Assembly: GCA_021286765.1 (NCBI GenBank)
Contig: JAJTBS010000001.1
Coordinates: 62,001 to 126,000 of the forward strand
Direction: 5' to 3'
Length of the DNA stretch: 64,000 bases
Origin: Holophagaceae bacterium
Lineage (GTDB): Bacteria; Acidobacteriota; Holophagae; Holophagales; Holophagaceae
The position numbers and the translations under genes are program-made. Positions 1 to 64,000 of the stretch are shown in pieces (position 1 is the stretch's first letter; each line of letters opens with the position of its first letter). A model generated the notes under the pieces. It did not search any database. It saw nothing but the letters and a program-made list of their open reading frames with translations, and was not told the origin of the DNA.

Positions 1-133
1 GGCGGAGCCGGGCTTGTTCTTTTTCCTTCGGCGAGGCTTTTCGCGAATCGCAGGCTCGCCCGCGCCACGGTTTTGCCTTTGCCGTACACTGAGCAGCGCG
101 GGGTGACCCGCGCCTTTCTTGACTGGGGCCGGC

Positions 134-415
134 ATGATCTTCAAGCGGAAGGTGGATGCGGATCCGGGGGAACGGGCCCTCTGGGGCGACCTCATGTCCC
201 TGGGCTTCGTGTTCCCCATCGCCATCACCCTGGGCTTCTTCCTGGGGCGCTGGATCGGGGGCTGGTTCGGACGGCCGGCGGCGGGGCAATGGGTCGGCCT
301 GGTCTGGGGCATCGCCACGGCCTTCTACGAGCTCTACAAAGTCAGCCAGCGCATGTCCCGGCGGGACGAGGCCGAGTTGAAGCGCCTCCAGAACGAGAAG
401 GATCCCGATGCCTGA
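134..415 (+). CDS. AtpZ/AtpI-type small membrane protein of ATP synthase operon
   Basis: A 93-residue protein with two predicted membrane helices (about residues 20-39 and 51-70) separated by a short Gly-rich turn, and a charged C-terminal tail. Size, topology and position immediately before a second AtpI-like gene and atpB match the AtpZ/AtpI family, which helps assemble the c-ring or handle Mg/Ca near F0. I chose ATG at 134; an in-frame TTG at 119 would add five residues but has no better ribosome site. Its end overlaps the next gene by 8 nt, so the two are probably translationally coupled. The 133 bases before it show no gene and no clear promoter. Family assignment rests on topology and context. 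Confidence 0.75.
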   Translation: MIFKRKVDADPGERALWGDLMSLGFVFPIAITLGFFLGRWIGGWFGRPAAGQWVGLVWGIATAFYELYKVSQRMSRRDEAELKRLQNEKDPDA

Positions 416-806
416 GCCTGGGGATGATGGTGAGGGCCACCTGAGGCGGGTGACGGGGGCCATGGTGATCCTGGGCCTGCTGGGCATCCCCCTCTGGGGC
501 TTCCTGCGCTCCTGGACCGCCGCCCTGGTCTTCGCCGTCGGCTCCCTGACCAGCCTGGCCTTCTGGGCCCTCCACCGGGTGCTGACGGCCCGGATGCTCA
601 CCCCATCGGTGCGCCGCCGGTGGCTCTACGGCTTCCTGTCCCTGGGCAAACTGGCATTGATCGCCCTGGTGCTGCGTGGGATGATGGGAAATTACCCGGC
701 GGAAGCCCTGCCGCTGGCCCTGGGAGTGCTCCTCTTCGTGGCCGGCATCCTTCTGGAGGCCTTGCGCCTGATGTTCCAGAAGCCTGAAGCCACGCCACCC
801 GAGTGA
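408..806 (+). CDS. AtpI-like ATP synthase assembly protein
   Basis: A 132-residue integral membrane protein with four predicted helices (about residues 15-33, 37-58, 72-91 and 99-119), the architecture of ATP synthase protein I. Proteins of this family are encoded just upstream of atpB and assist c-ring assembly; they are not part of the finished enzyme. The start ATG lies inside the end of the preceding gene (8-nt overlap), and the gene ends 12 nt before atpB. Sequence conservation in this family is low, so the call depends on topology and operon position. Confidence 0.75.
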   Translation: MPEPGDDGEGHLRRVTGAMVILGLLGIPLWGFLRSWTAALVFAVGSLTSLAFWALHRVLTARMLTPSVRRRWLYGFLSLGKLALIALVLRGMMGNYPAEALPLALGVLLFVAGILLEALRLMFQKPEATPPE

Positions 807-818
807 GGTCTGACCGAC

Positions 819-1550
819 ATGGAACACCACGCATCGTTGCTCGCCCAGTGGCTCACCCACGCGTTGGGCCTCGCCCAGCACCCCTGGCCCGGCTTCGCCC
901 ATGGCACCCCTCTGTCCGTGCTGGAACGGTACGACCACCTGCTGAACGCCGCCCTGGCCGCCCTGCTGGCCATGCTGATCACCGGGTTGGTGCGGAAGAA
1001 CCTGGCCCGCATTCCGGGGGGGCTGCAGCAGACCTTCGAGGGCGTCGTCGGCGGCCTGAAGGAAATGATCAACGACAACATCGCCCACCACGGCGAGAAG
1101 TACCTGCCCTTCATCGGGACCATGGCCCTGTTCGTCTTCTTCAACAACCTCTTCGGCCTGCTCCCCGGCCTCAGCCCCGGGACCAGCAACTGGAACGTCA
1201 CCTTGGGCGCGGCGCTGGTGGTGTTCGGTTACTACAACTTCCACGGCATGAGGGAGCAGGGCTTCGTGAAGTACTGGGCCCACTTCGCCGGCCCCATCTG
1301 GTGGCTGGCCCCCCTCATGTTCCCCCTGGAGATCCTGGGCCTGCTCAGCCGCATCCTCAGCCACTCCCTCCGTCTCTTCGGCAACATCGCCGGCGAGCAC
1401 GTGGTGGCGGGCATCTTCTTCGGCCTGATGCCCATCCTGCTGCCGGTGCCCATGATGTTCCTGGGCCTCTTCTTCGGTCTGATCCAGACCTTCGTGTTCA
1501 CGATGCTGGCCACGATCTATTTGAGCGGCGCCGTCTCCCACGAGCATTGA
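819..1550 (+). CDS. atpB: ATP synthase F0 subunit a
   Basis: Subunit a of F-type ATP synthase (243 aa) forms the two proton half-channels beside the c-ring. The diagnostic segment SHSLRLFGN carries the essential arginine (R185, equivalent to E. coli Arg210), followed by the helix GLIQTFVFTML near the C terminus with a conserved Gln (Q223). Five to six hydrophobic helices are visible. A GAGGT ribosome site lies about 9 nt before the ATG. The gene follows two AtpZ/AtpI-like genes and precedes atpE, the usual F0 order, but subunit b is not encoded next. Confidence 0.97.
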   Translation: MEHHASLLAQWLTHALGLAQHPWPGFAHGTPLSVLERYDHLLNAALAALLAMLITGLVRKNLARIPGGLQQTFEGVVGGLKEMINDNIAHHGEKYLPFIGTMALFVFFNNLFGLLPGLSPGTSNWNVTLGAALVVFGYYNFHGMREQGFVKYWAHFAGPIWWLAPLMFPLEILGLLSRILSHSLRLFGNIAGEHVVAGIFFGLMPILLPVPMMFLGLFFGLIQTFVFTMLATIYLSGAVSHEH

Positions 1551-1642
1551 GCCTCCAGACATCGCCGCACGATTTCTGTTCGAATCGCATTCAACCGCCT
1601 GCGGGATTCCGAACCCTCCAGGCAACACCAAGGAGCACCACC

Positions 1643-1939
1643 ATGAAGAAGTTCCTCACCACCGCCTTCCTCTTCACCCTGGCCGCCGTCGCCTTCGCAC
1701 AGGTCCCCGGCGCCCCCCAGAAGAGCCTCTTCGAAGGCCAGTTCGTGGCCCACCTCTCCCTCGCCATCGCCGCCGCCGGCTGCGGTCTGGGCCAGGGCAA
1801 GGCCGTGGTCGCTGCCTGCGAGGGCGTGGCCCGCAACCCCCAGGCCGCCGGTGCCATCCGCACGACCATGATCATCGGCCTGGCCCTCATCGAGGCCCTC
1901 GTGATCTACGTGCTCGTGGCCGCCTTCGCCATCAAGTAG
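1643..1939 (+). CDS. atpE: ATP synthase F0 subunit c with N-terminal signal-like segment
   Basis: The c subunit (98 aa) forms the rotor ring. The first 20 residues, MKKFLTTAFL to about FAQ20, look like a signal peptide and precede the two-helix hairpin. Helix 1 is about residues 33-58, the polar loop is ARNPQ (R64), and helix 2 is about 70-95 with the ion-carrying Glu84 in GLALIEALVIY. The residues after Glu are Ala-Leu, not the Ser/Thr of sodium-type rings, so a proton ring is likely although the helix-1 Gln of the GQG motif is present. ATG at 1643 has AAGGAG about 8 nt upstream. A terminator follows. Confidence 0.95.
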   Translation: MKKFLTTAFLFTLAAVAFAQVPGAPQKSLFEGQFVAHLSLAIAAAGCGLGQGKAVVAACEGVARNPQAAGAIRTTMIIGLALIEALVIYVLVAAFAIK

Positions 1940-1956
1940 GCGTTCCTTGTTCCGAG

Positions 1957-1986
1957 CGGGGCGTCCATGACTGGGCGCCCCGTTTT
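1957..1986 (+). terminator. Intrinsic terminator after atpE
   Basis: CGGGGCG (1957-1963) can pair with CGCCCCG (1976-1982) across a 12-nt loop, followed by TTTT (1983-1986). It lies 18 nt after the atpE stop and separates the F0 genes from the next operon. Confidence 0.75.
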
Positions 1987-2027
1987 CATTGAGATCCCCT
2001 GAAAGACCGATGTAGGTCCCAACTGCC

Positions 2028-3197
2028 ATGACTCCCCACGCCCTGTTCCCCATGCCGCCCGAAGTCACCCAGGTGATCCTGGGCGGTGGTTCGCCCATCG
2101 ACCTGGATTCCCTGCGGATCCACTCACCTGGAGAGGCCCGGAACTTCGCGCTGAACTACGGCTACGACATGGATGTTCCCGTCCAGCGGGCCGCCGTGAT
2201 GCGGGTCTACGAGGACGCCGTGGACTTCCTGGAGGCCGTGGTGCTCGAGGGGACCAGCCTCCACGTCCCCCTGGAGGTGCGGGATCTGCAGGACCCGCTG
2301 GATCTGCTGGTCTGGGCCTCGGACCGGCCCCGGAACATCCGCGGACGCTGGTCCTGCGCCATCCTCCGCGTGATGCACACCCTCTTCCACGTGGACCACA
2401 ACGTGAACCTCCGCTTCCTGCCCGAGATCCAGCGCCAGGTCTTCAGCCGCTACGACCAGTACCTGGTCTGCGAGGAAGGCCGCTGGTTCCTGCGGGGAGC
2501 CTACGAGGTGCCCCTGGTGGCCATGGAGCGCAAGGAGAACAAGGATCGCGTCTCCATGCTCCTGAAGATGCTCCACAAGCCCGAGAACGTGGCCGAGACC
2601 ATCTACGACCAGATCGGCATCCGGCTGGTGGCCGAGGATCAGCTGGGCGTGCTCATGGTCATCCGCTTCCTCCTGGACCACCATGTGCTCATGCCGACCC
2701 ACATCAAGCCCAGCCGGAGCCGGAATCTGATGATCGACATGGAGGCACTGGCTGCCTGGAGCGAAGCGACCCCGCCCTTCTTCCGGATCCAGGACCTGGG
2801 GCCCGAGGAACGGCAGGCCCTGAGCCGGACCCTGGCCATCAAGGGCCCGGGAAAGGAGCAGAACCCCTTTTCCAGCAAGGATTACTCGGCCATCCAGTTT
2901 ACCGCGCGGACGCTGGTTCGGCTCCCCAGCCCGGCCACCCGGGCCCTGGAGACCCTCCAGGAGCGCCTCCAGACCATGGGTGACACCGAACTCTCGGACC
3001 TCGTCCGCATTCCGGAGTTGATCCAGGATCAGGAGGAGTTTACTTTCTTCTTCGCACATGAAGTCCAAGTGATGGAACAATCGGGGTTTCAAAGCTCGCG
3101 TTCCGGTCCCGCATCCCATTCCGAATACAAACAGCGCCAGCGGGACGCCGCGCGGCGGAGAGTCCTTCAGGGAATCCTTCAGGAGGCACCATGCTGA
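2028..3197 (+). CDS. TIGR04552-like protein with Rel/SpoT-like synthetase features
   Basis: A soluble 389-residue protein of uncertain function. Its middle reads like a divergent RelA/SpoT nucleotidyltransferase: a basic segment KENKDRVSMLLKMLHKPENV (about residues 165-185), then a GIRLVAED strand, and later SKDYSAIQFTAR, where Rel enzymes have the YRSLH-type strand. From memory this pattern matches a conserved family (TIGR04552) known in myxobacteria; I could not verify that. The N terminus and the basic C-terminal tail have no recognised domain. The stop overlaps the following STAS gene by 7 nt, implying coupling to the partner-switch genes. (p)ppGpp synthesis is not demonstrated. Confidence 0.6.
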   Translation: MTPHALFPMPPEVTQVILGGGSPIDLDSLRIHSPGEARNFALNYGYDMDVPVQRAAVMRVYEDAVDFLEAVVLEGTSLHVPLEVRDLQDPLDLLVWASDRPRNIRGRWSCAILRVMHTLFHVDHNVNLRFLPEIQRQVFSRYDQYLVCEEGRWFLRGAYEVPLVAMERKENKDRVSMLLKMLHKPENVAETIYDQIGIRLVAEDQLGVLMVIRFLLDHHVLMPTHIKPSRSRNLMIDMEALAAWSEATPPFFRIQDLGPEERQALSRTLAIKGPGKEQNPFSSKDYSAIQFTARTLVRLPSPATRALETLQERLQTMGDTELSDLVRIPELIQDQEEFTFFFAHEVQVMEQSGFQSSRSGPASHSEYKQRQRDAARRRVLQGILQEAPC

Positions 3198-3529
3198 ACA
3201 TCCAGACCCGCCAAGAAGGCACCGCTTCCGTGGTGTCGATCCAGGGTAAGGTCAATTTCGAGGTGACCGCCCAGCTGCGGGATGTGATCCGTGAGACGGT
3301 GGCCACGGCCCAGCCGAAGCTCCTCGCGATCAACCTCGAAGGCGTCAGCTTCATCGATTCCTCGGGCCTGGGGCTCCTGGTCGCCGCCCGCAACAGCGTG
3401 GACAAGTCCGGTGGCAAGCTGCACCTGTGCTGCCTCCCTGCGCCGGTGAAGAAGACCTTCGACCAGACCAACCTCACCAACTACTTCTCCATCTTCGCCA
3501 CGGAGCAGGACGCTCTGCGCGGCGCCTGA
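3191..3529 (+). CDS. STAS-domain anti-sigma factor antagonist
   Basis: A 112-residue single STAS domain of the SpoIIAA/RsbV type. The motif FIDSSGLG places the phosphorylatable serine at residue 58, as in SpoIIAA. Such antagonists, when dephosphorylated by an RsbU-type phosphatase, capture an anti-sigma kinase and release its partner. It is sandwiched between a Rel-like gene (7-nt overlap) and a response-regulator/PP2C phosphatase 18 nt downstream, which is the likely activating phosphatase. No RsbW-type kinase is encoded nearby, so the partner must be elsewhere. Confidence 0.92.
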   Translation: MLNIQTRQEGTASVVSIQGKVNFEVTAQLRDVIRETVATAQPKLLAINLEGVSFIDSSGLGLLVAARNSVDKSGGKLHLCCLPAPVKKTFDQTNLTNYFSIFATEQDALRGA

Positions 3530-3547
3530 TCCCGGGCGCCCCTCCGC

Positions 3548-4714
3548 ATGGCCAAGGGCGCCGTTCTGGTTGTGGATGATGAAGCACCCATCCGGGACAT
3601 CCTCAGCTTCTACCTCAAGCGGGCGGGCTACCAGGTCCTGACCGCCGCCAACGGTCTGGAGGCCCTTGATGAGATGGGCCGCTCCCGGCCCGACCTCATC
3701 ATCTCGGATCTCCGCATGCCGGAGATGCCTGGCGATGAGCTGTGCAAGCGCGTCAAGAGCGATCCGGCCACCCGCGACATCTACTTCATCATCCTGTCCG
3801 CCCTGGACGGTACGGCCTCGCGCATCGGCGGGCTGGCCCTGGGCGCGGACGACATGATTCCCAAGCCCTTTCATGCCCAGGAGGTGCTGGCCAAGGTGGA
3901 CTCCACCTTCCGCCTCATCGAGATGCAGAAGGAGATCAAGCGGCAGAACAAGGAGCTCACGACCTTCCAGCAGAAGGTGCAGGAGGAGATGGAGCTGGCG
4001 GCTGCCCTCCAGATGGGGCTGCTGCCCAAGCTGCCAGGCGAGGCGCCGGGCTCCCGGTACACGCACCGGTACCTTCCGGCCGCGGGCATCGGCGGGGACA
4101 TCTACGCGATCCTCCCCCTGCCGGACGGTTGCACCGCCATGATGATCGCGGACGTGAGCGGCCACGGCGTCACGGCCGCTCTCATTTCCGCCATGGTGAA
4201 GACCTCCTTCGAGAACCAGGTGAGGTTGGGCGGCGAGCCGCTGGCCTGGGCCCAGGGCATGAACGAGGACCTCTGCCGCTCCACCCTGGCCGAGCAGTTC
4301 GCCACGGCCTGGCTGGGGCGCCTGGATCCTGTCTCCAACCGCCTGCGCTACGTGGTGGCGGGACACTGCGCGCCCCTGCGGATCGTGGGCGGGGCCAAGG
4401 GCGGGCTGCAGCGCTCCGAAGTGCTGCGGGGCAAGGGCTTCATGCTGGGCCTGGACGAGCAGCTGCCCTTCATGGAGCACGATGCCGAGTGCCTTCCCGA
4501 GGATCGCCTGGTGCTCTACACCGATGGCTTGGTGGAGGTGGAGCGCGAGGATCGCACCATGCTCGAGGAGGCCGGTCTTCGCCGCATCTGCGCGGAGCTG
4601 CCCGTGGGCGCGGAGGCGGCAGCCGACGCCGTCATCGCCCAGGCCCGCACCTTCAACCACCCGGCGCCCTTCCTGGACGACGTGACCTTGGTGATCCTCG
4701 ACCGCAAGGCCTAG
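3548..4714 (+). CDS. Response regulator with PP2C (RsbU-type) phosphatase domain
   Basis: A 388-residue fusion. Residues 1-120 form a receiver domain with acidic pocket D10/D11, phosphoacceptor D54 (ISDLRMPEM) and conserved K106 (PKPF). A coiled linker (about 122-155) leads to a SpoIIE/PP2C phosphatase with metal-binding aspartates D184 (GGDIY), D202 (ADVSGHG) and a terminal DD pair near 377-378. Phosphorylation of the receiver by an unseen histidine kinase would gate dephosphorylation of a STAS antagonist, most likely the adjacent gene product. Its TAG stop overlaps the stop of the convergent hldD gene in the shared CTAG. Confidence 0.93.
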   Translation: MAKGAVLVVDDEAPIRDILSFYLKRAGYQVLTAANGLEALDEMGRSRPDLIISDLRMPEMPGDELCKRVKSDPATRDIYFIILSALDGTASRIGGLALGADDMIPKPFHAQEVLAKVDSTFRLIEMQKEIKRQNKELTTFQQKVQEEMELAAALQMGLLPKLPGEAPGSRYTHRYLPAAGIGGDIYAILPLPDGCTAMMIADVSGHGVTAALISAMVKTSFENQVRLGGEPLAWAQGMNEDLCRSTLAEQFATAWLGRLDPVSNRLRYVVAGHCAPLRIVGGAKGGLQRSEVLRGKGFMLGLDEQLPFMEHDAECLPEDRLVLYTDGLVEVEREDRTMLEEAGLRRICAELPVGAEAAADAVIAQARTFNHPAPFLDDVTLVILDRKA

Positions 4715-5646
4715 ATTTCAGCCAGGGTCGCGGCGATGCCGGCTTCCATCTCGGTGAAGGGGGCGGCATAGCCCGCGGCGCGCAGGCTGCGCACGTCGGC
4801 CTGGGTGAAGCTCTGGTACTTGCCCCGCAGCTCGTCGGGGAAGGGGATGTAGTCGATGCGTCCCTGGCCGAGGTGGGCGATGAGGGTCTTGGCGATGTCA
4901 TTGAAGCTGCGGGCGCGGCCCGTGCCGGCGTTCACGATGGCCTTCACCATGCCCGACCCGCCGAAGTGGAGGTTGATGGCCACGATGTCGCCCACGAAGA
5001 CGAAGTCACGCTGCTGCTCGCCATCGCCGAAGCCGTCGGTGCCCCGGAACAGGCGGCAGGCGCCGGTCTCCTTCAACTGGCGCAGCAGCTGGTGCAGCAC
5101 TGACATCATGCGGCCCTTGTGGTGCTCCCGGGGGCCGAAGACGTTGAAGTAGCGGAGGCCCACCACGGGGCTCTGGATGGCGGGCATGAGGCTGCGCACA
5201 TGCTGATCGAAGGCCAGCTTGGAATAGCCGTAGACGTTCAGGGGCCCCTCATTCTTCGCCACCGGCTCGAAGTCCGCGCTGGCCCCATAGGTGGCCGCGC
5301 TGCTGGCGTAGACCAGGGGTGTCTTGCGGGCCAGGCACCAGTGGAGCAGGGCTTTCGAGTCCCCGTAGTTATTCTCCATCATGTAGCGGCCGTCGGACTC
5401 CATGGTGTCGGAGCAGGCGCCATTGTGGAACACGGCCTCGGGCTGGAGGTCCAGCGTGCCAGCGTCCAGGCGGGCCCTGAACTCCCGCTTGTCCATGTAG
5501 TCGGCCAGGGTCAGGTCCGCCAGGTTCCGCGCCTTCTCGGCCCGGGCGAGGTTGTCCACCACGAGGATGTCCGTGTGGCCGCGCCGGTTCAGCTCCCGCA
5601 CCAGGTTGCTGCCCACGAATCCCGCGCCGCCCGTGACGATGAACAT
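4711..5646 (-). CDS. hldD: ADP-L-glycero-D-manno-heptose 6-epimerase
   Basis: HldD/RfaD (311 aa; the E. coli enzyme is 310) converts ADP-D-glycero- to ADP-L-glycero-manno-heptose for LPS inner core. It is a short-chain extended dehydrogenase with NADP-binding TGGAGFVG (5-12), the catalytic pair Y139/K143 (YGYSK), and the family motifs YFNVFGPREHHKGRM and QQRDFVFV. AAGGAG lies 8 nt before the ATG. It is the last gene of a five-gene minus-strand envelope operon that also holds a heptosyltransferase, the user of its product. Confidence 0.96.
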   Translation of the reverse strand: MFIVTGGAGFVGSNLVRELNRRGHTDILVVDNLARAEKARNLADLTLADYMDKREFRARLDAGTLDLQPEAVFHNGACSDTMESDGRYMMENNYGDSKALLHWCLARKTPLVYASSAATYGASADFEPVAKNEGPLNVYGYSKLAFDQHVRSLMPAIQSPVVGLRYFNVFGPREHHKGRMMSVLHQLLRQLKETGACRLFRGTDGFGDGEQQRDFVFVGDIVAINLHFGGSGMVKAIVNAGTGRARSFNDIAKTLIAHLGQGRIDYIPFPDELRGKYQSFTQADVRSLRAAGYAAPFTEMEAGIAATLAEI

Positions 5647-5674
5647 GTCCGACTCCTTCGATCCAGGATAGCGG

Positions 5675-6625
5675 TTATCCGATGGTGTCTTCCGCCTCGA
5701 TGGGGGCCAGGCGGCGCAGCAGCCTCGGCCCCAGCTCGGTCACGAGGGTGGCAGCGAGGATGAGCAGGCCACCCATGAGCTGGGCCGGGCTCAGGTGTTC
5801 GCGGATGCCCGGCACCAGGCCGCTGACGGCGATGGCGGCGGTCCAGACCGGCTCCGTGGACAGAAGGATGCCGCTCTCGGTGGCCCCCAGCCGGGCCTGC
5901 ATGGCGCTCTGGACGTAGAATGCGAGGCTCGTGGCGAGGATCCCCATGAAGGCCAGGGATACCCAGGTCCCAGGCCGGGCGAGGGCCGCTCCGGCGCCCT
6001 GGAACCCGAAGGGGGCCGGAAGCACGAGGGTGACACCCAGGGACACCGCGCCGGTCACAGCCACCTGCACGAAGGCCAGGACCCAGCCGGAGGAGCGGCG
6101 CGAGAAATGCGAGGTCATCACGATGTGGAAGCCGCAGAGCACCGCGGCCAGCAGGGTCTCTGAGTCCCCGCGGTTCCAGCCGCCCCAGGCCTGGCCCGGC
6201 TCCCGAACCAGGAGCGCCAGCCCCACGAGGGCCACCAGGGCCCCGAAGCCGTGGGAGGGCCGCAGGCGGTCGCCGATCAGCAGCGCCACCATGGGCGTGA
6301 AGATCACGTAGAGCCCGGTGATGAACCCGGATTTCGAGGTGGTGGTGAAGCGCAGGCCGTCGGTCTGGAGCCAGAAGAGGGTGACCAGGACCAGGCCCAG
6401 CCAGAGGCCGTCCAGGACCTCGCGCCGGCGGAGGGGCACCTTGAGGAGGACCAGCATCGCGCCGAGGCCGAGGGTGCCGATGGCGAAGCGCAGGGCCAGG
6501 ATGGCGCCTACCGACAACCCAGCCTGAAGGCAGTATTTCGTGGCGGGGAAGCCGCCGCCCCACACCGCTGCGATGGCGGCCATGGAGAACACGGCGATCA
6601 AATGGGAAGCGCGGGACTGCGGCAT
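5675..6625 (-). CDS. EamA/DMT-family transporter
   Basis: About 316 residues with ten predicted membrane helices arranged as two EamA repeats; each repeat ends in a glycine-rich helix, and the second contains AFYVQSAMQARLGATESGILLSTEPV, the typical EamA signature region. These proteins export metabolites or act as drug/metabolite transporters; the substrate cannot be read here. The start is uncertain: ATG at 6625, or GTG at 6631 adding two residues. It sits 28 nt before hldD and 66 nt after the DUF1573 gene in the envelope operon. Confidence 0.88.
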   Translation of the reverse strand: MPQSRASHLIAVFSMAAIAAVWGGGFPATKYCLQAGLSVGAILALRFAIGTLGLGAMLVLLKVPLRRREVLDGLWLGLVLVTLFWLQTDGLRFTTTSKSGFITGLYVIFTPMVALLIGDRLRPSHGFGALVALVGLALLVREPGQAWGGWNRGDSETLLAAVLCGFHIVMTSHFSRRSSGWVLAFVQVAVTGAVSLGVTLVLPAPFGFQGAGAALARPGTWVSLAFMGILATSLAFYVQSAMQARLGATESGILLSTEPVWTAAIAVSGLVPGIREHLSPAQLMGGLLILAATLVTELGPRLLRRLAPIEAEDTIG

Positions 6626-6691
6626 CCTCACAGGCTATCGCCGGGAGCGGACCCCTCCGAGCGGAACTTTGACCGGACCGGCCATCCGCCC

Positions 6692-7654
6692 CTATTTCAG
6701 CAGGGCCACCACGCGGATCGTCAACTCTGGCTGGTCGGGATCATCGGTGGTCAGGGCCAGGACCTCGCTGTACCGGCCGGCTTTCGCCGTGGCCGGGAAG
6801 ACCACGGTCAAGTCCTGGCTGGCCCCCTTCTGATCCAGTCCCTCGACCCGCATGCCCTGGAAGGAGGGCCGGGTCCCCGTGACGCGGAAGGGGCGGCCGT
6901 CAGCCTGCTTGAGGGTCAGCTTCTGGCGGAGTTCCTTGCCCGCCGCGTCCTGGAAGACGAGTTCCACCGGACTGGCCTGGATCGAGGGCTTGAGGTCCCA
7001 CTGAATGTTCAGGGGCAGCTGGTTCATCCGGGGATTGGTGAACCGGACCGTGGCCTGCTCCACGCCGCGGTAGTGGCCCGCGGGAACCTTGCGGCCATCG
7101 AAAGCGACCTCGAGCAGGATGTCCTTGCCTTCGGGGCGGAAGGCGAAGGTGAGGAAGGGCGCGCCCGGGGCCTTCACCTCCACGATCTGGACGGGCTCAC
7201 CGTTGCCGCTGGCGTAGCGGACCTGGCTGCGGCTGGTGGTGGACTTGGGGGCCTGATGAAAGTAGACGGATTCCACCGAGGGCATGATCTCCTGCACGAC
7301 CTCAGCCTCCAGGGTCAGGCTCAGGGTCGGCGTCTTCGGATCGTTGCAGACCACCTCGATGGACTTGCGCACGCCGCCCTTGAGGCCCTTGGGATCGAAC
7401 ATGGCTTCGATCTCTGTGGATTCCCCAGGGGCGATGGACCACTTGCCGAGCATCGTGTAGGTGCACCCGCAGCTGGGCCGGACCTGGGTGATGCTGAGGT
7501 AGGCGTTGCCCGTGTTCGTCACCTTGTACTTGGCGGCCACTTTCTTGTCTGGCGTGATGCGGCCGAAGTCATGGTGGGTCCTGTCGAAGCTGATGACTGG
7601 GGCCTGGGCCATCAGGGTGGCGGCGGCGCAGGCGAGGAGGAGACGGCGGAACAT
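6692..7654 (-). CDS. Exported DUF1573-domain protein
   Basis: A 320-residue protein with a signal peptide (about residues 1-18, ending MAQA) and an N-terminal DUF1573 domain marked by HDFGRI, the NTGN strand and PSCGCTY (about residues 59-65). The remainder is beta-rich and contains a second repeat-like Ig region ending TTDDPDQPELTIRVVA, which resembles the DUF1573 exit strand. DUF1573 domains are Ig-like, HYDIN/ASPM-related modules on exported proteins; no enzymatic role is visible. GAGGT precedes the ATG. It lies within the LPS operon, so an envelope-structural or assembly role is a reasonable inference only. Confidence 0.85.
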   Translation of the reverse strand: MFRRLLLACAAATLMAQAPVISFDRTHHDFGRITPDKKVAAKYKVTNTGNAYLSITQVRPSCGCTYTMLGKWSIAPGESTEIEAMFDPKGLKGGVRKSIEVVCNDPKTPTLSLTLEAEVVQEIMPSVESVYFHQAPKSTTSRSQVRYASGNGEPVQIVEVKAPGAPFLTFAFRPEGKDILLEVAFDGRKVPAGHYRGVEQATVRFTNPRMNQLPLNIQWDLKPSIQASPVELVFQDAAGKELRQKLTLKQADGRPFRVTGTRPSFQGMRVEGLDQKGASQDLTVVFPATAKAGRYSEVLALTTDDPDQPELTIRVVALLK

Positions 7655-7680
7655 GCGGAACCTCGGGGGAGAATTGAATT

Positions 7681-8640
7681 CTATACGGAGATCAACGAGC
7701 TCAGTTCAGCCCAGACCTGGTCCGGCCCGATGTCCGACAGGCAGGGGTGTCCCGGCGTGAAACAATCCCGCTTGAAGCAGGGGGCGCAGGGAATGCCCTC
7801 CTTGCGCAGGCCGCGGCTCCGGGGCCCCCAGGGGGTGGAGCCGCCGGGATCCGTGGCGCCGTAGAGGGCCAGGGCGGGGGCTCCCGTGGCGGCGGCGAGG
7901 TGGCTGAGGCCCGAGTCATTGCCGAGGACGCCGGCGGCGCCGCGCATCCAGGCGGCGGCCTCCTTGAGCGTCGTCCTGCCGCAGAGGTCGATGCCCTCGG
8001 CACCGGCCACCGCAGCGCAGGTGGCAGCTTCGTCGGGGGAGCCCAGCACGGCCACGGCGTATCCCTCCGAGCGGGCCCGGAGCAGGAGGCTCCGGTAGTG
8101 CGGCACGGGCCAGGCCTTGGAGGGCCAGGTGGAGCCGGGCATCAGGCAGAGGTACCGCTCCCCGGGCTTGTCGATGGCGACCCCCGGATCGAAGTCGGCA
8201 AAGGGCATAGGCGGCAGGCCAGGCCAGCGCCGCGCCAGCACCGCGTGGTAGCGGAGCAGGAACGGGCCCTCCGCATCCCAGAAGGGCCCGCTGTGGGTGT
8301 TGAATGTGCCCGCCAAGCTCTCGTCCACGCCGATGCGTTCAGGAACGCGGGCCAGCCAGGCCGCCAGGGCCGGTCGCAGCGACTTCGGGAAGTGGATGCT
8401 GCGGGCGGCGCGGTGCTGACGCAGGATGCGGGCCATGGCGAGGGGGCCGGGCTTGCCCTCGTCGGGTAGCGCCGCATCGCAGAACCAGGTGCCGGCCACC
8501 AGGCCGACGGTGGTCTTCGGCCCCCAGACGACGAGGGGGCCGGCGTCGAGTTCCCGGAGGAGGCGCAGCACCGGCAGCTGCATGGCCGCGTCTCCGACAA
8601 AGCGCGGAAAGCGCACCCAGGTGGCGTGCTCGGGGATCAC
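7681..8640 (-). CDS. Glycosyltransferase family 9 (ADP-heptose:LPS heptosyltransferase type)
   Basis: A GT-B glycosyltransferase of family GT9 (319 aa). Supporting motifs are the N-terminal GDAAMQLPVLRLL, the LMPGSTWPSKAWP strand of the donor domain and GNDSGLSHLAAATG followed by ALYGATDP, the heptosyltransferase signature. It probably adds heptose to LPS core; WaaF-like and WaaC-like assignments cannot be separated by eye. I favour the GTG at 8640, whose bases overlap the TGA of the upstream glycosyltransferase (GTGA); a GTG at 8646 is possible. HldD in the same operon makes the donor sugar. Confidence 0.88.
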   Translation of the reverse strand: MIPEHATWVRFPRFVGDAAMQLPVLRLLRELDAGPLVVWGPKTTVGLVAGTWFCDAALPDEGKPGPLAMARILRQHRAARSIHFPKSLRPALAAWLARVPERIGVDESLAGTFNTHSGPFWDAEGPFLLRYHAVLARRWPGLPPMPFADFDPGVAIDKPGERYLCLMPGSTWPSKAWPVPHYRSLLLRARSEGYAVAVLGSPDEAATCAAVAGAEGIDLCGRTTLKEAAAWMRGAAGVLGNDSGLSHLAAATGAPALALYGATDPGGSTPWGPRSRGLRKEGIPCAPCFKRDCFTPGHPCLSDIGPDQVWAELSSLISV

Positions 8641-9740
8641 AGCCACTCGGCCACCGCCTCACGGAACTTCGCCGCCGCGTCGTAGTCTCGGGTCAGGGCG
8701 GTGCCGAAGGCGTGGGCCTTGGCCCGCTGGGCTTCCCAGCCGCTGGTGTCGCTCATGAGCGGGGCGAGGCGGGCGGCGGCGCCTTCCAGGAGGGGGGCGG
8801 GGACCGAGCGGCGGTCATCCGGTTTCTGGATGAGGAACCCCCCGTCGCCATCCCTCAGCTGGCTTCCGATGCCGCCCACCGTGGGCGCCAGCACCGGCAC
8901 CCCGCGCTCCAGGGCCTCGATGAGGGCGATGGGGAAGAAGCCTTCGTTGCGGCTGGTCATGACATAGAGGTCCAGGGCGGTGAAGGCGGGGCGGAGGTCC
9001 GCCTGGGGACCCAGCCGGAAGGTGCGGTCGCGGAGGGGCGAGGCCGCCAGGCGCCTGTCGAGGGATGCGGCGGTCTCCGCTTCCTCCCGTCCGGCAAAGA
9101 GCAGGTCGACCTCCCCCAGGGCCTCGGCAAAGGTGACGACGCCGGCGGGATCCTTGCGGCCATCGATCTGCCCGACGTAGCCCACCACGAGGCGGGTGGT
9201 CGACAGGCCCAGCTGGTGCCGAGCCGCCAGGCGATCCTCGGTCGTGGCCGCCTGCACCTCGGGTCGCGGGTAGAGGGGATGGATGATGCTGCAGGGCGCT
9301 GCGCTGAGGTGCTTCCGCACGGCGGCGGTGAAGTCGTAGGTGCAGATCCAGCGATGGATCAGGTTCCGCACCCCCCGGTATTTGCGGAGGTGGCGCTCGT
9401 AGTGCTCATGCAGGGTGAGGACGGTGGGCATCCTCCGTCCGAGGCGGGCCAGCCAGGGCAGGGCGCGCTGCACGCCCTTGTGGTTGCAGACGACCAGCAG
9501 ATCCGGCCGGGTGCGCCAGAGCCACCGGAAGGCGCCCAGGGCGCCTGGAAGGTGGAGCACCTCCACCACATTCGGATTCCGCTCCCGCAGCTCGGGCTCG
9601 ATGTCCCGTTTTCCTGGTTCCTTGCGGAAGAGCACGGACACCTTCACTGGCAGGGGCGCCAGGGCGGCCACCTGCTCCAGGAGCACCCGCTCGCCGCCCC
9701 CGAAGGACAGCTTCCGGTGGGCGAACACGACATGCTTCAC
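8637..9740 (-). CDS. GT-B glycosyltransferase (family 4/1 type)
   Basis: A 367-residue GT-B fold glycosyltransferase. The N-terminal Rossmann half has FGGGERV near residue 14, typical of retaining GT4 enzymes. The C-terminal half has VGYVGQIDGRKD and the E-x7-E motif in SRNEGFFPIALIEAL. It is the first gene of the envelope operon and begins about 20 nt downstream of a promoter-like pair on the minus strand. The acceptor is presumably an LPS or other surface glycan; the exact sugar is not readable. Confidence 0.88.
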   Translation of the reverse strand: MKHVVFAHRKLSFGGGERVLLEQVAALAPLPVKVSVLFRKEPGKRDIEPELRERNPNVVEVLHLPGALGAFRWLWRTRPDLLVVCNHKGVQRALPWLARLGRRMPTVLTLHEHYERHLRKYRGVRNLIHRWICTYDFTAAVRKHLSAAPCSIIHPLYPRPEVQAATTEDRLAARHQLGLSTTRLVVGYVGQIDGRKDPAGVVTFAEALGEVDLLFAGREEAETAASLDRRLAASPLRDRTFRLGPQADLRPAFTALDLYVMTSRNEGFFPIALIEALERGVPVLAPTVGGIGSQLRDGDGGFLIQKPDDRRSVPAPLLEGAAARLAPLMSDTSGWEAQRAKAHAFGTALTRDYDAAAKFREAVAEWL

Positions 9741-9760
9741 GGGACTCCAGGCAGGGGATC

Positions 9761-9789
9761 AGGATAGGATGACTGACCTAACGCGTCAC
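9761..9789 (-). promoter_or_regulatory. Candidate sigma-70 promoter of the LPS operon
   Basis: On the minus strand GTGACG (9789-9784, four of six matches to TTGACA) is followed after exactly 17 nt by TATCCT (9766-9761, four of six to TATAAT). The start codon of the first glycosyltransferase is about 20 nt downstream. Confidence 0.45.
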
Positions 9790-9803
9790 ACTCACAGGTT
9801 GCC

Positions 9804-11258
9804 ATGTCCCTTGCCTCGACCCAACGGATCCTGCTGGTGGAGGACGAACCCGGCCTCAGGGAGGTGCTGACCCTGGCCTTGGAGGGGGCCGGATTCCGCT
9901 GCGAAGCGGCGGCCGGCATCGAGGAGGGACAGCGGGCCCTCCGGGAGACCACCTTCGACGGCGTGCTCTCCGACCTGAAGCTCAAGGATGGGTCCGGCAT
10001 CGAACTGTTGACCTGGATGAAGGAGCAGGGGCTGGAGACGCCGGTGGTCATCATGACCGCCTACGCCACCACCGAGACCACGGTGCAGGCCCTGAACCAG
10101 GGGGCCGTGGACTTCATCACCAAGCCCTTCAAGCATGAGGAGCTGATCGCCTCCCTCAAGGGGCTCCTCGCCGCCGCCGAACCTCAGGCGGCCCCGCCCC
10201 CGGACCTGGGTGAGCTGGTGGGGGTGGGGCCCATTATGCGCAAGATCAACGCCCTCATCGGGAAGGTCTCCCGGGCCGACACCACCGTCCTGCTGACGGG
10301 CGAGAGCGGCACCGGCAAGGAGGTGGTGGCCCGGCTCATCCACCGGTACTCCGACCGGGCCAAGGGGCCCTTCGTGGCCGTGAACTGCGGGGCCCTGCCC
10401 GAAGCGCTGCTGGAGAGTGAACTCTTCGGCTTCGAGAAGGGGGCCTTCACCGGGGCCGGCGCCATGAAGCGCGGGCTCTTCGAGGAGGCGGGTGGCGGCA
10501 TCCTCTTCCTCGACGAGATCGGGGAGATGCCCTCGCCCCTCCAGGTGAAGCTCCTGCGGGTGCTCCAGGAGCGCCGGTTCCGTCGGCTGGGGGCCACGGA
10601 AGAGCGGGCCGTTGACCTGCGGGTCATCGCCGCCACCAACCGGGACCTGCGGGCCCGGGCCGAGACTGGGGATTTCCGGGAGGATCTCTACTACCGCCTG
10701 AACATCCTCCAGATCGAGCTGCCCCCGCTGCGCGAGCGGCCGGAGGACCTGCCGGTCTTGGCCGAGCACTTCATCCGGCGCGCCTGCCAGAAGCTGGGCA
10801 AGGCGCCCATGCAACTGCACCCAGAGACCATGTCCCAGCTGCTCTGCCACCGGTTCCCAGGCAACGTCCGCGAGCTGGAGAACCTCATGGAGCGCTGCGT
10901 GGCCCTCAACCCCGGAGGGCCCATCACCAAGGATCTGCTGCCGGATGGACTCGGCCAGGCGGGTTCCGCCCCGGGCCCGGGTCGCCTCGCGCCCCTGGTC
11001 ATTCCGCCGGAGGGCTTCGACCTTGAAGCCTGGATCCAGGCCTTGAAGGGGCATTTCCTCCGGCGGGCCCTGGACGAAGTCGGGGGCGTGAAGACCAAGG
11101 CCGGGAAGCGTCTGGGCATGACCTTCCGGGCCTACCGGTACTGGCTGGCCGAACTGGGCGGGTTGGAGGCCCTCCCGGAGGAATTCCCATGGCCGACGGA
11201 TTTCCCCGCCCAGGCCGTGGAGGACGGCGGTGGAACCGAAGGGCCCAAGGACGCATGA
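9804..11258 (+). CDS. Sigma-54-dependent response regulator (NtrC/PilR family)
   Basis: A 484-residue activator. The receiver domain has D57 (SDLKLKDG) and K107 (TKPF). The AAA+ domain shows Walker A GESGTGKE (167-174), the sigma-54-contacting GAFTGA loop (213-218), Walker B ILFLDEIGE and the R-finger region FREDLYYRLN. A Fis-type helix-turn-helix near 420-455 contains KTKAGKRLGMTFRAYRYW. It would activate RpoN promoters after phosphorylation. No histidine kinase is adjacent. The next gene is a prepilin-like protein, which suggests a PilR-like role, but I found no good -24/-12 site before that gene. Confidence 0.95.
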   Translation: MSLASTQRILLVEDEPGLREVLTLALEGAGFRCEAAAGIEEGQRALRETTFDGVLSDLKLKDGSGIELLTWMKEQGLETPVVIMTAYATTETTVQALNQGAVDFITKPFKHEELIASLKGLLAAAEPQAAPPPDLGELVGVGPIMRKINALIGKVSRADTTVLLTGESGTGKEVVARLIHRYSDRAKGPFVAVNCGALPEALLESELFGFEKGAFTGAGAMKRGLFEEAGGGILFLDEIGEMPSPLQVKLLRVLQERRFRRLGATEERAVDLRVIAATNRDLRARAETGDFREDLYYRLNILQIELPPLRERPEDLPVLAEHFIRRACQKLGKAPMQLHPETMSQLLCHRFPGNVRELENLMERCVALNPGGPITKDLLPDGLGQAGSAPGPGRLAPLVIPPEGFDLEAWIQALKGHFLRRALDEVGGVKTKAGKRLGMTFRAYRYWLAELGGLEALPEEFPWPTDFPAQAVEDGGGTEGPKDA

Positions 11259-11346
11259 TGCCCATGAATGCTTGCTTTTACGGCCATTTCTGGCAGACTG
11301 GAACGCTCGGATGCGACCCATCCGACCCTCACTTCGGACCCCGCCC

Positions 11347-11859
11347 ATGACCCCCCAATCGAACCAGGCCCCCACCCAGGCGCGCCGAGCGACCCGCGGG
11401 TTCTCCCTCCTGGAACTGCTGGTGGCGATGATGATCATCGCCGTGCTGGGCACCCTGGGGTTCTCCCAGTACCGGAAGCAGGGCGCCCAGGCCCGCTACC
11501 TCAAAGCCCAGGACGAGCTCAAGATCGTGGCCGAGGGCCTGGACCAGTATTGGCTCAAGCACGGGGCCTATCCGGATTTCGGCAGCTGGGACGCCATGGT
11601 GGACGGCAACTCCGTCCTGGTGAAGGAAAGCCTCATCAAGATCGGCATGTCCGCCCAGGACCCCTTCAAGCAGCCCTACGAGGGCAAGTCCACCCGGGCC
11701 ACCTACGAGCTGAAGTGCCTGGGCGATCCTGACAACCAGGAGGACTACGGTCCCGTCACCCGGACGCCGGGCCAGGGACAGGTCCTGGGCAACGGCCCTT
11801 CGGCGGCGGGCGCCCCCAAGGCAGACGCTCCCGCAGGCGACGCCGGGGCGAAGAAGTGA
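11347..11859 (+). CDS. Type IV pilin / type II secretion pseudopilin-like protein
   Basis: A 170-residue protein with a class III (prepilin) signal. A basic leader ends in RG18, cleaved before F19, and is followed by the hydrophobic helix FSLLELLVAMMIIAVLGTL with the conserved Glu at position +5. The globular part (QYWLKHGAYPDFGSWDAMV, then QDPFKQPYEG) resembles GspG-type major pseudopilins, and the C-terminal 40 residues are low-complexity Ala/Gly/Pro. ATG at 11347 is chosen because it gives a standard leader. The stop overlaps the GTG of the next gene (GTGA). It could be a minor pilin or a T2SS pseudopilin. Confidence 0.9.
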   Translation: MTPQSNQAPTQARRATRGFSLLELLVAMMIIAVLGTLGFSQYRKQGAQARYLKAQDELKIVAEGLDQYWLKHGAYPDFGSWDAMVDGNSVLVKESLIKIGMSAQDPFKQPYEGKSTRATYELKCLGDPDNQEDYGPVTRTPGQGQVLGNGPSAAGAPKADAPAGDAGAKK

Positions 11860-12389
11860 TTGATCTCTACCACCTGCCCCCGGAGGGGCTGCGCCTGAAC
11901 GGCACCACGGCCCAGCTGGGCCTGGAAGGGGATGCCTCCCTGCGCGACCTGGCTTGGTCGGTCTTCGCGCTGGCCTCCGATGGCGATGTCTTCCTCGAGG
12001 TGAAGGGGCAGGCCCTGTGGCAGGGCAACTGCAGCCGCTGCCTCGCGCCCCTGGACCGTTCCCTCGCGGTTGAAAGCCAGTTCCTGGGCAGCAAGGACCC
12101 AGACCTGGTGGGCCGCGGATCGCATCAGTTGGGATCTCAAGATCTGGATGTGGTGTTCCTCCCCGAGGACAACCTCGATGAGGCGGAACTGGTCCGCGAG
12201 CAGTTCGAGCTCCAGGCTCCGATGCATCCCCTCTGTGTCGAGGACTGCAAGGGGCTCTGCCCCAGCTGCGGCAAGAACTGGAACAAGGGGCCCTGCCACT
12301 GCCAGCCCGAAGCCGACCGGGTCCCGTCCGCCCTCAACCGGGCCCTGACCAAGGCTCTGGCGGGAATCAAGCTGGACCCGGAATCCTGA
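11856..12389 (+). CDS. YceD/DUF177 family protein
   Basis: A 177-residue YceD (DUF177) protein, linked in other bacteria to 23S rRNA accumulation and nearly always encoded just before rpmF, as here. It has the CSRC pair (C59/C62) in the core and a C-terminal Cys cluster (C127, C131, C135, C138, C147, C149) suggesting zinc binding. It starts with GTG in a 4-nt overlap with the pilin-like gene, which is probably accidental packing and not a functional link. rpmF follows after 52 nt. Confidence 0.9.
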   Translation: MIDLYHLPPEGLRLNGTTAQLGLEGDASLRDLAWSVFALASDGDVFLEVKGQALWQGNCSRCLAPLDRSLAVESQFLGSKDPDLVGRGSHQLGSQDLDVVFLPEDNLDEAELVREQFELQAPMHPLCVEDCKGLCPSCGKNWNKGPCHCQPEADRVPSALNRALTKALAGIKLDPES

Positions 12390-12441
12390 ACCCTTTAACC
12401 TGGAACATTGCGTTCTATCGTTCTACTCCTAGGAGCAAGCC

Positions 12442-12627
12442 ATGCCGAATCCCAAGCGCCGCCATTCCAAGGCCCGCCGCGACCGCCGGCGCACCCATGA
12501 CGCGCTGGAGGTCATGAGCGCCAGCACCTGCCCCAACTGCCAGACCCCCAAGCTGCCGCACCGCGTGTGCCCCAGCTGCGGCTTCTACCGCGGCAAGCTG
12601 GCCGTCCGCGTCGCTGAGACCGCCTAA
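12442..12627 (+). CDS. rpmF: 50S ribosomal protein L32
   Basis: A 61-residue L32 with the typical N terminus MPNPKRRHSKARRDRRR and a zinc ribbon of two CxxC pairs (C30/C33 and C43/C46), so this is the zinc-binding C+ form. AGGAGCAAGCC precedes the ATG. It sits in the conserved yceD-rpmF-plsX order. Confidence 0.98.
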   Translation: MPNPKRRHSKARRDRRRTHDALEVMSASTCPNCQTPKLPHRVCPSCGFYRGKLAVRVAETA

Positions 12628-12637
12628 GAGCTGGCCG

Positions 12638-13663
12638 GTGGACGGCCATCGCATCGCGCTGGATGTCATGGGGGGCGACAACGCCCCCCATGCCACCTTG
12701 CAGGGCGCCCGGGAGGCCCTCGAGGCCTGGCCTGGGCTGCAGCTGCTCCTGGTGGGCAATGAGGGCGTCATCCGTCCGGAGCTGGGCAGGTTCGGCTTCA
12801 CGCCGGCGCTCATGACCCGGGTCGAGCTGGTGCACGCCTTCCATACGGTGGTCATGGAAGACAAGGCCACCTGCATCCTCAAGGAAAAGAAGGACAGCTC
12901 CATCCGGGTCGCCGCCCAGCTCGTACGGGAAGGCAGGGCCCATGGCGTGGTGTCCATGGGGCACACCGGGGCGGCCATGGTTGCTTCGGTCCTTGTCATC
13001 GGCAAGCTGGAGGGCGTGGACCGCCCCGCGCTGGCCAGCGTCCTCCCCAACATGAAGGGCGGACCAACCGTGCTGCTGGACGTGGGCGCCAACGTGGACT
13101 GCCGCGCCGAGCACATCGCCCAGTTCGCCGTGATGGGCTCGGTCTACGCCGAGCAGGTGCTGGGACTGGAACGACCCAGGGTGGGCATCCTCAGCGTGGG
13201 CGAGGAGGACGGCAAGGGCACCGACGTGACCAAGGAGGCCTCGGCCATGCTCCGCAGCATGGAGATCCGCTTCGAGGGCAACGCCGAGGGGCGTGACATC
13301 TGGAACGGGAACTTCGACGTCATCGCCTGCGATGGTTTCGTGGGCAACGTGGTGCTGAAGTCCAGCGAAGCCCTGGCGGAGGGCATCATCGGGGGGCTGC
13401 GCGAGAGTTTCATGGCCAGCCCCATCACCAAATTCGCCGGCCTGCTGGCAAAACCGGCCATGAAGCGGTTCAAGAAGAAGCTGGACTATGCGGAGTACGG
13501 CGGCGCGCCCCTGCTGGGCGTCAAGGGCGTGAGCATCATCGGCCATGGCCGCAGCGATGCCAAGGCCGTCCGCAACGCCATCCGCGCCGCCCTGCGCGCC
13601 GCGGAGCACCACCTCCATGAGCGCATCCAGGAGCGCGTGGCGCTGCTGTTGCCGCAGGACTGA
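12638..13663 (+). CDS. plsX: Phosphate acyltransferase PlsX
   Basis: PlsX (341 aa) makes acyl-phosphate from acyl-ACP for phospholipid synthesis. It shows the N-terminal ALDVMGGDNAPHATLQGA motif, the KKDSSIRVAAQLV helix, SMGHTGAAM, and the C-terminal GAPLLGVKGVSIIGHGRSDAKAVRNAI. The start is GTG at 12638, 10 nt after rpmF, with no stronger alternative. fabD follows 22 nt downstream; the fabH gene commonly found between them is absent. Confidence 0.97.
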   Translation: MDGHRIALDVMGGDNAPHATLQGAREALEAWPGLQLLLVGNEGVIRPELGRFGFTPALMTRVELVHAFHTVVMEDKATCILKEKKDSSIRVAAQLVREGRAHGVVSMGHTGAAMVASVLVIGKLEGVDRPALASVLPNMKGGPTVLLDVGANVDCRAEHIAQFAVMGSVYAEQVLGLERPRVGILSVGEEDGKGTDVTKEASAMLRSMEIRFEGNAEGRDIWNGNFDVIACDGFVGNVVLKSSEALAEGIIGGLRESFMASPITKFAGLLAKPAMKRFKKKLDYAEYGGAPLLGVKGVSIIGHGRSDAKAVRNAIRAALRAAEHHLHERIQERVALLLPQD

Positions 13664-13685
13664 TGAACGAGTGAACGAGGTCTCC

Positions 13686-14624
13686 ATGAGCAAAGTGGCT
13701 TGGTTGTTTCCGGGTCAGGGTTCTCAGGCCGTGGGCATGGGCGTGGCCCTGGCAGAGGCCGAACCGGCCGCCAGGGCCGTGCTCCAGGACGCCGATTCGG
13801 CCCTGGGCTTTCCCCTCTCCGCCCTGATGGCCGAAGGGCCCGAAGAGACGCTGAAGCTCACGGAGCACACCCAGCCCGCCATCCTGACGCACAGCGTCAT
13901 GGTCGTGAGGGCCTGGGCCCACCGCCTGCCGAAGCCCGATTTCGCCGCCGGCCATTCCCTGGGCGAGTACAGCGCCCTGGTGGCCCTGGGCGCTCTGGGC
14001 TTCCAGGATGCGGTTCGCACGGTTCGGGAGCGTGGCCGGGCCATGCAGGAGGCCGTGCCGGTGGGCGTGGGCGCCATGGCGGCCCTGTTGGGCATGAGCC
14101 AGACGGACGTGGAGGCCGCCTGCGCCGAGGCTGCCGCGGCCACGGGCAAAGTCGTGGTGCCTGCCAATTTCAACGGCCCCGGCCAGATCGTCATCGCCGG
14201 CCACGCTGAGGCCGTGGAGGCCGCCATGGAGGCTGCCAAGGCCCGCGGCGGGCGCAAGATGATGAAGCTGCCCGTGAGCGCCCCCTTCCATTCCCCCCTG
14301 ATGGAACCCGCCAAGGCCCGCATGGAGCCCATCCTGCGCGCACTCGCCTTCAAGGTCCCCATCTGCCCCCTGGTGAACAACGTGGACGCCGCCCTGGCTT
14401 CCAGCCCCGAGGCGCTCCTGGACGGATTGGTGCGCCAGATCCCCGGGGCCGTGCGCTGGCAGGCCACCCTGGATCTGCTGCTGGACCAGGGCGTCACCAC
14501 CTTCGTGGAGCTTGGCCCGGGTAAAGTGCTGGCAGGCCTCGTCAAGCGGCAGGCGAAGGAGCGTGGAACCGAGGTCACGGCCTTCAGCCTCGGGGCTCCC
14601 GAGGACCTCCCCCAATTGGGCTGA
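13686..14624 (+). CDS. fabD: Malonyl-CoA:ACP transacylase
   Basis: FabD (312 aa) loads malonate onto acyl carrier protein. The oxyanion motif PGQGSQ (9-14), nucleophile S91 in GHSLGEYSA and H202 in SAPFHSPLM are all present, with the arginine-containing RERGRAMQ segment (114-121) that binds the malonyl carboxylate. ACGAGG lies 5 nt before the ATG. It follows plsX. No acpP or fabF follows here, so the fatty-acid genes are dispersed in this genome. Confidence 0.97.
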   Translation: MSKVAWLFPGQGSQAVGMGVALAEAEPAARAVLQDADSALGFPLSALMAEGPEETLKLTEHTQPAILTHSVMVVRAWAHRLPKPDFAAGHSLGEYSALVALGALGFQDAVRTVRERGRAMQEAVPVGVGAMAALLGMSQTDVEAACAEAAAATGKVVVPANFNGPGQIVIAGHAEAVEAAMEAAKARGGRKMMKLPVSAPFHSPLMEPAKARMEPILRALAFKVPICPLVNNVDAALASSPEALLDGLVRQIPGAVRWQATLDLLLDQGVTTFVELGPGKVLAGLVKRQAKERGTEVTAFSLGAPEDLPQLG

Positions 14625-14784
14625 CACCACGCTGCCGGCTTGTCCGGACGGGAAGGTGTGATGAAAAGCAACGGCCTTCAGGGCTAGGGTGAATAGAACG
14701 CTGCGACCCTGTATTCGTGAGCGGGAAGATGGGCCATGGTCTGCGGTCCATCCCTCCCATTCCACACCCCACCCGGAGGTGCCC

Positions 14785-16575
14785 ATGCGCAAGGATCTCG
14801 TCTTCGGAATGGCCGGATCAGGGGGTGACGGCATCGTCTCCGCCGGCGAATCCCTGCTCCAGGCCGCAGCTGCCGAGGGCTATCACGGCGTGATGACCAA
14901 GAGCTTCGGCTCCCAGATCCGTGGCGGCGAATCCTCCTGCCGGGTGCGCATCAGCACCGATCCCATCCTGAACCCCGGCGGCAACCTGGATGTGGCGGTG
15001 GCACTGAACTGGGAGGACTTCCTCAAGTTCGGCGCGGAGCTGCCCGTGAGCGGCACCACCGTGGTGATCTACGAGGCCGCCACCGGCATTCCCGAGAACC
15101 AGATCCCCCTGGTGGGCGTGACGCCGCTGCAGGTGATCGCCGTGCCCATCGCCGAGATGGCCAAGAGCACAGCGGGCACGGAGCGGGCCAAGAACACCGT
15201 GGTGCTCGGCCTCATCGCCGGCTGGTTCGGCATCGGCGCCGTGGCCGTGATGAAGGGCATCCGGAAGAAGCTGGCGAAGAAGGGCGAGGAGCTGGTGGAA
15301 GCCAACCAGCGCGCCTTCGACGCCGGCCGGGCCTTCGCCATGGAGCATCCCCTCAAGGCCAGCATGAACGTGGTCGCCTCTGAGACCAAGGGCCAGACGA
15401 AGCTCATCACCGATGGCAATGACATGTGCGCGGCGGCGGCGATCTTCGCGGGCTGCCAGTTCTTCGGCGGCTACCCCATCACGCCCTCCACCGAGATCAT
15501 GCAGTTCTTCACCGATCACGTCTGGAAGTACGGCGGCTCCGTGCTGCAGGCCGAGGACGAGATCGCGGGCATCGGCGCGGCCGTGGGTGCCTCCTTCGCC
15601 GGGAAGAAATCCATGACCGCCACCAGCGGCCCCGGCCTCTCCCTCAAGTCCGAAATGATGGGCCTCGCCAGCATCGCCGAGCTGCCCCTGGTGATCGTGG
15701 ACGTGCAGCGGGGCGGCCCCTCCACGGGCCTGCCCACCAAGACGGAGCAGTCCGACCTCTTCGCCGCCTGCTTCTCCGCCCACGGTGACGTGATCCGCCC
15801 GGTGCTGGCGCCCACCTCCGTGGCCGACATGTTCCGCGTCACCATCGAAGCCTTCAACATTGCCGAGCACTACCAGACGCCGGTGATCGTCCTCTCGGAC
15901 CAGGAAATCGCCGCCCGCAAGGAAACCCTGGATCCCATCGACACCTCCGCGTTCAAGATCGTCAACCGCCTCGTTCCCACCAGCGCGGAGCTGCAGGACT
16001 ACAAGCGGTTCAAGCAGACAGAGAACCACATCAGCCCCATCAGCCATCCCGGCATGATCGGCGGCACCTACCTGGCTTCCGGCATCGAGCATGTGGAGTC
16101 CGGGGCGCCGACAAACAGCGGCAACGTGCACCAGCGCATGAATGACAAGCGCACGAAGAAGTTCGAGCCCCTGAAGGATCGCAAGGACCTGTTCGAGGTG
16201 GCGGGCAACCCCAACGCACCCATCGCCATGGTCGCCTGGGGCAGCATCGCCGGTGTCTGCCGCGAGGCCCTGGCCCTGGCCCAGGCCGAGGGACTGGACG
16301 TCAAGCTCCTCGTTCCGTACCTGCTCTATCCCGTGGCCGAGGGCGTCTACCACGACTTCTTCACCTCGGTGCAGAAGGGCCTCGTCATCGAGCAGACCCA
16401 TCTGGCGCAAACCTTCAAGCTGCTGCGCATGCACATCGACCTGCCCAAGGGCCTGAGGCCCCTGGCCCGCAGCGGCGCGAACCCCTTCCTGCCCAGCGAA
16501 ATTGTTGCGGCCCTCAAAACCCTTGTCTCGGAGCTGCAGCGCAGCCACGAGGGCAACCTTCAGCCCCAGGAGTGA
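14785..16575 (+). CDS. 2-oxoacid:ferredoxin oxidoreductase, fused gamma-alpha subunit
   Basis: A 596-residue subunit combining an N-terminal gamma domain (about 1-190; GMAGSGGDGIVSAGE and SFGSQIRGGESS) with the alpha domain (about 210-596; GYPITPSTEIMQFF and the acyl-cleft segment SGPGLSLKSEMMG). Together with the beta subunit it decarboxylates a 2-oxoacid to acyl-CoA and reduces ferredoxin. Members of this two-gene type include KorAB (2-oxoglutarate) and related enzymes; I cannot fix the substrate. GGAGGT lies 4 nt before ATG 14785. The 160-nt gap before it could hold a promoter, but none is convincing. Confidence 0.93.
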   Translation: MRKDLVFGMAGSGGDGIVSAGESLLQAAAAEGYHGVMTKSFGSQIRGGESSCRVRISTDPILNPGGNLDVAVALNWEDFLKFGAELPVSGTTVVIYEAATGIPENQIPLVGVTPLQVIAVPIAEMAKSTAGTERAKNTVVLGLIAGWFGIGAVAVMKGIRKKLAKKGEELVEANQRAFDAGRAFAMEHPLKASMNVVASETKGQTKLITDGNDMCAAAAIFAGCQFFGGYPITPSTEIMQFFTDHVWKYGGSVLQAEDEIAGIGAAVGASFAGKKSMTATSGPGLSLKSEMMGLASIAELPLVIVDVQRGGPSTGLPTKTEQSDLFAACFSAHGDVIRPVLAPTSVADMFRVTIEAFNIAEHYQTPVIVLSDQEIAARKETLDPIDTSAFKIVNRLVPTSAELQDYKRFKQTENHISPISHPGMIGGTYLASGIEHVESGAPTNSGNVHQRMNDKRTKKFEPLKDRKDLFEVAGNPNAPIAMVAWGSIAGVCREALALAQAEGLDVKLLVPYLLYPVAEGVYHDFFTSVQKGLVIEQTHLAQTFKLLRMHIDLPKGLRPLARSGANPFLPSEIVAALKTLVSELQRSHEGNLQPQE

Positions 16576-16583
16576 GGTCGACC

Positions 16584-17465
16584 ATGAGCGCAACCGGCAC
16601 CTGCGAGTATCAGCCCAAGGATTACAAGAGCGACCTCAAGCCCATCTGGTGCCCCGGATGCGGCGACTTCTCGGTGGTGCAGGGCATCTACCGCGCCCTG
16701 GCCGCCATCGGCCGCCCCCCCCATGAGATCGCCTTCGTGTCGGGCATCGGCTGCTCCAGCCGCATTCCCGGCTACACCACCGCCTATGGCTTCAACAGCG
16801 TCCATGGCCGCGCCCTCCCCATCGCCCAGGGCATCAAGATGGCCAATCCCGAGCTGACGGTGCTGGCCGCCGGTGGCGACGGCGACGGCTTCTCCATCGG
16901 TGGCGGCCACATCGCCCACCTGATCCGCCGCAACATGGACATCACCTACATCGTGATGGACAACCAGATCTACGGCCTCACCAAGGGCCAGCTCTCCCCC
17001 ACTTCCCAGAAGGGCCGGGTCACCTGCACGTCGCGGTTCGGCAGCCTGGAGGAGCCGGTGAATCCGCTGCTCTATGTGCTGGCTTACGGCGCCGGCTTCG
17101 TGGCCCAGGCCTCGCCCACGGACCTCGTGGGCATGGCCGCCACCATTGAGGAGGCCATCCGCTACCCTGGCTTCGCCTTCGTGAACATCCAGTCGCCCTG
17201 CGTCACCTACGGCGAAGAGGCCCAGCAGATCAAGGGACTCAAGGCCATCAGCGAGACCCTGGCCAGCCTGGGCCACAACCCCGCCGACCGCCTGGCCGCC
17301 ATGGACCTCGCGCAGCACTACGGCGAGAAGCTGCACCTCGGCGTGTTCTACCGCAATCCCGAGCCCCCGCCGACCTACGGCGATCTGGTGAAGGAGCGGC
17401 AGGCCCTGCTCTCCAAGGATGCTCCTCCCAAGGAGCGCATCCTGGACCTCTTCATCAAGAAGTGA
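16584..17465 (+). CDS. 2-oxoacid:ferredoxin oxidoreductase, beta subunit
   Basis: A 293-residue thiamine-diphosphate-binding subunit. The N terminus has WCPGCGD (C23, C26), which usually helps bind the 4Fe-4S cluster, and SGIGCSSR. The TPP motif is GGDGDGFSIGGGH, ending at MDNQIYGLTKGQ. It starts 8 nt after the alpha gene, with GAGGT before ATG 16584; an upstream GTG at 16572 would add four residues. It pairs with the preceding gene as KorAB/ForAB-type enzyme, and such enzymes drive TCA flux toward ferredoxin. Confidence 0.94.
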   Translation: MSATGTCEYQPKDYKSDLKPIWCPGCGDFSVVQGIYRALAAIGRPPHEIAFVSGIGCSSRIPGYTTAYGFNSVHGRALPIAQGIKMANPELTVLAAGGDGDGFSIGGGHIAHLIRRNMDITYIVMDNQIYGLTKGQLSPTSQKGRVTCTSRFGSLEEPVNPLLYVLAYGAGFVAQASPTDLVGMAATIEEAIRYPGFAFVNIQSPCVTYGEEAQQIKGLKAISETLASLGHNPADRLAAMDLAQHYGEKLHLGVFYRNPEPPPTYGDLVKERQALLSKDAPPKERILDLFIKK

Positions 17466-17478
17466 TCGGAGGTCACCC

Positions 17479-18003
17479 ATGGCCACCCGCGGCATCGATT
17501 TCGCCAACCTCTCCCTGAAGGACGCCCTTGATCTGGCCATCCTCATCGAGGATGAAGCCCAGGAGCGCTACGAGGACTTCGCGGCCCAGATGGACCAGCA
17601 TCGGACGCCCGAGGCGGCCAAGTTCTTCCGCTACATGGTGGAGAACGAGGCCAAGCACGGGCGGGAGCTGACCGCCCGCCGCCTCCAGCTGTTCGGCGAT
17701 GCGCCCCGGTCGGTGACACCGGCCATGATCTTCGACGTCGAGGCGCCCGACTTCGATGCGGCCCGGGCCTTCATGACCCCGCGCAAGGCCATGGAGGCGG
17801 CCCTCGCCTCGGAAGTGAAGGCCCATGCCTTTTTCGTGGCCGCCCTGCCGGCCCTGAAGGATGTCCAGGTCCGTGCCCTCTTCGAGGAGCTGCGGGAAGA
17901 GGAGCTGGAACACCAGCACCTGGTCCAGATCGAGCTGGCGAAGCTTCCTCCGGAGAGCGGGCTGTCCGAGGAGGATTTCGTGGACGAGCCGGCGCCGCAG
18001 TAG
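17479..18003 (+). CDS. Ferritin-like / rubrerythrin-type diiron protein
   Basis: A 174-residue four-helix protein with the carboxylate/histidine pattern of ferritin-like diiron proteins: IEDEAQERY (E24-E29), ENEAKHGREL (E55, E57, H60), SEVKAHAFF (E112, H116) and EELREEELEHQH (about E136-H145). No rubredoxin domain is present, so it is a rubrerythrin-core protein of unknown electron donor. GGAGGT lies 5 nt before the ATG. It starts 14 nt after the oxidoreductase beta gene and is probably co-transcribed, suggesting peroxide or oxygen protection for the oxygen-sensitive enzyme; that role is inference. Confidence 0.85.
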   Translation: MATRGIDFANLSLKDALDLAILIEDEAQERYEDFAAQMDQHRTPEAAKFFRYMVENEAKHGRELTARRLQLFGDAPRSVTPAMIFDVEAPDFDAARAFMTPRKAMEAALASEVKAHAFFVAALPALKDVQVRALFEELREEELEHQHLVQIELAKLPPESGLSEEDFVDEPAPQ

Positions 18004-18027
18004 ACCCTGGCTGCTTGGGTTCGCTGA

Positions 18028-18064
18028 ACCGCCCCGGGGAATGGTAGCCGTTCCCCGGGGCGGT
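18028..18064. terminator. Perfect 14-bp hairpin, bidirectional terminator
   Basis: ACCGCCCCGGGGAA (18028-18041) and TTCCCCGGGGCGGT (18051-18064) form a perfect 14-bp stem with a 9-nt loop between two convergent operons. Poly-T is short on both sides, so it may rely on stem strength. Confidence 0.7.
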
Positions 18065-18077
18065 CGCCTTCAGGCTG

Positions 18078-19643
18078 TCATTCCACCGCCACCGGCCCCG
18101 TGGCCCGGCTGCGGCGCATGAGGAAGATGAGCGGAAAGAGGGCGAAGCAGAGCATGCCCATGAACCAGAACGTATCGGCGAAGGCCATCATGCTGGCCTG
18201 CTTGACCACGGTGCCGTAGGCGGCGCCCTGGGCCAGGTGGCCGGCATCGGTAGGCGGCAGGCCGCCCCGCAGCACGCCCAGCTGGGTGGCCCGGTCCAGG
18301 AAGCCCTGGTAGGCCGGATCGCCCGGGGTCAGGTGCCCGACGAGGTTGGACTGGTGGAACTGCGACCGGCGGGAGAGCAGCGTGGTGGCGATGGCGATGC
18401 CCGTGCTGCCGCCGATGTTGCGGACCAGGTTCATGAGGCCTGCGGCGTAGGCGGTCTTCTCGTGGGGGATGTGCTGGAAGGCCGAGACGTTGATCGGGAT
18501 GAAGAGGAAGGCGAAGCCCAGGCTCTGCACCACGCGGGACCACATGGCCGTCTGGAAATCCACTTGCAGGTTGAAGCCGGCCATCTGGATGAGGCCCAGG
18601 CCGCAGAAGAAGAAGCCCACCCCGATGAGCCAGCGCGTGTCCGTCTTCTTCAGCAGCATGGCCACCACGGGCATCATCAGCATCACGGCGAGTCCCCCCG
18701 GGCTCAGCACCCAGCCGCTGAGCAGGGCCGTGTAGCCCAGCATGGTCTGCAGAAAGATGGGCAGCAGGGCCAGGCTGCCGTACAGGACGAAGCCCAGCAC
18801 GAAGAGCATGAGGATGGACACCGCGAAGGTGCGGTCCTTCATCAGCCTGAGGTCCACGATGGGCCGTTCTTTCTTCAGTTCGTGGTAGACGGCGTAGACC
18901 AGGGCCACCACCGCCGTGATGGCGAAGAAGACGATGAAGCCCGAGCTGAACCAGTCCTTGCGCTGCCCCTCATCCAGCACGATCTCCAGCGAGGCCAAGC
19001 CCAGGGTGATGACGCCGATGCCCAGGTAGTCGAAGCGGGCGCCCTCCTTCAGGGAGATGCGGTGGAAGGTGGGGGGATCCTGCACCAGGGCGCTGGTCAG
19101 GAAAAAGGACAGGAAGCCCACGGGAATGTTGATCAGGAAGATCCAGTGCCAGCTGAAGTTGTCCGTGATCCAGCCGCCCAGCACGGGCCCGATGATGGGC
19201 GCCAGGACCACGCCCATGCCATAGACCGCCATGGCCGCGCCGCGCTTCTCCGCAGGGAAGGTCTCGACCAGGATGGCTTGGGAGATGGGCTGGAGACCGC
19301 CACCGCCGAGCCCCTGGAGCACGCGGAAGAAGATGAGCCAGCCCAGCGAGGGCGCAATGCCGCACAAGAAGGACGCCAGGGTGAAGACGGTCACGCAGGT
19401 GAGGTAGAACCGCTTGCGGCCGATGAGGCTGGAGAAGTAGCCCCCCAGGGGCAGCACCACCGCATTGGCCACCAGGTACGACGTGAGCACCCAGGTGGTC
19501 TCCTCCACCGTCGCGGAGAGGTTCCCCGCGATGTGGGGCAGGGCCACGTTGGCCACGCTGGTGTCCAGGACCTCCATGAAGGTCGCGATCATCACGGTGA
19601 GCGCGATGATCCATGGGTTGATGTGGCGGTGGGAAGAGGTCAC
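18078..19643 (-). CDS. DHA2-family MFS drug:H+ antiporter, EmrB-like
   Basis: A 521-residue 14-helix transporter. The helix-1 motif FMEVLDTSVANVALPHIAG (motif D1 of the DHA2 family), GRKRFYL in loop 2-3 and GPVLGGWITD (motif C, antiporter) are all visible. With the adaptor and TolC encoded just upstream it should form a tripartite pump expelling toxic compounds across both membranes. The start is GTG 19643 with a weak ribosome site, 18 nt after the adaptor gene, so it may depend on upstream translation. Substrates are unknown. Confidence 0.94.
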   Translation of the reverse strand: MTSSHRHINPWIIALTVMIATFMEVLDTSVANVALPHIAGNLSATVEETTWVLTSYLVANAVVLPLGGYFSSLIGRKRFYLTCVTVFTLASFLCGIAPSLGWLIFFRVLQGLGGGGLQPISQAILVETFPAEKRGAAMAVYGMGVVLAPIIGPVLGGWITDNFSWHWIFLINIPVGFLSFFLTSALVQDPPTFHRISLKEGARFDYLGIGVITLGLASLEIVLDEGQRKDWFSSGFIVFFAITAVVALVYAVYHELKKERPIVDLRLMKDRTFAVSILMLFVLGFVLYGSLALLPIFLQTMLGYTALLSGWVLSPGGLAVMLMMPVVAMLLKKTDTRWLIGVGFFFCGLGLIQMAGFNLQVDFQTAMWSRVVQSLGFAFLFIPINVSAFQHIPHEKTAYAAGLMNLVRNIGGSTGIAIATTLLSRRSQFHQSNLVGHLTPGDPAYQGFLDRATQLGVLRGGLPPTDAGHLAQGAAYGTVVKQASMMAFADTFWFMGMLCFALFPLIFLMRRSRATGPVAVE

Positions 19644-19660
19644 GGGGATGCCGCCGGCGT

Positions 19661-20770
19661 TCAGTTCAGGATGACCGTGGCCTCGACGTTCATGCCGGGG
19701 CGCAGGATGACTTTCTGGGCCTCGGCCTCATCGATGCGGATCTTCACCGGGATGCGCTGGACCACCTTCACGAAGTTGCCCACGGCGTTCTCAGGCGGCA
19801 TCAGGCTCATGCGCGAGCCGGTGGAGCCGGCGATGGAATCCACCCGGCCCTTGAGCACCACGCCGTTCATGTCCACCTTCACCTCGGCCTCCTGGCCGGG
19901 CTTCATGCGGGCCAGCTGGGTCTCCTTGAAGTTGGCCGTGACCCAGGTGCGATGCAGGGGGATGAGCGTGAGGAGGCCCTGGCCCGGCTGGATGGTCTGG
20001 CCCGCCTCCACGAGCTTGCGCGTCACGACGCCATCCACCGGCGCCAGGATCTTCGTGTAGCCGAACTGGAGATCGAGGCCCTCCTGGCTGGCCCGGGCCA
20101 TGTCCACCTGGGCCTTGGCCGAGGCCAGGCGGGCCTCGGCGGCGCCCACGGCCACCTTGCGGATGTCGGCTTCCCGCTGGATGGAGCCGAGACGCTGTTG
20201 GGCGGCGCGCCATTCGCTGTCAGCCACCTCGGCCTGGGTGCGGAAGCCGTCGAACTGCAGGGCCGAGATTTCTTCGCGATCGGCCAGAGGCTTCATGCGC
20301 TGGAGGTCGGTCTTCGCCTTGTCGAGGCTGGCCTTCTTGGAATCGGCATTGGCCCTGGCGGTCTCGATGTCGGAGCTGCGGGCTTGCTGGTAGGCCACCC
20401 GGGCCCGCTCCAGGTCCGCCTTCGCCGCTACGAGCTGGGCCTGGGCCTGGGCGAGGGATCCTTTGGCCTGATCCAGCCGCGCCTGGATGTCGCGGGGATC
20501 CACCACGACCAGGGGATCGCCGGCCTTCACCGCCTGATTGTCTTCCACGAGCACGTTCTCGACGGTGCCGTAGACGCGGCAGGAGACTGGCACCAGATGG
20601 CCATCCACCTGGGCATCGTCGGTGCTCACCCGGTTGCGGGAGTAGAACCACATGCCCGCGGCGAGGAGCAGCACGATCGGCGTGCCGATCTTCAGGGCGA
20701 GCAGGGCCTTGCTGCTCTCGGGTGCTCCAGAGGGGGAGGGGAGCGGCTGTCCAGTCGATTCTTGGTTCAT
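19661..20770 (-). CDS. HlyD/EmrA-family membrane fusion protein
   Basis: About 369 residues: a cytoplasmic tail, one membrane helix (around LALKIGTPIVLLLAAGMWFY), a lipoyl/biotinyl half-motif near VDGHLVPVSCRVYG, a long coiled-coil hairpin rich in Ala/Gln/Lys, the second half-motif and the barrel-sandwich (VDGVVTRKLVEAGQTI). This is the periplasmic adaptor linking EmrB to TolC. The ATG at 20770 is preferred because GGAG lies 6 nt upstream; an ATG at 20782 overlaps the TolC stop (TGATG). Confidence 0.92.
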   Translation of the reverse strand: MNQESTGQPLPSPSGAPESSKALLALKIGTPIVLLLAAGMWFYSRNRVSTDDAQVDGHLVPVSCRVYGTVENVLVEDNQAVKAGDPLVVVDPRDIQARLDQAKGSLAQAQAQLVAAKADLERARVAYQQARSSDIETARANADSKKASLDKAKTDLQRMKPLADREEISALQFDGFRTQAEVADSEWRAAQQRLGSIQREADIRKVAVGAAEARLASAKAQVDMARASQEGLDLQFGYTKILAPVDGVVTRKLVEAGQTIQPGQGLLTLIPLHRTWVTANFKETQLARMKPGQEAEVKVDMNGVVLKGRVDSIAGSTGSRMSLMPPENAVGNFVKVVQRIPVKIRIDEAEAQKVILRPGMNVEATVILN

Positions 20771-20781
20771 CGGGGGCTCCA

Positions 20782-22155
20782 TCAGCGGGCGAAAAGGGAC
20801 TCAAGCTGCCCCGTGGCCCGGGCCAGGTCCGCGCGGGACTGGTTCAGGCGGTAGAGGGCGCTGATCTGGTTGTCATTGGCCTTGGCCAGTTCATCCTGGG
20901 CGTTGATCACTTCGATGTTGTTGCTCACGCCGGCCTCGAAGCGGTGCCGGGCCTGGGAGAGGGCCTCCGTGGAGAGGGAGACGGCCAGGTTCGCCACCTC
21001 CACCTCGTGGGAGGCGGCTTCGAGTTCGGCCTGGGCCACCTGGATCTCGAAGCCCACCTGGGCACGGACTTCGCGCCGGGCTTCCTGCACGCGGCTCTGC
21101 TCGGACTGCGCGCGCGATACCTGGGCGGACACGAGGCCGCCGGTGAAGAGCGGCACCTTCAGCCCCAGGGAGACCTGGTACGTGGTGGTCGAGGGCAGGG
21201 ACTGGAGGGCTGTGGATCCGTAGAAGCCTGTGGCCACGAGGGTGGGCAGGCGCAGGCCTTGGGCGGCTTCGCGCAGGTTCACCGCGGCCTTCTCACGGGC
21301 ATCCAGCGCCGCCAGCTCCGGGCGTTGCGCCAGGCCGGCCTGGAAGGTCTCCTGGAAGGGGGTCTGCGGCAGGGCGGGGGCATCCAGGGAATCCCTCAGC
21401 TCGATGACGGTGCCCGGTTCCAGATCCAGGGCGCGGCCGAGGCCGGCGAGGGCCGTGCTGCGCTGGGTCTGGGCCTGGATGAGCCGCTGGCGTTCGGCCT
21501 GCAGCTGCACCTGGGCGCGCAGGGTGTCGAGCTTGGTGCCCACGCCCTGCTTCTGCTGGTTCTCCGCCAGCTTCGCCAGAGCCTCTGCCAGCTCCACCCG
21601 GGACTCGCCGGCCTGCACGGAGGCGGCTGCCCGCAGCGCTCGGAGGTACTGGCCCACCACGATGGCGGCGATCTCCTCCCGCACGACGCGGCCCTGGGCG
21701 CGCGTGGAGGCCTCGGCGTGCTGTGAGGCCCGCCACTTCTTCCAGAGGCTGAGGTCAAAGAGCGACACCTGGGCTTCGAGCCCCGCCTGATGCCAGTTGT
21801 AGGGGCCCACCACCGGCGGGAAACCGGGCACGGTCATGCCCATCTGGGCATTGAGGTTGTATTTGTTGCGCACGCCGATGGCCTGGGCGGCAACCGAGGG
21901 CATGAGCGCGGCGGCGGCGGAGCGGCGGTCATCGCCGCTTTCCGCGATGGCCAGGAGGGATTGCTGCACCCGCGGATTCTGGTCCAGCGCCGTTCGGATG
22001 GCCTGGGCCAGGGTCAGCTTCACCGTGCGCGCCTGGGCGGTGACGCCGACGGGCGCGGGGGCCTGGGCCCAGGCCGGGGCAGCGCCCAGCAGGGCCAGGG
22101 CGGCCACCGGAACCCGGCTCCTGGCGCCGGGTGTCGGGGGTGAGATGCGGAACAT
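20782..22155 (-). CDS. TolC-family outer membrane efflux protein
   Basis: A 457-residue outer-membrane channel with a signal peptide (cleavage near PAWAQ) and the two repeated coiled-coil regions of the OEP family, each introduced by a helix such as LTLAQAIRTALDQNPRVQQ and NLREAAQGLRLPTLVATGFYG. It provides the exit duct for the EmrAB-like pump encoded downstream. GGAGG lies 5 nt before ATG 22155. It follows the MarR gene by 38 nt in one operon. Confidence 0.93.
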   Translation of the reverse strand: MFRISPPTPGARSRVPVAALALLGAAPAWAQAPAPVGVTAQARTVKLTLAQAIRTALDQNPRVQQSLLAIAESGDDRRSAAAALMPSVAAQAIGVRNKYNLNAQMGMTVPGFPPVVGPYNWHQAGLEAQVSLFDLSLWKKWRASQHAEASTRAQGRVVREEIAAIVVGQYLRALRAAASVQAGESRVELAEALAKLAENQQKQGVGTKLDTLRAQVQLQAERQRLIQAQTQRSTALAGLGRALDLEPGTVIELRDSLDAPALPQTPFQETFQAGLAQRPELAALDAREKAAVNLREAAQGLRLPTLVATGFYGSTALQSLPSTTTYQVSLGLKVPLFTGGLVSAQVSRAQSEQSRVQEARREVRAQVGFEIQVAQAELEAASHEVEVANLAVSLSTEALSQARHRFEAGVSNNIEVINAQDELAKANDNQISALYRLNQSRADLARATGQLESLFAR

Positions 22156-22193
22156 GGGAGCCTCCATCCGTCTTGAGATCGCGCTTGCCCGGA

Positions 22194-22697
22194 TCATTCG
22201 CCATCGCCTTCGGGGACCGGCTGCAGGGCCGCCTGGCTGTTGTCCCGCATGCGGCTCAGGAGCCCCTTGAGGAGGCTCAGTTCCTCGCGGGTGAAGCCCT
22301 TGAGATGGGCGTTCAGCACCTTGACGGCCACGGGCGGCAGCAGGGGGTACAGCTCCCGTCCTGCATCCGTGAGCTCCAGGTGGATGAGCCGGCGGTCCTT
22401 GCTGCTCCGGACCCGGCGAATCAGGCCCTTCTCCTCCAGCCGGTCCAGCATGCGGGTCATGGATCCGGTGTCGTAGCGGCTGAAGCGGCAGAGCTCGGCC
22501 GCCGTGGAACCGCAGCCATTGTGGATGCGCATGAGTATCACCCACTGCGCCCCCGTGATGCCCATGCCGGTCATCTCCTCGTCGAAGGCCGCCAGCATCC
22601 GGCCAGAGACATCCGCAATGAGGCGGCCGATGCTCTCCTCCGGCTTGTAGTTTTCGGCGGTGTAGAGCGGCTCGCTGCCGTCCGGATCGCTGGCCAC
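22194..22697 (-). CDS. MarR-family transcriptional regulator
   Basis: A 167-residue winged-helix regulator with the MarR core: GMGITGAQWVILMRIH, the recognition region AELCRFSRYDTGSMTRMLDRLEEKGLI and the wing RVRSSKDRRLIHLELTDAG. As the first gene of the efflux operon it probably represses it and is released by pump substrates, as EmrR does in E. coli. The GTG start at 22697 has AAGGAG 8 nt upstream. The candidate operator lies in its own promoter. Confidence 0.95.
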   Translation of the reverse strand: MASDPDGSEPLYTAENYKPEESIGRLIADVSGRMLAAFDEEMTGMGITGAQWVILMRIHNGCGSTAAELCRFSRYDTGSMTRMLDRLEEKGLIRRVRSSKDRRLIHLELTDAGRELYPLLPPVAVKVLNAHLKGFTREELSLLKGLLSRMRDNSQAALQPVPEGDGE

Positions 22698-22728
22698 GGG
22701 GTGGACTCCTTGTTTCGATGCCTAAGCA

Positions 22729-22748
22729 ATCACTGTCAAGGCAGTAAT
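22729..22748. promoter_or_regulatory. Candidate MarR operator
   Basis: An imperfect dyad: ATCACTG (22729-22735), 6-nt spacer, CAGTAAT (22742-22748), with six of seven positions complementary. It overlaps the -10 element and start point of the marR promoter, the expected place for autorepression. Confidence 0.5.
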
Positions 22749-22774
22749 GTATGCGCTATCCTCATCTCCGTCAA
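22746..22774 (-). promoter_or_regulatory. Promoter of the marR-tolC-emrAB operon
   Basis: On the minus strand TTGACG (22774-22769, five of six to consensus) and TACATT (22751-22746, four of six) are separated by exactly 17 nt. Transcription would begin near 22739, leaving a 5' leader of about 40 nt. Confidence 0.6.
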
Positions 22775-22901
22775 CCGGCCGGAGCCTTTCCCCTTTCCGC
22801 CGCGGCCTCCGAACCTTCCCGGTTGTTCCCCCATTGGTCTTGCGGGAGCTGTCGGAAGGGCCTCGCCGCCTCCGCCGGACCCCACCTCACCCGGAGTGCC
22901 C

Positions 22902-23918
22902 ATGCCGCGCGTCGCGCTGATGATCCCCTTCGTCCTCGTCCAGGCCGTGGCCCCGGCCCAGACGCCGATCCAGGCGCCAGTCCCGACGCCAGCCGCGCCG
23001 GAGCGGGAGCTCGCCTTTCCCGGCTTCAACGCCTTCCCCCTGAAGGGCAGTGTGAAGGCCGGAGGTGCCCATCCCTATTTCGCCGTGATGGTGGCGGGTC
23101 CCGGCCCCACGGACCGGGACTGGTCCAACCCGCTCATCCCCGTATCGAGCCATGCCGGACGGGAGGTCGCGACCTGGCTGCAGGCCCACGGGATCGGCTC
23201 GCTGCGCTATGACAAGCGCTTCATCGGCTCCCGCGACCGCAAGCTGGATGTCTCCCTGGACGCGCAGCTGGGCGACGTGAAGGCGGCCCTGAGGTCCGCG
23301 CGCGCCCTGCCCGAAGCCAAGGGGAAGAAGCTGCTGCTGGTGGGTCACAGCGAAGGGGCGCTGCTTTCCCTGCTGGCCGCCGGGGAGGCCGACGCCCTGC
23401 TGCTCCTGGCCATGCCCAGCCTCAGCTATGCCAAAACCATCCATGCCCAGGTGAAGGCCCAGCTGGAGGCCGCCGGGGCGCCGAAGGAGGCCTCGGCGGC
23501 CAACCTCGGCCACCTCGATGCGGCGCTGGATGCCATCCGGAAGAACCAGGACCTGCCCGAGGCGGGACCGGCGGTGGCGCCCGGCGTGGCGGCCCTGGCC
23601 CGGAGCCTGGCCCGGCCCGAGACCCGGAGCTTTGTGCGCGATCTGCTGGACCTGGATCCCTGGAACAGCGCCGCGCGGGTGCCCGTGCCTTGCGCCATGG
23701 CCTGGGGCGACCGGGACATCCAGACCTGGAAGCCCGCCGTGGTGCCGGCGGAGTTCACGGGCGCGGTCGTGGAGATTCCTGGCGCCAACCACCTCTTCAA
23801 GCAGGAGTCCAGGGCCCGCGCCGAGCTCAACGGCGCCACGGCGGCCACCACCTACGGTGACGCCACGCCCCTGGCGGACCTGGCTCCGCTGGCCGCCTGG
23901 CTGAAGGGTCTGAAGTAG
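22902..23918 (+). CDS. Exported alpha/beta hydrolase
   Basis: A 338-residue protein with a probable signal peptide (first 25 residues, ending around PAQ) and an alpha/beta-hydrolase fold. The nucleophile is S150 in GHSEG, preceded by the AGPGPTDRDW oxyanion region and GIGSLRYDKRF. An acid is likely in CAMAWGDRDIQT and the histidine in PGANHLFK. This pattern (a GHSEG enzyme acting on a periplasmic substrate) is seen in esterases and acyl-peptidases; the substrate cannot be read. It is divergent from marR. GGAG precedes the ATG at 22902. Confidence 0.85.
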   Translation: MPRVALMIPFVLVQAVAPAQTPIQAPVPTPAAPERELAFPGFNAFPLKGSVKAGGAHPYFAVMVAGPGPTDRDWSNPLIPVSSHAGREVATWLQAHGIGSLRYDKRFIGSRDRKLDVSLDAQLGDVKAALRSARALPEAKGKKLLLVGHSEGALLSLLAAGEADALLLLAMPSLSYAKTIHAQVKAQLEAAGAPKEASAANLGHLDAALDAIRKNQDLPEAGPAVAPGVAALARSLARPETRSFVRDLLDLDPWNSAARVPVPCAMAWGDRDIQTWKPAVVPAEFTGAVVEIPGANHLFKQESRARAELNGATAATTYGDATPLADLAPLAAWLKGLK

Positions 23919-23966
23919 GAGGCGGGCCTCCCGGCTAGACTGGACCTTCATCCTTTTGGAGGTCCC

Positions 23967-24713
23967 ATGTTCAGCCTCGACGGCAAGATCGCCCTCGTCA
24001 CCGGCGCCAGCCAGGGCATTGGCGAAGCCATCGCGAAGCAGCTCGCCGCCCAGGGGGCCACGGTGGTCTGCGCGGCCCGCAGCGAGGACAAGCTGAAGGC
24101 GGTGGCCGGGGCCATCGAGGCGGCCGGCGGCAAGGCCGACGTGATCGTGGCGGACCTCTCCGACGGCGCCTCGGTGAAGGCCGCGGTGGCGGCCACCGTG
24201 GAGCGCCACGGCGCCATCCACATCCTGGTGAACAACGCGGGCATCACCCGGGACAAGCTCCTGATCCAGATGAAGGAGGAGGACTGGGACGCGGTGATCG
24301 ACACCAACCTCAAGGGCGCCTGGACGGCCATCCAGGCAGCCACCAAGCCCATGATGAAGCAGCGCTGGGGCCGCATCATCAACATCGCCTCCGTGGTGGG
24401 CCAGATGGGCAATCCGGGGCAGTCGAACTACGTGGCCGCCAAGGCGGGACTCATCGGGTTGACCAAGTCGGTGGCGCGCGAGCTGGCCAGCCGCAATGTC
24501 ACGGCCAACGCCGTCACGCCCGGCTACATCGAGACCGCCATGACGTCGGGCCTGCCCGACGACGTGAAGGCCGAGTTCACCAAGCAGATTCCCCTGGGCC
24601 GCATGGGCACGGCCGCTGACATCGCCTCCGCGGTGGTCTTCCTGGCCAGCGACGAGGCCAGCTACATCACCGGACAGGTCCTCAGCGTGAACGGCGGAAT
24701 GCTGATGGCCTGA
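23967..24713 (+). CDS. fabG: 3-oxoacyl-ACP reductase FabG (SDR)
   Basis: A 248-residue classical short-chain dehydrogenase with cofactor motif TGASQGIG (12-19), NNAG (89-92), and catalytic S142, Y155, K159 (NYVAAK), ending in GGMLMA. Overall it matches FabG closely, including ITRDKLLIQMKEEDWD. FabG reduces 3-oxoacyl-ACP in fatty-acid elongation. It is not beside plsX/fabD, so it might be a paralog with another substrate. GGAGGT lies before the ATG. Confidence 0.93.
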   Translation: MFSLDGKIALVTGASQGIGEAIAKQLAAQGATVVCAARSEDKLKAVAGAIEAAGGKADVIVADLSDGASVKAAVAATVERHGAIHILVNNAGITRDKLLIQMKEEDWDAVIDTNLKGAWTAIQAATKPMMKQRWGRIINIASVVGQMGNPGQSNYVAAKAGLIGLTKSVARELASRNVTANAVTPGYIETAMTSGLPDDVKAEFTKQIPLGRMGTAADIASAVVFLASDEASYITGQVLSVNGGMLMA

Positions 24714-24720
24714 GGCGGGC

Positions 24721-26652
24721 ATGCTCCGCTCGTTGCAGGACCTGATCCGCCGAGGCTGGGCGGCCTTCCGCTTCCGGCGCGACTGGCCCTGGGCCTTCCT
24801 GGTCGTCGGCCTGCTCCTGGCCCTGCCGCCGGTGGGCTCCGGGTGTGCCGGCGCCCTGGCCTGGACCGGCGCGCTGTGGCTCCTCCTCCGGGCCCTGCGC
24901 TGGATCTGGAACAAGCTCCTGTTCCGCGTGTCCCGGCGGCTCTGGGTGATCCTCGCGCTCATGTCGGTGCTGCCCGTGGTGGCCCTGGCCCTGATGCTCA
25001 TGGCGCTGAGCTGGCTCGGGCTGGGGGCGCAGGTGAGCCGCTCCACGCAGCAGACCCTGGCGGCCTGGGAGGACGCCCTGAAGACGGCGAACCAGGAACC
25101 CACCGACGCGGCCGCCCTCCAGGCCCTGCGCACCTATGGCGGAGCCTGGGTGGAGCATGTGCGGCAGCTGCCGGACGGCGTGCCGGAGGCCTACATCGGC
25201 ATGGTCTGGGCCGACAGCCATGAGGCCGGCCGGCCGGAGCCGCGCAAGGATACTTACCTGCGGGCCGTGCGCCGGGAACCCGGCGGGTTCCGTGTCCTGT
25301 CCCTCAACCTGGGCGTCCTCGGCGATCGGGCCCAGGCCCTGGCGGGCGGCCAGGTGCGCTTCCAGTTGGCGCCGCAACGGGAAGGCCGGAAGGGGAAGGA
25401 ATCCTTCAAGATCACCACCGGCGGGGCGCGCACGGGGCAGGAGGCGCCGATCCTGGCGGGGGAGGGCGTGGCCGTGGCCACCTGGACCAAGGGGCAGCCG
25501 CTCCAGGGCTCGGGCCTGTTCGCACCCTTCGACCTGCCGCCCCTGGCCTTCACCCTCACCGACTGGTCCACAGGGCAGTCCCTGGTGCTCACGGCGACAC
25601 CCGAGACGAACCTCTACGCCCTGTTCGCGGGCTTCGGCGCCAGCGAGCGGCAGGGCATGTCCCTGGGCACGGTGAAGGCGATCATCGTCGTCGTGCTGGT
25701 GCTGGTGGCCCTGGCCCTGGCCCAGGCCTTTGCGGCCATCCTCGGCCTGATCCTGGCCTGGTCGCTGGGGCGGGCCGTGAATGACCTCCATCGGGGCGTG
25801 CGCCAGCTCAGCCTGGGCGATTTCTCCGCGCGCATCCATCCCCGGGGCAGGGACCAGGTGGCTCAGCTCTCCGCGGCCTTCAACGACATGGCCGCGCGCC
25901 TGCAGACCGCCGCCTCCGAGCGGGAGGAGCGGCTGCGCATGGAGCAGGAGCTTCGGGTGGCGCGGGAAGTGCAGATGCGCCTGCTGCCCGACCTGGAGGC
26001 GCTGCGCATGCCTTCGGTGCGGGCCACCATCCTGCCGGCCCGCGAGGTGGCGGGGGACTACTACGATCTCTTCCCCCTGGCCGACGGCAGCCTGGCCTTC
26101 CTGATCCTCGACGTCAGTGGCAAGGGCACCAGCGCGGCCTTCTACGCGGCCGAGACCAAGGGGGTGCTCTCGGCCCTGGACAAGCAGGCCCTGGGGCCCG
26201 TGGAGGTGGCCGACCGCCTCAACGCCATCTGGTGCCAGGGCCATGATCGAAGGCTCTTCCTCACCCTGGCCTACGGCACTTTCCATCCCCGCACGGGCCG
26301 CTTCCAGTTCGTGCGGGCGGGCCATCCTTCCGCGTTCCTGCGGCGGCAGGACGGCCAGGTCCTGCGCCTGCACCCCCGGGGTCTCGGCGTGGGCCTCAGT
26401 GGCAGCCGCTTCCGGGAGGCCATTGAGCTATGCGAGGGCACCCTGGAGCCCGGCGACAGCCTGATCTTCTACACGGACGGGCTCACGGAAGCGCAGGCGC
26501 CCGATGACGCCTTCTACGGCGAGGATCGGCTAGAGAGCCTGCTCGCCCAGCCTGCGGAGGATCTCCAGGCCGCCATCCTGGCGGATGTGGTGGCCTTCGG
26601 CGAGGGCAGGCCCCTGGCGGACGACCTGACCCTGCTTCTCCTCAGCCGCTGA
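24721..26652 (+). CDS. Membrane HAMP-PP2C phosphatase (RsbU/SpoIIE type)
   Basis: A 643-residue membrane sensor-phosphatase. Helices lie at about 22-40, 44-60 and 74-98; an extracytoplasmic region spans about 100-315, then a strong helix at 319-345 leads into HAMP (345-395, RAVNDLHRGVRQLSLGDFSAR). A short coiled segment precedes the PP2C domain (420-643) with GDYYDLF, DVSGKG and terminal ADDLTLL. It would dephosphorylate a STAS antagonist in response to an external signal. It starts 8 nt after fabG. The substrate could be the STAS protein at 3191-3529 or another. Confidence 0.9.
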   Translation: MLRSLQDLIRRGWAAFRFRRDWPWAFLVVGLLLALPPVGSGCAGALAWTGALWLLLRALRWIWNKLLFRVSRRLWVILALMSVLPVVALALMLMALSWLGLGAQVSRSTQQTLAAWEDALKTANQEPTDAAALQALRTYGGAWVEHVRQLPDGVPEAYIGMVWADSHEAGRPEPRKDTYLRAVRREPGGFRVLSLNLGVLGDRAQALAGGQVRFQLAPQREGRKGKESFKITTGGARTGQEAPILAGEGVAVATWTKGQPLQGSGLFAPFDLPPLAFTLTDWSTGQSLVLTATPETNLYALFAGFGASERQGMSLGTVKAIIVVVLVLVALALAQAFAAILGLILAWSLGRAVNDLHRGVRQLSLGDFSARIHPRGRDQVAQLSAAFNDMAARLQTAASEREERLRMEQELRVAREVQMRLLPDLEALRMPSVRATILPAREVAGDYYDLFPLADGSLAFLILDVSGKGTSAAFYAAETKGVLSALDKQALGPVEVADRLNAIWCQGHDRRLFLTLAYGTFHPRTGRFQFVRAGHPSAFLRRQDGQVLRLHPRGLGVGLSGSRFREAIELCEGTLEPGDSLIFYTDGLTEAQAPDDAFYGEDRLESLLAQPAEDLQAAILADVVAFGEGRPLADDLTLLLLSR

Positions 26653-26664
26653 TCCTGCCGCGGT

Positions 26665-29451
26665 TCAGCGGGCCGCATCCTTCAGCTCCCGGACGATCTC
26701 CGGAGCCTGAACGCGCGCTGCCTGGAGGGCTCTGGCGAACAGGATCTTGGCGGCATCGCCACGCCCCTCCCCCTGAGCCAGCCAGGCCTGGGCCCGCAGG
26801 ATGTAGGGCGTTTCGTCGGTGGAGAGGGCGTGGCTGCGCTCCAGCAGGGTCCGGGCCATGCCACGGCGGCCGTCCCGGGCCAGGCACTCGGCTTCGCCCG
26901 CCAGGCAGTGCGCCTCCATGACCGCATCCTTGAGCTCCTGATGGAGGGCCAGCGACTGGCGGTAGAACCCGCGGGCGGACTCGAAGCGAGTCGCCGTCCG
27001 ATTCAGTTCGCCCAGGTTGTAGAGGGCCAGGGCCTCCATGGGCCGCAGGCTGGTCCGGCGGGCCAGATCCAGGTACTGCCGCACCAGGCCTTCGGCGCGA
27101 TCGAGGTCGCCCCGGGCCTGGGCGACGCTGGCCAATCCCATCAGCGTGTAGATGAGGCCGTTCTGGTCGCCATTGGCTTCGCGCAGCGCCTGGGCCTTGC
27201 GGAAGAAGGACTCGGCTCGCTCCAGGCCGCCCTCCTGGGCCAGCGCCAGGTCGCCGAGGTTGTTGGTGAGGATGGCTTCCACCCACTTGTCGCCGTAGCC
27301 CTGCACGACCTGGAGCGCACCGAGGTACCGCTCCTCGGCGCCCTTGAGGTTGCCTCGCTCCTTCTCCAGCACCGCCAGGTTGTTCAGTGCCCTGGTGGCG
27401 TTCAGCCGGTTGCCCACGGACTCGTTCAGGGCCAGGGCCTGCCGGTACTCGGCTTCGGCCTCTGAATGCTTGTGCTGGCGCTGGAAATTCACGCCGAGGG
27501 TGGCATGGACGCCGGCTTCGAAGGCCGCATCACCCAGAGCCCTGGCCAGGGCCAGGGATTCTTGGCAGGTCTTGTTGGAGGCCTCCCACTGCCCCCGATC
27601 CCCCTGGCGCACGGCCAGGTAGTGCAGGGCCTTCATCTCGTCCGCCCGATTCCCCTGGGCCCTTGCCGACCAGCGGGCCCACTGGAAGACGGGCTCGGGC
27701 GGGGCGTCCGCCATGCGGCTGAGGCACCGGGCATAGCCAAGCACCGCCAGCGCGAAGTTCGGCGCGAGCTGAGCGGCCCGCTGGAAGGCGGGTGCCGCCT
27801 CCTTGAATTCGCCTTGCTCCACCAGTTGGGCTCCGCGGGCATAGGCCTCAAGCGCCTCGGGAGGCACATCAGGGAGGGAGCCGCGGGAGCGGGAGGAAAA
27901 GGGATCCACGGCTTTGAGGAGATCTCCCGAGACCTTCCGTGCCAGCGGCAGGGTGATGGTGGCCTGGTCGCCTGCTTCCCGGGCCATGCCGGACTGCCTC
28001 ACCTTCCCGCTGGCATCGATGAGCTCGTAGGCCACCGTGACGGCTCCGCCGACGCCCTTCGTCAGCGAGCCGCGCAGCAGGAGCTGGGTGCCGAGCGCCG
28101 ACACCAGGCGCGCCTGATCCTCGGCGCTGAGAGCGCCCTGGAGCGGCAGGCGCAGGGTGCTCCTCGCCTTCGCCACGCTTTCCAGATCCAGGGGCGCAAG
28201 TTTCGGATGTTCGCGGAGCGAGGCCTCCAGCATTTCCGGAAGGACGAGGCGCGCCACGGCCTCCAGGGTCGGATCGCCCGTCTGGTTGGCGAAGGGCAGC
28301 ACGACCAGCCGGGCGGGGTGTTGCTTCACGAGGTCGGCGATGATGCCCCTGCTCAGGAACAGGTTCACGCCGCCGGCCAGGAGCAGCGCGCCGGCCACGG
28401 AGGCGGCTGTCCAGCGCAGGAGGTTCCGGGGGCGCAGGAGCTGGCCCAGCGTCTCGGAGACGCGCGCCGCGGTGGGGCGCTTGAAGGGGTGCGCTTCCAG
28501 CATGGCCCGCAGGAGGTCCGAGGTGCCCGAGGGGAGGCCGCGCACCTTCAGCTCGCGGCGTGCGCCCTCCACGATGGCGCGCATGCGCGTCCGCCCCTCG
28601 CCGGGGAAGGGATGCTCGCCCACGAGGAGCTCCCAGGCCACGATGCCCAGGGAGAAGACATCGCTGGAGGGGCCCGCCGCCTGGCCCTGGATCTGCTCGG
28701 GCGAGGCGTAGCTGGGGCTGCCCATGAAGGTGCCCGCCTGGGTCAGCTGCTCCCAGCTGTGGGAGCCCGAGGCGTCGCGCCGCTCACCTTCGGTGCGAGT
28801 GGCCGCGGTCTCCCGGCCGTCCGCATGGCGCTTCTTCTCGGCTTCCTCGAGGGCCTGGAGCAGCGCCAGGTTGGGGACGGGCGCAGGGGTGATCTGGAAT
28901 TCCCCGGTGCCTTGGGTTCCCGCCAGCCGGGCCAGTCCGAAATCGAGGACCTTGACGCTGGGGCCCTGGTCGCCCTTGCCCGGGGCGACCATGATGTTGC
29001 CGGGCTTGAGGTCGCGGTGGACCAGGCCCTTGGCATGGGCCGCCTCCAGCGCGAGGGACACGCCGCGGATCACCAGGAGCTTGTCCCGGACGGTGAGGTC
29101 GGGGGCGGCCTGATCGAGCGTCTGGCCCGCCACCAGCTCCATGGCGATGAAGGTGCCGCCGGGCTCATCCACCCAGTCGTGGATCTGGCAGACGTTGGGA
29201 TGATTGAGCTGGGCCAGGGCGAGGGCTTCGCGCCGGAACCGCTCGGGCGCACCCGCCTCGCGTTCCCCGCCCACACGCAGGGCCTTGAGGGCCACGCTGC
29301 GCTCCAGGGTGGGATCCCAGGCCAGGTACACTTCCCCCATGCCGCCGCTGCCCAGGAGCGATTCCACGCGGAACCGGCCCACCAGATCCCCCGGCTCCAG
29401 GAGCCGTCTTCCCGGAGGAAGCGCGGACGCAGGCTGGGGTTCGTTGGACAT
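26665..29451 (-). CDS. Ser/Thr protein kinase with membrane helix and TPR repeats
   Basis: A 928-residue kinase. The PknB-type catalytic domain has the P-loop GSGGMGEV (35-42), K56, E75, HRDLKPGN (H145-N152) and DFG (170-172), with an inserted Lys/Arg-rich stretch before the activation segment GTFMGSPSYASPEQ. One membrane helix follows near 345-365, then a TolB/FlgO-like region (VVLPFANQTGD), then at least seven TPR-like repeats from about 530 to the end. It would sense via the exported TPR part. It follows xseA on the same strand. Confidence 0.93.
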   Translation of the reverse strand: MSNEPQPASALPPGRRLLEPGDLVGRFRVESLLGSGGMGEVYLAWDPTLERSVALKALRVGGEREAGAPERFRREALALAQLNHPNVCQIHDWVDEPGGTFIAMELVAGQTLDQAAPDLTVRDKLLVIRGVSLALEAAHAKGLVHRDLKPGNIMVAPGKGDQGPSVKVLDFGLARLAGTQGTGEFQITPAPVPNLALLQALEEAEKKRHADGRETAATRTEGERRDASGSHSWEQLTQAGTFMGSPSYASPEQIQGQAAGPSSDVFSLGIVAWELLVGEHPFPGEGRTRMRAIVEGARRELKVRGLPSGTSDLLRAMLEAHPFKRPTAARVSETLGQLLRPRNLLRWTAASVAGALLLAGGVNLFLSRGIIADLVKQHPARLVVLPFANQTGDPTLEAVARLVLPEMLEASLREHPKLAPLDLESVAKARSTLRLPLQGALSAEDQARLVSALGTQLLLRGSLTKGVGGAVTVAYELIDASGKVRQSGMAREAGDQATITLPLARKVSGDLLKAVDPFSSRSRGSLPDVPPEALEAYARGAQLVEQGEFKEAAPAFQRAAQLAPNFALAVLGYARCLSRMADAPPEPVFQWARWSARAQGNRADEMKALHYLAVRQGDRGQWEASNKTCQESLALARALGDAAFEAGVHATLGVNFQRQHKHSEAEAEYRQALALNESVGNRLNATRALNNLAVLEKERGNLKGAEERYLGALQVVQGYGDKWVEAILTNNLGDLALAQEGGLERAESFFRKAQALREANGDQNGLIYTLMGLASVAQARGDLDRAEGLVRQYLDLARRTSLRPMEALALYNLGELNRTATRFESARGFYRQSLALHQELKDAVMEAHCLAGEAECLARDGRRGMARTLLERSHALSTDETPYILRAQAWLAQGEGRGDAAKILFARALQAARVQAPEIVRELKDAAR

Positions 29452-29459
29452 TTCGCACC

Positions 29460-29476
29460 AGGTATTTTTTTTACCT
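29460..29476. promoter_or_regulatory. A-tract dyad in the kinase leader
   Basis: AGGTA, seven T, TACCT (29460-29476) forms an inverted repeat around an A/T tract just before the kinase start codon. On the minus strand a TTGACC hexamer lies 18 nt upstream of TACCTG, so this may be a promoter/operator; matches at -10 are poor. Confidence 0.35.
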
Positions 29477-29496
29477 TAGCACGGTCAACCCGTCCT

Positions 29497-30807
29497 TTAG
29501 TCGAGTGTCGCGCGGCGTTCTCCATCCTTCCACCGCAGGCGGAGACCCGCGCCGGAGGGCAGGCTCCCTGCCTGGGTCACGGGCCGTCCATCCGCCCCCA
29601 GGGCCAGGACGAAGCCCCGTGCCAGCGGGCCGATGGGATCCAGGCCCTGCAGGCGTTCGGTCATCACCGCCAGCCGCTGGTCGCGGCGCTGGAGGGCCCG
29701 GATGACCGCGGGCTCCAGGCGCCGCTGGGCGTCCCGCACCCGGGGCAGGTCCGCCTCTCCCGCAGCCTGGGCTGCCAGGTGGCCCAGCCTCTGCCGCAGC
29801 AGGGCCAGCCTCGCGGCAGCGCCATCCAGGCCCCGGCTGGGATGGGCCAGGGCCAGGCGCTGGGCCAGGGTGCCGAGGCGAGCCGCGGCCGGGGCCAGTG
29901 GTTCCGCCCGCTGCAGGCCATGGTCGGCCAGCAGGTTGAGGTTGGTTTCCTGTCCCTGCAGCCGCCAGCGGATTTTGGCGCACAGGGCGTCCACCCGCCG
30001 CCGCAGTTCGGCCCCCAGGGCCGCCCGGTCCGGCGTGGCCAGCTCCGCGGCCTGGCTGGGCGTGGCCGCGCGGCGGTCCGCGGCAAGGTCCACCAGCGTG
30101 GTATCGATCTCGTGGCCCACCCCGGTGATGACCGAGATGCGGCACTCCGCCACCGCCCGCACGAGCTCCGGGTCGTTGAAGGCCCAGAGATCCTCGAGAC
30201 TGCCGCCGCCCCGCACCAGCAGCAGGGCCTCGCAGCCCCAGTGCGGGTCCTGCAGCTCCTGGATGGCCAGCAGGGTCTCGGGCACACAGCGCTCGCCCTG
30301 GGCCGCGGCGGGGGCGATGAGCACGTGGATGCCGGGCGCCCGCCGGGCCATCACCTCCAGCACGTCGCGTAGCGCCGCGCCGCCGAGGGCGGCCACCACG
30401 CCAAGCTTTTTGGGGAAGCGGGGCAGGGGGCGCTTGGGACGGTCGAACCAGCCCTGGCCGCGCAGCTCCGCCTCCAGCTGCCGCAGCCGCGCCTGGAGGT
30501 CGCCCACACCGGCGGGCTCGCAGTGGGTCACGGCCAGGGTGAGCGTGCCACCCGCCACGTAGAGATTCAGGCTGCCCTTCAGCACCACCCGCTGGCCGTC
30601 CACGGGCTTGTGCTGGAGGAAGCGCTGCTGGCTGGCCCACACAGCGCAGGAAAGCGCCGCCCCGTCCTCCTTCAGGGTGAAGTACCAGTGCTTTCCCGAG
30701 CCCCGGAAGTTCGACACCTCGCCCACCACGCACACCGCCGCGAAGGCCGGCTCCAGGCGGGTCTTGATCTGTTCCAGCAGGCGCTTGACGGAAAGGGGGG
30801 CATCCAT
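29497..30807 (-). CDS. xseA: Exodeoxyribonuclease VII large subunit
   Basis: XseA (436 aa) with the N-terminal OB-fold (about 1-100; VCVVGEVSNFRGSGKHWYFTLKD-like region), then the catalytic core with KLGVVAALGGAALRD, LLVRGGGSLEDLWAFND and ITGVGHEIDTTLVDLAAD, followed by a long coiled-coil and the C-terminal PLARGFVLAL strand. It degrades single-stranded DNA with XseB, which is not encoded here. ATG at 30807 is the only sensible start. Confidence 0.96.
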   Translation of the reverse strand: MDAPLSVKRLLEQIKTRLEPAFAAVCVVGEVSNFRGSGKHWYFTLKEDGAALSCAVWASQQRFLQHKPVDGQRVVLKGSLNLYVAGGTLTLAVTHCEPAGVGDLQARLRQLEAELRGQGWFDRPKRPLPRFPKKLGVVAALGGAALRDVLEVMARRAPGIHVLIAPAAAQGERCVPETLLAIQELQDPHWGCEALLLVRGGGSLEDLWAFNDPELVRAVAECRISVITGVGHEIDTTLVDLAADRRAATPSQAAELATPDRAALGAELRRRVDALCAKIRWRLQGQETNLNLLADHGLQRAEPLAPAAARLGTLAQRLALAHPSRGLDGAAARLALLRQRLGHLAAQAAGEADLPRVRDAQRRLEPAVIRALQRRDQRLAVMTERLQGLDPIGPLARGFVLALGADGRPVTQAGSLPSGAGLRLRWKDGERRATLD

Positions 30808-30866
30808 TCCCGCATCATGCCATGGCCCCTGAAGGAAACTTCGGGTGCGGGGCGCTTACCTCGTCA

Positions 30867-30872
30867 TACAAT
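30867..30872 (+). promoter_or_regulatory. Candidate -10 element for tricorn gene
   Basis: TACAAT matches five of six bases of the -10 consensus and lies 38 nt before the tricorn ATG. No clear -35 hexamer is seen at the right distance. Confidence 0.3.
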
Positions 30873-30910
30873 GGTCGCGGTCTCTCCCCCCCCATCTTTG
30901 AGGTGTCCCC

Positions 30911-33900
30911 ATGCCTGGACGCGCCCTTCTTCTTCGCAGCCTGGCCCTCGCGCTCGCCCTCGGCGGCGCCGCGTCGGCCCAGACCAAGCTCCTCCGCTTC
31001 CCGGACATCCATGGGGACCAGGTGGCCTTCACCTATGGCGGGGACATCTGGACCGCCTCCGCTGCGGGCGGCACCGCCACGCGCCTGACGGCGCATCCTG
31101 GGCTGGAACTCTTTGCGAAGTTCAGCCCGGACGGCAAGTGGATCGCCTTCACCGGCCAGTACGACGGCGATGAACAGGTCTATGTCATCCCCAGCGGCGG
31201 CGGCATTCCCCGCCAGCTCACCTTCGATCCCGCCGTGGGACCGCTTCCACCCCGGGGCGGCTACGACCACCAGGTGGTGGGCTGGACGCCGGATGGCAGC
31301 AGCGTGCTGTTCCGGGCGGCCAGCGACGCTGACGGCGTGCTGAGCCGCACGGCGCTCTACACCGTGAGCCTCCAGGGCGGGCTGCCCAAGAAGCTGCCCA
31401 TGCCGACGGCGGGTCCCGGCTCCTTCTCACCGGATGGCAAGCGCATCGCCTACGCGCCCATGTTCCGCGACTTCCGCCACTGGAAGCGCTACGAGGGCGG
31501 CTGGGCGCAGGAGCTCTACGTCTTCGACCTGGCCACCAAGCAGCAGAAGAAGGTCGCCTCCAGCAAGCGCACCGAGCGCGATCCCATGTGGATCGGCGAC
31601 AAGGTCTATTTCGCCTCAGATCGCAGCGGCACGCTGAATCTGTACTCGGTGGAGCCCGCCACGGACACCGTGAAGCAGCTCACCTTCCAGAAGACCTGGG
31701 ACGTGCGCTGGCCCTCCAGCGACCACCAGTCGCGCATCGTCTACGAGCTGAACGGCGAGCTGCGCGTGATGGACGTGAAGGACGGCAGCGACAAGGGCCT
31801 CGCCATCACCGTGCCCACGGACGGCGGGGCTTCGCGCCCCTCGCGCATCAGTGTCGAGCGCAACATCGAGGGCTTCGCCCTCTCGCCCAAGGGTGAGCGG
31901 GCCCTCTTCGTGGCCCGGGGCGACGTGTTCACCGTGCCCATCGAGAAGGGACCCGTGCGCAACCTCACGAACAGCTCCGGCGCCCACGACCGCCAGGCCC
32001 GCTGGTCGCCGGACGGGCGGAAGGTCGCCTTCATCTCGGACCTGAGCGGCGAGGAGCAGCTCTACCTCGTGGATCAGGACGGCAAGGGCAAGCCCGAGGC
32101 CCTGACCACGGGCCTGATGACCCAGCTCAATGCGCCTGTCTGGTCCCCGGACGGCAGGCGGATCGCCTTCACGGACAAGGATGGCATCGTCTATGTTCTC
32201 GGCTTGGCCGAGCGCAGGCTGGTGAAGGCGGCCAAGGATGAGTTCGGCCGCGTGGGCGACCTGGCCTGGTCCCCGGACAGCCAGGTCCTGGCCTTCTCCC
32301 TGGGCAACCTGAACGGCACTCGCAGCCTCCATGCCTGGGGCCTGGCGGATCAGCAGCTGCGCCGGCTCACGGGGGACCTGTTCCCCGTGACCGACCCCGC
32401 CTGGGATCCGGAGGGCAAGTACCTCTACGCCCTCAGCCGCCGCGACTATGCGCCGCAGATCAGCAACCTGGAGTTCGACTACGCGGGCAACCGCAACATG
32501 GACGTCATCGCCTACACCCTGCGCAAGGACGTGGCCCATCCCTTCCCGCCTGAAAGCGACGAGGTGGGCGCCACGCCCGAGAAGAAGGAGGATGGCGACA
32601 AGAAGGCTGACACGCCCAAGGGCCCCGTGGCCGTGCGCGTCGACTGGGACGGCTTTGAGCAGCGGGGTGTGCGGGTGCCCCTGCCCGCCGACAACCTCGG
32701 CGGCCTGGAGGCGGTCCGCGGCTTCCTCCTCTACACCAAGGCCGCGCCCTTCGTGTACGGCGAAGCCAACGGCCGGCGGAACGGCGGCAGCAGCCTCTGG
32801 ATCTTCGACTTGAAGAAGCGCCAGGAGAGCGAGCTGCTACCCGAGATCCAGGGTTGGACCCTCAGCCAGGACGGCACCAAGCTCCTGGCCCGCGCCGGCC
32901 AGGGCCCGGCGGCCACCTACCAGCTGATCGAGGCCAAGCCCAAGGGCGCCGACAAGAAGACCGTGTCCACCAAGGACCTCTTCGTGGACCGCATTCCCGC
33001 CGAGGAGTGGCGCGAGGTCTACGACGAGACCTGGCGCCGCTTCCGCGACTTCTTCTACGTGAAGAACATGCACGGCTACGACTGGAAGGCCCTGCGTGAG
33101 CAGTACCGGCCCTGGCTCCAGCACGTCACGCACCGTTCCGACCTGACCTATGTCCTGACGGAGCTCATCTCCGAGCTGAACATCGGCCACACCTACACCG
33201 AGGGCGGGGACCAGTTCCTGCCCGAGCGCGCCAAAGTGGGCCTTCCTGGCGCCCGCCTCGAGCTGGACGCCGCCGCGGGCCGCTACCGCCTTGCCCGCAT
33301 CTACCGGGGCCACAACGAGGAACCCAAGTACCGCAGCCCGCTCACTGAGCCCGGCGTGGACGCCCGCGAAGGCGACTACATCCTGGCCATCGACGGCGTG
33401 GACCTGAAAGGCGACGAGAATCCCTACCGCCTGCTGCGGAACAAGACCTTCACGGTGACGCTGACGCTCAATGCCAAGCCCACGCTGGAAGGCGCCCGGC
33501 AGGTGACCTACCGTCCCATCGAGAGTGACGCCAGCCTCCGCTACCTCGATTTCGTCCTGCGCTCCAAGGAGACCGTGGACAAGCTCAGCGGCGGCAAGGT
33601 GGGCTACCTCCACATTCCCGACATGGGCGCCCCCGGCCTCTACGAATTCATCAAGTGGTACTACCCGCAGATCCGCAAGGAGGGACTGGTGGTGGACGTC
33701 CGCGCCAACGGCGGCGGCAACATCAGCCAGATGATCCTGGAGCGCCTGGGCAAGAAGCTGCTGGGCACCCGCTTCGGCAATGATGGCGACCATCCCTCGA
33801 CCTACCCCAGCACCGTCTTCCACGGCCCCATGGTGGCGCTCACCAGCGAGACCAGCGCCAGCGACGGCGACATCTTCCCCTACCACTTCCGGTTCGCGGG

Positions 33901-34198
33901 CCTTGGCCCCCTCATCGGCAAGCGCACCTGGGGCGGCGTCGTGGGCGGGGGCAACCTGCCCCTCATCGACGGCGGCAGCGTCTTCGTGCCCCGCTCTGGC
34001 ACCAACGCCCCCACGGGGGAGTGGATCATCGAAGGCGAAGGCGTGACCCCCGACATCGAGGTGGAGAATGATCCCGCCTCCATGCTGGCGGGCCATGACC
34101 TCCAGTTGGAGCGGGGCGTGCAGGAAGTGCTGAAGCGCATGGCCGAGAAGCCCATGGCCCTGCCGAAGCGTCCGGCCGACCCCACCAAGACCAAATAG
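30911..34198 (+). CDS. Tricorn protease homolog (S41 family)
   Basis: A 1095-residue secreted or periplasmic tricorn-type protease with a signal peptide (about 1-24, ASA). Two beta-propellers with repeated WSPDG/SPDGK blades fill about 30-640, then a C1 domain, a PDZ domain (about 775-860; DGVDLKGDE) and the S41 core. The nucleophile is S984 followed by D985 in SASDGD, matching Ser965-Asp966 of archaeal tricorn; H760 (NIGHTY) fits the catalytic histidine. It degrades oligopeptides, which suits the S46 dipeptidyl-peptidases in the same window. A Lys/Asp/Glu-rich insertion lies near residues 550-570. Confidence 0.95.
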   Translation: MPGRALLLRSLALALALGGAASAQTKLLRFPDIHGDQVAFTYGGDIWTASAAGGTATRLTAHPGLELFAKFSPDGKWIAFTGQYDGDEQVYVIPSGGGIPRQLTFDPAVGPLPPRGGYDHQVVGWTPDGSSVLFRAASDADGVLSRTALYTVSLQGGLPKKLPMPTAGPGSFSPDGKRIAYAPMFRDFRHWKRYEGGWAQELYVFDLATKQQKKVASSKRTERDPMWIGDKVYFASDRSGTLNLYSVEPATDTVKQLTFQKTWDVRWPSSDHQSRIVYELNGELRVMDVKDGSDKGLAITVPTDGGASRPSRISVERNIEGFALSPKGERALFVARGDVFTVPIEKGPVRNLTNSSGAHDRQARWSPDGRKVAFISDLSGEEQLYLVDQDGKGKPEALTTGLMTQLNAPVWSPDGRRIAFTDKDGIVYVLGLAERRLVKAAKDEFGRVGDLAWSPDSQVLAFSLGNLNGTRSLHAWGLADQQLRRLTGDLFPVTDPAWDPEGKYLYALSRRDYAPQISNLEFDYAGNRNMDVIAYTLRKDVAHPFPPESDEVGATPEKKEDGDKKADTPKGPVAVRVDWDGFEQRGVRVPLPADNLGGLEAVRGFLLYTKAAPFVYGEANGRRNGGSSLWIFDLKKRQESELLPEIQGWTLSQDGTKLLARAGQGPAATYQLIEAKPKGADKKTVSTKDLFVDRIPAEEWREVYDETWRRFRDFFYVKNMHGYDWKALREQYRPWLQHVTHRSDLTYVLTELISELNIGHTYTEGGDQFLPERAKVGLPGARLELDAAAGRYRLARIYRGHNEEPKYRSPLTEPGVDAREGDYILAIDGVDLKGDENPYRLLRNKTFTVTLTLNAKPTLEGARQVTYRPIESDASLRYLDFVLRSKETVDKLSGGKVGYLHIPDMGAPGLYEFIKWYYPQIRKEGLVVDVRANGGGNISQMILERLGKKLLGTRFGNDGDHPSTYPSTVFHGPMVALTSETSASDGDIFPYHFRFAGLGPLIGKRTWGGVVGGGNLPLIDGGSVFVPRSGTNAPTGEWIIEGEGVTPDIEVENDPASMLAGHDLQLERGVQEVLKRMAEKPMALPKRPADPTKTK

Positions 34199-34243
34199 AA
34201 CCATTGAGAACGCCGGAATTATCCCGGCGGCCTCCAGAGCATA

Positions 34244-34291
34244 CGAGGGCCGGACCCCACGGGGTTCGGCCCTCGCGTTGTGATGCTTTTT
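34244..34291 (+). terminator. Terminator after tricorn gene
   Basis: CGAGGGCCGGACCCC (34244-34258) pairs with GGGGTTCGGCCCTCG (34261-34275) with a single G-T wobble, followed 11 nt later by a run of five T (34287-34291). Confidence 0.7.
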
Positions 34292-34299
34292 GGGCTTGG

Positions 34300-34310
34300 T
34301 GGTCTGACCA
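34300..34310. promoter_or_regulatory. GntR/FadR-subfamily operator before the permease
   Basis: TGGTCTGACCA is a perfect TGGT-N3-ACCA palindrome, the half-site pattern bound by FadR-subfamily GntR regulators such as PdhR, LldR and GlcC. It lies 42 nt before the permease ATG. The regulator is not encoded in this window. Confidence 0.5.
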
Positions 34311-34351
34311 TCAGGCGGTAGTGTCATTGGCAGCTGATCCGGAGGTAGACA

Positions 34352-35977
34352 ATGTTGTTCGGGGCCCTCGCAGCCACGCTGCCGCTCATCGTCCTGCTCA
34401 TCGGCATTCCGCTGATGATGAAACCCGCCGCGAAAGTCGCCCCCGTCGCGTGGCTGGTGACCGTGCTCACGGCCATCTTCGTCTTCCACTTCCCCGTGAA
34501 GGTGACCCTGCTTGCGGCGCTGCAGGGCGGCCTCACGGGCCTCTTTCCGATCATGTACATCCCCTTCGGCGCGCTGGTGGTCTATAACGTGCTGAAGACC
34601 ACCGGCTGGATGGACAAGATGCAGGGGGCCATGGCCAGCCTGACCATCGACCGCCGCGCCCAGGCCCTGCTCATCGCCTTCGGCTTCGGCGCCTTCCTGG
34701 AAGGCATCTGCGGGTTCGGCGCCCCCGTGGCCATTCCCGCCAGCATCCTCATCGGCCTGGGCTACAACCCGATGATGGCCGCCCTGGTCTGCCTCGTGGC
34801 CAACACCGGCCCCGTGCCCTTCGGCTCCCTGGCCATCCCCACCGTGACCCTGGCCAAGACCACGGGTCTGGACGTGATGAAGCTCTCCCAGATGACCGGG
34901 CGCTTCATGGCACCGCTGGCCATGATCATGGCCTTTGCCACGGTCTACGCCATGTCCAAGTCCAAGGGACTGAAGGGTGCCATCGGCACCATCCTGGTGG
35001 CGGGCCTCAGCTTCTCCATCACTGAGTTCCTGGTGTCGAACTTCATCGGCGCGGACCTCACTTCCGTGCTGGCAGGCCTCGCCTGCCTGGTGGCCACCGC
35101 CATCTACCTGAAGGCGCAGAAGCACGCCCAGCCTTGGCTCTTCGAGGGGGATGCCCCCGCCGACAACGCACCCAAGGCATTCAACGTCAAGGAGCTCTTC
35201 CTCTCCTGGCTGCCCTACCTCCTGCTGGCCGTGCTCGTCATCGCCGTGAACCTGCCCAAGACCAAGCCCCTCTTCGCGGGCGCTGCCCCTGGCTGGAACT
35301 GGCTGGTGCTCAAGACCCAGATCTACAACCCCGGCAAGCTCTATGCCTTCACCTGGCTGCAGACCCCCGGCACCATCATGCTCATCGCCGGCGCCATCGC
35401 CTTCCCGTTCATGGGCATCAAGTACTCCGTGATGGGCGAACAGTTCGGCAAGACCTTCAAGCAGATGATCCCCTCCTTCATCGCTGTGGCCTGCATCCTC
35501 TCCATCGCCGAGGTGATGAACCTGGCCCTGCCCATCATCGATCCCAAGACCAAGCTGGCGGTGGTGGGCGATCTCGCCACCAAGCAGATCTCCATGGTGG
35601 CCACCCTGGCCAACGGCATCGTGGCCCTGGTGAGCCAGCACGTCTACCCGCTGCTGAGCCCGCTCTTTGGCACCATCGGCGTCTTCCTCACGGGCAGCAA
35701 CACCTCGGCCAACGCGCTGTTCGGCAACCTGCAGAAGCTCACCGCCCAGGGCATGGGCCTCTCCGACATCCTCATGGCCTCAGCCGGCAGCGCGGGCGCC
35801 TCCGCGGGCAAGATGATCTCGCCCCAGAGCATCGTCATCGCCGCCACCGCCGTGGGCTTGGCGGGCAAGGAGGGCCTGATCATGCGCCAGACGATCAAGT
35901 ACACGATCCCCTACGTGATTCTGCTGGCCCTCATGACCTGGGGCTTCGCATTCCTGTTCCCGGGCCTCATTCCCTGA
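34352..35977 (+). CDS. L-lactate/glycolate permease (LldP/GlcA family)
   Basis: A 541-residue transporter with about 13 membrane helices. Family signatures are the FGFGAFLEGICGFGAPVAIPASIL segment (near residues 109-132), the GYNPMMAALVCLVANTGPVPFGS region and the C-terminal GSNTSANALFGNLQ plus PQSIVIAA. LldP and GlcA import lactate or glycolate with protons. Neighbouring glycerate kinase and malate synthase favour glycolate/glyoxylate-related use. GGAGGT lies 6 nt before the ATG; a GntR-type operator precedes it and a strong terminator ends the unit. Confidence 0.94.
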   Translation: MLFGALAATLPLIVLLIGIPLMMKPAAKVAPVAWLVTVLTAIFVFHFPVKVTLLAALQGGLTGLFPIMYIPFGALVVYNVLKTTGWMDKMQGAMASLTIDRRAQALLIAFGFGAFLEGICGFGAPVAIPASILIGLGYNPMMAALVCLVANTGPVPFGSLAIPTVTLAKTTGLDVMKLSQMTGRFMAPLAMIMAFATVYAMSKSKGLKGAIGTILVAGLSFSITEFLVSNFIGADLTSVLAGLACLVATAIYLKAQKHAQPWLFEGDAPADNAPKAFNVKELFLSWLPYLLLAVLVIAVNLPKTKPLFAGAAPGWNWLVLKTQIYNPGKLYAFTWLQTPGTIMLIAGAIAFPFMGIKYSVMGEQFGKTFKQMIPSFIAVACILSIAEVMNLALPIIDPKTKLAVVGDLATKQISMVATLANGIVALVSQHVYPLLSPLFGTIGVFLTGSNTSANALFGNLQKLTAQGMGLSDILMASAGSAGASAGKMISPQSIVIAATAVGLAGKEGLIMRQTIKYTIPYVILLALMTWGFAFLFPGLIP

Positions 35978-35989
35978 TGAGACAAGAGG

Positions 35990-36028
35990 CCACCGCCAAG
36001 ACGCCTCCGCGTCTTGGCGGTGGTTTTT
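35990..36028 (+). terminator. Strong intrinsic terminator after permease
   Basis: CCACCGCCAAGACGC (35990-36004) and GCGTCTTGGCGGTGG (36009-36023) form a perfect 15-bp stem with a 4-nt loop and five T (36024-36028). Confidence 0.93.
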
Positions 36029-36064
36029 ACCTTTGAGTGCAACACCTGTGTGAGAGGTGGGCCC

Positions 36065-37210
36065 ATGCGCATCATCGTGGCTCCGGATTCCTTCAAGGGC
36101 AGCGTGTCGGCCCTCGGTGTGGCCGAGGCCATGGAGCGCGGCATCCAGGCCGTGTTCCCCGACGCGGAGGTGCTCAAGGTCCCCATCGCCGACGGCGGCG
36201 AAGGCACGGTGGAGGCGCTGGTGGCCGCCACCGGCGGTCGCCTCATGCACACGGAGGTGCGCGGGCCCCTGGGGGATCCCGTGCGCGCCCACTGGGGCAT
36301 CTCCGGCGACGGCACCACCGCCTTCCTGGAAATGGCCTCGGCCTCGGGCCTGCCCCTGATCCCAAAAGAGCGCCGCGATCCGCGCAGCACGAGCACCTAC
36401 GGTACAGGCCAGCTGATGAAGGCGGCGCTGGACGCCGGGCTCCGCAAGCTGGTCATCGGCATCGGGGGCAGTGCCACCAACGACGGCGGCTCGGGCATGG
36501 CCCGGGCGCTGGGCGCGCGCTTCCTCGATGCCGAAGGGCGTGATCTGCCGGAAGGCGGAGCCGCCCTGGCGCGGCTCGCCCGCGTGGATCTGACGGGCCT
36601 GGATCCGCGCCTGGCTTCTTGCGCCCTCCTCGTGGCCTGCGATGTGGACAATCCGCTCTGCGGTCCCCGCGGGGCCTCCGCCGTCTATGGACCGCAGAAG
36701 GGCGCCATGCCGGAGATGGTGGAAGCCTTGGACGCGGCTCTTGGCGTCTTCGCGGGCGTGGCCACTGCCGCCACGGGCCGCGACATCGCCCTGTCGCCCG
36801 GGGCCGGCGCCGCCGGGGGCCTGGGCGCCGGGCTGCTCTTCTTCACGCCGGCCAGCCTGCGGCCTGGCGTGTCCATCGTGCTGGAGACCACGGGCTTCGA
36901 GGCCCTGGTTCAGGGCGCGGATCTGGTCATCACCGGTGAGGGCCGCACGGACTTCCAGACGGCCATGGGGAAGGCGCCCGTGGGCGTTGCGGCGGTGGCC
37001 CGCCGCCACGGCGTGCCCGTGCTCTGCCTCTCGGGCGGGCTGGGCGACGGCGCGGAGGACGTGCTGGCCCATGGCATCGACGCCCTGGCCAGCACCGTGC
37101 CCCAGCCCATGGCCCTGGAGGCCTGCATGGACCAGGGGGCCGCCCTGGTGGAGGCCGCGGCCCGGCGCGTCTGCCGGATGCTGAGGGTGGGGATGGCGCT
37201 GCGCCGGTAG
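36065..37210 (+). CDS. Glycerate kinase (GarK/GlxK family, type I)
   Basis: A 381-residue glycerate kinase with the N-terminal IIVAPDSFKGS, the IADGGEGT motif (residues about 42-49), IGIGGSATNDGG, and TGEGRTDFQTAMGK in the C-terminal half. It phosphorylates D-glycerate to 2- or 3-phosphoglycerate. ATG at 36065 is chosen because it begins the conserved domain; an upstream in-frame start near 36014 lies next to the terminator hairpin. It stands between the permease and malate synthase genes, consistent with C2/C3 hydroxyacid assimilation. Confidence 0.95.
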   Translation: MRIIVAPDSFKGSVSALGVAEAMERGIQAVFPDAEVLKVPIADGGEGTVEALVAATGGRLMHTEVRGPLGDPVRAHWGISGDGTTAFLEMASASGLPLIPKERRDPRSTSTYGTGQLMKAALDAGLRKLVIGIGGSATNDGGSGMARALGARFLDAEGRDLPEGGAALARLARVDLTGLDPRLASCALLVACDVDNPLCGPRGASAVYGPQKGAMPEMVEALDAALGVFAGVATAATGRDIALSPGAGAAGGLGAGLLFFTPASLRPGVSIVLETTGFEALVQGADLVITGEGRTDFQTAMGKAPVGVAAVARRHGVPVLCLSGGLGDGAEDVLAHGIDALASTVPQPMALEACMDQGAALVEAAARRVCRMLRVGMALRR

Positions 37211-37228
37211 GCCGAGCGCACCGGGTGC

Positions 37229-37269
37229 GTGGCGATCCGCATCTCCCAGACCCCCAAGGGGATCGCCAC
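37229..37269. other. 10-bp hairpin in the glycerate kinase-malate synthase gap
   Basis: GTGGCGATCC (37229-37238) is perfectly complementary to GGATCGCCAC (37260-37269) across 21 nt. There is no poly-T tract. A smaller dyad, GAATC-GAAAA-GATTC, lies at 37374-37388. Otherwise the 282-nt gap shows nothing recognisable. Confidence 0.4.
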
Positions 37270-37492
37270 CAGCTCCCCGCACTGCCACCCGGCCTCGACG
37301 GCCATCCTCGACAGGGGTGCCGCGATCGGAGCGGAGACCTAGCGGACCGCTCGATCAGGGAATCCGGGTTCAGGAATCGAAAAGATTCTCTGGTCTCCCG
37401 GGCGCGGAGAAGGGAAATTGGATGTCAGGGCAGCGAATGACACGTCTGGGAACCAGAGCCGCGGAATCCTCCCGGCTCCGTCGGAGGTTACG

Positions 37493-39367
37493 ATGACCAC
37501 TTCTCTGGAATTCCGCGCGGGGATCCTGGCCCAGTATCCGGATGTCTACACCCCGGAGGTGCTCCGCGCCCTGGAGGCGCTGGCGCCGCTCAACGAGCGC
37601 CGCCGCGAGCGCATGGCCGCCCGCACCGCCCTGCGCAAGCGCCGCCATGCGAAGGGCGAGCGCATCGCCTTCCTCGACCCCGGGTCCCTCATTCCCGGCA
37701 CGCAGATCACGGTGGCGGACGCCCGCGCCGGGAACTTCGACGGGGCCGTGATCCCGCCCGATCTCCAGCGCCAGTGGATCCAGGGCACGGGCCCGGCCAC
37801 CAAGCCGCGCGCCGATGTCCGCTCCGGCATTCGCAACGTGGCCTACGCGCTGCTGTCGGGGGCCGATGGCTGGATGTTCGACGGCGAGGATGCCCTGGGC
37901 CAGGTGGACACCATGTCTCTGGACAACCACCGCAACCTCAAGCTTGCCATCGCCCGCGATCCCCTCTTCCTGGAGGTGGCCGAAGAGGTCTCCCGCGAGA
38001 TGAACCAGTGGGCCCAGGGATTTCTTGGGCGCCCCATCATCGCGGACTGGCGCCGGCAGCTGGACTTCACCACGGTGATCTACCGGGTGCGGGGCCTCCA
38101 TCTGGACGACCGCCACATCCGCCTGGATGGCCAAGGCTTCTCGGCCTCCATCACGGACATGGTGATGTTCGTGGTGAACAACCACCGGCAGCTCCAGGCC
38201 GCCGGCCGCAGCCTCGTCCTCTACCTGCCCAAGACCCAGACCGCCGAGGACGCGGCGCTCTTCAACGCCATGATCCTCGCCCTGGAGGCGCACCTGGGGC
38301 TGCCTGTGGGCACCATCAAGTGCTACGTGCTGGTGGAGCAGATCGAGCAGTGCTTCCAGCTCATGGAGATCCGGGCGGCCCTGTCCCCCCATTTCGTGGG
38401 CTTCAACACAGGCCGCTGGGACTACATCAACAGCGTCTCCGATGCCCTGGCCTGGGACCGCGACTTCGTGAACCCCAACATCCAGGCCATCACCATGACC
38501 TACGGCTACATGCGGACCTACGAGGACCGCGTGCGCCGGGCCATGAACACGCCGGACCGCCATGGCCGCTTCGCCCTCTGGCAGGGTGGCATGGAGCCCA
38601 ACATCCCCGTGGGGTCCGAGGCCGGCGTCTCCGCGAGCATGAAGAAGGCCGTGGCCGGCGCCGAGCGGGAGCAGCGCGAGGGGGCCTCGGGCAAGTGGGT
38701 GGCCCACTGGAAGATGGTCCACATCGTGCGGCCTGTGTGGGAGAAGGCTGGGCAGGACAACCAGGCCGGGCGGAGCTTCCCGCCCCTCACCTACACGCCG
38801 GAGGATGCCGCCGGGCTCATGCAGCTGGAGCCGGCCCCACGCACCATCGCCGGGGCCCGGGACCTGCTGTCCGTGGCCCTGCAGTACGGCAACGCCTTCC
38901 TGCGTGGTTTCCAGGCCGCGGCCCTGAAGCCTGCGGACTTCTTCGGCAACGACGACGTGCTCTACCTCATGGAGGACATGGCCACGGGCGAGATTCGCTT
39001 GTCCATCCTCTGGGAGTGGATCCACAAGGGCGCCACCCTCACGGAGGCCGATGCCGGAACCGGGTGTGCCGCCGGGGATCCCTTCACGCCGGCCCTCTTC
39101 GCCCGCCTCCTGGAAGAGGAGTACGCCAAGCTCCGCCGGGCGGGCAACCGCGACGTCCATGACGACTCCAAGGACACCACTTTGCCCATTGCCCGTGCCA
39201 TCGTCCGGACCTACGTCCAGAGCGACCTCAAGGCGCCCTGGTACGTGGACCTGCTGAACCTCAATCTGGGCGTGGAGCAGCTGTCCGAGGCCGAACGGCG
39301 CATCACCTTGTTCCTGGAGGCCTTCGGGAAGGACGGAACGCGGCTGACCGGGAACCTGGATTTCTGA
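37493..39367 (+). CDS. aceB: Malate synthase A-type enzyme, enlarged
   Basis: Condenses glyoxylate and acetyl-CoA to malate. At 624 residues it is about 90 longer than E. coli AceB. Recognisable motifs in order: SGADGWMFDGEDA, GFNTGRWDYINS, GGMEPNIPVGSEA (equivalent to GGMAAFIP), GKWVAHWK (equivalent to TWVAHP) and the C-terminal catalytic MEDMATGEIRLSILWEWIHK. Extra length is spread through the loop around residues 380-410 and the C-terminal domain. GGAGGT lies 4 nt before ATG 37493. No isocitrate lyase is nearby, so glyoxylate may come from glycolate. Confidence 0.88.
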   Translation: MTTSLEFRAGILAQYPDVYTPEVLRALEALAPLNERRRERMAARTALRKRRHAKGERIAFLDPGSLIPGTQITVADARAGNFDGAVIPPDLQRQWIQGTGPATKPRADVRSGIRNVAYALLSGADGWMFDGEDALGQVDTMSLDNHRNLKLAIARDPLFLEVAEEVSREMNQWAQGFLGRPIIADWRRQLDFTTVIYRVRGLHLDDRHIRLDGQGFSASITDMVMFVVNNHRQLQAAGRSLVLYLPKTQTAEDAALFNAMILALEAHLGLPVGTIKCYVLVEQIEQCFQLMEIRAALSPHFVGFNTGRWDYINSVSDALAWDRDFVNPNIQAITMTYGYMRTYEDRVRRAMNTPDRHGRFALWQGGMEPNIPVGSEAGVSASMKKAVAGAEREQREGASGKWVAHWKMVHIVRPVWEKAGQDNQAGRSFPPLTYTPEDAAGLMQLEPAPRTIAGARDLLSVALQYGNAFLRGFQAAALKPADFFGNDDVLYLMEDMATGEIRLSILWEWIHKGATLTEADAGTGCAAGDPFTPALFARLLEEEYAKLRRAGNRDVHDDSKDTTLPIARAIVRTYVQSDLKAPWYVDLLNLNLGVEQLSEAERRITLFLEAFGKDGTRLTGNLDF

Positions 39368-39385
39368 GCTCCGGCCGCAGGGCCC

Positions 39386-40129
39386 TCAGGCGTCCTCCGG
39401 CGGCAGGGGCTGGCCCTTCGGAAAGTGCTCCTTCGCGCACTCGGGGCACATGCCGTGGGTGAAGGAGGCTTCCGTGTGCTCGGCGAGGTAGTGCTCAACT
39501 TGGGTCCACAGGCCCTCGTCGTTCCGGATTTTCTTGCACCAGGAGCAGATCGGGAGCATGCCCTGGAGGGTGCGGATCTCGTTGAGGCTCTGCTGGAGCG
39601 CCAGGTTCGCCTCGTGCAGGTGCTTCCGCTCCTCGTCGTGGGTGGCCACCACCACCCACAGCATCAGGACGCAGGCCACGACGCTGACCAGGAACCCTGT
39701 GGTGAGGTCGAGGTAGCGGTCGAAGGGCGTCTGGAACGGAATCGACCAGCCGGGGTGCATGTGGTCCAGGGCCAGCAGCGCCAGCACGTCCGCCAGGAAG
39801 AGGATCAGGTAGACCCAGCGCTCCCGCCCGCGGAAGAAGATGCCGTTGATCATGACGCCAGCGAAGAAGAACATGGCGATGCTGCCCTGGGAGCCTGCGT
39901 CTGTGAACCAGCACAGGTTGAGGACCAGGGCCACGATCCCGAAGAAGGTGCGCATGTAGTGGGATCCGCGGAGCGAGGCCCGGTAGAGGGCCAGGGCCAC
40001 CAGCCCGAAGACGGCGATGGTGGCATTGAGCATCCACGGCAGGTTCTGGATCGTGTTCACCGGGATGACGACGGCGAAGGAGAGGAAGGCCGCCGCCAGG
40101 CAGAGCAGACGGAAGAGCCGGAGCTCCAT
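39386..40129 (-). CDS. Membrane protein with cysteine-rich C-terminal module
   Basis: A 247-residue protein with about six membrane helices (residues 5-170), a short coiled segment (THDEERKHLHEANLALQQSL) and a tail containing LPICSWCKKIRNDEGLW ... HGMCPECAKEHF. That CxxCKKIR...CPEC tail is often found at the end of sensor kinases and response regulators, where it is thought to bind metal or act in signalling. No kinase domain is present. ATG 40129 is chosen for its AGGA site; a TTG at 40186 would add 19 residues. It is the last gene of the proline-linked minus-strand cluster. Confidence 0.75.
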   Translation of the reverse strand: MELRLFRLLCLAAAFLSFAVVIPVNTIQNLPWMLNATIAVFGLVALALYRASLRGSHYMRTFFGIVALVLNLCWFTDAGSQGSIAMFFFAGVMINGIFFRGRERWVYLILFLADVLALLALDHMHPGWSIPFQTPFDRYLDLTTGFLVSVVACVLMLWVVVATHDEERKHLHEANLALQQSLNEIRTLQGMLPICSWCKKIRNDEGLWTQVEHYLAEHTEASFTHGMCPECAKEHFPKGQPLPPEDA

Positions 40130-40212
40130 GTTCGGTTCCTGGGCGGGGGAGAACTCGTATCGAAGGGAAGCGAGGAAGGACTTCAAGGGCTGGATCCCTG
40201 GGGCGGATGGGC

Positions 40213-43026
40213 TCAGCGCAGTCTACTCGCCTCGGCGGCGAACGCATCCAGGGCGCGGTAGTAGGGATCGATGCTGGGGATGAAGTGGCGCTCGTTGGCC
40301 GCGTGGGGGCCGATGCCCGTCTGGCCCCACACCACGGCCTGCCCACCGGGGGCGAAGCGGGCGGAGGTGCCGGCGCCCTTGCGGCCCAGGCGCACGTCGC
40401 CTCCGGCGGTGGTGATGCCCGCCAGCAGGGCCTTGAGGTAGGGATTCTCGGGATCGCAGGCCACGCCGGGCTCCCAGGCGGAGGGCAGGAACTCCAGCTG
40501 CAGCTCGGCGGCCAGGGCCTCGATCTCCGCCCGCATCTTTGACACATCGTCCTGGGGGATGGCGCGGATCTCTACGCCCAGGGAACCCCGGTCCGGGGTG
40601 ATGTTGTAGATGCCCGGCGTGCCCACCTGGATGTAGGCGAAGCGGGCCAGGGACTGCCAGCCGTCGCTGGACTTGAGCGTCAGGTGCTTCGCGAACAGCT
40701 CGCGCAGGGACTCCCGGGCGCTGAGCAGCCGCTCGGTGAGGTCGCTGCCGCCGGCCAGGCCGCTGTGGCCCCGGGTGCCGTGGGCGATGAGCTCGAAGCG
40801 CAGGACGCCGCGGTTCTGGGTGCAGACCTCGCCCCACAGCTCGGTGCCCTTCTCGCCAGTGCGCTCCCCCGCGATGAAGAAGGAGGGCTCATAGTCCCAC
40901 TCGTCTTTGAGCGCCTTCAGCACGTGGGGCGTGCCCATGGGCTCCAGCTCCCCGTTCTCCTCGTTGCCCACCAGCAGCAGGTTGATGGGCGGATAGGGCG
41001 CGCCCTTCCTGAGCGTGTCCTTCATCCAGACAAGGTAGGTGGAGACCACGGTCTTCATGTCCGCCGCGCCACGGCCATACAGGTAGTCGCCCTGGATCCG
41101 CGGTTCGAACTGGGTGTCGTCCGGCTCGGGCTCCACCACGTCGAAGTGGCCGCATAGCATGGCCGGGGCCTTCTCGCCGCCGGGGAAGTGGGCCAGCACC
41201 GCCGGGAAAGGGCCCTGGTCGAAGGTGCGCACGGGCACGCCGTGATTGCGGAGGTAGTCATGGACGAAGGTGGCGGCGCGGTGCACCTCGGGCAGCCGCT
41301 CCTCGGGGCAGGCCGTGACGCTGGGGATGCGCACCAGGCGCTGGGAGAGGGCGACCACTTCCGTGGTCTTGTCGGGGTAGTCCGCATCCACCAGGTTTTC
41401 AGGCCGGGGCTGGAAGCGGACGGGGGCCTGGGGATCCAGGGTCACCTCGTCGCGGGCATGCTCCACGAAGTCGCGCAGCTTGCCCTCCTCGTCACCGAGG
41501 TCTGCCAGGTGGGCCGTGATGGCCTCCACTTCGTCGCGCACCCGGAGCTTGCGGGATTCCGCCAGCTCCACCAGCAGGTCTGGGGGCACGATGTCCGAGC
41601 TGCCGAGCCGGGCCTTCAGGGTCTGACGGATGCGCTCGGCGGTGCTCGGGGCGCCCGCAGCCAGGTCGCGAAGCGGCTGGAGGTCGTCCCACAGGCCCAG
41701 GGCCTCGGCCAGCGGCCGCATCTGGAGGAGGGTCCAGTCCAGGAAGGCGGACAGGGACACGGGCTTGGCCGTGAGGGGATCCTCCATGACGCCGCGCAGG
41801 CCCTCCTTGGCGGCCAGCTCCTCGTTGCGCCGGGCCCGCTTGATGTCCTCGGCGTCGTAGCGGAAGCCGCGGGCGAAGTCGGGATCCGCATAGAAGCGGA
41901 GCAGCAGCAGGTGCTTCAGCGTGAGGTTGGCGATGTCCAGGGCCAGGTCGTGGCCGGGGTCATCGGTGCGCACCTCCACGCGGGCCATGGGCAGGTCGAT
42001 GCGGGCGAAGAGGTTCTGCCGCTCGATCTGGGCGGCCATGTCCTCCACATTGCGCGTCTGCCCTGCGGCGAAGAGCCCCCGGGCGTAGATGTCGTGCAGC
42101 TGGTCGCTGGTGACCTGGATGAGCCGCTCCACGGGCTCTGCCTGGGAGCGGGCGCGGACCGGGATCCAGTTGTTGTTGCCGAAGCGAACGCCGCTGCGCA
42201 CCAGGTCGTAGGACAGGCGCAGGTAGTCGGGGTGGCTGCGGTTCAGGTCCGGCACGTCCAGGGCCGGCGGGTTCGGGAAGGTGAGGTTCCGCACGGATTC
42301 GTAAGGCGTGAGCCGCACCACGGGCTTGCCGTCCTCCTCCGAAGCCTGGAGGGGCGTGCTGGCGCTGGTGGCGATGAAGAGCGCGGCGAAGGCGCGCATG
42401 AGCCGGGTGCCCGTGATGTAGACCCGGTTCTTGTAGTCATCCAGGTGCGTGTCGCCCCGCTCGCTGGCGGACAAGTGCATGAAGTCCCAGGCCAGCATGG
42501 GCTCGGGCAGGCTCAGGTTGGAGTGGGTGCCGGCCGTGGCCAGCTCGGTGCCGTACATGTCCACGCAGCGCTGCAGGTAGCGGCGCTTGGCCAGGTGCCA
42601 GGACTCGGGCACGCAGTCCGGGCCGATCTTGGGCAGCACGAGGAGGTTGCCGTGCCAGTAGTGGAGCGGCTCCCCGAAGCTGCGGCCGGCCTTGGCCAGG
42701 GCGTTGATGAGGGCGCCCTCCAGCAGGCGGCCTTCGTACACCGCCCCCTTCGGGGTGTGGTAGGGCTTGGTCACCCACTCGATCATCCAGTGGAAGACCT
42801 CCAGCTGGTGGTATTCCTCGGTCCAGGGCGACAGCACCTTCGAGCGCAGGTGGTCCACGAAGGACATGTGATCGGGCCCGGTGCCCACCGTCAGCAGTGG
42901 CCGGAACTGCGGATCCACCAGGTTCCACTCCAGCTCCAGCCCGCAGAGCCCGCCCGAGGGGCGGGTTTCCAGCGCGGTCTGGCGCGCCAGCTGGAACTTC
43001 TCGACGAAGGCGTTCAGGTCGAACAC
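40213..43026 (-). CDS. Glutamate-cysteine-ligase-like / M20 metallopeptidase fusion
   Basis: A single 937-residue frame with two enzyme domains. Residues 1-400 resemble the GCS2 carboxylate-amine ligase family: GLELEWNLVD with the paired Glu, then THSNLSLPEPMLAWD. A helical linker follows (about 400-520). The C-terminal part is an M20/DapE-ArgE type peptidase with CGHFDVVEP (H627, D629), GRGAADMKT, GNEENGE, HGTRGHSG and a final IGPHAANERH. The GTG start shares its G with the aminotransferase TAG stop (TAGTG) and has GGAGG upstream. Both active sites look intact. The fusion and its pairing with proBA are unusual; substrate unknown. Confidence 0.85.
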   Translation of the reverse strand: MFDLNAFVEKFQLARQTALETRPSGGLCGLELEWNLVDPQFRPLLTVGTGPDHMSFVDHLRSKVLSPWTEEYHQLEVFHWMIEWVTKPYHTPKGAVYEGRLLEGALINALAKAGRSFGEPLHYWHGNLLVLPKIGPDCVPESWHLAKRRYLQRCVDMYGTELATAGTHSNLSLPEPMLAWDFMHLSASERGDTHLDDYKNRVYITGTRLMRAFAALFIATSASTPLQASEEDGKPVVRLTPYESVRNLTFPNPPALDVPDLNRSHPDYLRLSYDLVRSGVRFGNNNWIPVRARSQAEPVERLIQVTSDQLHDIYARGLFAAGQTRNVEDMAAQIERQNLFARIDLPMARVEVRTDDPGHDLALDIANLTLKHLLLLRFYADPDFARGFRYDAEDIKRARRNEELAAKEGLRGVMEDPLTAKPVSLSAFLDWTLLQMRPLAEALGLWDDLQPLRDLAAGAPSTAERIRQTLKARLGSSDIVPPDLLVELAESRKLRVRDEVEAITAHLADLGDEEGKLRDFVEHARDEVTLDPQAPVRFQPRPENLVDADYPDKTTEVVALSQRLVRIPSVTACPEERLPEVHRAATFVHDYLRNHGVPVRTFDQGPFPAVLAHFPGGEKAPAMLCGHFDVVEPEPDDTQFEPRIQGDYLYGRGAADMKTVVSTYLVWMKDTLRKGAPYPPINLLLVGNEENGELEPMGTPHVLKALKDEWDYEPSFFIAGERTGEKGTELWGEVCTQNRGVLRFELIAHGTRGHSGLAGGSDLTERLLSARESLRELFAKHLTLKSSDGWQSLARFAYIQVGTPGIYNITPDRGSLGVEIRAIPQDDVSKMRAEIEALAAELQLEFLPSAWEPGVACDPENPYLKALLAGITTAGGDVRLGRKGAGTSARFAPGGQAVVWGQTGIGPHAANERHFIPSIDPYYRALDAFAAEASRLR

Positions 43027-44336
43027 TAGGCCTCCAGGCCCTTGAGGGCTTCGAGCAGTCGCTGGGCGGCGCCCTGGGTGCGCTCCACGGGCGTGGCGTA
43101 GGAGAAGCGGATCCACTCGCCGCCGTAGGGGCTGAAGAAGGCGCCGGGCACCACCGCCACGCCGTGATTCTCCGCGAAGTGCTGACCCAGGGGCTCGCTG
43201 TCCGCCCAGCCCTTGGCCTTCAGGCCCGCGGCCACGTGGATGAAGGCGTAGTAGCCCTGGCCAATGATGTGCGTGAGGCCCTGGGCCTTCAGGAAGTCGC
43301 GCAGCCAGGCGCGGCTGGCGCGGCAGGGGCCGGCGATGGGCGCGCTGGCGGCCTGGAAGCCCTGCTCGTAGGCGGCCATGGCCACCGCGAGGCTGAAGAA
43401 GGAGGGGATCACCGTGTGGGAGGCCTGGGCCACGATGGTCTTGACCACCTCGGCGTCCGCCAGCAGGTGGCAGTTGCGGATGTTGGACCCACCCAGGCTC
43501 TTGGTGATGCCATCCAGCACCATGAGGCGCTTGCGCAGCTCCGGCTTGAAGGCCCGCAGCAGCGCGTTCACGTCGTAGGGTTCGCCGTCGCCTACCGCGT
43601 GGTACATCCAGTCGAAGAGCACGAAGGCCACGCCCGCCTCCAGCGCGGCGCGGGCCAGGGCGATCTGGCGCTCCAGGGTGAGGGTCTGCCCCGTGGGGTT
43701 GTCCGGGCTGGTGATGACCAGGCCTGCCACCTTGCGGCCGTGCTTCGCAGCTTCAGCCACGCAGGCGCGGATGCCATCCTCCGAGTACGCCCAGCCTTCT
43801 TCGGCGCGCCCGGGGGCCCACATCACGTTGGCGCCGATGCCATAGGGGCCCCAGTTGTAGCTGATCCAGGGCACGCGGCTCACCACCACGACGTCGCCCT
43901 GGCGGCCATGGCCCAGCGCCATCATCGCGCCGTAGGCCTTCTGCAGGCCGTCGCGGCCGCCCTGGGTGCCGATGACGTTGGCGGTGCCCCAGCCCGTGTC
44001 CGGCGCCAGCTTCCAGTAGCTCTCGGCCACCGCCTTGCGGTAGGCCTCGGTGCCGAAGGGCATGTCGTAGGCGGTGCCGTGCTGCTTCTGCAGCTCGAAG
44101 GCGCGGTCCAGCAGGGCCTCCGGCACGCCCGGAAGGGAGGCGCCACCATCGCCCTGGCTGGCGTCGAAGATGGGCACGCCGGGCTGCTTCTCCTGGAAGA
44201 CCTTCAGCGACTTGTTGATGAGGAACATGCGGGAGGCCGGGATGGCCATCATCTTCCCCAGGTGGTCGCTCACCGGAACGAGGTTCGCCTCGGGCACGGC
44301 AAAGGCGGGCGTTTCAGGAGAGAGAAGGGCTGCCAC
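43026..44336 (-). CDS. Class I/II PLP-dependent aminotransferase
   Basis: A 436-residue fold-type I aminotransferase. The PLP lysine is in LDGITKSLGGSN, the SPDNPTGQTL motif matches the Asn-Pro-Thr-Gly of class I/II, and the terminal RFSYATP arginine binds the substrate carboxylate. It is not a class III (ornithine-type) enzyme. GTG 44336 is chosen because GGGAGGT lies 3 nt upstream; a GTG at 44417 has no such site. It lies 123 nt after proA and overlaps the ligase/M20 gene by one base. Confidence 0.9.
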   Translation of the reverse strand: MAALLSPETPAFAVPEANLVPVSDHLGKMMAIPASRMFLINKSLKVFQEKQPGVPIFDASQGDGGASLPGVPEALLDRAFELQKQHGTAYDMPFGTEAYRKAVAESYWKLAPDTGWGTANVIGTQGGRDGLQKAYGAMMALGHGRQGDVVVVSRVPWISYNWGPYGIGANVMWAPGRAEEGWAYSEDGIRACVAEAAKHGRKVAGLVITSPDNPTGQTLTLERQIALARAALEAGVAFVLFDWMYHAVGDGEPYDVNALLRAFKPELRKRLMVLDGITKSLGGSNIRNCHLLADAEVVKTIVAQASHTVIPSFFSLAVAMAAYEQGFQAASAPIAGPCRASRAWLRDFLKAQGLTHIIGQGYYAFIHVAAGLKAKGWADSEPLGQHFAENHGVAVVPGAFFSPYGGEWIRFSYATPVERTQGAAQRLLEALKGLEA

Positions 44337-44427
44337 GGTACCTCCCGATACGAAAAATGCCGCCCCTGCGGAAACCCGGGGACGACAAGCCTGGGTACAG
44401 GCTAGCAGTTCGGACACGGGGCTGAAA

Positions 44428-44457
44428 GTTATAGAACCTTATGTATCGATAATCGAT
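44428..44457 (-). promoter_or_regulatory. Candidate promoter and palindrome before aminotransferase
   Basis: On the minus strand TATAAC (44433-44428) matches five of six -10 bases. A 13-base palindrome ATCGAT-A-ATCGAT (44445-44457) covers the poorly matching -35 position. It could give separate control of the aminotransferase and fusion genes. Confidence 0.35.
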
Positions 44458-44459
44458 GC

Positions 44460-45776
44460 TTATTCATCCAGCGGCAGATCACGGTGCCGGAAGGGCTTCG
44501 TTGAAGGGCCCGAGTAGTCCTCGACCCGCTGCCCGGAGCCCCGGAGCAGATAGCGGTAGCTCAGCAGGCCTTCGAGCCCCACCGGTCCCCGGGCGTGGAT
44601 GCGCCCGGTGCTGATGCCCACCTCGGCCCCGAAACCGTACCGGAAGCCATCGGCGAAGCGCGTCGAAGCATTGTGGAAGACGCCGGCGGCGTCCACCTCG
44701 GCCAGGAAACGGGCGGCGGCGGCGGCATCGTCGGTGATGATGGCCTCGGTGTGGCCGCTGCCATGGGCGCGGATGTGGGCCAGCGCCGCATCGAGATCCT
44801 CGACGACCCTCAGGGCCAGGATCGGCACCCCGTACTCGGCGTCCCAGTCGGCCTCGGTGGCGGCCAGGAGGGCGGGCGCGAGCTCGCAGCAGCTTGGACA
44901 GCCGCGCAGCTCCACGCCCCGGGGCAGGAGGTCCGCCACCAGCGCGGGCAGCAGCCGGGCCGCCGCCCCGCGATGGATCAGCACGGTCTCGATGGCGTTG
45001 CAGGCGGAGGGGTACTGGAGCTTGGCATCCCGCACCAGGGCCACGGCCATGGCGGTATCCGCGGCCTCGTCGAGGACCATGTGGCACACCCCGTCGGCAT
45101 GACCCAGCACGGGAATGCGGGTGGCGGCCTGCAGGCTCAGGACCAGCTCCCGGGAGCCGCGGGGGATGACCAGGTCCACCAGGTCGGGACGCTGCAGGAG
45201 CGCCGCCACCGCCGCCCGGTCCGGCAGGCCCTGCACGGCGGCTTCGGGGAGGCCCGCGGCCCCCAGGGCGGTCTGCACCGCGGTGAGTAGGGCCGCGTTG
45301 GAGTGGCGGGCCTCGCTGCCGCCCTTGAGCAGCACGGCATTGCCGCTCTTCAGGGCCAGGGCGCTGATCTGGATGAGGGCATCGGGCCGCGATTCGAAGA
45401 CCACGCACAGCACGCCCAGGGGACAGCTCACCCGGGTGAGCTCCAGGCCCGCGTCGAGTTCACGCCGCAGAGAGACCTGGTGGAGGGGATCCCGGAGGTC
45501 CGCCACCGCCCTGACGCCCATGGCCATGGCGTCGAGCTTGGCGGCGTCCAGCTTCAGGCGCTCCAGAGCCGAGGCGTCAATGACGCCTGTGGCGGCGCGC
45601 ACATCCTGCGCATTGGCCGCGAGGATGGCGGATCCTTGCCGTTCCAGCTCGGCTGCCAACCGCAGGAGTACGTCTGAACGGGGCTCGGCGGGCGTCGTCG
45701 CCAGGCGGCGCGAGGCCTCTCGGGCGGCCTGAGCCATGAGGTGGATGGGATTGGAATTTGGGCTCGCCGTGGTCAT
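44460..45776 (-). CDS. proA: Gamma-glutamyl phosphate reductase
   Basis: ProA (438 aa) reduces gamma-glutamyl phosphate to glutamate semialdehyde, the second step of proline synthesis. Motifs include CPLGVLCVVFESRPDALIQISALALKSGNA, LVIPRGSRELV, the catalytic cysteine in YPSACNAIETVLIH and HNASTRFADGFRYGFGAEVGISTGRIHARGPVGLEGL. ATG overlaps the proB stop by four bases (ATGA), so the pair is coupled. Confidence 0.97.
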   Translation of the reverse strand: MTTASPNSNPIHLMAQAAREASRRLATTPAEPRSDVLLRLAAELERQGSAILAANAQDVRAATGVIDASALERLKLDAAKLDAMAMGVRAVADLRDPLHQVSLRRELDAGLELTRVSCPLGVLCVVFESRPDALIQISALALKSGNAVLLKGGSEARHSNAALLTAVQTALGAAGLPEAAVQGLPDRAAVAALLQRPDLVDLVIPRGSRELVLSLQAATRIPVLGHADGVCHMVLDEAADTAMAVALVRDAKLQYPSACNAIETVLIHRGAAARLLPALVADLLPRGVELRGCPSCCELAPALLAATEADWDAEYGVPILALRVVEDLDAALAHIRAHGSGHTEAIITDDAAAAARFLAEVDAAGVFHNASTRFADGFRYGFGAEVGISTGRIHARGPVGLEGLLSYRYLLRGSGQRVEDYSGPSTKPFRHRDLPLDE

Positions 45777-46636
45777 GACCGGCCTCCCCTGGGCGCGGCG
45801 AGGAAGAGGGTCCCCACGGATTCGCCGGAGAGGATCCGGGCCAAGATGAGGTGGGCGAGTCCCGATGCCAGCACCACGGGCACGCCCGACCGCGCAGCGG
45901 CGCGGGCCGCCTCCACCTTGCTGACCATGCCGCCCCGGCCGCGATCCGAGCTGCCCTCCAGGTTGGCCTGCAGGTCGGCGCCGAAGGGAACCTCGGTGAG
46001 GGGCGTGGCCCCGGGATCGAGGCCGGGGTTGGCGGTGTGCAGGGCCGTCACGTCCGACAGCAGGATCAGCAGATCCGCCTCCAGGTGCGTGGCCACCAGG
46101 GCCGACAGGTGGTCATTGTCGCTGAAGATGGGCGTGTGGCCAGGATCCGGGCGTTCCAGCTCCAGGGTGGAGACCGTGTCGTTCTCATTGAGCACGGGGA
46201 TGGCGCCCAGGTCCAGCAGGGTCTCCAGGGTTCGCCGCAGGTTGGCGTGACGGACGGGATCAGCGAAATCATCTTCGGTAAGCAGGACTTGGGCCGCGCA
46301 GAGCCCCATGCGGGCGAAACCCTCCTGGTAGATGGACATGAGCTGGCCCTGGCCGGCGGCGGCGCAGGCCTGCTTCTGGGACAGGCTCTCCGGTTTGATC
46401 CCCAGCTGCCGGGCTCCGAGCCCCACGGCACCGGAGGACACCAGCAGGGGTTGGGCGCCCCGGCGGCGCAGCTCCGCCACGGTCTCCATGAGTCCATAGA
46501 GGCGGCTGAGGGCCGGGCGGCCCTCGGCATCCAGCACCACCTGGGTACCGAGCTTCAGCACAATCCTTCGCGCGTGGGTGAGCCCGCTGCGCTGGAGGTT
46601 TTCCCGGGTGGCCTTCGTAGGCTGGCTCATGGGCAT
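45773..46636 (-). CDS. proB: Glutamate 5-kinase lacking the PUA domain
   Basis: ProB (287 aa) phosphorylates glutamate. Amino acid kinase motifs: VLKLGTQV near residue 27, VSSGAVGLG (66-74), NENDTVS and SDNDHLSALVA, then GGMVSKVEAA. The C-terminal PUA domain of the 367-residue E. coli enzyme is missing, as in several lineages. The start (46636, with ATG again at 46630) sits 11 nt after the terminator-like poly-T of an attenuator-like leader. ATG overlap ties it to proA. Confidence 0.93.
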   Translation of the reverse strand: MPMSQPTKATRENLQRSGLTHARRIVLKLGTQVVLDAEGRPALSRLYGLMETVAELRRRGAQPLLVSSGAVGLGARQLGIKPESLSQKQACAAAGQGQLMSIYQEGFARMGLCAAQVLLTEDDFADPVRHANLRRTLETLLDLGAIPVLNENDTVSTLELERPDPGHTPIFSDNDHLSALVATHLEADLLILLSDVTALHTANPGLDPGATPLTEVPFGADLQANLEGSSDRGRGGMVSKVEAARAAARSGVPVVLASGLAHLILARILSGESVGTLFLAAPRGGRS

Positions 46637-46646
46637 CTGCCTAAAG

Positions 46647-46675
46647 AAAAACCCCCGATCGCGAGGGGTCGGGGG
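46647..46675 (-). terminator. Attenuator-type terminator upstream of proB
   Basis: In minus-strand RNA CCCCCGA (46675-46669) pairs with TCGGGGG (46658-46652), followed by TTTTT (46651-46647). It stands between a Pro-rich leader ORF and proB on the same strand, so it can only regulate proB or end upstream read-through. Confidence 0.8.
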
Positions 46676-46725
46676 CGGGAGGGCGGGAAGTCCTGAAGTG
46701 GGTTCAGACCCGCAATCCCCCGGCC
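46667..46725 (-). promoter_or_regulatory. Potential antiterminator pairing
   Basis: GGCCGGGGG in minus-strand RNA (46725-46717), overlapping the last codons of the leader, can pair with CCCCCGACC (46675-46667) with one mismatch, using the 5' arm of the terminator. The two structures exclude each other. Confidence 0.6.
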
Positions 46726-46775
46726 GCCGGAAGGGCGGGGCAGGGGTTCGGGTTGTGGGTCATGACAGGCATCAT
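46704..46775 (-). CDS. Proline-rich leader peptide of proBA
   Basis: A 23-codon ORF starting ATGATG and ending TGA, 68 nt before proB. It contains five proline codons of 23, four of them within the segment PNPCPALP (codons 9-16), using CCT, CCG and CCC. The stop is followed by a small hairpin (CTGAA-CCCAC-TTCAG) and then the terminator. This is the arrangement of amino-acid biosynthetic attenuators, in which ribosome pausing at codons for the end product decides between antiterminator and terminator. The ribosome binding site is weak, so translation may be leaderless or from a short 5' end. The role is inference from layout. Confidence 0.6.
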   Translation of the reverse strand: MMPVMTHNPNPCPALPAAGGLRV

Positions 46776-46828
46776 GGTGCGCCAAGTGTGACGAGGCGGG
46801 GCGGGGGATGCAACGGGAAAGCCCTGGA

Positions 46829-48238
46829 TCAAACCGCCGCCTCGCGCAGGGCCTCCCAGAGCGCTTCCACATGGCGCCGCGTGGTGGCTTCGGCGCCGAT
46901 GCTGACCCGCAGCATCTGACGGCCCTTCAGCATGGACGGCGTGAGGTAGGCCTTGCCGCTGTCGTTCACCCGGCGGGCAAGCTCCAGGTTGTGGGCGGCG
47001 AGGGCGGTTTCGTCGAGGCTCGGCTTGAGGTGGCGGAGGCACACCGTCTGCAGGGGCACCGGGGCCAGGCGCTCCCAGTCCGGCGTGGCGTCCACCTGCG
47101 TTTTCAGCCACTGGGCGTGTTCCAGATCCCGCCGCAGGCGGGTCTGCAGGCCCTCCACGCCCACGTCCATGAGGTAGAACCACAGTTTGAGGGCCCGGAA
47201 GCGTCGGCCCAGCTGGATGTGCCAGTCGCGGAAGTTGCTCACTTGGCCGTCCTGGGCCGTGCGCAGGTAGCTGGGGTTGGTGCTCATCACGCGGATGAGG
47301 TGCTGGGGATCGCGCACGTAGTAGGCGCTGAGGTCGAAGCCCACGCCCATCCATTTGTGGGGGTTGAAGACCAGGCTGTCGGCCCGCTCCACGCCCGCCC
47401 ACATCCAGCGGCATTCGGGCAGCACCATGGCCGTGCCGGCCAGGGCCGCGTCCACGTGGAGCCACAGGCCATGCTTCTCCGCCAGGTCCGCCATGGCTGC
47501 CACCGGATCGAGTGCCGTGGTGCCCGTGGTGCCGACCGCCGCGACGAGCGCACAGGGGCGCAGGCCGATGTTGAGATCCTTTTCAATGGCCTCTTCCAGG
47601 AGGTCGAGGCGGATGGCATGGTCCTCGTCCGTCGGGATGAGCCGCAGGAAGCTGCGCCCGAAGCCCGCCAGCAGCGCGGCCTTCTCGATGGAGCTGTGCC
47701 CCTGGTCGCTGGCGTAGACCACGAGGGGCGCCTCGCCGCCTTGGAGGCCCTCCGTGTTCTGCGAGTATTCCGAGGCCTTCTCACGGGCGCAGAGCAGGGC
47801 CGTGAAGGTGGCGGTGCTGGCGGTGTCGTGGATGACGCCGGTGAAGGCCGGGCTCAGTCCCACCATCTGGCGCAGCCAGTCCATGACCACCTCTTCGACT
47901 TCGGTGGCGGCGGGGCTGGTCTGCCAGCTCATGCCCTGGGCGCCGAGGCCGGAGGCGGCCAGATCGCCGAGGATGGAGCTGTAGCTCGTGTTGCTGGGGA
48001 AGTAGGCGAAGAAGGATGGGTGGTTCCAATGGGTGATGCCGGGCATCACATCCCGCTCCAGGGCGGCCAGGGCCGCATCCATGCGCCCGCCGTGCTGGGG
48101 CGGGTGGTCCGGGAAGGCGGCCCGGATCTCGCCGGGCTTCACCTGGCTCATGACCGGCAGGCGCTCCAGACCTTCGCGGTAGTCCGCGATCCAATCCACG
48201 AGCTGGTAACCGAGGCGGCGGAATTCTTGGGCGTCCAT
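46829..48238 (-). CDS. Group II PLP-dependent decarboxylase (aromatic-L-amino-acid type)
   Basis: A 469-residue decarboxylase of the DDC/tyrosine-tryptophan group. It has THWNHPSFFAYFPSN near residue 70, the HSSIEKAALLAG helix with the PLP-stacking His, VGTTGTTALDP, the HVDAALAG strand with the Asp that contacts the pyridine nitrogen, and the PLP lysine in NPHKWMGVGFD. It releases CO2 from an aromatic amino acid; which one cannot be read. It ends about 50 nt before the proline leader and may or may not share its transcript. Confidence 0.92.
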   Translation of the reverse strand: MDAQEFRRLGYQLVDWIADYREGLERLPVMSQVKPGEIRAAFPDHPPQHGGRMDAALAALERDVMPGITHWNHPSFFAYFPSNTSYSSILGDLAASGLGAQGMSWQTSPAATEVEEVVMDWLRQMVGLSPAFTGVIHDTASTATFTALLCAREKASEYSQNTEGLQGGEAPLVVYASDQGHSSIEKAALLAGFGRSFLRLIPTDEDHAIRLDLLEEAIEKDLNIGLRPCALVAAVGTTGTTALDPVAAMADLAEKHGLWLHVDAALAGTAMVLPECRWMWAGVERADSLVFNPHKWMGVGFDLSAYYVRDPQHLIRVMSTNPSYLRTAQDGQVSNFRDWHIQLGRRFRALKLWFYLMDVGVEGLQTRLRRDLEHAQWLKTQVDATPDWERLAPVPLQTVCLRHLKPSLDETALAAHNLELARRVNDSGKAYLTPSMLKGRQMLRVSIGAEATTRRHVEALWEALREAAV

Positions 48239-48361
48239 GCCTTCAGTGTGGCCGGAACCGGCAGCCCCGGGGAGTCCGGGCGGTCAGGGTTCCAGGCCAC
48301 TGCACCTTGGCGGCCCCAGAGTGGCCCGGCCACAATGGGCCCAGAGCGAGGAACGGCCACC

Positions 48362-48760
48362 ATGGACATGACCATCGATTTCCCCGGCGGCGCGCGCGTG
48401 GACGCGCATTTCGGACCCTTCACGGTCCAGACGGACCAGCCTCCGCAGGCGGGAGGCGAGGGCTCGGCGCCCACCCCCTTTGCGCTCTTCCAGGCTTCCC
48501 TTGCCACCTGCGCCGGCATTTATGTGCTGGGCTTCTGCCGCCAGCGGGGCCTCTCATCGGAGGGCATCCGCCTGGTCCAGCGCACCGTTCCCGATCCCGC
48601 CACCAACATGGTGGGCCGTGTGGAACTGGATATCCAGGTGCCACCGGACTTCCCCGAGAAGTACCACGAGGCCCTCATTCGCACGGCGAGCCAGTGCACC
48701 GTGAAGAAGCACATGGAACACCCGCCCGCCTTCGAGGTGAGAACGGTGGTGGTTGGCTGA
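48362..48760 (+). CDS. OsmC-family protein
   Basis: A 132-residue OsmC/YhfA-type protein. Two conserved cysteines are seen: the first in SLATCAGIYVLGF (helix centre) and the second in TASQCTVKKHME. OsmC proteins are thiol peroxidases acting on organic hydroperoxides, though YhfA-like members have other roles. The start ATG 48362 fits the family N terminus (a beta strand MTIDFPGG). It is divergent from the decarboxylase and convergent with the carbonic anhydrase. Confidence 0.88.
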   Translation: MDMTIDFPGGARVDAHFGPFTVQTDQPPQAGGEGSAPTPFALFQASLATCAGIYVLGFCRQRGLSSEGIRLVQRTVPDPATNMVGRVELDIQVPPDFPEKYHEALIRTASQCTVKKHMEHPPAFEVRTVVVG

Positions 48761-48790
48761 GGGCGGGACGCGCTCCGGGTGGCGCGAGCC

Positions 48791-49579
48791 CTAGTGGTGA
48801 GGCAGTGGCCCTGGAACCGCGGCTAGCGGCTTGAAGAACTGCACCTTGCCACTGGCCAGGTTGTAGAGGGCAGGCACGATCCAGAGCTTCTCGCCGGCGG
48901 CAAGGTCGCGCAGCAGCGCCGAGCGGTCGAGCATGGCCTGGGCCTGGCGGCGGGCATTGGCCTCCTCCAGCCGGCCCAGGTGCGCCTTGGCATCCTCGTT
49001 GGGATCCTGGGGCGTGCTTTCCAGCAGTCCGGCCATGCCCGCCTGCAGCGCCCAGAGGTTGCCGGGCAGGGACTTGCCGTTGGCCTCGCGCACGGCCTTC
49101 ACGGCCCCGCAGCTGCTGTGGCCCATGACCACGATGAGCTTGGAGCCCAGATGCTCCGCAGCGTATTCGGCCGAGGCGATGCCTTGCAGGTCCGGCGCAT
49201 TGCCGGCTTCGCGGATGGTGAAGAGGCGCCCCGCCTCCTGGTCGAAGAGGAGGGCATCGGGCACCCGGCTGTCTGAGCAGGTGAGGATCACGGCGAAGGG
49301 TGCCTGGCCGCCGACCAGGGCCGCGCGCATGGCCGCGTCCCGGCCGCTGTCCAGGGTCCGGGTGCGCTTGCCGGCGACGAAGCGAGCGTTGCCGGCGCTG
49401 AGCTCGGCGAGGGCCGCGCTGGGGCTGTCCGGCGCGTCGGCGGTGGGGGCCGGGCCGTGGGTCGCCGGAGCACTGGCCTGGACCGCGGCCTTCGGCTTGG
49501 CCTTGGCCGCCGGGGCGGCGTGCTCCTCGGCGGGCAGGGCGACGGCGGTGGTGGCGAGGAGCAGGGGCAGCAGGCGCAT
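48791..49579 (-). CDS. Exported beta-class carbonic anhydrase
   Basis: A 262-residue enzyme with a signal peptide (MRLLPLLLATTAVALPAE) and an Ala/Pro/Lys-rich linker (about 20-55) before the beta-carbonic anhydrase domain. Zinc ligands C101 (CSDSRV, with the D103/R105 dyad), H154 and C157 (MGHSSCGAVKA) are all present. It interconverts CO2 and bicarbonate in the periplasm. ATG 49579 has GGAG 5 nt upstream. Confidence 0.93.
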   Translation of the reverse strand: MRLLPLLLATTAVALPAEEHAAPAAKAKPKAAVQASAPATHGPAPTADAPDSPSAALAELSAGNARFVAGKRTRTLDSGRDAAMRAALVGGQAPFAVILTCSDSRVPDALLFDQEAGRLFTIREAGNAPDLQGIASAEYAAEHLGSKLIVVMGHSSCGAVKAVREANGKSLPGNLWALQAGMAGLLESTPQDPNEDAKAHLGRLEEANARRQAQAMLDRSALLRDLAAGEKLWIVPALYNLASGKVQFFKPLAAVPGPLPHH

Positions 49580-49724
49580 GGGAACTCCAGGGGCCTCCAC
49601 TGGATCGGAGCGGGGCCCCAGGGACATGAGTCGCGGCCGGGAATCCGGCCGCCCACTTCATGAACAGTGGGCCGGGCTGGTTGCTGGCGGACTCCCGAAG
49701 CAGTCCCAGGGCAGTTTCAGGATG

Positions 49725-51023
<1,299 letters not shown>

Positions 51024-51031
51024 GGTGGCTC

Positions 51032-52261
<1,230 letters not shown>

Positions 52262-52272
52262 GTGGCTTACCC

Positions 52273-53499
52273 TCAGCCCTTCTTCTCGTCCTTCTTGCTC
52301 TTGCTCTTGTCCTCGCGGACCAGTTCACCGCCCTTGAGGTCGCGGAGGATCCGGAACGGTCCGGTGATGACGGTCTCGCCACCCTTGAGGCCGTCGAGCA
52401 CCTCGACGTTCAGGTCGCCCAGGAGGCCCGTCTTGACCGGGAGGAACTTGGTCTTGCCCTGGCCGTCGAAGAGCCAGACACCCTCCTCGTCCCGGGGCGC
52501 GCCGGGTTTCAGCACCTCGCCGGCCTTGGGCTTGATCTCCCGCGTCACCAGAGACTGGATGGGGATGGCCAGGACCTGTTCGCGGCTGCCGGTGAAGATG
52601 TCCGCCTGGGCGGAGAGGCCGGGCTTGATGGTGAGGGGCGGGTTCTTGATCCAGACCTTGACCTTGAACTTGATGGCCTCGTTGGCGCTGAGCTTCAGGA
52701 TGGGGCTGCCGCCCACTTCCGTGACTTCGCCGTCGAAGGTCTGGTTGGGATAGGCGTCGATGCGGACCTGGGCCTTCTGGGCCAGCTTCACGGTGGGGAT
52801 GGAGGCTTCGTCCACTTCCATCTCGGCCTCGACCTTGCTCATGTCGGAAACCGTCACGAGCACGGTGCCGGCCGAGTTCTGGATGCCGGGCACGGCCGTC
52901 TCGCCCAGCTCGATGCGGCGGGCTGTGACCACGCCGTCCATGGGCGCGGTGATGGTGGAATTCCGCAGGCCCACCTGGGACTGGTTGAGGTTGGCCTTGG
53001 CTTGGTCGGCCCGGCGCCGGGCGGTCTCCTGAGTGGCCTGGGCGGTTTCGAAGGTGGTTTTGGCCCGCTCGAAGTCGGCGGCGGAGATGATGCCCGCGGC
53101 GCGGTTCGCCTTGGCCCGCTCGAAGTCGGATCGAGCCTGGGCCAGGTTGGTCGTGGCGGAGATCAGGTCCGATTGGGTGGCATGGAGGTTGGCTTGCATG
53201 GCCTCGGTATTGGCCTTGGCGCTGCGCGGGTCGATCTCCATGAGGAACTGGCCCTTCTTGACGCGATCACCCTCCTTGACGGCGAGCCTGGTCACCTGGC
53301 CCATCACGTTCGCGGAAATGTCGGCCTTGGTCACCGCCTGGATCTTGCCGTTGGCGCTGACCTTCGACTGCAGGTTCTCGCGCCCGACCTTGGCCACCTG
53401 CACGGCCAGGCCCTTCTCCTGCATGCCGGCAATGGCGACGCCGCCCACCAGGACGACCGTCAGTCCCCCGCCAAGAATCCACAGCTGCTTCCGCTTCAT
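52273..53499 (-). CDS. MacA-type periplasmic adaptor (HlyD family)
   Basis: A 408-residue membrane fusion protein. A single N-terminal helix (KQLWILGGGLTVVLVGGVAIAG) is followed by a lipoyl half (VSANGKIQAVTKADISANVMG), a long coiled-coil (about 85-190), a second half (PMDGVVTARRIELGETAV), a beta-barrel, and a Lys/Asp-rich charged tail (KSKSKKDEKKG). This fits MacA adaptors. ATG 53499 has GGGGAGGT 7 nt upstream; longer in-frame starts at 53553 are less likely. It is the first gene of this operon. Confidence 0.92.
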   Translation of the reverse strand: MKRKQLWILGGGLTVVLVGGVAIAGMQEKGLAVQVAKVGRENLQSKVSANGKIQAVTKADISANVMGQVTRLAVKEGDRVKKGQFLMEIDPRSAKANTEAMQANLHATQSDLISATTNLAQARSDFERAKANRAAGIISAADFERAKTTFETAQATQETARRRADQAKANLNQSQVGLRNSTITAPMDGVVTARRIELGETAVPGIQNSAGTVLVTVSDMSKVEAEMEVDEASIPTVKLAQKAQVRIDAYPNQTFDGEVTEVGGSPILKLSANEAIKFKVKVWIKNPPLTIKPGLSAQADIFTGSREQVLAIPIQSLVTREIKPKAGEVLKPGAPRDEEGVWLFDGQGKTKFLPVKTGLLGDLNVEVLDGLKGGETVITGPFRILRDLKGGELVREDKSKSKKDEKKG

Positions 53500-53582
53500 G
53501 TCGAAGACCTCCCCAAGGGGCAATAGATTCTTAATCTTCGCGCATTTGGCCAAGCGGTTTAGTGAATGAATTGGTCTTAAAT

Positions 53583-53626
53583 GAAAATTATTTCTATTGT
53601 GCTTCGGAAAATTAATTAGAAAATGG
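53583..53626. promoter_or_regulatory. AT-rich divergent control region with GAAAAT repeats
   Basis: The 145 nt between the divergent adaptor and TonB receptor genes are markedly AT-rich. GAAAAT occurs at 53583, 53607 and 53619, and the first copy is part of a dyad GAAA-ATTA-TTTC (53583-53594). A TTGGTC / TATTGT pair (about 53572 and 53595) is a weak plus-strand promoter candidate. Confidence 0.45.
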
Positions 53627-53644
53627 TTTCATCTGAAGAGGGTG

Positions 53645-56038
53645 ATGGTGACTCGATCTTTCCTGTTCGCTTCCTGGTTGGGCCTGGTGGCCGTGGGCCC
53701 CATCCTGGCTGCCTCGGCCAGCAGCGGCTTCGTGAGCGGCCGGGTGGCCGATGACCAGGGGCGCCCCGTGGCCGGCGCCACCCTGATCCTGTCGAATCCC
53801 GTCTCGGGCTACCGGCAGAAGGCCCGGAGCGATGCCAAGGGAGCCTTCGCCTTCCAGAACGTGCCCTTCAACAGCTACCACCTGGACATCCAGGCCGCGG
53901 GGCTCCTGCCGGGCCACCTCGACATCGATGTCCACAGCCAGCTGCCCCTGGTGGTGCCCGTGGCCCTGAAGCCCGAGGGCGCCTTGGTGGTGGTGGAGGA
54001 GAACCTGCGGCTGGTGGAGGACCACCCCTCCACGCACCTCGACATCGACAAGAGCGCCATTGAGCGCACCCCCGCTGCCGTGCAGAGCCGGGCCATGGAG
54101 AGCATCCTCCTGGCCACCCCGGGCTTCGTGGCCGACGAGAACGGTCGCTTCCACTTCCGGGGCAGCCACGGGCAGATGACCTACGTGGTGGATGGCATCC
54201 CGGTATCCGACCAGCTGCACGCCACCTTCAGCAACAGCCTAGATCCCTCCCAGGTGGAGAGCATGGAGGTCATCACCGGCGGTGTCTCCGCGGAGTACGG
54301 CGGCAAGCCCGTGGTGGTGGTGAACGTCACCACGAAGTCGGGCCTGGGCACGCCCAACGGCTTTGAGGGCGAGGCCTCCTTCGGCGCCGCGCGGTTCCGC
54401 ACGGCCGAGGCCGGCTTCAGTGCCAGGGGCGGGGCGGCCTCCTTCGGCTGGTTCGTGAGCGGGGCGGCCAGCGAGAGCGACCGGTTCCTGGATCCCGTCA
54501 ACTTCGAGAACTTGCACAACCACGGCCGTACCGGTCGCCTTTTTTCGCGCTTCGACTGGATCCTCGGCAGCCAGGACACGCTGCGCTTCTCGCTGTCGGG
54601 CGGGCGCACGGAGCGCGAGGTGGCGAACCTGGCCTCGCAGCAGGCGCGGGGGCAGGACCAGCAGGCGGCCACCTCGGACGCCAGCGCGAGCCTGGCCTGG
54701 ACCCACCTGTTCAGCGCGGGGCAGAGCCTCGATGCGTCGGTGTTCTTTCGGGCCTCCCGCGCCGAGCTGAAGCCCAGCGAGAACCTGGTGGACGGGTTCG
54801 CCGCGGGCGGCCATCTGGATTTCCCCTTCTGGGCCAGGCAGGACCGCAGCCTGGACAACCTCGGCCTCCAGGCCTCGTACACCCAGCGCTGGGGCAAGGA
54901 GAACCTCACGAAGGTGGGCTTCCAGCGCATCGTCTTTCCCATCCACGAACGGTTCGATTTCGCCATCACCGACGCGGCCAAGGTCCCGGACTCCGGAGAT
55001 CCGCTGTACCCCTACACACCGGCCGGCGGGGGGCATGTCTTCCGGTTCGACGGGCGGCTGCGGCCCACGCTGACCTCGGCCTTCATCCAGAACGACCTCC
55101 ACCTCGGGGCCCTGTTCCTGGCCCTGGGGCTGCGACACGACGCCTACACGGTGGCCGATGTTTCCGACAACCAGCTCCAGCCGCGCCTGGGCCTCAGCTA
55201 CCGCTTCGATGCCACGGGCACCGTGCTGCGCGCCAGCTACGACCGCCTGATGATCCTGCGTGAGCACGAGAACCTCGCGCTCTCCCTCTCCCAGCAGGCC
55301 TGGGACCTGGGCCCCTACGCGGGCACCGCTCGTCAGCCGCTGCGGCCCGAGCACCAGGACTCCTTCAGCTACGGCGTGGAGCAGCAGCTGGGCAAGGCCG
55401 GGCGCGTGATGCTCGAGTACTGGGAGAAGCAGAGCCGCAATGCCGGCGACAACGCGCAATTCCTCAACACGGGCGTGCTGTTTCCGGTCAGCGCCGACCG
55501 GGGCATCTTCCGTGGCATGAACCTGCGCGTGGATCTGGTGCCCGTGAAGGGCTGGTCCGGGTACCTGAGCCTGGGCCGCACCCGGGCCATCTTCCAGGCG
55601 CCCCTGGTGGGGGGGCTCCAGCTTGAGGCCCCCGAAGCCGCCCCGGGCGAGCGCTTCCTCATCGACCACGACCAGAAGCTCAGCGCCCAGGTGGGCCTCA
55701 CGTTCGAACGGGATGGATTCACCGCGCAGGTCATCGGCCGCCACGACTCGGGCCTGGTCGCGGCGGACCCGGCCGAGGCGGGCGGTGATCCCGACTACGC
55801 CTTCGGCGCGGGCTACGTGCGGAAGGATTCCGAAGGCACCTGGCGGATCAAGCCCCGTACGACCTGGGACCTGAGCCTAGCCCAGGAGTGGAAGCTGGCG
55901 AAGGGCCGGCTGGCCCTGGGGCTGGACCTGCTCAACGCCACCAACGAGAAGGGCCTCTACAACTTCCTCAGCACCTTCGGCGGCACCCACGTTGTCCCGC
56001 CCCGCACCCTGGCGGGACGGGTGAAGGTCAGGTTCTGA
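53645..56038 (+). CDS. TonB-dependent receptor with carboxypeptidase-regulatory-like domain
   Basis: A 797-residue outer-membrane receptor. Signal peptide (about 1-22), then a carboxypeptidase-regulatory-like Ig domain (about 28-110; VSGRVADDQGRPVAGATLIL), a plug (about 125-230; the QMTYVVDGIPVSD and GGVSAEYGGKP motifs) and a 22-strand barrel ending in VKVRF with a terminal Phe. Its ligand is unknown; iron chelates or oligosaccharides are both possible. It is divergent from the MacA-like adaptor, so the two may be co-regulated. Confidence 0.9.
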   Translation: MVTRSFLFASWLGLVAVGPILAASASSGFVSGRVADDQGRPVAGATLILSNPVSGYRQKARSDAKGAFAFQNVPFNSYHLDIQAAGLLPGHLDIDVHSQLPLVVPVALKPEGALVVVEENLRLVEDHPSTHLDIDKSAIERTPAAVQSRAMESILLATPGFVADENGRFHFRGSHGQMTYVVDGIPVSDQLHATFSNSLDPSQVESMEVITGGVSAEYGGKPVVVVNVTTKSGLGTPNGFEGEASFGAARFRTAEAGFSARGGAASFGWFVSGAASESDRFLDPVNFENLHNHGRTGRLFSRFDWILGSQDTLRFSLSGGRTEREVANLASQQARGQDQQAATSDASASLAWTHLFSAGQSLDASVFFRASRAELKPSENLVDGFAAGGHLDFPFWARQDRSLDNLGLQASYTQRWGKENLTKVGFQRIVFPIHERFDFAITDAAKVPDSGDPLYPYTPAGGGHVFRFDGRLRPTLTSAFIQNDLHLGALFLALGLRHDAYTVADVSDNQLQPRLGLSYRFDATGTVLRASYDRLMILREHENLALSLSQQAWDLGPYAGTARQPLRPEHQDSFSYGVEQQLGKAGRVMLEYWEKQSRNAGDNAQFLNTGVLFPVSADRGIFRGMNLRVDLVPVKGWSGYLSLGRTRAIFQAPLVGGLQLEAPEAAPGERFLIDHDQKLSAQVGLTFERDGFTAQVIGRHDSGLVAADPAEAGGDPDYAFGAGYVRKDSEGTWRIKPRTTWDLSLAQEWKLAKGRLALGLDLLNATNEKGLYNFLSTFGGTHVVPPRTLAGRVKVRF

Positions 56039-56048
56039 GCCGGGCCCC

Positions 56049-57632
56049 TCAGGTCCGGAACTGCCGCATCATCATGGAGAGCTGATCCGCGATCCGGGCC
56101 AGATCCGAGGCCGTCCGGGCCACTTCCTCGACGGTGATGGCGACCTGGCCGATGTCCTGGGAGGTCTGCGCGGTCTGGCCGGCATTGTGCTCGATCTGCT
56201 CCGCGACTTCCTGGCTGGTCCGGTTCTGCTCCTCGGTGGCGGCCTGGATCTCTCGCATCATGCTCGATAGGGACTGGATGTAGTCGCGGATTTCCGAAAG
56301 GGACTTCACGGAGCGGGCCACGGTCGCCTGTCCGGTGCCCACGGCCTCCTGGGCTCCCTCGACGATCACGGAGATCTCCTTGGCGGAGGCTGCGGACCGC
56401 TCCGCGAGCTTGCGGATCTCCTCGGCCACCACCGCGAACCCCTTGCCCATGGCGCCTGCCTTCGCGGCCTCGATGGCCGCGTTCAGGGACAGCAGGTTCG
56501 TCTGGCGGGCGATGTCCTGGATCACCTGGACGCCCCGGATGATCTGGGCGGTGGCTTCCGTGATCGAGGCCATGGACTGCTCTGTGGCCTGGCCGGCCTC
56601 ATCGCCGTCCTGGCTGGCCCTCACCGCGGCTTGGGCCTTGGCTTCCGCGCTGCGGACGCTGGCCGACACCTGCTCGATGGAGGCCGAGAACTGGGTGATC
56701 GCCGCGGCGATGCGGTCGGATCCGGCCCGTTGGTCGTCGGTGTTCCTGGCGATGGATGCGGTGGTGGACGATAGCTCCTGGGCCGAGGCCGAGAGCTGGG
56801 TGGACCCGCTGGCGATCTGGGTGGCCTCGCCGTTGATGCGCTGCACGAGGCCCCGGAGCTGGCCCTCCATCTCGCGGATGGCCGCGAGGACGCTCGCCTC
56901 GGCGCCGGGCTTGACCGCCACGGCCACGGTGAAGTCGCCCCGCGCGACCTGCCCGACCACTTCGGCCGCATAGGCAGGCTCGCCTCCGATCTGGTTCCTG
57001 AGGCCCCGGTAGAAGTACACCGAAGAAGCCAACCCTCCGGCGATGGCGCCGAGGCCGATCAATGCGGACCAGAGGATGGCCCGGCTCCGGAGCGTGTCAA
57101 AGGCCTCATCGGCCTCCTTGGCCTCCTTGTGCATGGCCTCGGCCAGGCGTTCCAGAGGTGCCGCGATGCCCTTCACCCACTTGTCGGATTCCTCGTCCAG
57201 AGCCCGCAGGTCTGCACCAAGGTCGTCCACCTTCTTGCTCTTGAGGGCGGGCAGGACCCTGGTCTCAAAGTGGAGCACCAGGCCGTCGTAGGAACGGCGG
57301 GCCGCCTGGCACCACGCCTGCTGCTCACCGGGAGCCACGGCCTCGGTGAGGGCCTTGAAGTCCTCATCCGTTTCCTTTCGGATGGTCTGCCACTCCTTGC
57401 CGGAGGCTGCGAAGTCCCGGTTGATCACCGCGTCCGCGATGACGCGATAGAGCTTGTTGCCCATGCCGGCCCCTTCGGTGGCCATCTCGGCATTCAGGGC
57501 CTTCCTGGCTCCGATGTCCTGCACCCGGCCCAGCTCGAACATGAAGACCACGGCGAGGATGCCATTGAGCACCAGGCAGCCGAGGGTGATGCCCGCCGAC
57601 AGGGAGAGCTGCTTCTTCAGGGACAGTGCCAT
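56049..57632 (-). CDS. Methyl-accepting chemotaxis protein
   Basis: A 527-residue chemoreceptor with a helix at about 9-30, a four-helix-bundle sensor (about 35-185), a second helix (188-212), a HAMP-like region, and a cytoplasmic domain with the hairpin [17 protein letters not shown]. The adaptation region has Glu/Gln-rich heptads. It signals via CheA/CheW, not encoded here. The ligand is unknown. Confidence 0.95.
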
Positions 57633-57782
57633 GACCCGACTCCGGAATCGGCCCGACAGGGTGGTGGATCAAACCGACCCGGTGCGGGCGTGGCGGGTCG
57701 GATCAAGGCGGTGCCACACCAGGCCCTTCGGAACCGGCTGGATCGTGCATGAGTCCGGGCGTCGGCGGCCCGGGCCGATGGG

Positions 57783-58616
57783 TCAGCGCGGCTTCGTGAA
57801 GGGGTGCTCGAAGCTCAGATAGAGGAAGATGGCCTTCTCGCCGCGGCTGGCGCCAACCCCGATGGGCACGGCGATGCCGGGCACGACCTGAAGGCCGCTG
57901 GGGAAGTTGTAGGCCCAGCGGATGCCAGGGCTCAGGTAGGTCGCGGTCTGGGCCTGGGTCTGGTCCGGGCCCACCACGACCTGGTTGCGGGCGTGGACGT
58001 ATTCCAGCATCACGTTGAAGCGGGGGTGGGCCAGCCAGATGAAGCTCTGGCCGAAGGCGACATCCTGAGTGGTGGCCTTGTCCCCGATCGGGTTCTTGGC
58101 GTTGGGGGTGCGGGTGGCCCCGGCATTGAAGTGGCCCACGAAGGCGGAGCCCAGCGTGAAGCTCACGGGCAGGTTGACCTGGTAGCCGGTGGCGCCCTTT
58201 CCGTAGCCCGCCTTCTCGTCGCCCGTGGGCAGCAGGACGCTGAACCGCGGGGAGATCGCCACCGCGGCATCGCCATCCCCGAGCAGCTGGTAGCGGTAGT
58301 TCAGGGCCACGTCGCCGAAGGCCTGCTTGCCATCCAGGGAGGCGCCCAGCCGCTGCCAGGGCAGGGTGAAGCTGAACTGGTGCTTCTGGCTGAAGACGGG
58401 CCACTCCTGGGTGAAGGTGTAGATCCAGTCCTTGGATTCCTGGTAGCGGGTGAAGGTGCTGATGTGCTGCACCACCCCGGTCTCCTGGTTGTAGGCCTCT
58501 TCCACGAGGAAGGAGTTGTCCTGGATGGGGCCTTCCTTCTTCTCCTGGGCAACCAGGGAGGCGGCAAGGAACAGGACCGGCACGATGCGGGTGAGGGGGG
58601 AGGTGGGGTTCGTCAT
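57783..58616 (-). CDS. Outer-membrane beta-barrel protein (transporter/meta-pathway type)
   Basis: A 277-residue protein with a signal peptide (about 1-20, ending LVAQ) and alternating strands consistent with an outer-membrane barrel. The pattern VSFTLGSAFVGHFNAGAT and LEYVHARNQVVVGPDQTQ resembles the family annotated as outer membrane proteins of meta-pathway or transporter-like (MetA-pathway phenol) type. Substrate unknown. AGGA lies about 8 nt before ATG 58616. It is read in the same direction as the MCP gene, 150 nt upstream of it. Confidence 0.65.
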   Translation of the reverse strand: MTNPTSPLTRIVPVLFLAASLVAQEKKEGPIQDNSFLVEEAYNQETGVVQHISTFTRYQESKDWIYTFTQEWPVFSQKHQFSFTLPWQRLGASLDGKQAFGDVALNYRYQLLGDGDAAVAISPRFSVLLPTGDEKAGYGKGATGYQVNLPVSFTLGSAFVGHFNAGATRTPNAKNPIGDKATTQDVAFGQSFIWLAHPRFNVMLEYVHARNQVVVGPDQTQAQTATYLSPGIRWAYNFPSGLQVVPGIAVPIGVGASRGEKAIFLYLSFEHPFTKPR

Positions 58617-58830
58617 GTCTATGATCCTGAGTCTCAATTGTGAAGCATTCAAGACATCCTGGTTTCCAAGTGACGCGGGTCACCCGATCCAGGGGGCGGA
58701 AGGGCTGGTGGTCATCTCTTCTTTACATCGAGTGGAATTGGCCCGGCTTGATTCTGCGCAGGGAGCGCCCCGGCGGTCTGCGGATACTTAGTGATACGAT
58801 GGTCTTTCTCTGACCCTGTCTGGAGCCCGC

Positions 58831-60912
58831 ATGAAGCCCCGTTCCCTAGCCCTGTCCCTTCTGGGTTTCACCCTGGCCGCCGCCGCCCTGCGGGCCGAGG
58901 AGGGCATGTGGACCTTCGACAACCTGCCCACCAAGGCCATCCAGGCCAAGTACGGCTGGGCTCCCGATCAGGCGTGGCTGGATCACCTGCGCCTCTCCTG
59001 CCTGCGTTTCCCCGGGGCCTCGGGCTCCTTCGTGAGCCGGGACGGCCTGGTGCTCACCAACCACCATGTGGGCCGCGGATGGATCCAGCGGGTGAGCAGC
59101 AAGGAGCACGACTACGTCAAGAACGGTTTCAGCGCCCCCAGCCGGGAGGCGGAGATCAAGGTGCCCGGGCTTGAGCTCGTGACGCTCATGGCCATGGACG
59201 ACATCACCGAGCGCCTGGCCAAGGCCGTGAAGGCGGGCCTGCCCGAGAAGGAGGCCCTGAAGGCCCGCGAGACCGAGATCGAGAAGATCAAGAAGGAGAT
59301 GCAGGAGAAGAGCGGCCTCATCTGCGAGCACGTGAGCCTCTACCAGGGCGGCGAGCACTGGATCTACACCTACAAGAAGCACACCGATGTGCGGCTGGTG
59401 TTCGCACCCGAGCTGCAGGTGGCCCTGTTCGGCGGCGACTTCGACAACTTCACCTACCCCCGCCACAGCCTGGACATGACCCTGTTCCGCGTCTACGAGA
59501 ACGGGAAGCCCTACCAGCCGAAGGACTTCCTCAAGTGGACGGAGACAGGCCTCAAGGCGGGCGACCTCACCTTCGTGACCGGGCACCCCGGCCGCACCAA
59601 CCGCCAGGACACCCTGGCCCAGATGGTCTACGCCCGTGACTGGGCGCTCCCCATGGGCCTGAAGGACATGGAGGCACGCCGCCAGGCGCTGATCGACTTC
59701 GGGAAAGCCTCCCCGGAGGCGGCGCGCCAGGTGGAGACCCAGATCCTGGGCATCGAGAACGGCCTCAAGGCCCGCAACGGCTACCTCGCCGGGCTGAAGA
59801 ACAGGGAGGCGCTGGACCACATCAAGGCGCACGAGGAGGCCCTGCGCGCCAAGGTGGCCAAGACGCCCGCGCTGCAAACCGAGGCCGGACAGAGCTGGAC
59901 GCGGATCGAACAGGCCATGAAGGCCGCCCGGGGGCTCATCAAGGAGCAGACCTACGTCGGCACCGCCTATTCCACCCTGCTGGGCCACGCCCTCTCCCTG
60001 GTGCGCATCACCGACCAGGAGGACCTGCCCAGCGACCAGCGGCTGCCCGAGTTCAGCGATGCCAACCTGAAGGCCGCGAAGGCCCGCCAGGGCGTGCCCG
60101 GCCCCTTCTACAAGGAGCAGGAGATCTTCATGTTCACGCGCGGGTTGGCCCAGGCCGCCCGGGAGCTGGGTCCGCAGCACCGCTTCGTGAAGGCTATGCT
60201 GGGGGGCAAGTCCCCCGCCGAGGTGGCCAAGGCCGCCGTGGAGGGCTCCAAGCTCAGCGATCCCGCCGTCCGCAAGGCCCTGCTGGCCGGAGGCAAGAAA
60301 GCCGTCGCGGACAGCGCCGACCCCATGATCCTCCTCGCCCGGAAGCTCGAACCTCTCACCCGGGAACTCCGGAAGAAGCAGGATGAGCAGGTCACCAGCG
60401 TGGTGGCCGAGCATGGCGCGCGCATCGCCAAGGCTCGCTTCGCGGTCTACGGCAAGAACACCTACCCCGACGCCACCTTCACCATGCGCCTCACCTACGG
60501 GCCCGTGGCCGAGTACAAGGCCAACGGCACCCTGATGCAGCCCTTCACCACCTTCGGCGGCCTCTTCGACCGCCACGACGGCTGGGGCGGCAATGCGGCC
60601 AAGGCCCACGACGGCGCCTGGGCCCTGCCGCAGCGCTGGATCGACCGGCGCGGCGCCCTGGATCCCACCGTCCCCCTCAACTTCGCGCACAAGGTGGACA
60701 TCATCGGCGGCAATTCCGGCTCTCCCGTGGTGGACCGGAAGGGCGAGGTGGTGGGCCTCATCTTCGATGGCAACATCGAGATGCTGCCCGGCAACTACTA
60801 TTACGACGAGGCGGCCAACCGGGGCGTCTCGCTGGACGCCCGCGCCATCCTCCACGCCCTCGACAAAGTCTACGGCGCCACGGCGCTCGTGGCCGAGCTG
60901 ACCGGCAAGTAA
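58831..60912 (+). CDS. S46 family dipeptidyl-peptidase (DPP7-like), copy 1
   Basis: A 693-residue secreted serine peptidase that removes dipeptides from N termini. Signal peptide about 1-22 (LRA), then EEGMWTFDNLP; catalytic H79 in TNHHVG, the Asp in GGDFDNFTYPRH, and S629 in GNSGSPV. The position 18 residues after the Ser (G647, FDGN) is Gly, as in DPP7, not the Arg of DPP11, which predicts hydrophobic P1 preference. It is the first of three tandem copies, 214 nt after the previous gene. Confidence 0.93.
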   Translation: MKPRSLALSLLGFTLAAAALRAEEGMWTFDNLPTKAIQAKYGWAPDQAWLDHLRLSCLRFPGASGSFVSRDGLVLTNHHVGRGWIQRVSSKEHDYVKNGFSAPSREAEIKVPGLELVTLMAMDDITERLAKAVKAGLPEKEALKARETEIEKIKKEMQEKSGLICEHVSLYQGGEHWIYTYKKHTDVRLVFAPELQVALFGGDFDNFTYPRHSLDMTLFRVYENGKPYQPKDFLKWTETGLKAGDLTFVTGHPGRTNRQDTLAQMVYARDWALPMGLKDMEARRQALIDFGKASPEAARQVETQILGIENGLKARNGYLAGLKNREALDHIKAHEEALRAKVAKTPALQTEAGQSWTRIEQAMKAARGLIKEQTYVGTAYSTLLGHALSLVRITDQEDLPSDQRLPEFSDANLKAAKARQGVPGPFYKEQEIFMFTRGLAQAARELGPQHRFVKAMLGGKSPAEVAKAAVEGSKLSDPAVRKALLAGGKKAVADSADPMILLARKLEPLTRELRKKQDEQVTSVVAEHGARIAKARFAVYGKNTYPDATFTMRLTYGPVAEYKANGTLMQPFTTFGGLFDRHDGWGGNAAKAHDGAWALPQRWIDRRGALDPTVPLNFAHKVDIIGGNSGSPVVDRKGEVVGLIFDGNIEMLPGNYYYDEAANRGVSLDARAILHALDKVYGATALVAELTGK

Positions 60913-60935
60913 CCCGCCCGACCTTTGGAGACACC

Positions 60936-63020
60936 ATGCGCCGCCTTTCCGCCCTCGCCCTCATGCTGGCCCTTCCCGCGCTGCGCGCCGAGGAGGGCAT
61001 GTGGACCTTCGACAACCTGCCCCTGAAGCAGCTCAAGCAGAAGTACGCCTTTGAGCCCTCGAAGGATTGGATCGACCACGTGCGCCTCTCCACGCTCACC
61101 CTGGGCGGCTGCACGGGCTCCTTCGTGAGCGGCGACGGCCTGGTGCTCACCAACCACCACTGCACCCGCGGCTCCATCCAGCGCCTGTCCACCAAGGAGC
61201 GCGATCTGGTGAAGAACGGCTTCGTGGCCATGACCCGCGACCAGGAGCTCAAGATCCCCGGCCTCACCTACCGCACGCTCATGGCCATGGAGAACGTGAC
61301 CGAGCGCGTGGCCAAGGCCGTGCCCGCGGGGCTCTCCGAGAAGCAGGCTGCCGAGGCCCGCGCCAAGGAACTCGATGCCATCAAGGCTGAGCTGGAGAAG
61401 GCCGGGGGCCTCACCTATGACGCCGTGAACCTCTACCAGGGCGGCGAGACCTGGATGTACGGCTTCAAGGTCTTCAAGGATGTGCGCTTGGTGGCCGCCC
61501 CTGAGATCGCCGTGGCGGCCTTCGGGGGCGACTACGACAACTTCACCTACCCCCGGCACGACCTGGACTTCTCCCTGGTCCGCGTCTACGAGAACGACAA
61601 GCCCTACAACCCGCCCCACCACCTGACCTGGAGCACCGAGGGCCTGAAGACCGGCGACCTCACCTTCGTGGTGGGCCACCCGGGCCGCACCAGCCGCCTG
61701 CAGACCTTCGCCCAGATGAAGTACGACCGCGACTTGGGCATCCCCGCGTACCTGAAGAACGCCGACCGTACGCGCGGCATCCTCGAGGAGTACGGCAAGC
61801 GCAGCCCCGAGCACGCCCGCCAGGTCCAGACCCTCATCCTCGGCGTCAACAACGGCGCGAAGGCCAACGAGGGTTCGCTGGCCGGGCTGAAGGACCCCGA
61901 GGCCATGAAGCGCATCGAGGCCGACGAGAAGGCCCTGAAGGCCGCCGTGGCCAAGAACCCCAAGCTGGCGGCCACCACGGGCCAGAGCTGGGCCAAGATC
62001 GAGCAGGCCCTGAAGACCCAGGCCGGGTTGATCAAGGAAACCCAGTACGTGGGTTCCGCCCGGTCCACCACCCTGGGCCAGGCCCTGGCGCTGGTGCGTC
62101 TCGCCGAGCAGCTGGCGCTGCCCGTGGAGAAGCGCCTGACGGAATACCGCTCCGAGAGCGGCCTCAAGACCCTGAAGACGCGCCTGGCCGGGCCCGCCAT
62201 GGGCATGATGGGCCAGGCCCCCAACCCCGAGCAGGAGGTCCTCCTCTTCACCCGCGGCCTGGAGGATGCGGCCAAAGAGCTGGGGTCCAAGCATTCCTTC
62301 GTGGTCACCATCCTCGGCAGCCGCAAGCCTGCGGAGGTGGCCAAGGCTCTGGTGGAGGGCACCAAGCTGGGCGACCCCGCTGTGCGCAAGGCCCTGGTCG
62401 AGGGCGGCGCCAAGGCCGTGGCCGAGAGCACCGATCCCATGGTCCAGCTGGCCCGCAAGCTGGAGCCCACGCTGCTGGCGTTGCGCAAGAAGCAGGATGG
62501 CGTGAAGGCCATCCTGGACGAGCATGGCGCCCGCATCGCCAAGGCCCGGTTCGCCGTCTACGGCAAGACCCTGCCTCCCGATGCCACCGGCAGCCTGCGC
62601 ATCACCTATGGCGCCGTGGCCACCTATCCGGCCAACGGCACCCTGCAGCAGCCCTTCACCACCTACCTGGGCCTCTACGACCGGCACCTGGGCTGGGGCG
62701 GCAACGCGGCGAAGGACCACACCGACTGGAACCTGCCCCAGCGCTGGCTGGACCGCATGGGCCAGCTGGACCTCAAGACCCCCCTCAACTTCTCCCACGC
62801 CGTGGACACCACCGGCGGCAACTCCGGCAGCCCCGTGGTGAACCGCAAGGGCGAGCTGGTGGGCCTGCTCTTCGACGGCAACATCGAAGGCAACGCCGGG
62901 CGCTACTTCTACGACGAGAAGGTGAACCGCAGCGTCTCCGTCGATGCCCGCGCCATCCTCGAAGCCCTCGCCAAGGTGTACGACGCCCCGCACCTTGTGG
63001 CCGAACTGACCGCCAAGTAG
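60936..63020 (+). CDS. S46 family dipeptidyl-peptidase (DPP7-like), copy 2
   Basis: A 694-residue paralog of copy 1, starting 24 nt after it. It has a signal peptide (about 1-18, LRA), TNHHCT (His catalytic), GGDYDNFTYPRHDLDFSL and S630 in GNSGSPV; G648 sits in the S1 determinant (FDGN). It differs from copies 1 and 3 in the N-terminal lid (KQKYAFEPSKDWIDHVRL) and in an extra Gly/Met loop (GPAMGMMGQAP), which suggests altered specificity. Confidence 0.93.
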   Translation: MRRLSALALMLALPALRAEEGMWTFDNLPLKQLKQKYAFEPSKDWIDHVRLSTLTLGGCTGSFVSGDGLVLTNHHCTRGSIQRLSTKERDLVKNGFVAMTRDQELKIPGLTYRTLMAMENVTERVAKAVPAGLSEKQAAEARAKELDAIKAELEKAGGLTYDAVNLYQGGETWMYGFKVFKDVRLVAAPEIAVAAFGGDYDNFTYPRHDLDFSLVRVYENDKPYNPPHHLTWSTEGLKTGDLTFVVGHPGRTSRLQTFAQMKYDRDLGIPAYLKNADRTRGILEEYGKRSPEHARQVQTLILGVNNGAKANEGSLAGLKDPEAMKRIEADEKALKAAVAKNPKLAATTGQSWAKIEQALKTQAGLIKETQYVGSARSTTLGQALALVRLAEQLALPVEKRLTEYRSESGLKTLKTRLAGPAMGMMGQAPNPEQEVLLFTRGLEDAAKELGSKHSFVVTILGSRKPAEVAKALVEGTKLGDPAVRKALVEGGAKAVAESTDPMVQLARKLEPTLLALRKKQDGVKAILDEHGARIAKARFAVYGKTLPPDATGSLRITYGAVATYPANGTLQQPFTTYLGLYDRHLGWGGNAAKDHTDWNLPQRWLDRMGQLDLKTPLNFSHAVDTTGGNSGSPVVNRKGELVGLLFDGNIEGNAGRYFYDEKVNRSVSVDARAILEALAKVYDAPHLVAELTAK

Positions 63021-63045
63021 TCCCTTCCCGCTTTCCGGAGCCATC

Positions 63046-64000
63046 ATGCGCCTCACCGCCCTCGCCGCCTCCCTGGTCCTCGCCGCCGCGCCGCTCCTTC
63101 GCGCCGACGAGGGCATGTGGACCTTCGACAACCTGCCCACCAAGAAGATCCAGGCCAAGTACGGCTGGGCCCCCGATCAGGCCTGGCTGGATCACGTGCG
63201 GCTCTCCGCCGTGCGCTTCCCCGGCGGCTCGGGCTCCTTCGTCAGCAAGGACGGCCTCGTGCTGACCAACCACCACGTGGGCCACCACTGGACCCAGGTG
63301 GTCTCCGACGCCCAGCACGACTACGTGAAGAACGGCTTCGTGGCCATGACCCGCGACCAGGAGCTCAAGGTGCCGGGGCTGGCGCTCTACACGCTGCTCG
63401 AGATGGAGAACGTGACGGAGGCCATCGAGAAGGCGGTGCCGGCCGGCGCTGACGAACAGGCGGCGGCCAAGGCCAAGGGCGAGGCCCTGGCGGCCCTGGT
63501 GAAGGATCAGACCGCCAAGACCGGCCTGGACTGCCAGCCCGTCACCCTCTACCAGGGCGGGCAGACCTGGATCTACCGCTACAAGAAGCACACGGATGTG
63601 CGCCTGGTGATGTCCCCCGAATACGGCGTGGCCGCTTTCGGCAAGGACTGGGACAACTTCAGCTGGCCCCGGCACGACCTGGACTTCAGCCTCTTCCGCG
63701 TCTACGAGAACGGCAAGCCCTACGCGCCCGCCCATCACCTGGCCTGGACCGGGAAGGGCGTCGCCTATGGCGACCTTACCTTCACGGTGGGCCACCCGGG
63801 CCGCACCTCACGCCTGGAGACCCTGGCCCAGATGGAGGCCAAGCGCGATGTGACCAACCCCCTGGCCCTCCGCGGCCTGGACCGCATGCGTGGCTCGCTG
63901 CGCGCCTTCGCGGCCCAGGGCGGGGAGCAGGCCCGCGTGGTCTCCGACCAGCTCATGGGGGTGGAGAACGCCTACAAGGTGGTGGCGGGCGAGACCGAAG
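63046..64000 (+). CDS. S46 family dipeptidyl-peptidase, copy 3 (runs off the window)
   Basis: The first 318 residues of a third S46 peptidase, beginning 26 nt after copy 2 and cut by the window edge. Signal peptide (about 1-20, LRA), DEGMWTFDNLP, TNHHVGH with the catalytic His, and the Asp motif FGKDWDNFSWPRHDLDFSLF. The N-terminal region is more like copy 1 (IQAKYGWAPDQAWLDH is shared) than copy 2. The nucleophile and S1 determinant lie beyond the window. Confidence 0.9.
   Translation, partial: MRLTALAASLVLAAAPLLRADEGMWTFDNLPTKKIQAKYGWAPDQAWLDHVRLSAVRFPGGSGSFVSKDGLVLTNHHVGHHWTQVVSDAQHDYVKNGFVAMTRDQELKVPGLALYTLLEMENVTEAIEKAVPAGADEQAAAKAKGEALAALVKDQTAKTGLDCQPVTLYQGGQTWIYRYKKHTDVRLVMSPEYGVAAFGKDWDNFSWPRHDLDFSLFRVYENGKPYAPAHHLAWTGKGVAYGDLTFTVGHPGRTSRLETLAQMEAKRDVTNPLALRGLDRMRGSLRAFAAQGGEQARVVSDQLMGVENAYKVVAGETE

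Follow-up and report, generated by a model that had tools for sequence, protein, structure and literature searches.

A candidate proline-sensing leader-peptide attenuator before proBA in Geothrix and its relatives before other amino acid genes of Holophagaceae

In Firmicutes, proline genes are under T-box control, in which the charging of tRNA-Pro is sensed and proline synthesis is regulated by termination. A T-box binds uncharged tRNA directly and without a leader peptide, unlike the proB leader described here, and the window (the whole stretch of 64,000 nucleotides that was analysed) contains no Rfam T-box match. Classical ribosome-mediated attenuators are those of trp, his, leu, thr, ilv and pheA, and proline and asparagine are not mentioned in the same paper (PMC1183508). 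In both the classical attenuators and the Geothrix element, a short leader ORF contains codons for the product of the pathway, antiterminator and terminator are alternative structures, and the terminator lies immediately ahead of the first gene. The Geothrix element differs from them in its predicted sensing of proline (asparagine in sister leaders), in the genes it would control (proB and proC), in its phylum, Acidobacteriota, and in its predicted near-leaderless start. In Salmonella, the Pro-codon leaders mgtL and mgtP of mgtA and mgtCBR have been studied experimentally (PMC3641672). These are also leader ORFs rich in Pro codons, and the operon responds to proline limitation via the Pro codons, as was shown by mutation for mgtP (PMC3641672). 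However, they control Mg2+ transport and virulence genes instead of proline synthesis and have no apparent sequence relationship with the Geothrix leader, and mgtP, unlike the latter, has a Shine-Dalgarno-like site (PMC3641672). In Sinorhizobium meliloti, trpL is a leader ORF at the 5' end of the transcript that is translated leaderless and acts by transcription attenuation (PMC7298713), and a leaderless start is likewise predicted in Geothrix, but trpL has tryptophan codons, precedes trpE(G) and belongs to the Alphaproteobacteria. Every mechanistic step proposed below has a precedent, and the novelty lies in the pathway, the phylum and the set. The open-access literature yielded no paper on a leader-peptide attenuator of proBA or proC and none on leader peptides of Acidobacteria or leaderless transcripts of Geothrix, although absence there is not proof of novelty.

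The leader ORF and its proline codons

Contigs of relatives match named Geothrix loci, which places the host genome of the window in Geothrix or very close to this genus. The following features lie on the minus strand.

44460-45776, minus strand: proA, glutamate-5-semialdehyde dehydrogenase (NCBIfam TIGR00407/NF001221)
45773-46630, minus strand: proB, glutamate 5-kinase without PUA domain (NCBIfam TIGR01027, above cut-off)
46704-46775, minus strand: leader ORF, from ATG at 46775 to TGA at 46704, 23 codons plus stop
46743-46751, minus strand: putative sensor codons Pro9 (CCG, 46751-46749) and Pro11 (CCC, 46745-46743), conserved in 24 and 25 of 25 loci, respectively
46728-46739, minus strand: Pro codon 13 (46739-46737) and Pro codon 16 (46730-46728), neither of them strictly conserved

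By their coordinates, proB and proA overlap by 4 nt and form a proBA operon. Judged from relatives, the most likely start of proB is the ATG at 46630; the ATG at 46636 is also possible. A sequence-only reading of this DNA had noted that ProB lacks a PUA domain, and Pfam indeed shows AA_kinase alone; the argument made there, that transcriptional control would stand in for the missing domain, is not needed for the interpretation given below. The leader ORF, a hairpin and a T-tract are situated between proBA and a PLP-dependent decarboxylase gene of the same strand, the end of which is at 46829.

The leader encodes MMPVMTHNPNPCPALPAAGGLRV, with Pro at codons 3, 9, 11, 13 and 16. Relatives were collected from 21 further genomes of the same genus and from named Geothrix loci, giving 25 distinct leader sequences. 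The 23-codon ORF with five Pro codons of the sequence-only reading was confirmed by translation, and an orthologous ORF of 22-23 codons was found intact, with codon-phased conservation, in 25/25 loci. The count of Pro codons in the window leader alone is unremarkable, with at least five Pro in 32% of shuffled sequences, but codons 9 and 11 are conserved in the relatives. Pro9 is kept in 24 of the 25 distinct loci, the single exception having Gln (L003), and Pro11 in all of them. Sequence pairs with synonymous and nonsynonymous differences numbered 95 and 24 at Pro9 and 114 and 0 at Pro11, and in all other codon columns nonsynonymous pairs outnumbered synonymous pairs. Pro11 is CCT in 19 of the 25 loci; the share of CCT among Pro codons of window genes is 7%. 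Apart from codon 9 in L003, the whole element (ORF, start spacing, Pro codons 9 and 11 and terminator) was present at every locus, and no homologue had kept the terminator but lost the ORF. The case for the leader beyond chance therefore rests on the comparison, because the single-sequence tests, namely Pro count and antiterminator energy, are not decisive.

The hairpin might be the ordinary terminator of the decarboxylase gene and the ORF a chance C-rich frame. The decarboxylase gene is on the same strand, the interval up to proB showed no second terminator, and the number of Pro codons alone would fit a chance ORF. However, the whole element is kept in 11 of the 25 loci in which no decarboxylase lies within 1300 nt upstream, and it therefore belongs to proB and not to the decarboxylase. 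The terminator also abuts proB in all loci, and both the codon-level conservation and the cognate codons in the sister leaders described below argue against a chance ORF. This explanation is largely refuted, and we regard it as highly improbable.

Two hexamers upstream of the leader ORF suggest where transcription begins.

46808-46813, minus strand: -35-like hexamer TTGCAT, 17 nt before the -10-like hexamer, with TTG at the same place in most of the 25 loci
46785-46790, minus strand: -10-like hexamer CACACT, separated from the leader ATG by exactly 9 nt, with a predicted transcription start at about A46778

The C, A, A and T positions of the -10-like hexamer are invariant in 25/25 loci, its 9-nt spacing to the start codon is equally fixed, and TTG usually lies about 17-18 nt upstream of it. 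A consensus promoter scan of the window called no promoter, and both hexamers match the sigma-70 consensus poorly; the promoter and the leaderless start are probable from conservation. If this hexamer is the -10 element, its place 9 nt before the start codon leaves no room for a Shine-Dalgarno site, and translation of the leader is then probably leaderless. The weak ribosome site of the leader, the main doubt of the sequence-only reading, fits this predicted start. The pattern CACACT-N9-ATG occurs in only two places in the genome and is thus not a general promoter signature.

Terminator and alternative folds

A terminator scan and folding defined three features from the last part of the leader ORF to proB.

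46643-46675, minus strand: intrinsic terminator, consisting of a stem-loop (46675-46652) and a T-tract (46651-46643)
about 46717-46730, minus strand: region 2, the end of the leader ORF, pairing upstream (1:2) when untranslated or with region 3 if a ribosome stalls
about 46670-46683, minus strand: region 3, including the 5' arm of the terminator, pairing with region 2 in the antiterminator

In the window the T-tract after the GC hairpin is TTTTTCTTT, directly before proB. The GC stem and T run pointed out from the sequence thus stand as a terminator, which adjoins proB in all 25 loci with its stem conserved in each and one pair changed on both sides.

Both alternative structures were folded. 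In the stalled state of the window leader, pairing between the ORF end and the 5' arm of the terminator has an energy of -31.7 kcal/mol, versus -12.7 kcal/mol for the terminator alone. In the untranslated state the ORF end pairs upstream and the terminator forms. Compared with shuffles, the antiterminator energy of the window has a z-score of -1.7, which is within the range of C-rich shuffles. Long antiterminator helices that use up the terminator arm were also folded for two other proB leaders (L017 and L021). Before proC, the antiterminator helix GCGGGGGGGA/UCCCCCCCGC excludes the proC terminator, and before asnB the terminator arm is shared by a long alternative helix.

The proB terminators are of two types, CCCCCGAC or CCCCCGAU versus CCCCCGG, and each type goes with matching region-2 sequences. 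Swapping region 2 between the two proB clades costs a mean of 1.27 kcal/mol (null -0.08, sd 0.72), a value reached in 4 of 100 cases. A test of native against cross duplexes, which is cruder than the swap, was positive for proB (408/594) but not for proC (123/270), though the proC helices are long, and was near neutral for pheA and DAHP synthase. Covariation support for the antiterminator is modest. The mutually exclusive pairing of leader end and terminator arm put forward earlier was therefore upheld in part: it formed in the folds of the window and of proC, but covariation is modest and the window z-score is only -1.7. Even when the stalled state is folded thermodynamically, the terminator wins in several species of clade B, so switching in these species would have to be kinetic.

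RNAalifold on the full proB leader alignment recovered the terminator alone and no other conserved structure. We take the divergence of the antiterminator pairing between clades to be the reason for this. The same result bears on the possibility that a riboswitch, a T-box or a protein-bound RNA is at work and the ORF is incidental. An alternative fold does exist, and in Firmicutes proline genes are known to be under T-box control. However, the alignment contains no conserved structure except the terminator, and the sequence is conserved in phase with the codons, with synonymous changes at third positions. An Rfam scan of the window at gathering and permissive thresholds gave nothing meaningful: no family reached gathering scores, covariance-model matches to T-boxes or riboswitches were absent, and the weak matches to the element all had E above 1. 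Of the explanations considered here, an RNA of this kind is the least probable, and we give it almost no weight.

The locus thus has a leader ORF, conserved cognate codons, a terminator between the ORF and proB, and an antiterminator that shares sequence with the part of the ORF end that a ribosome would cover. The element is very probably a ribosome-mediated transcription attenuator before proBA that reads the supply of proline-tRNA; we infer translation, stalling, termination and the response to proline. Transcription would begin 0-3 nt before the leader AUG, and the first ribosome would load on a leaderless, or nearly leaderless, message. When Pro-tRNA is ample, the ribosome would reach the stop codon and cover region 2, and the terminator (3:4) would end transcription before proB. 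If Pro-tRNA becomes scarce, the ribosome would stall at Pro codons 9-11, or as far on as 16, and leave region 2 free to pair with region 3, which holds the 5' arm of the terminator, and RNA polymerase would read into proBA. If the leader is not translated, region 2 would pair upstream (1:2) and the terminator would form. The proline genes would then probably be switched on only if proline is lacking at the ribosomes.

Leaders of other amino acid genes

A covariance model built from the 25 proB leaders gave weaker matches in most Geothrix genomes, and these were read out with their downstream genes, whose identities were called on examples. Most of the matches are leaders of other amino acid genes. 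Leaders with the same architecture were matched before proC, pheA, asnB and DAHP synthase genes. Pro-codon leaders before proC (among them L116, L121, L131, L108-L113, L226 and L227) are kept also in genomes that yielded no proB. The 17 found in Geothrix all have PRPS at codons 9-12 or, in one case, 10-13, which puts Pro at codons 9 and 11 or, in that case, 10 and 12. Leaders of pheA (n=29, including L115, L122 and L132) have Phe codons, for example RAFFFSFRT or FFFSF. Leaders of asnB (n=26, including L118, L123-L126 and L130) have Asn codons, for example NRNTNR, with terminators before the asparagine synthetase genes. Those of DAHP synthase (n=8, including L120 and L128) have Trp, Tyr and Phe codons, for example RYYWFP. 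Leaders of trpE with WWW or WRW (L136-L138) were found directly, as was one ilvB with a Val/Ile/Leu leader (L143); for leuA and hisG of Geothrix, no such leader was found directly upstream. Sister genera have leaders with HHHHAH before hisG (L225, L228), with NNRNNAN and terminators before asnA or asnA-like genes (L216, L218), with FFYYFGFR before a class-II DAHP synthase gene and with IAIIT before a gene for an ilvA-like PLP enzyme (L232). In the sister genus g21, proC has a Pro-rich leader (APSPCPLPR) of unrelated sequence, MTFHLAPSPCPLPR. As translated, the codons of each sister leader match the product of the downstream gene.

Because its training set consisted of proB leaders, the model could favour Pro codons in the proC matches. 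This objection applies much less to the proC leader of g21 and to the leaders with Phe, Asn, Trp/Tyr and His codons. Residue enrichment against the other leader families picks Asn for asnB, Phe for pheA and Tyr/Trp for DAHP synthase, but not Pro for proB or proC, because Pro is common to all these C-rich leaders. The case for Pro is supported by the synonymous changes at Pro9 and Pro11 in the codon-column test and not by residue enrichment.

These leaders also bear on what would stall the ribosome. In nascent-chain arrest, the Pro-x-Pro peptide itself would do so in a polyproline- or EF-P-dependent manner, and the leader would sense EF-P activity or general translation stress and not the supply of proline. 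Some leaders do contain Pro-Pro-Pro (L008-L011, L014), and consecutive prolines slow peptide bond formation according to passages in PMC8129111 and PMC4890201. However, most of the leaders have isolated Pro codons with varying residues between them, and the sister leaders carry Phe, Asn, His and Trp codons that match their pathways, which points to tRNA charging as the shared principle. Nascent-chain arrest is therefore very unlikely. The attenuation logic for proline proposed in the sequence-only reading is supported by the 25/25 proB loci, by the separate Pro leaders of proC and by the cognate codons of the sister leaders.

Our data suggest, with good though not full confidence, that leader-peptide attenuators with short 5' ends form a family-wide set in Holophagaceae, with one for each amino acid pathway. 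The set would include the sensing of proline (proB, proC) and of asparagine (asnB, asnA), for which the open-access literature gave no report in ribosome-mediated attenuation of biosynthesis. Such a set predicts the regulation of about a dozen genes, both in Geothrix species that can be cultured and in related bacteria. As a natural series with one architecture and different sensed codons, the leaders may help to show how the specificity of an attenuator changes and how it can act when no Shine-Dalgarno site is present.

Membership of the proB leader in such a set had not been recognised in the sequence-only reading. Many long antisense open frames occur in the GC-rich sequence of the window, for example at 41188-43029 on the plus strand, and most are probably spurious. 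Several nearly complete Geothrix genomes (G001, G002, G009, G018 and G032) have no proper proB match. In L017, AA_kinase and Aldedh domains are in one frame, and ProB and ProA are apparently fused in some Geothrix species, as in P5C synthase; long open frames of 469-818 aa were found in L019-L022 alongside this apparent fusion.
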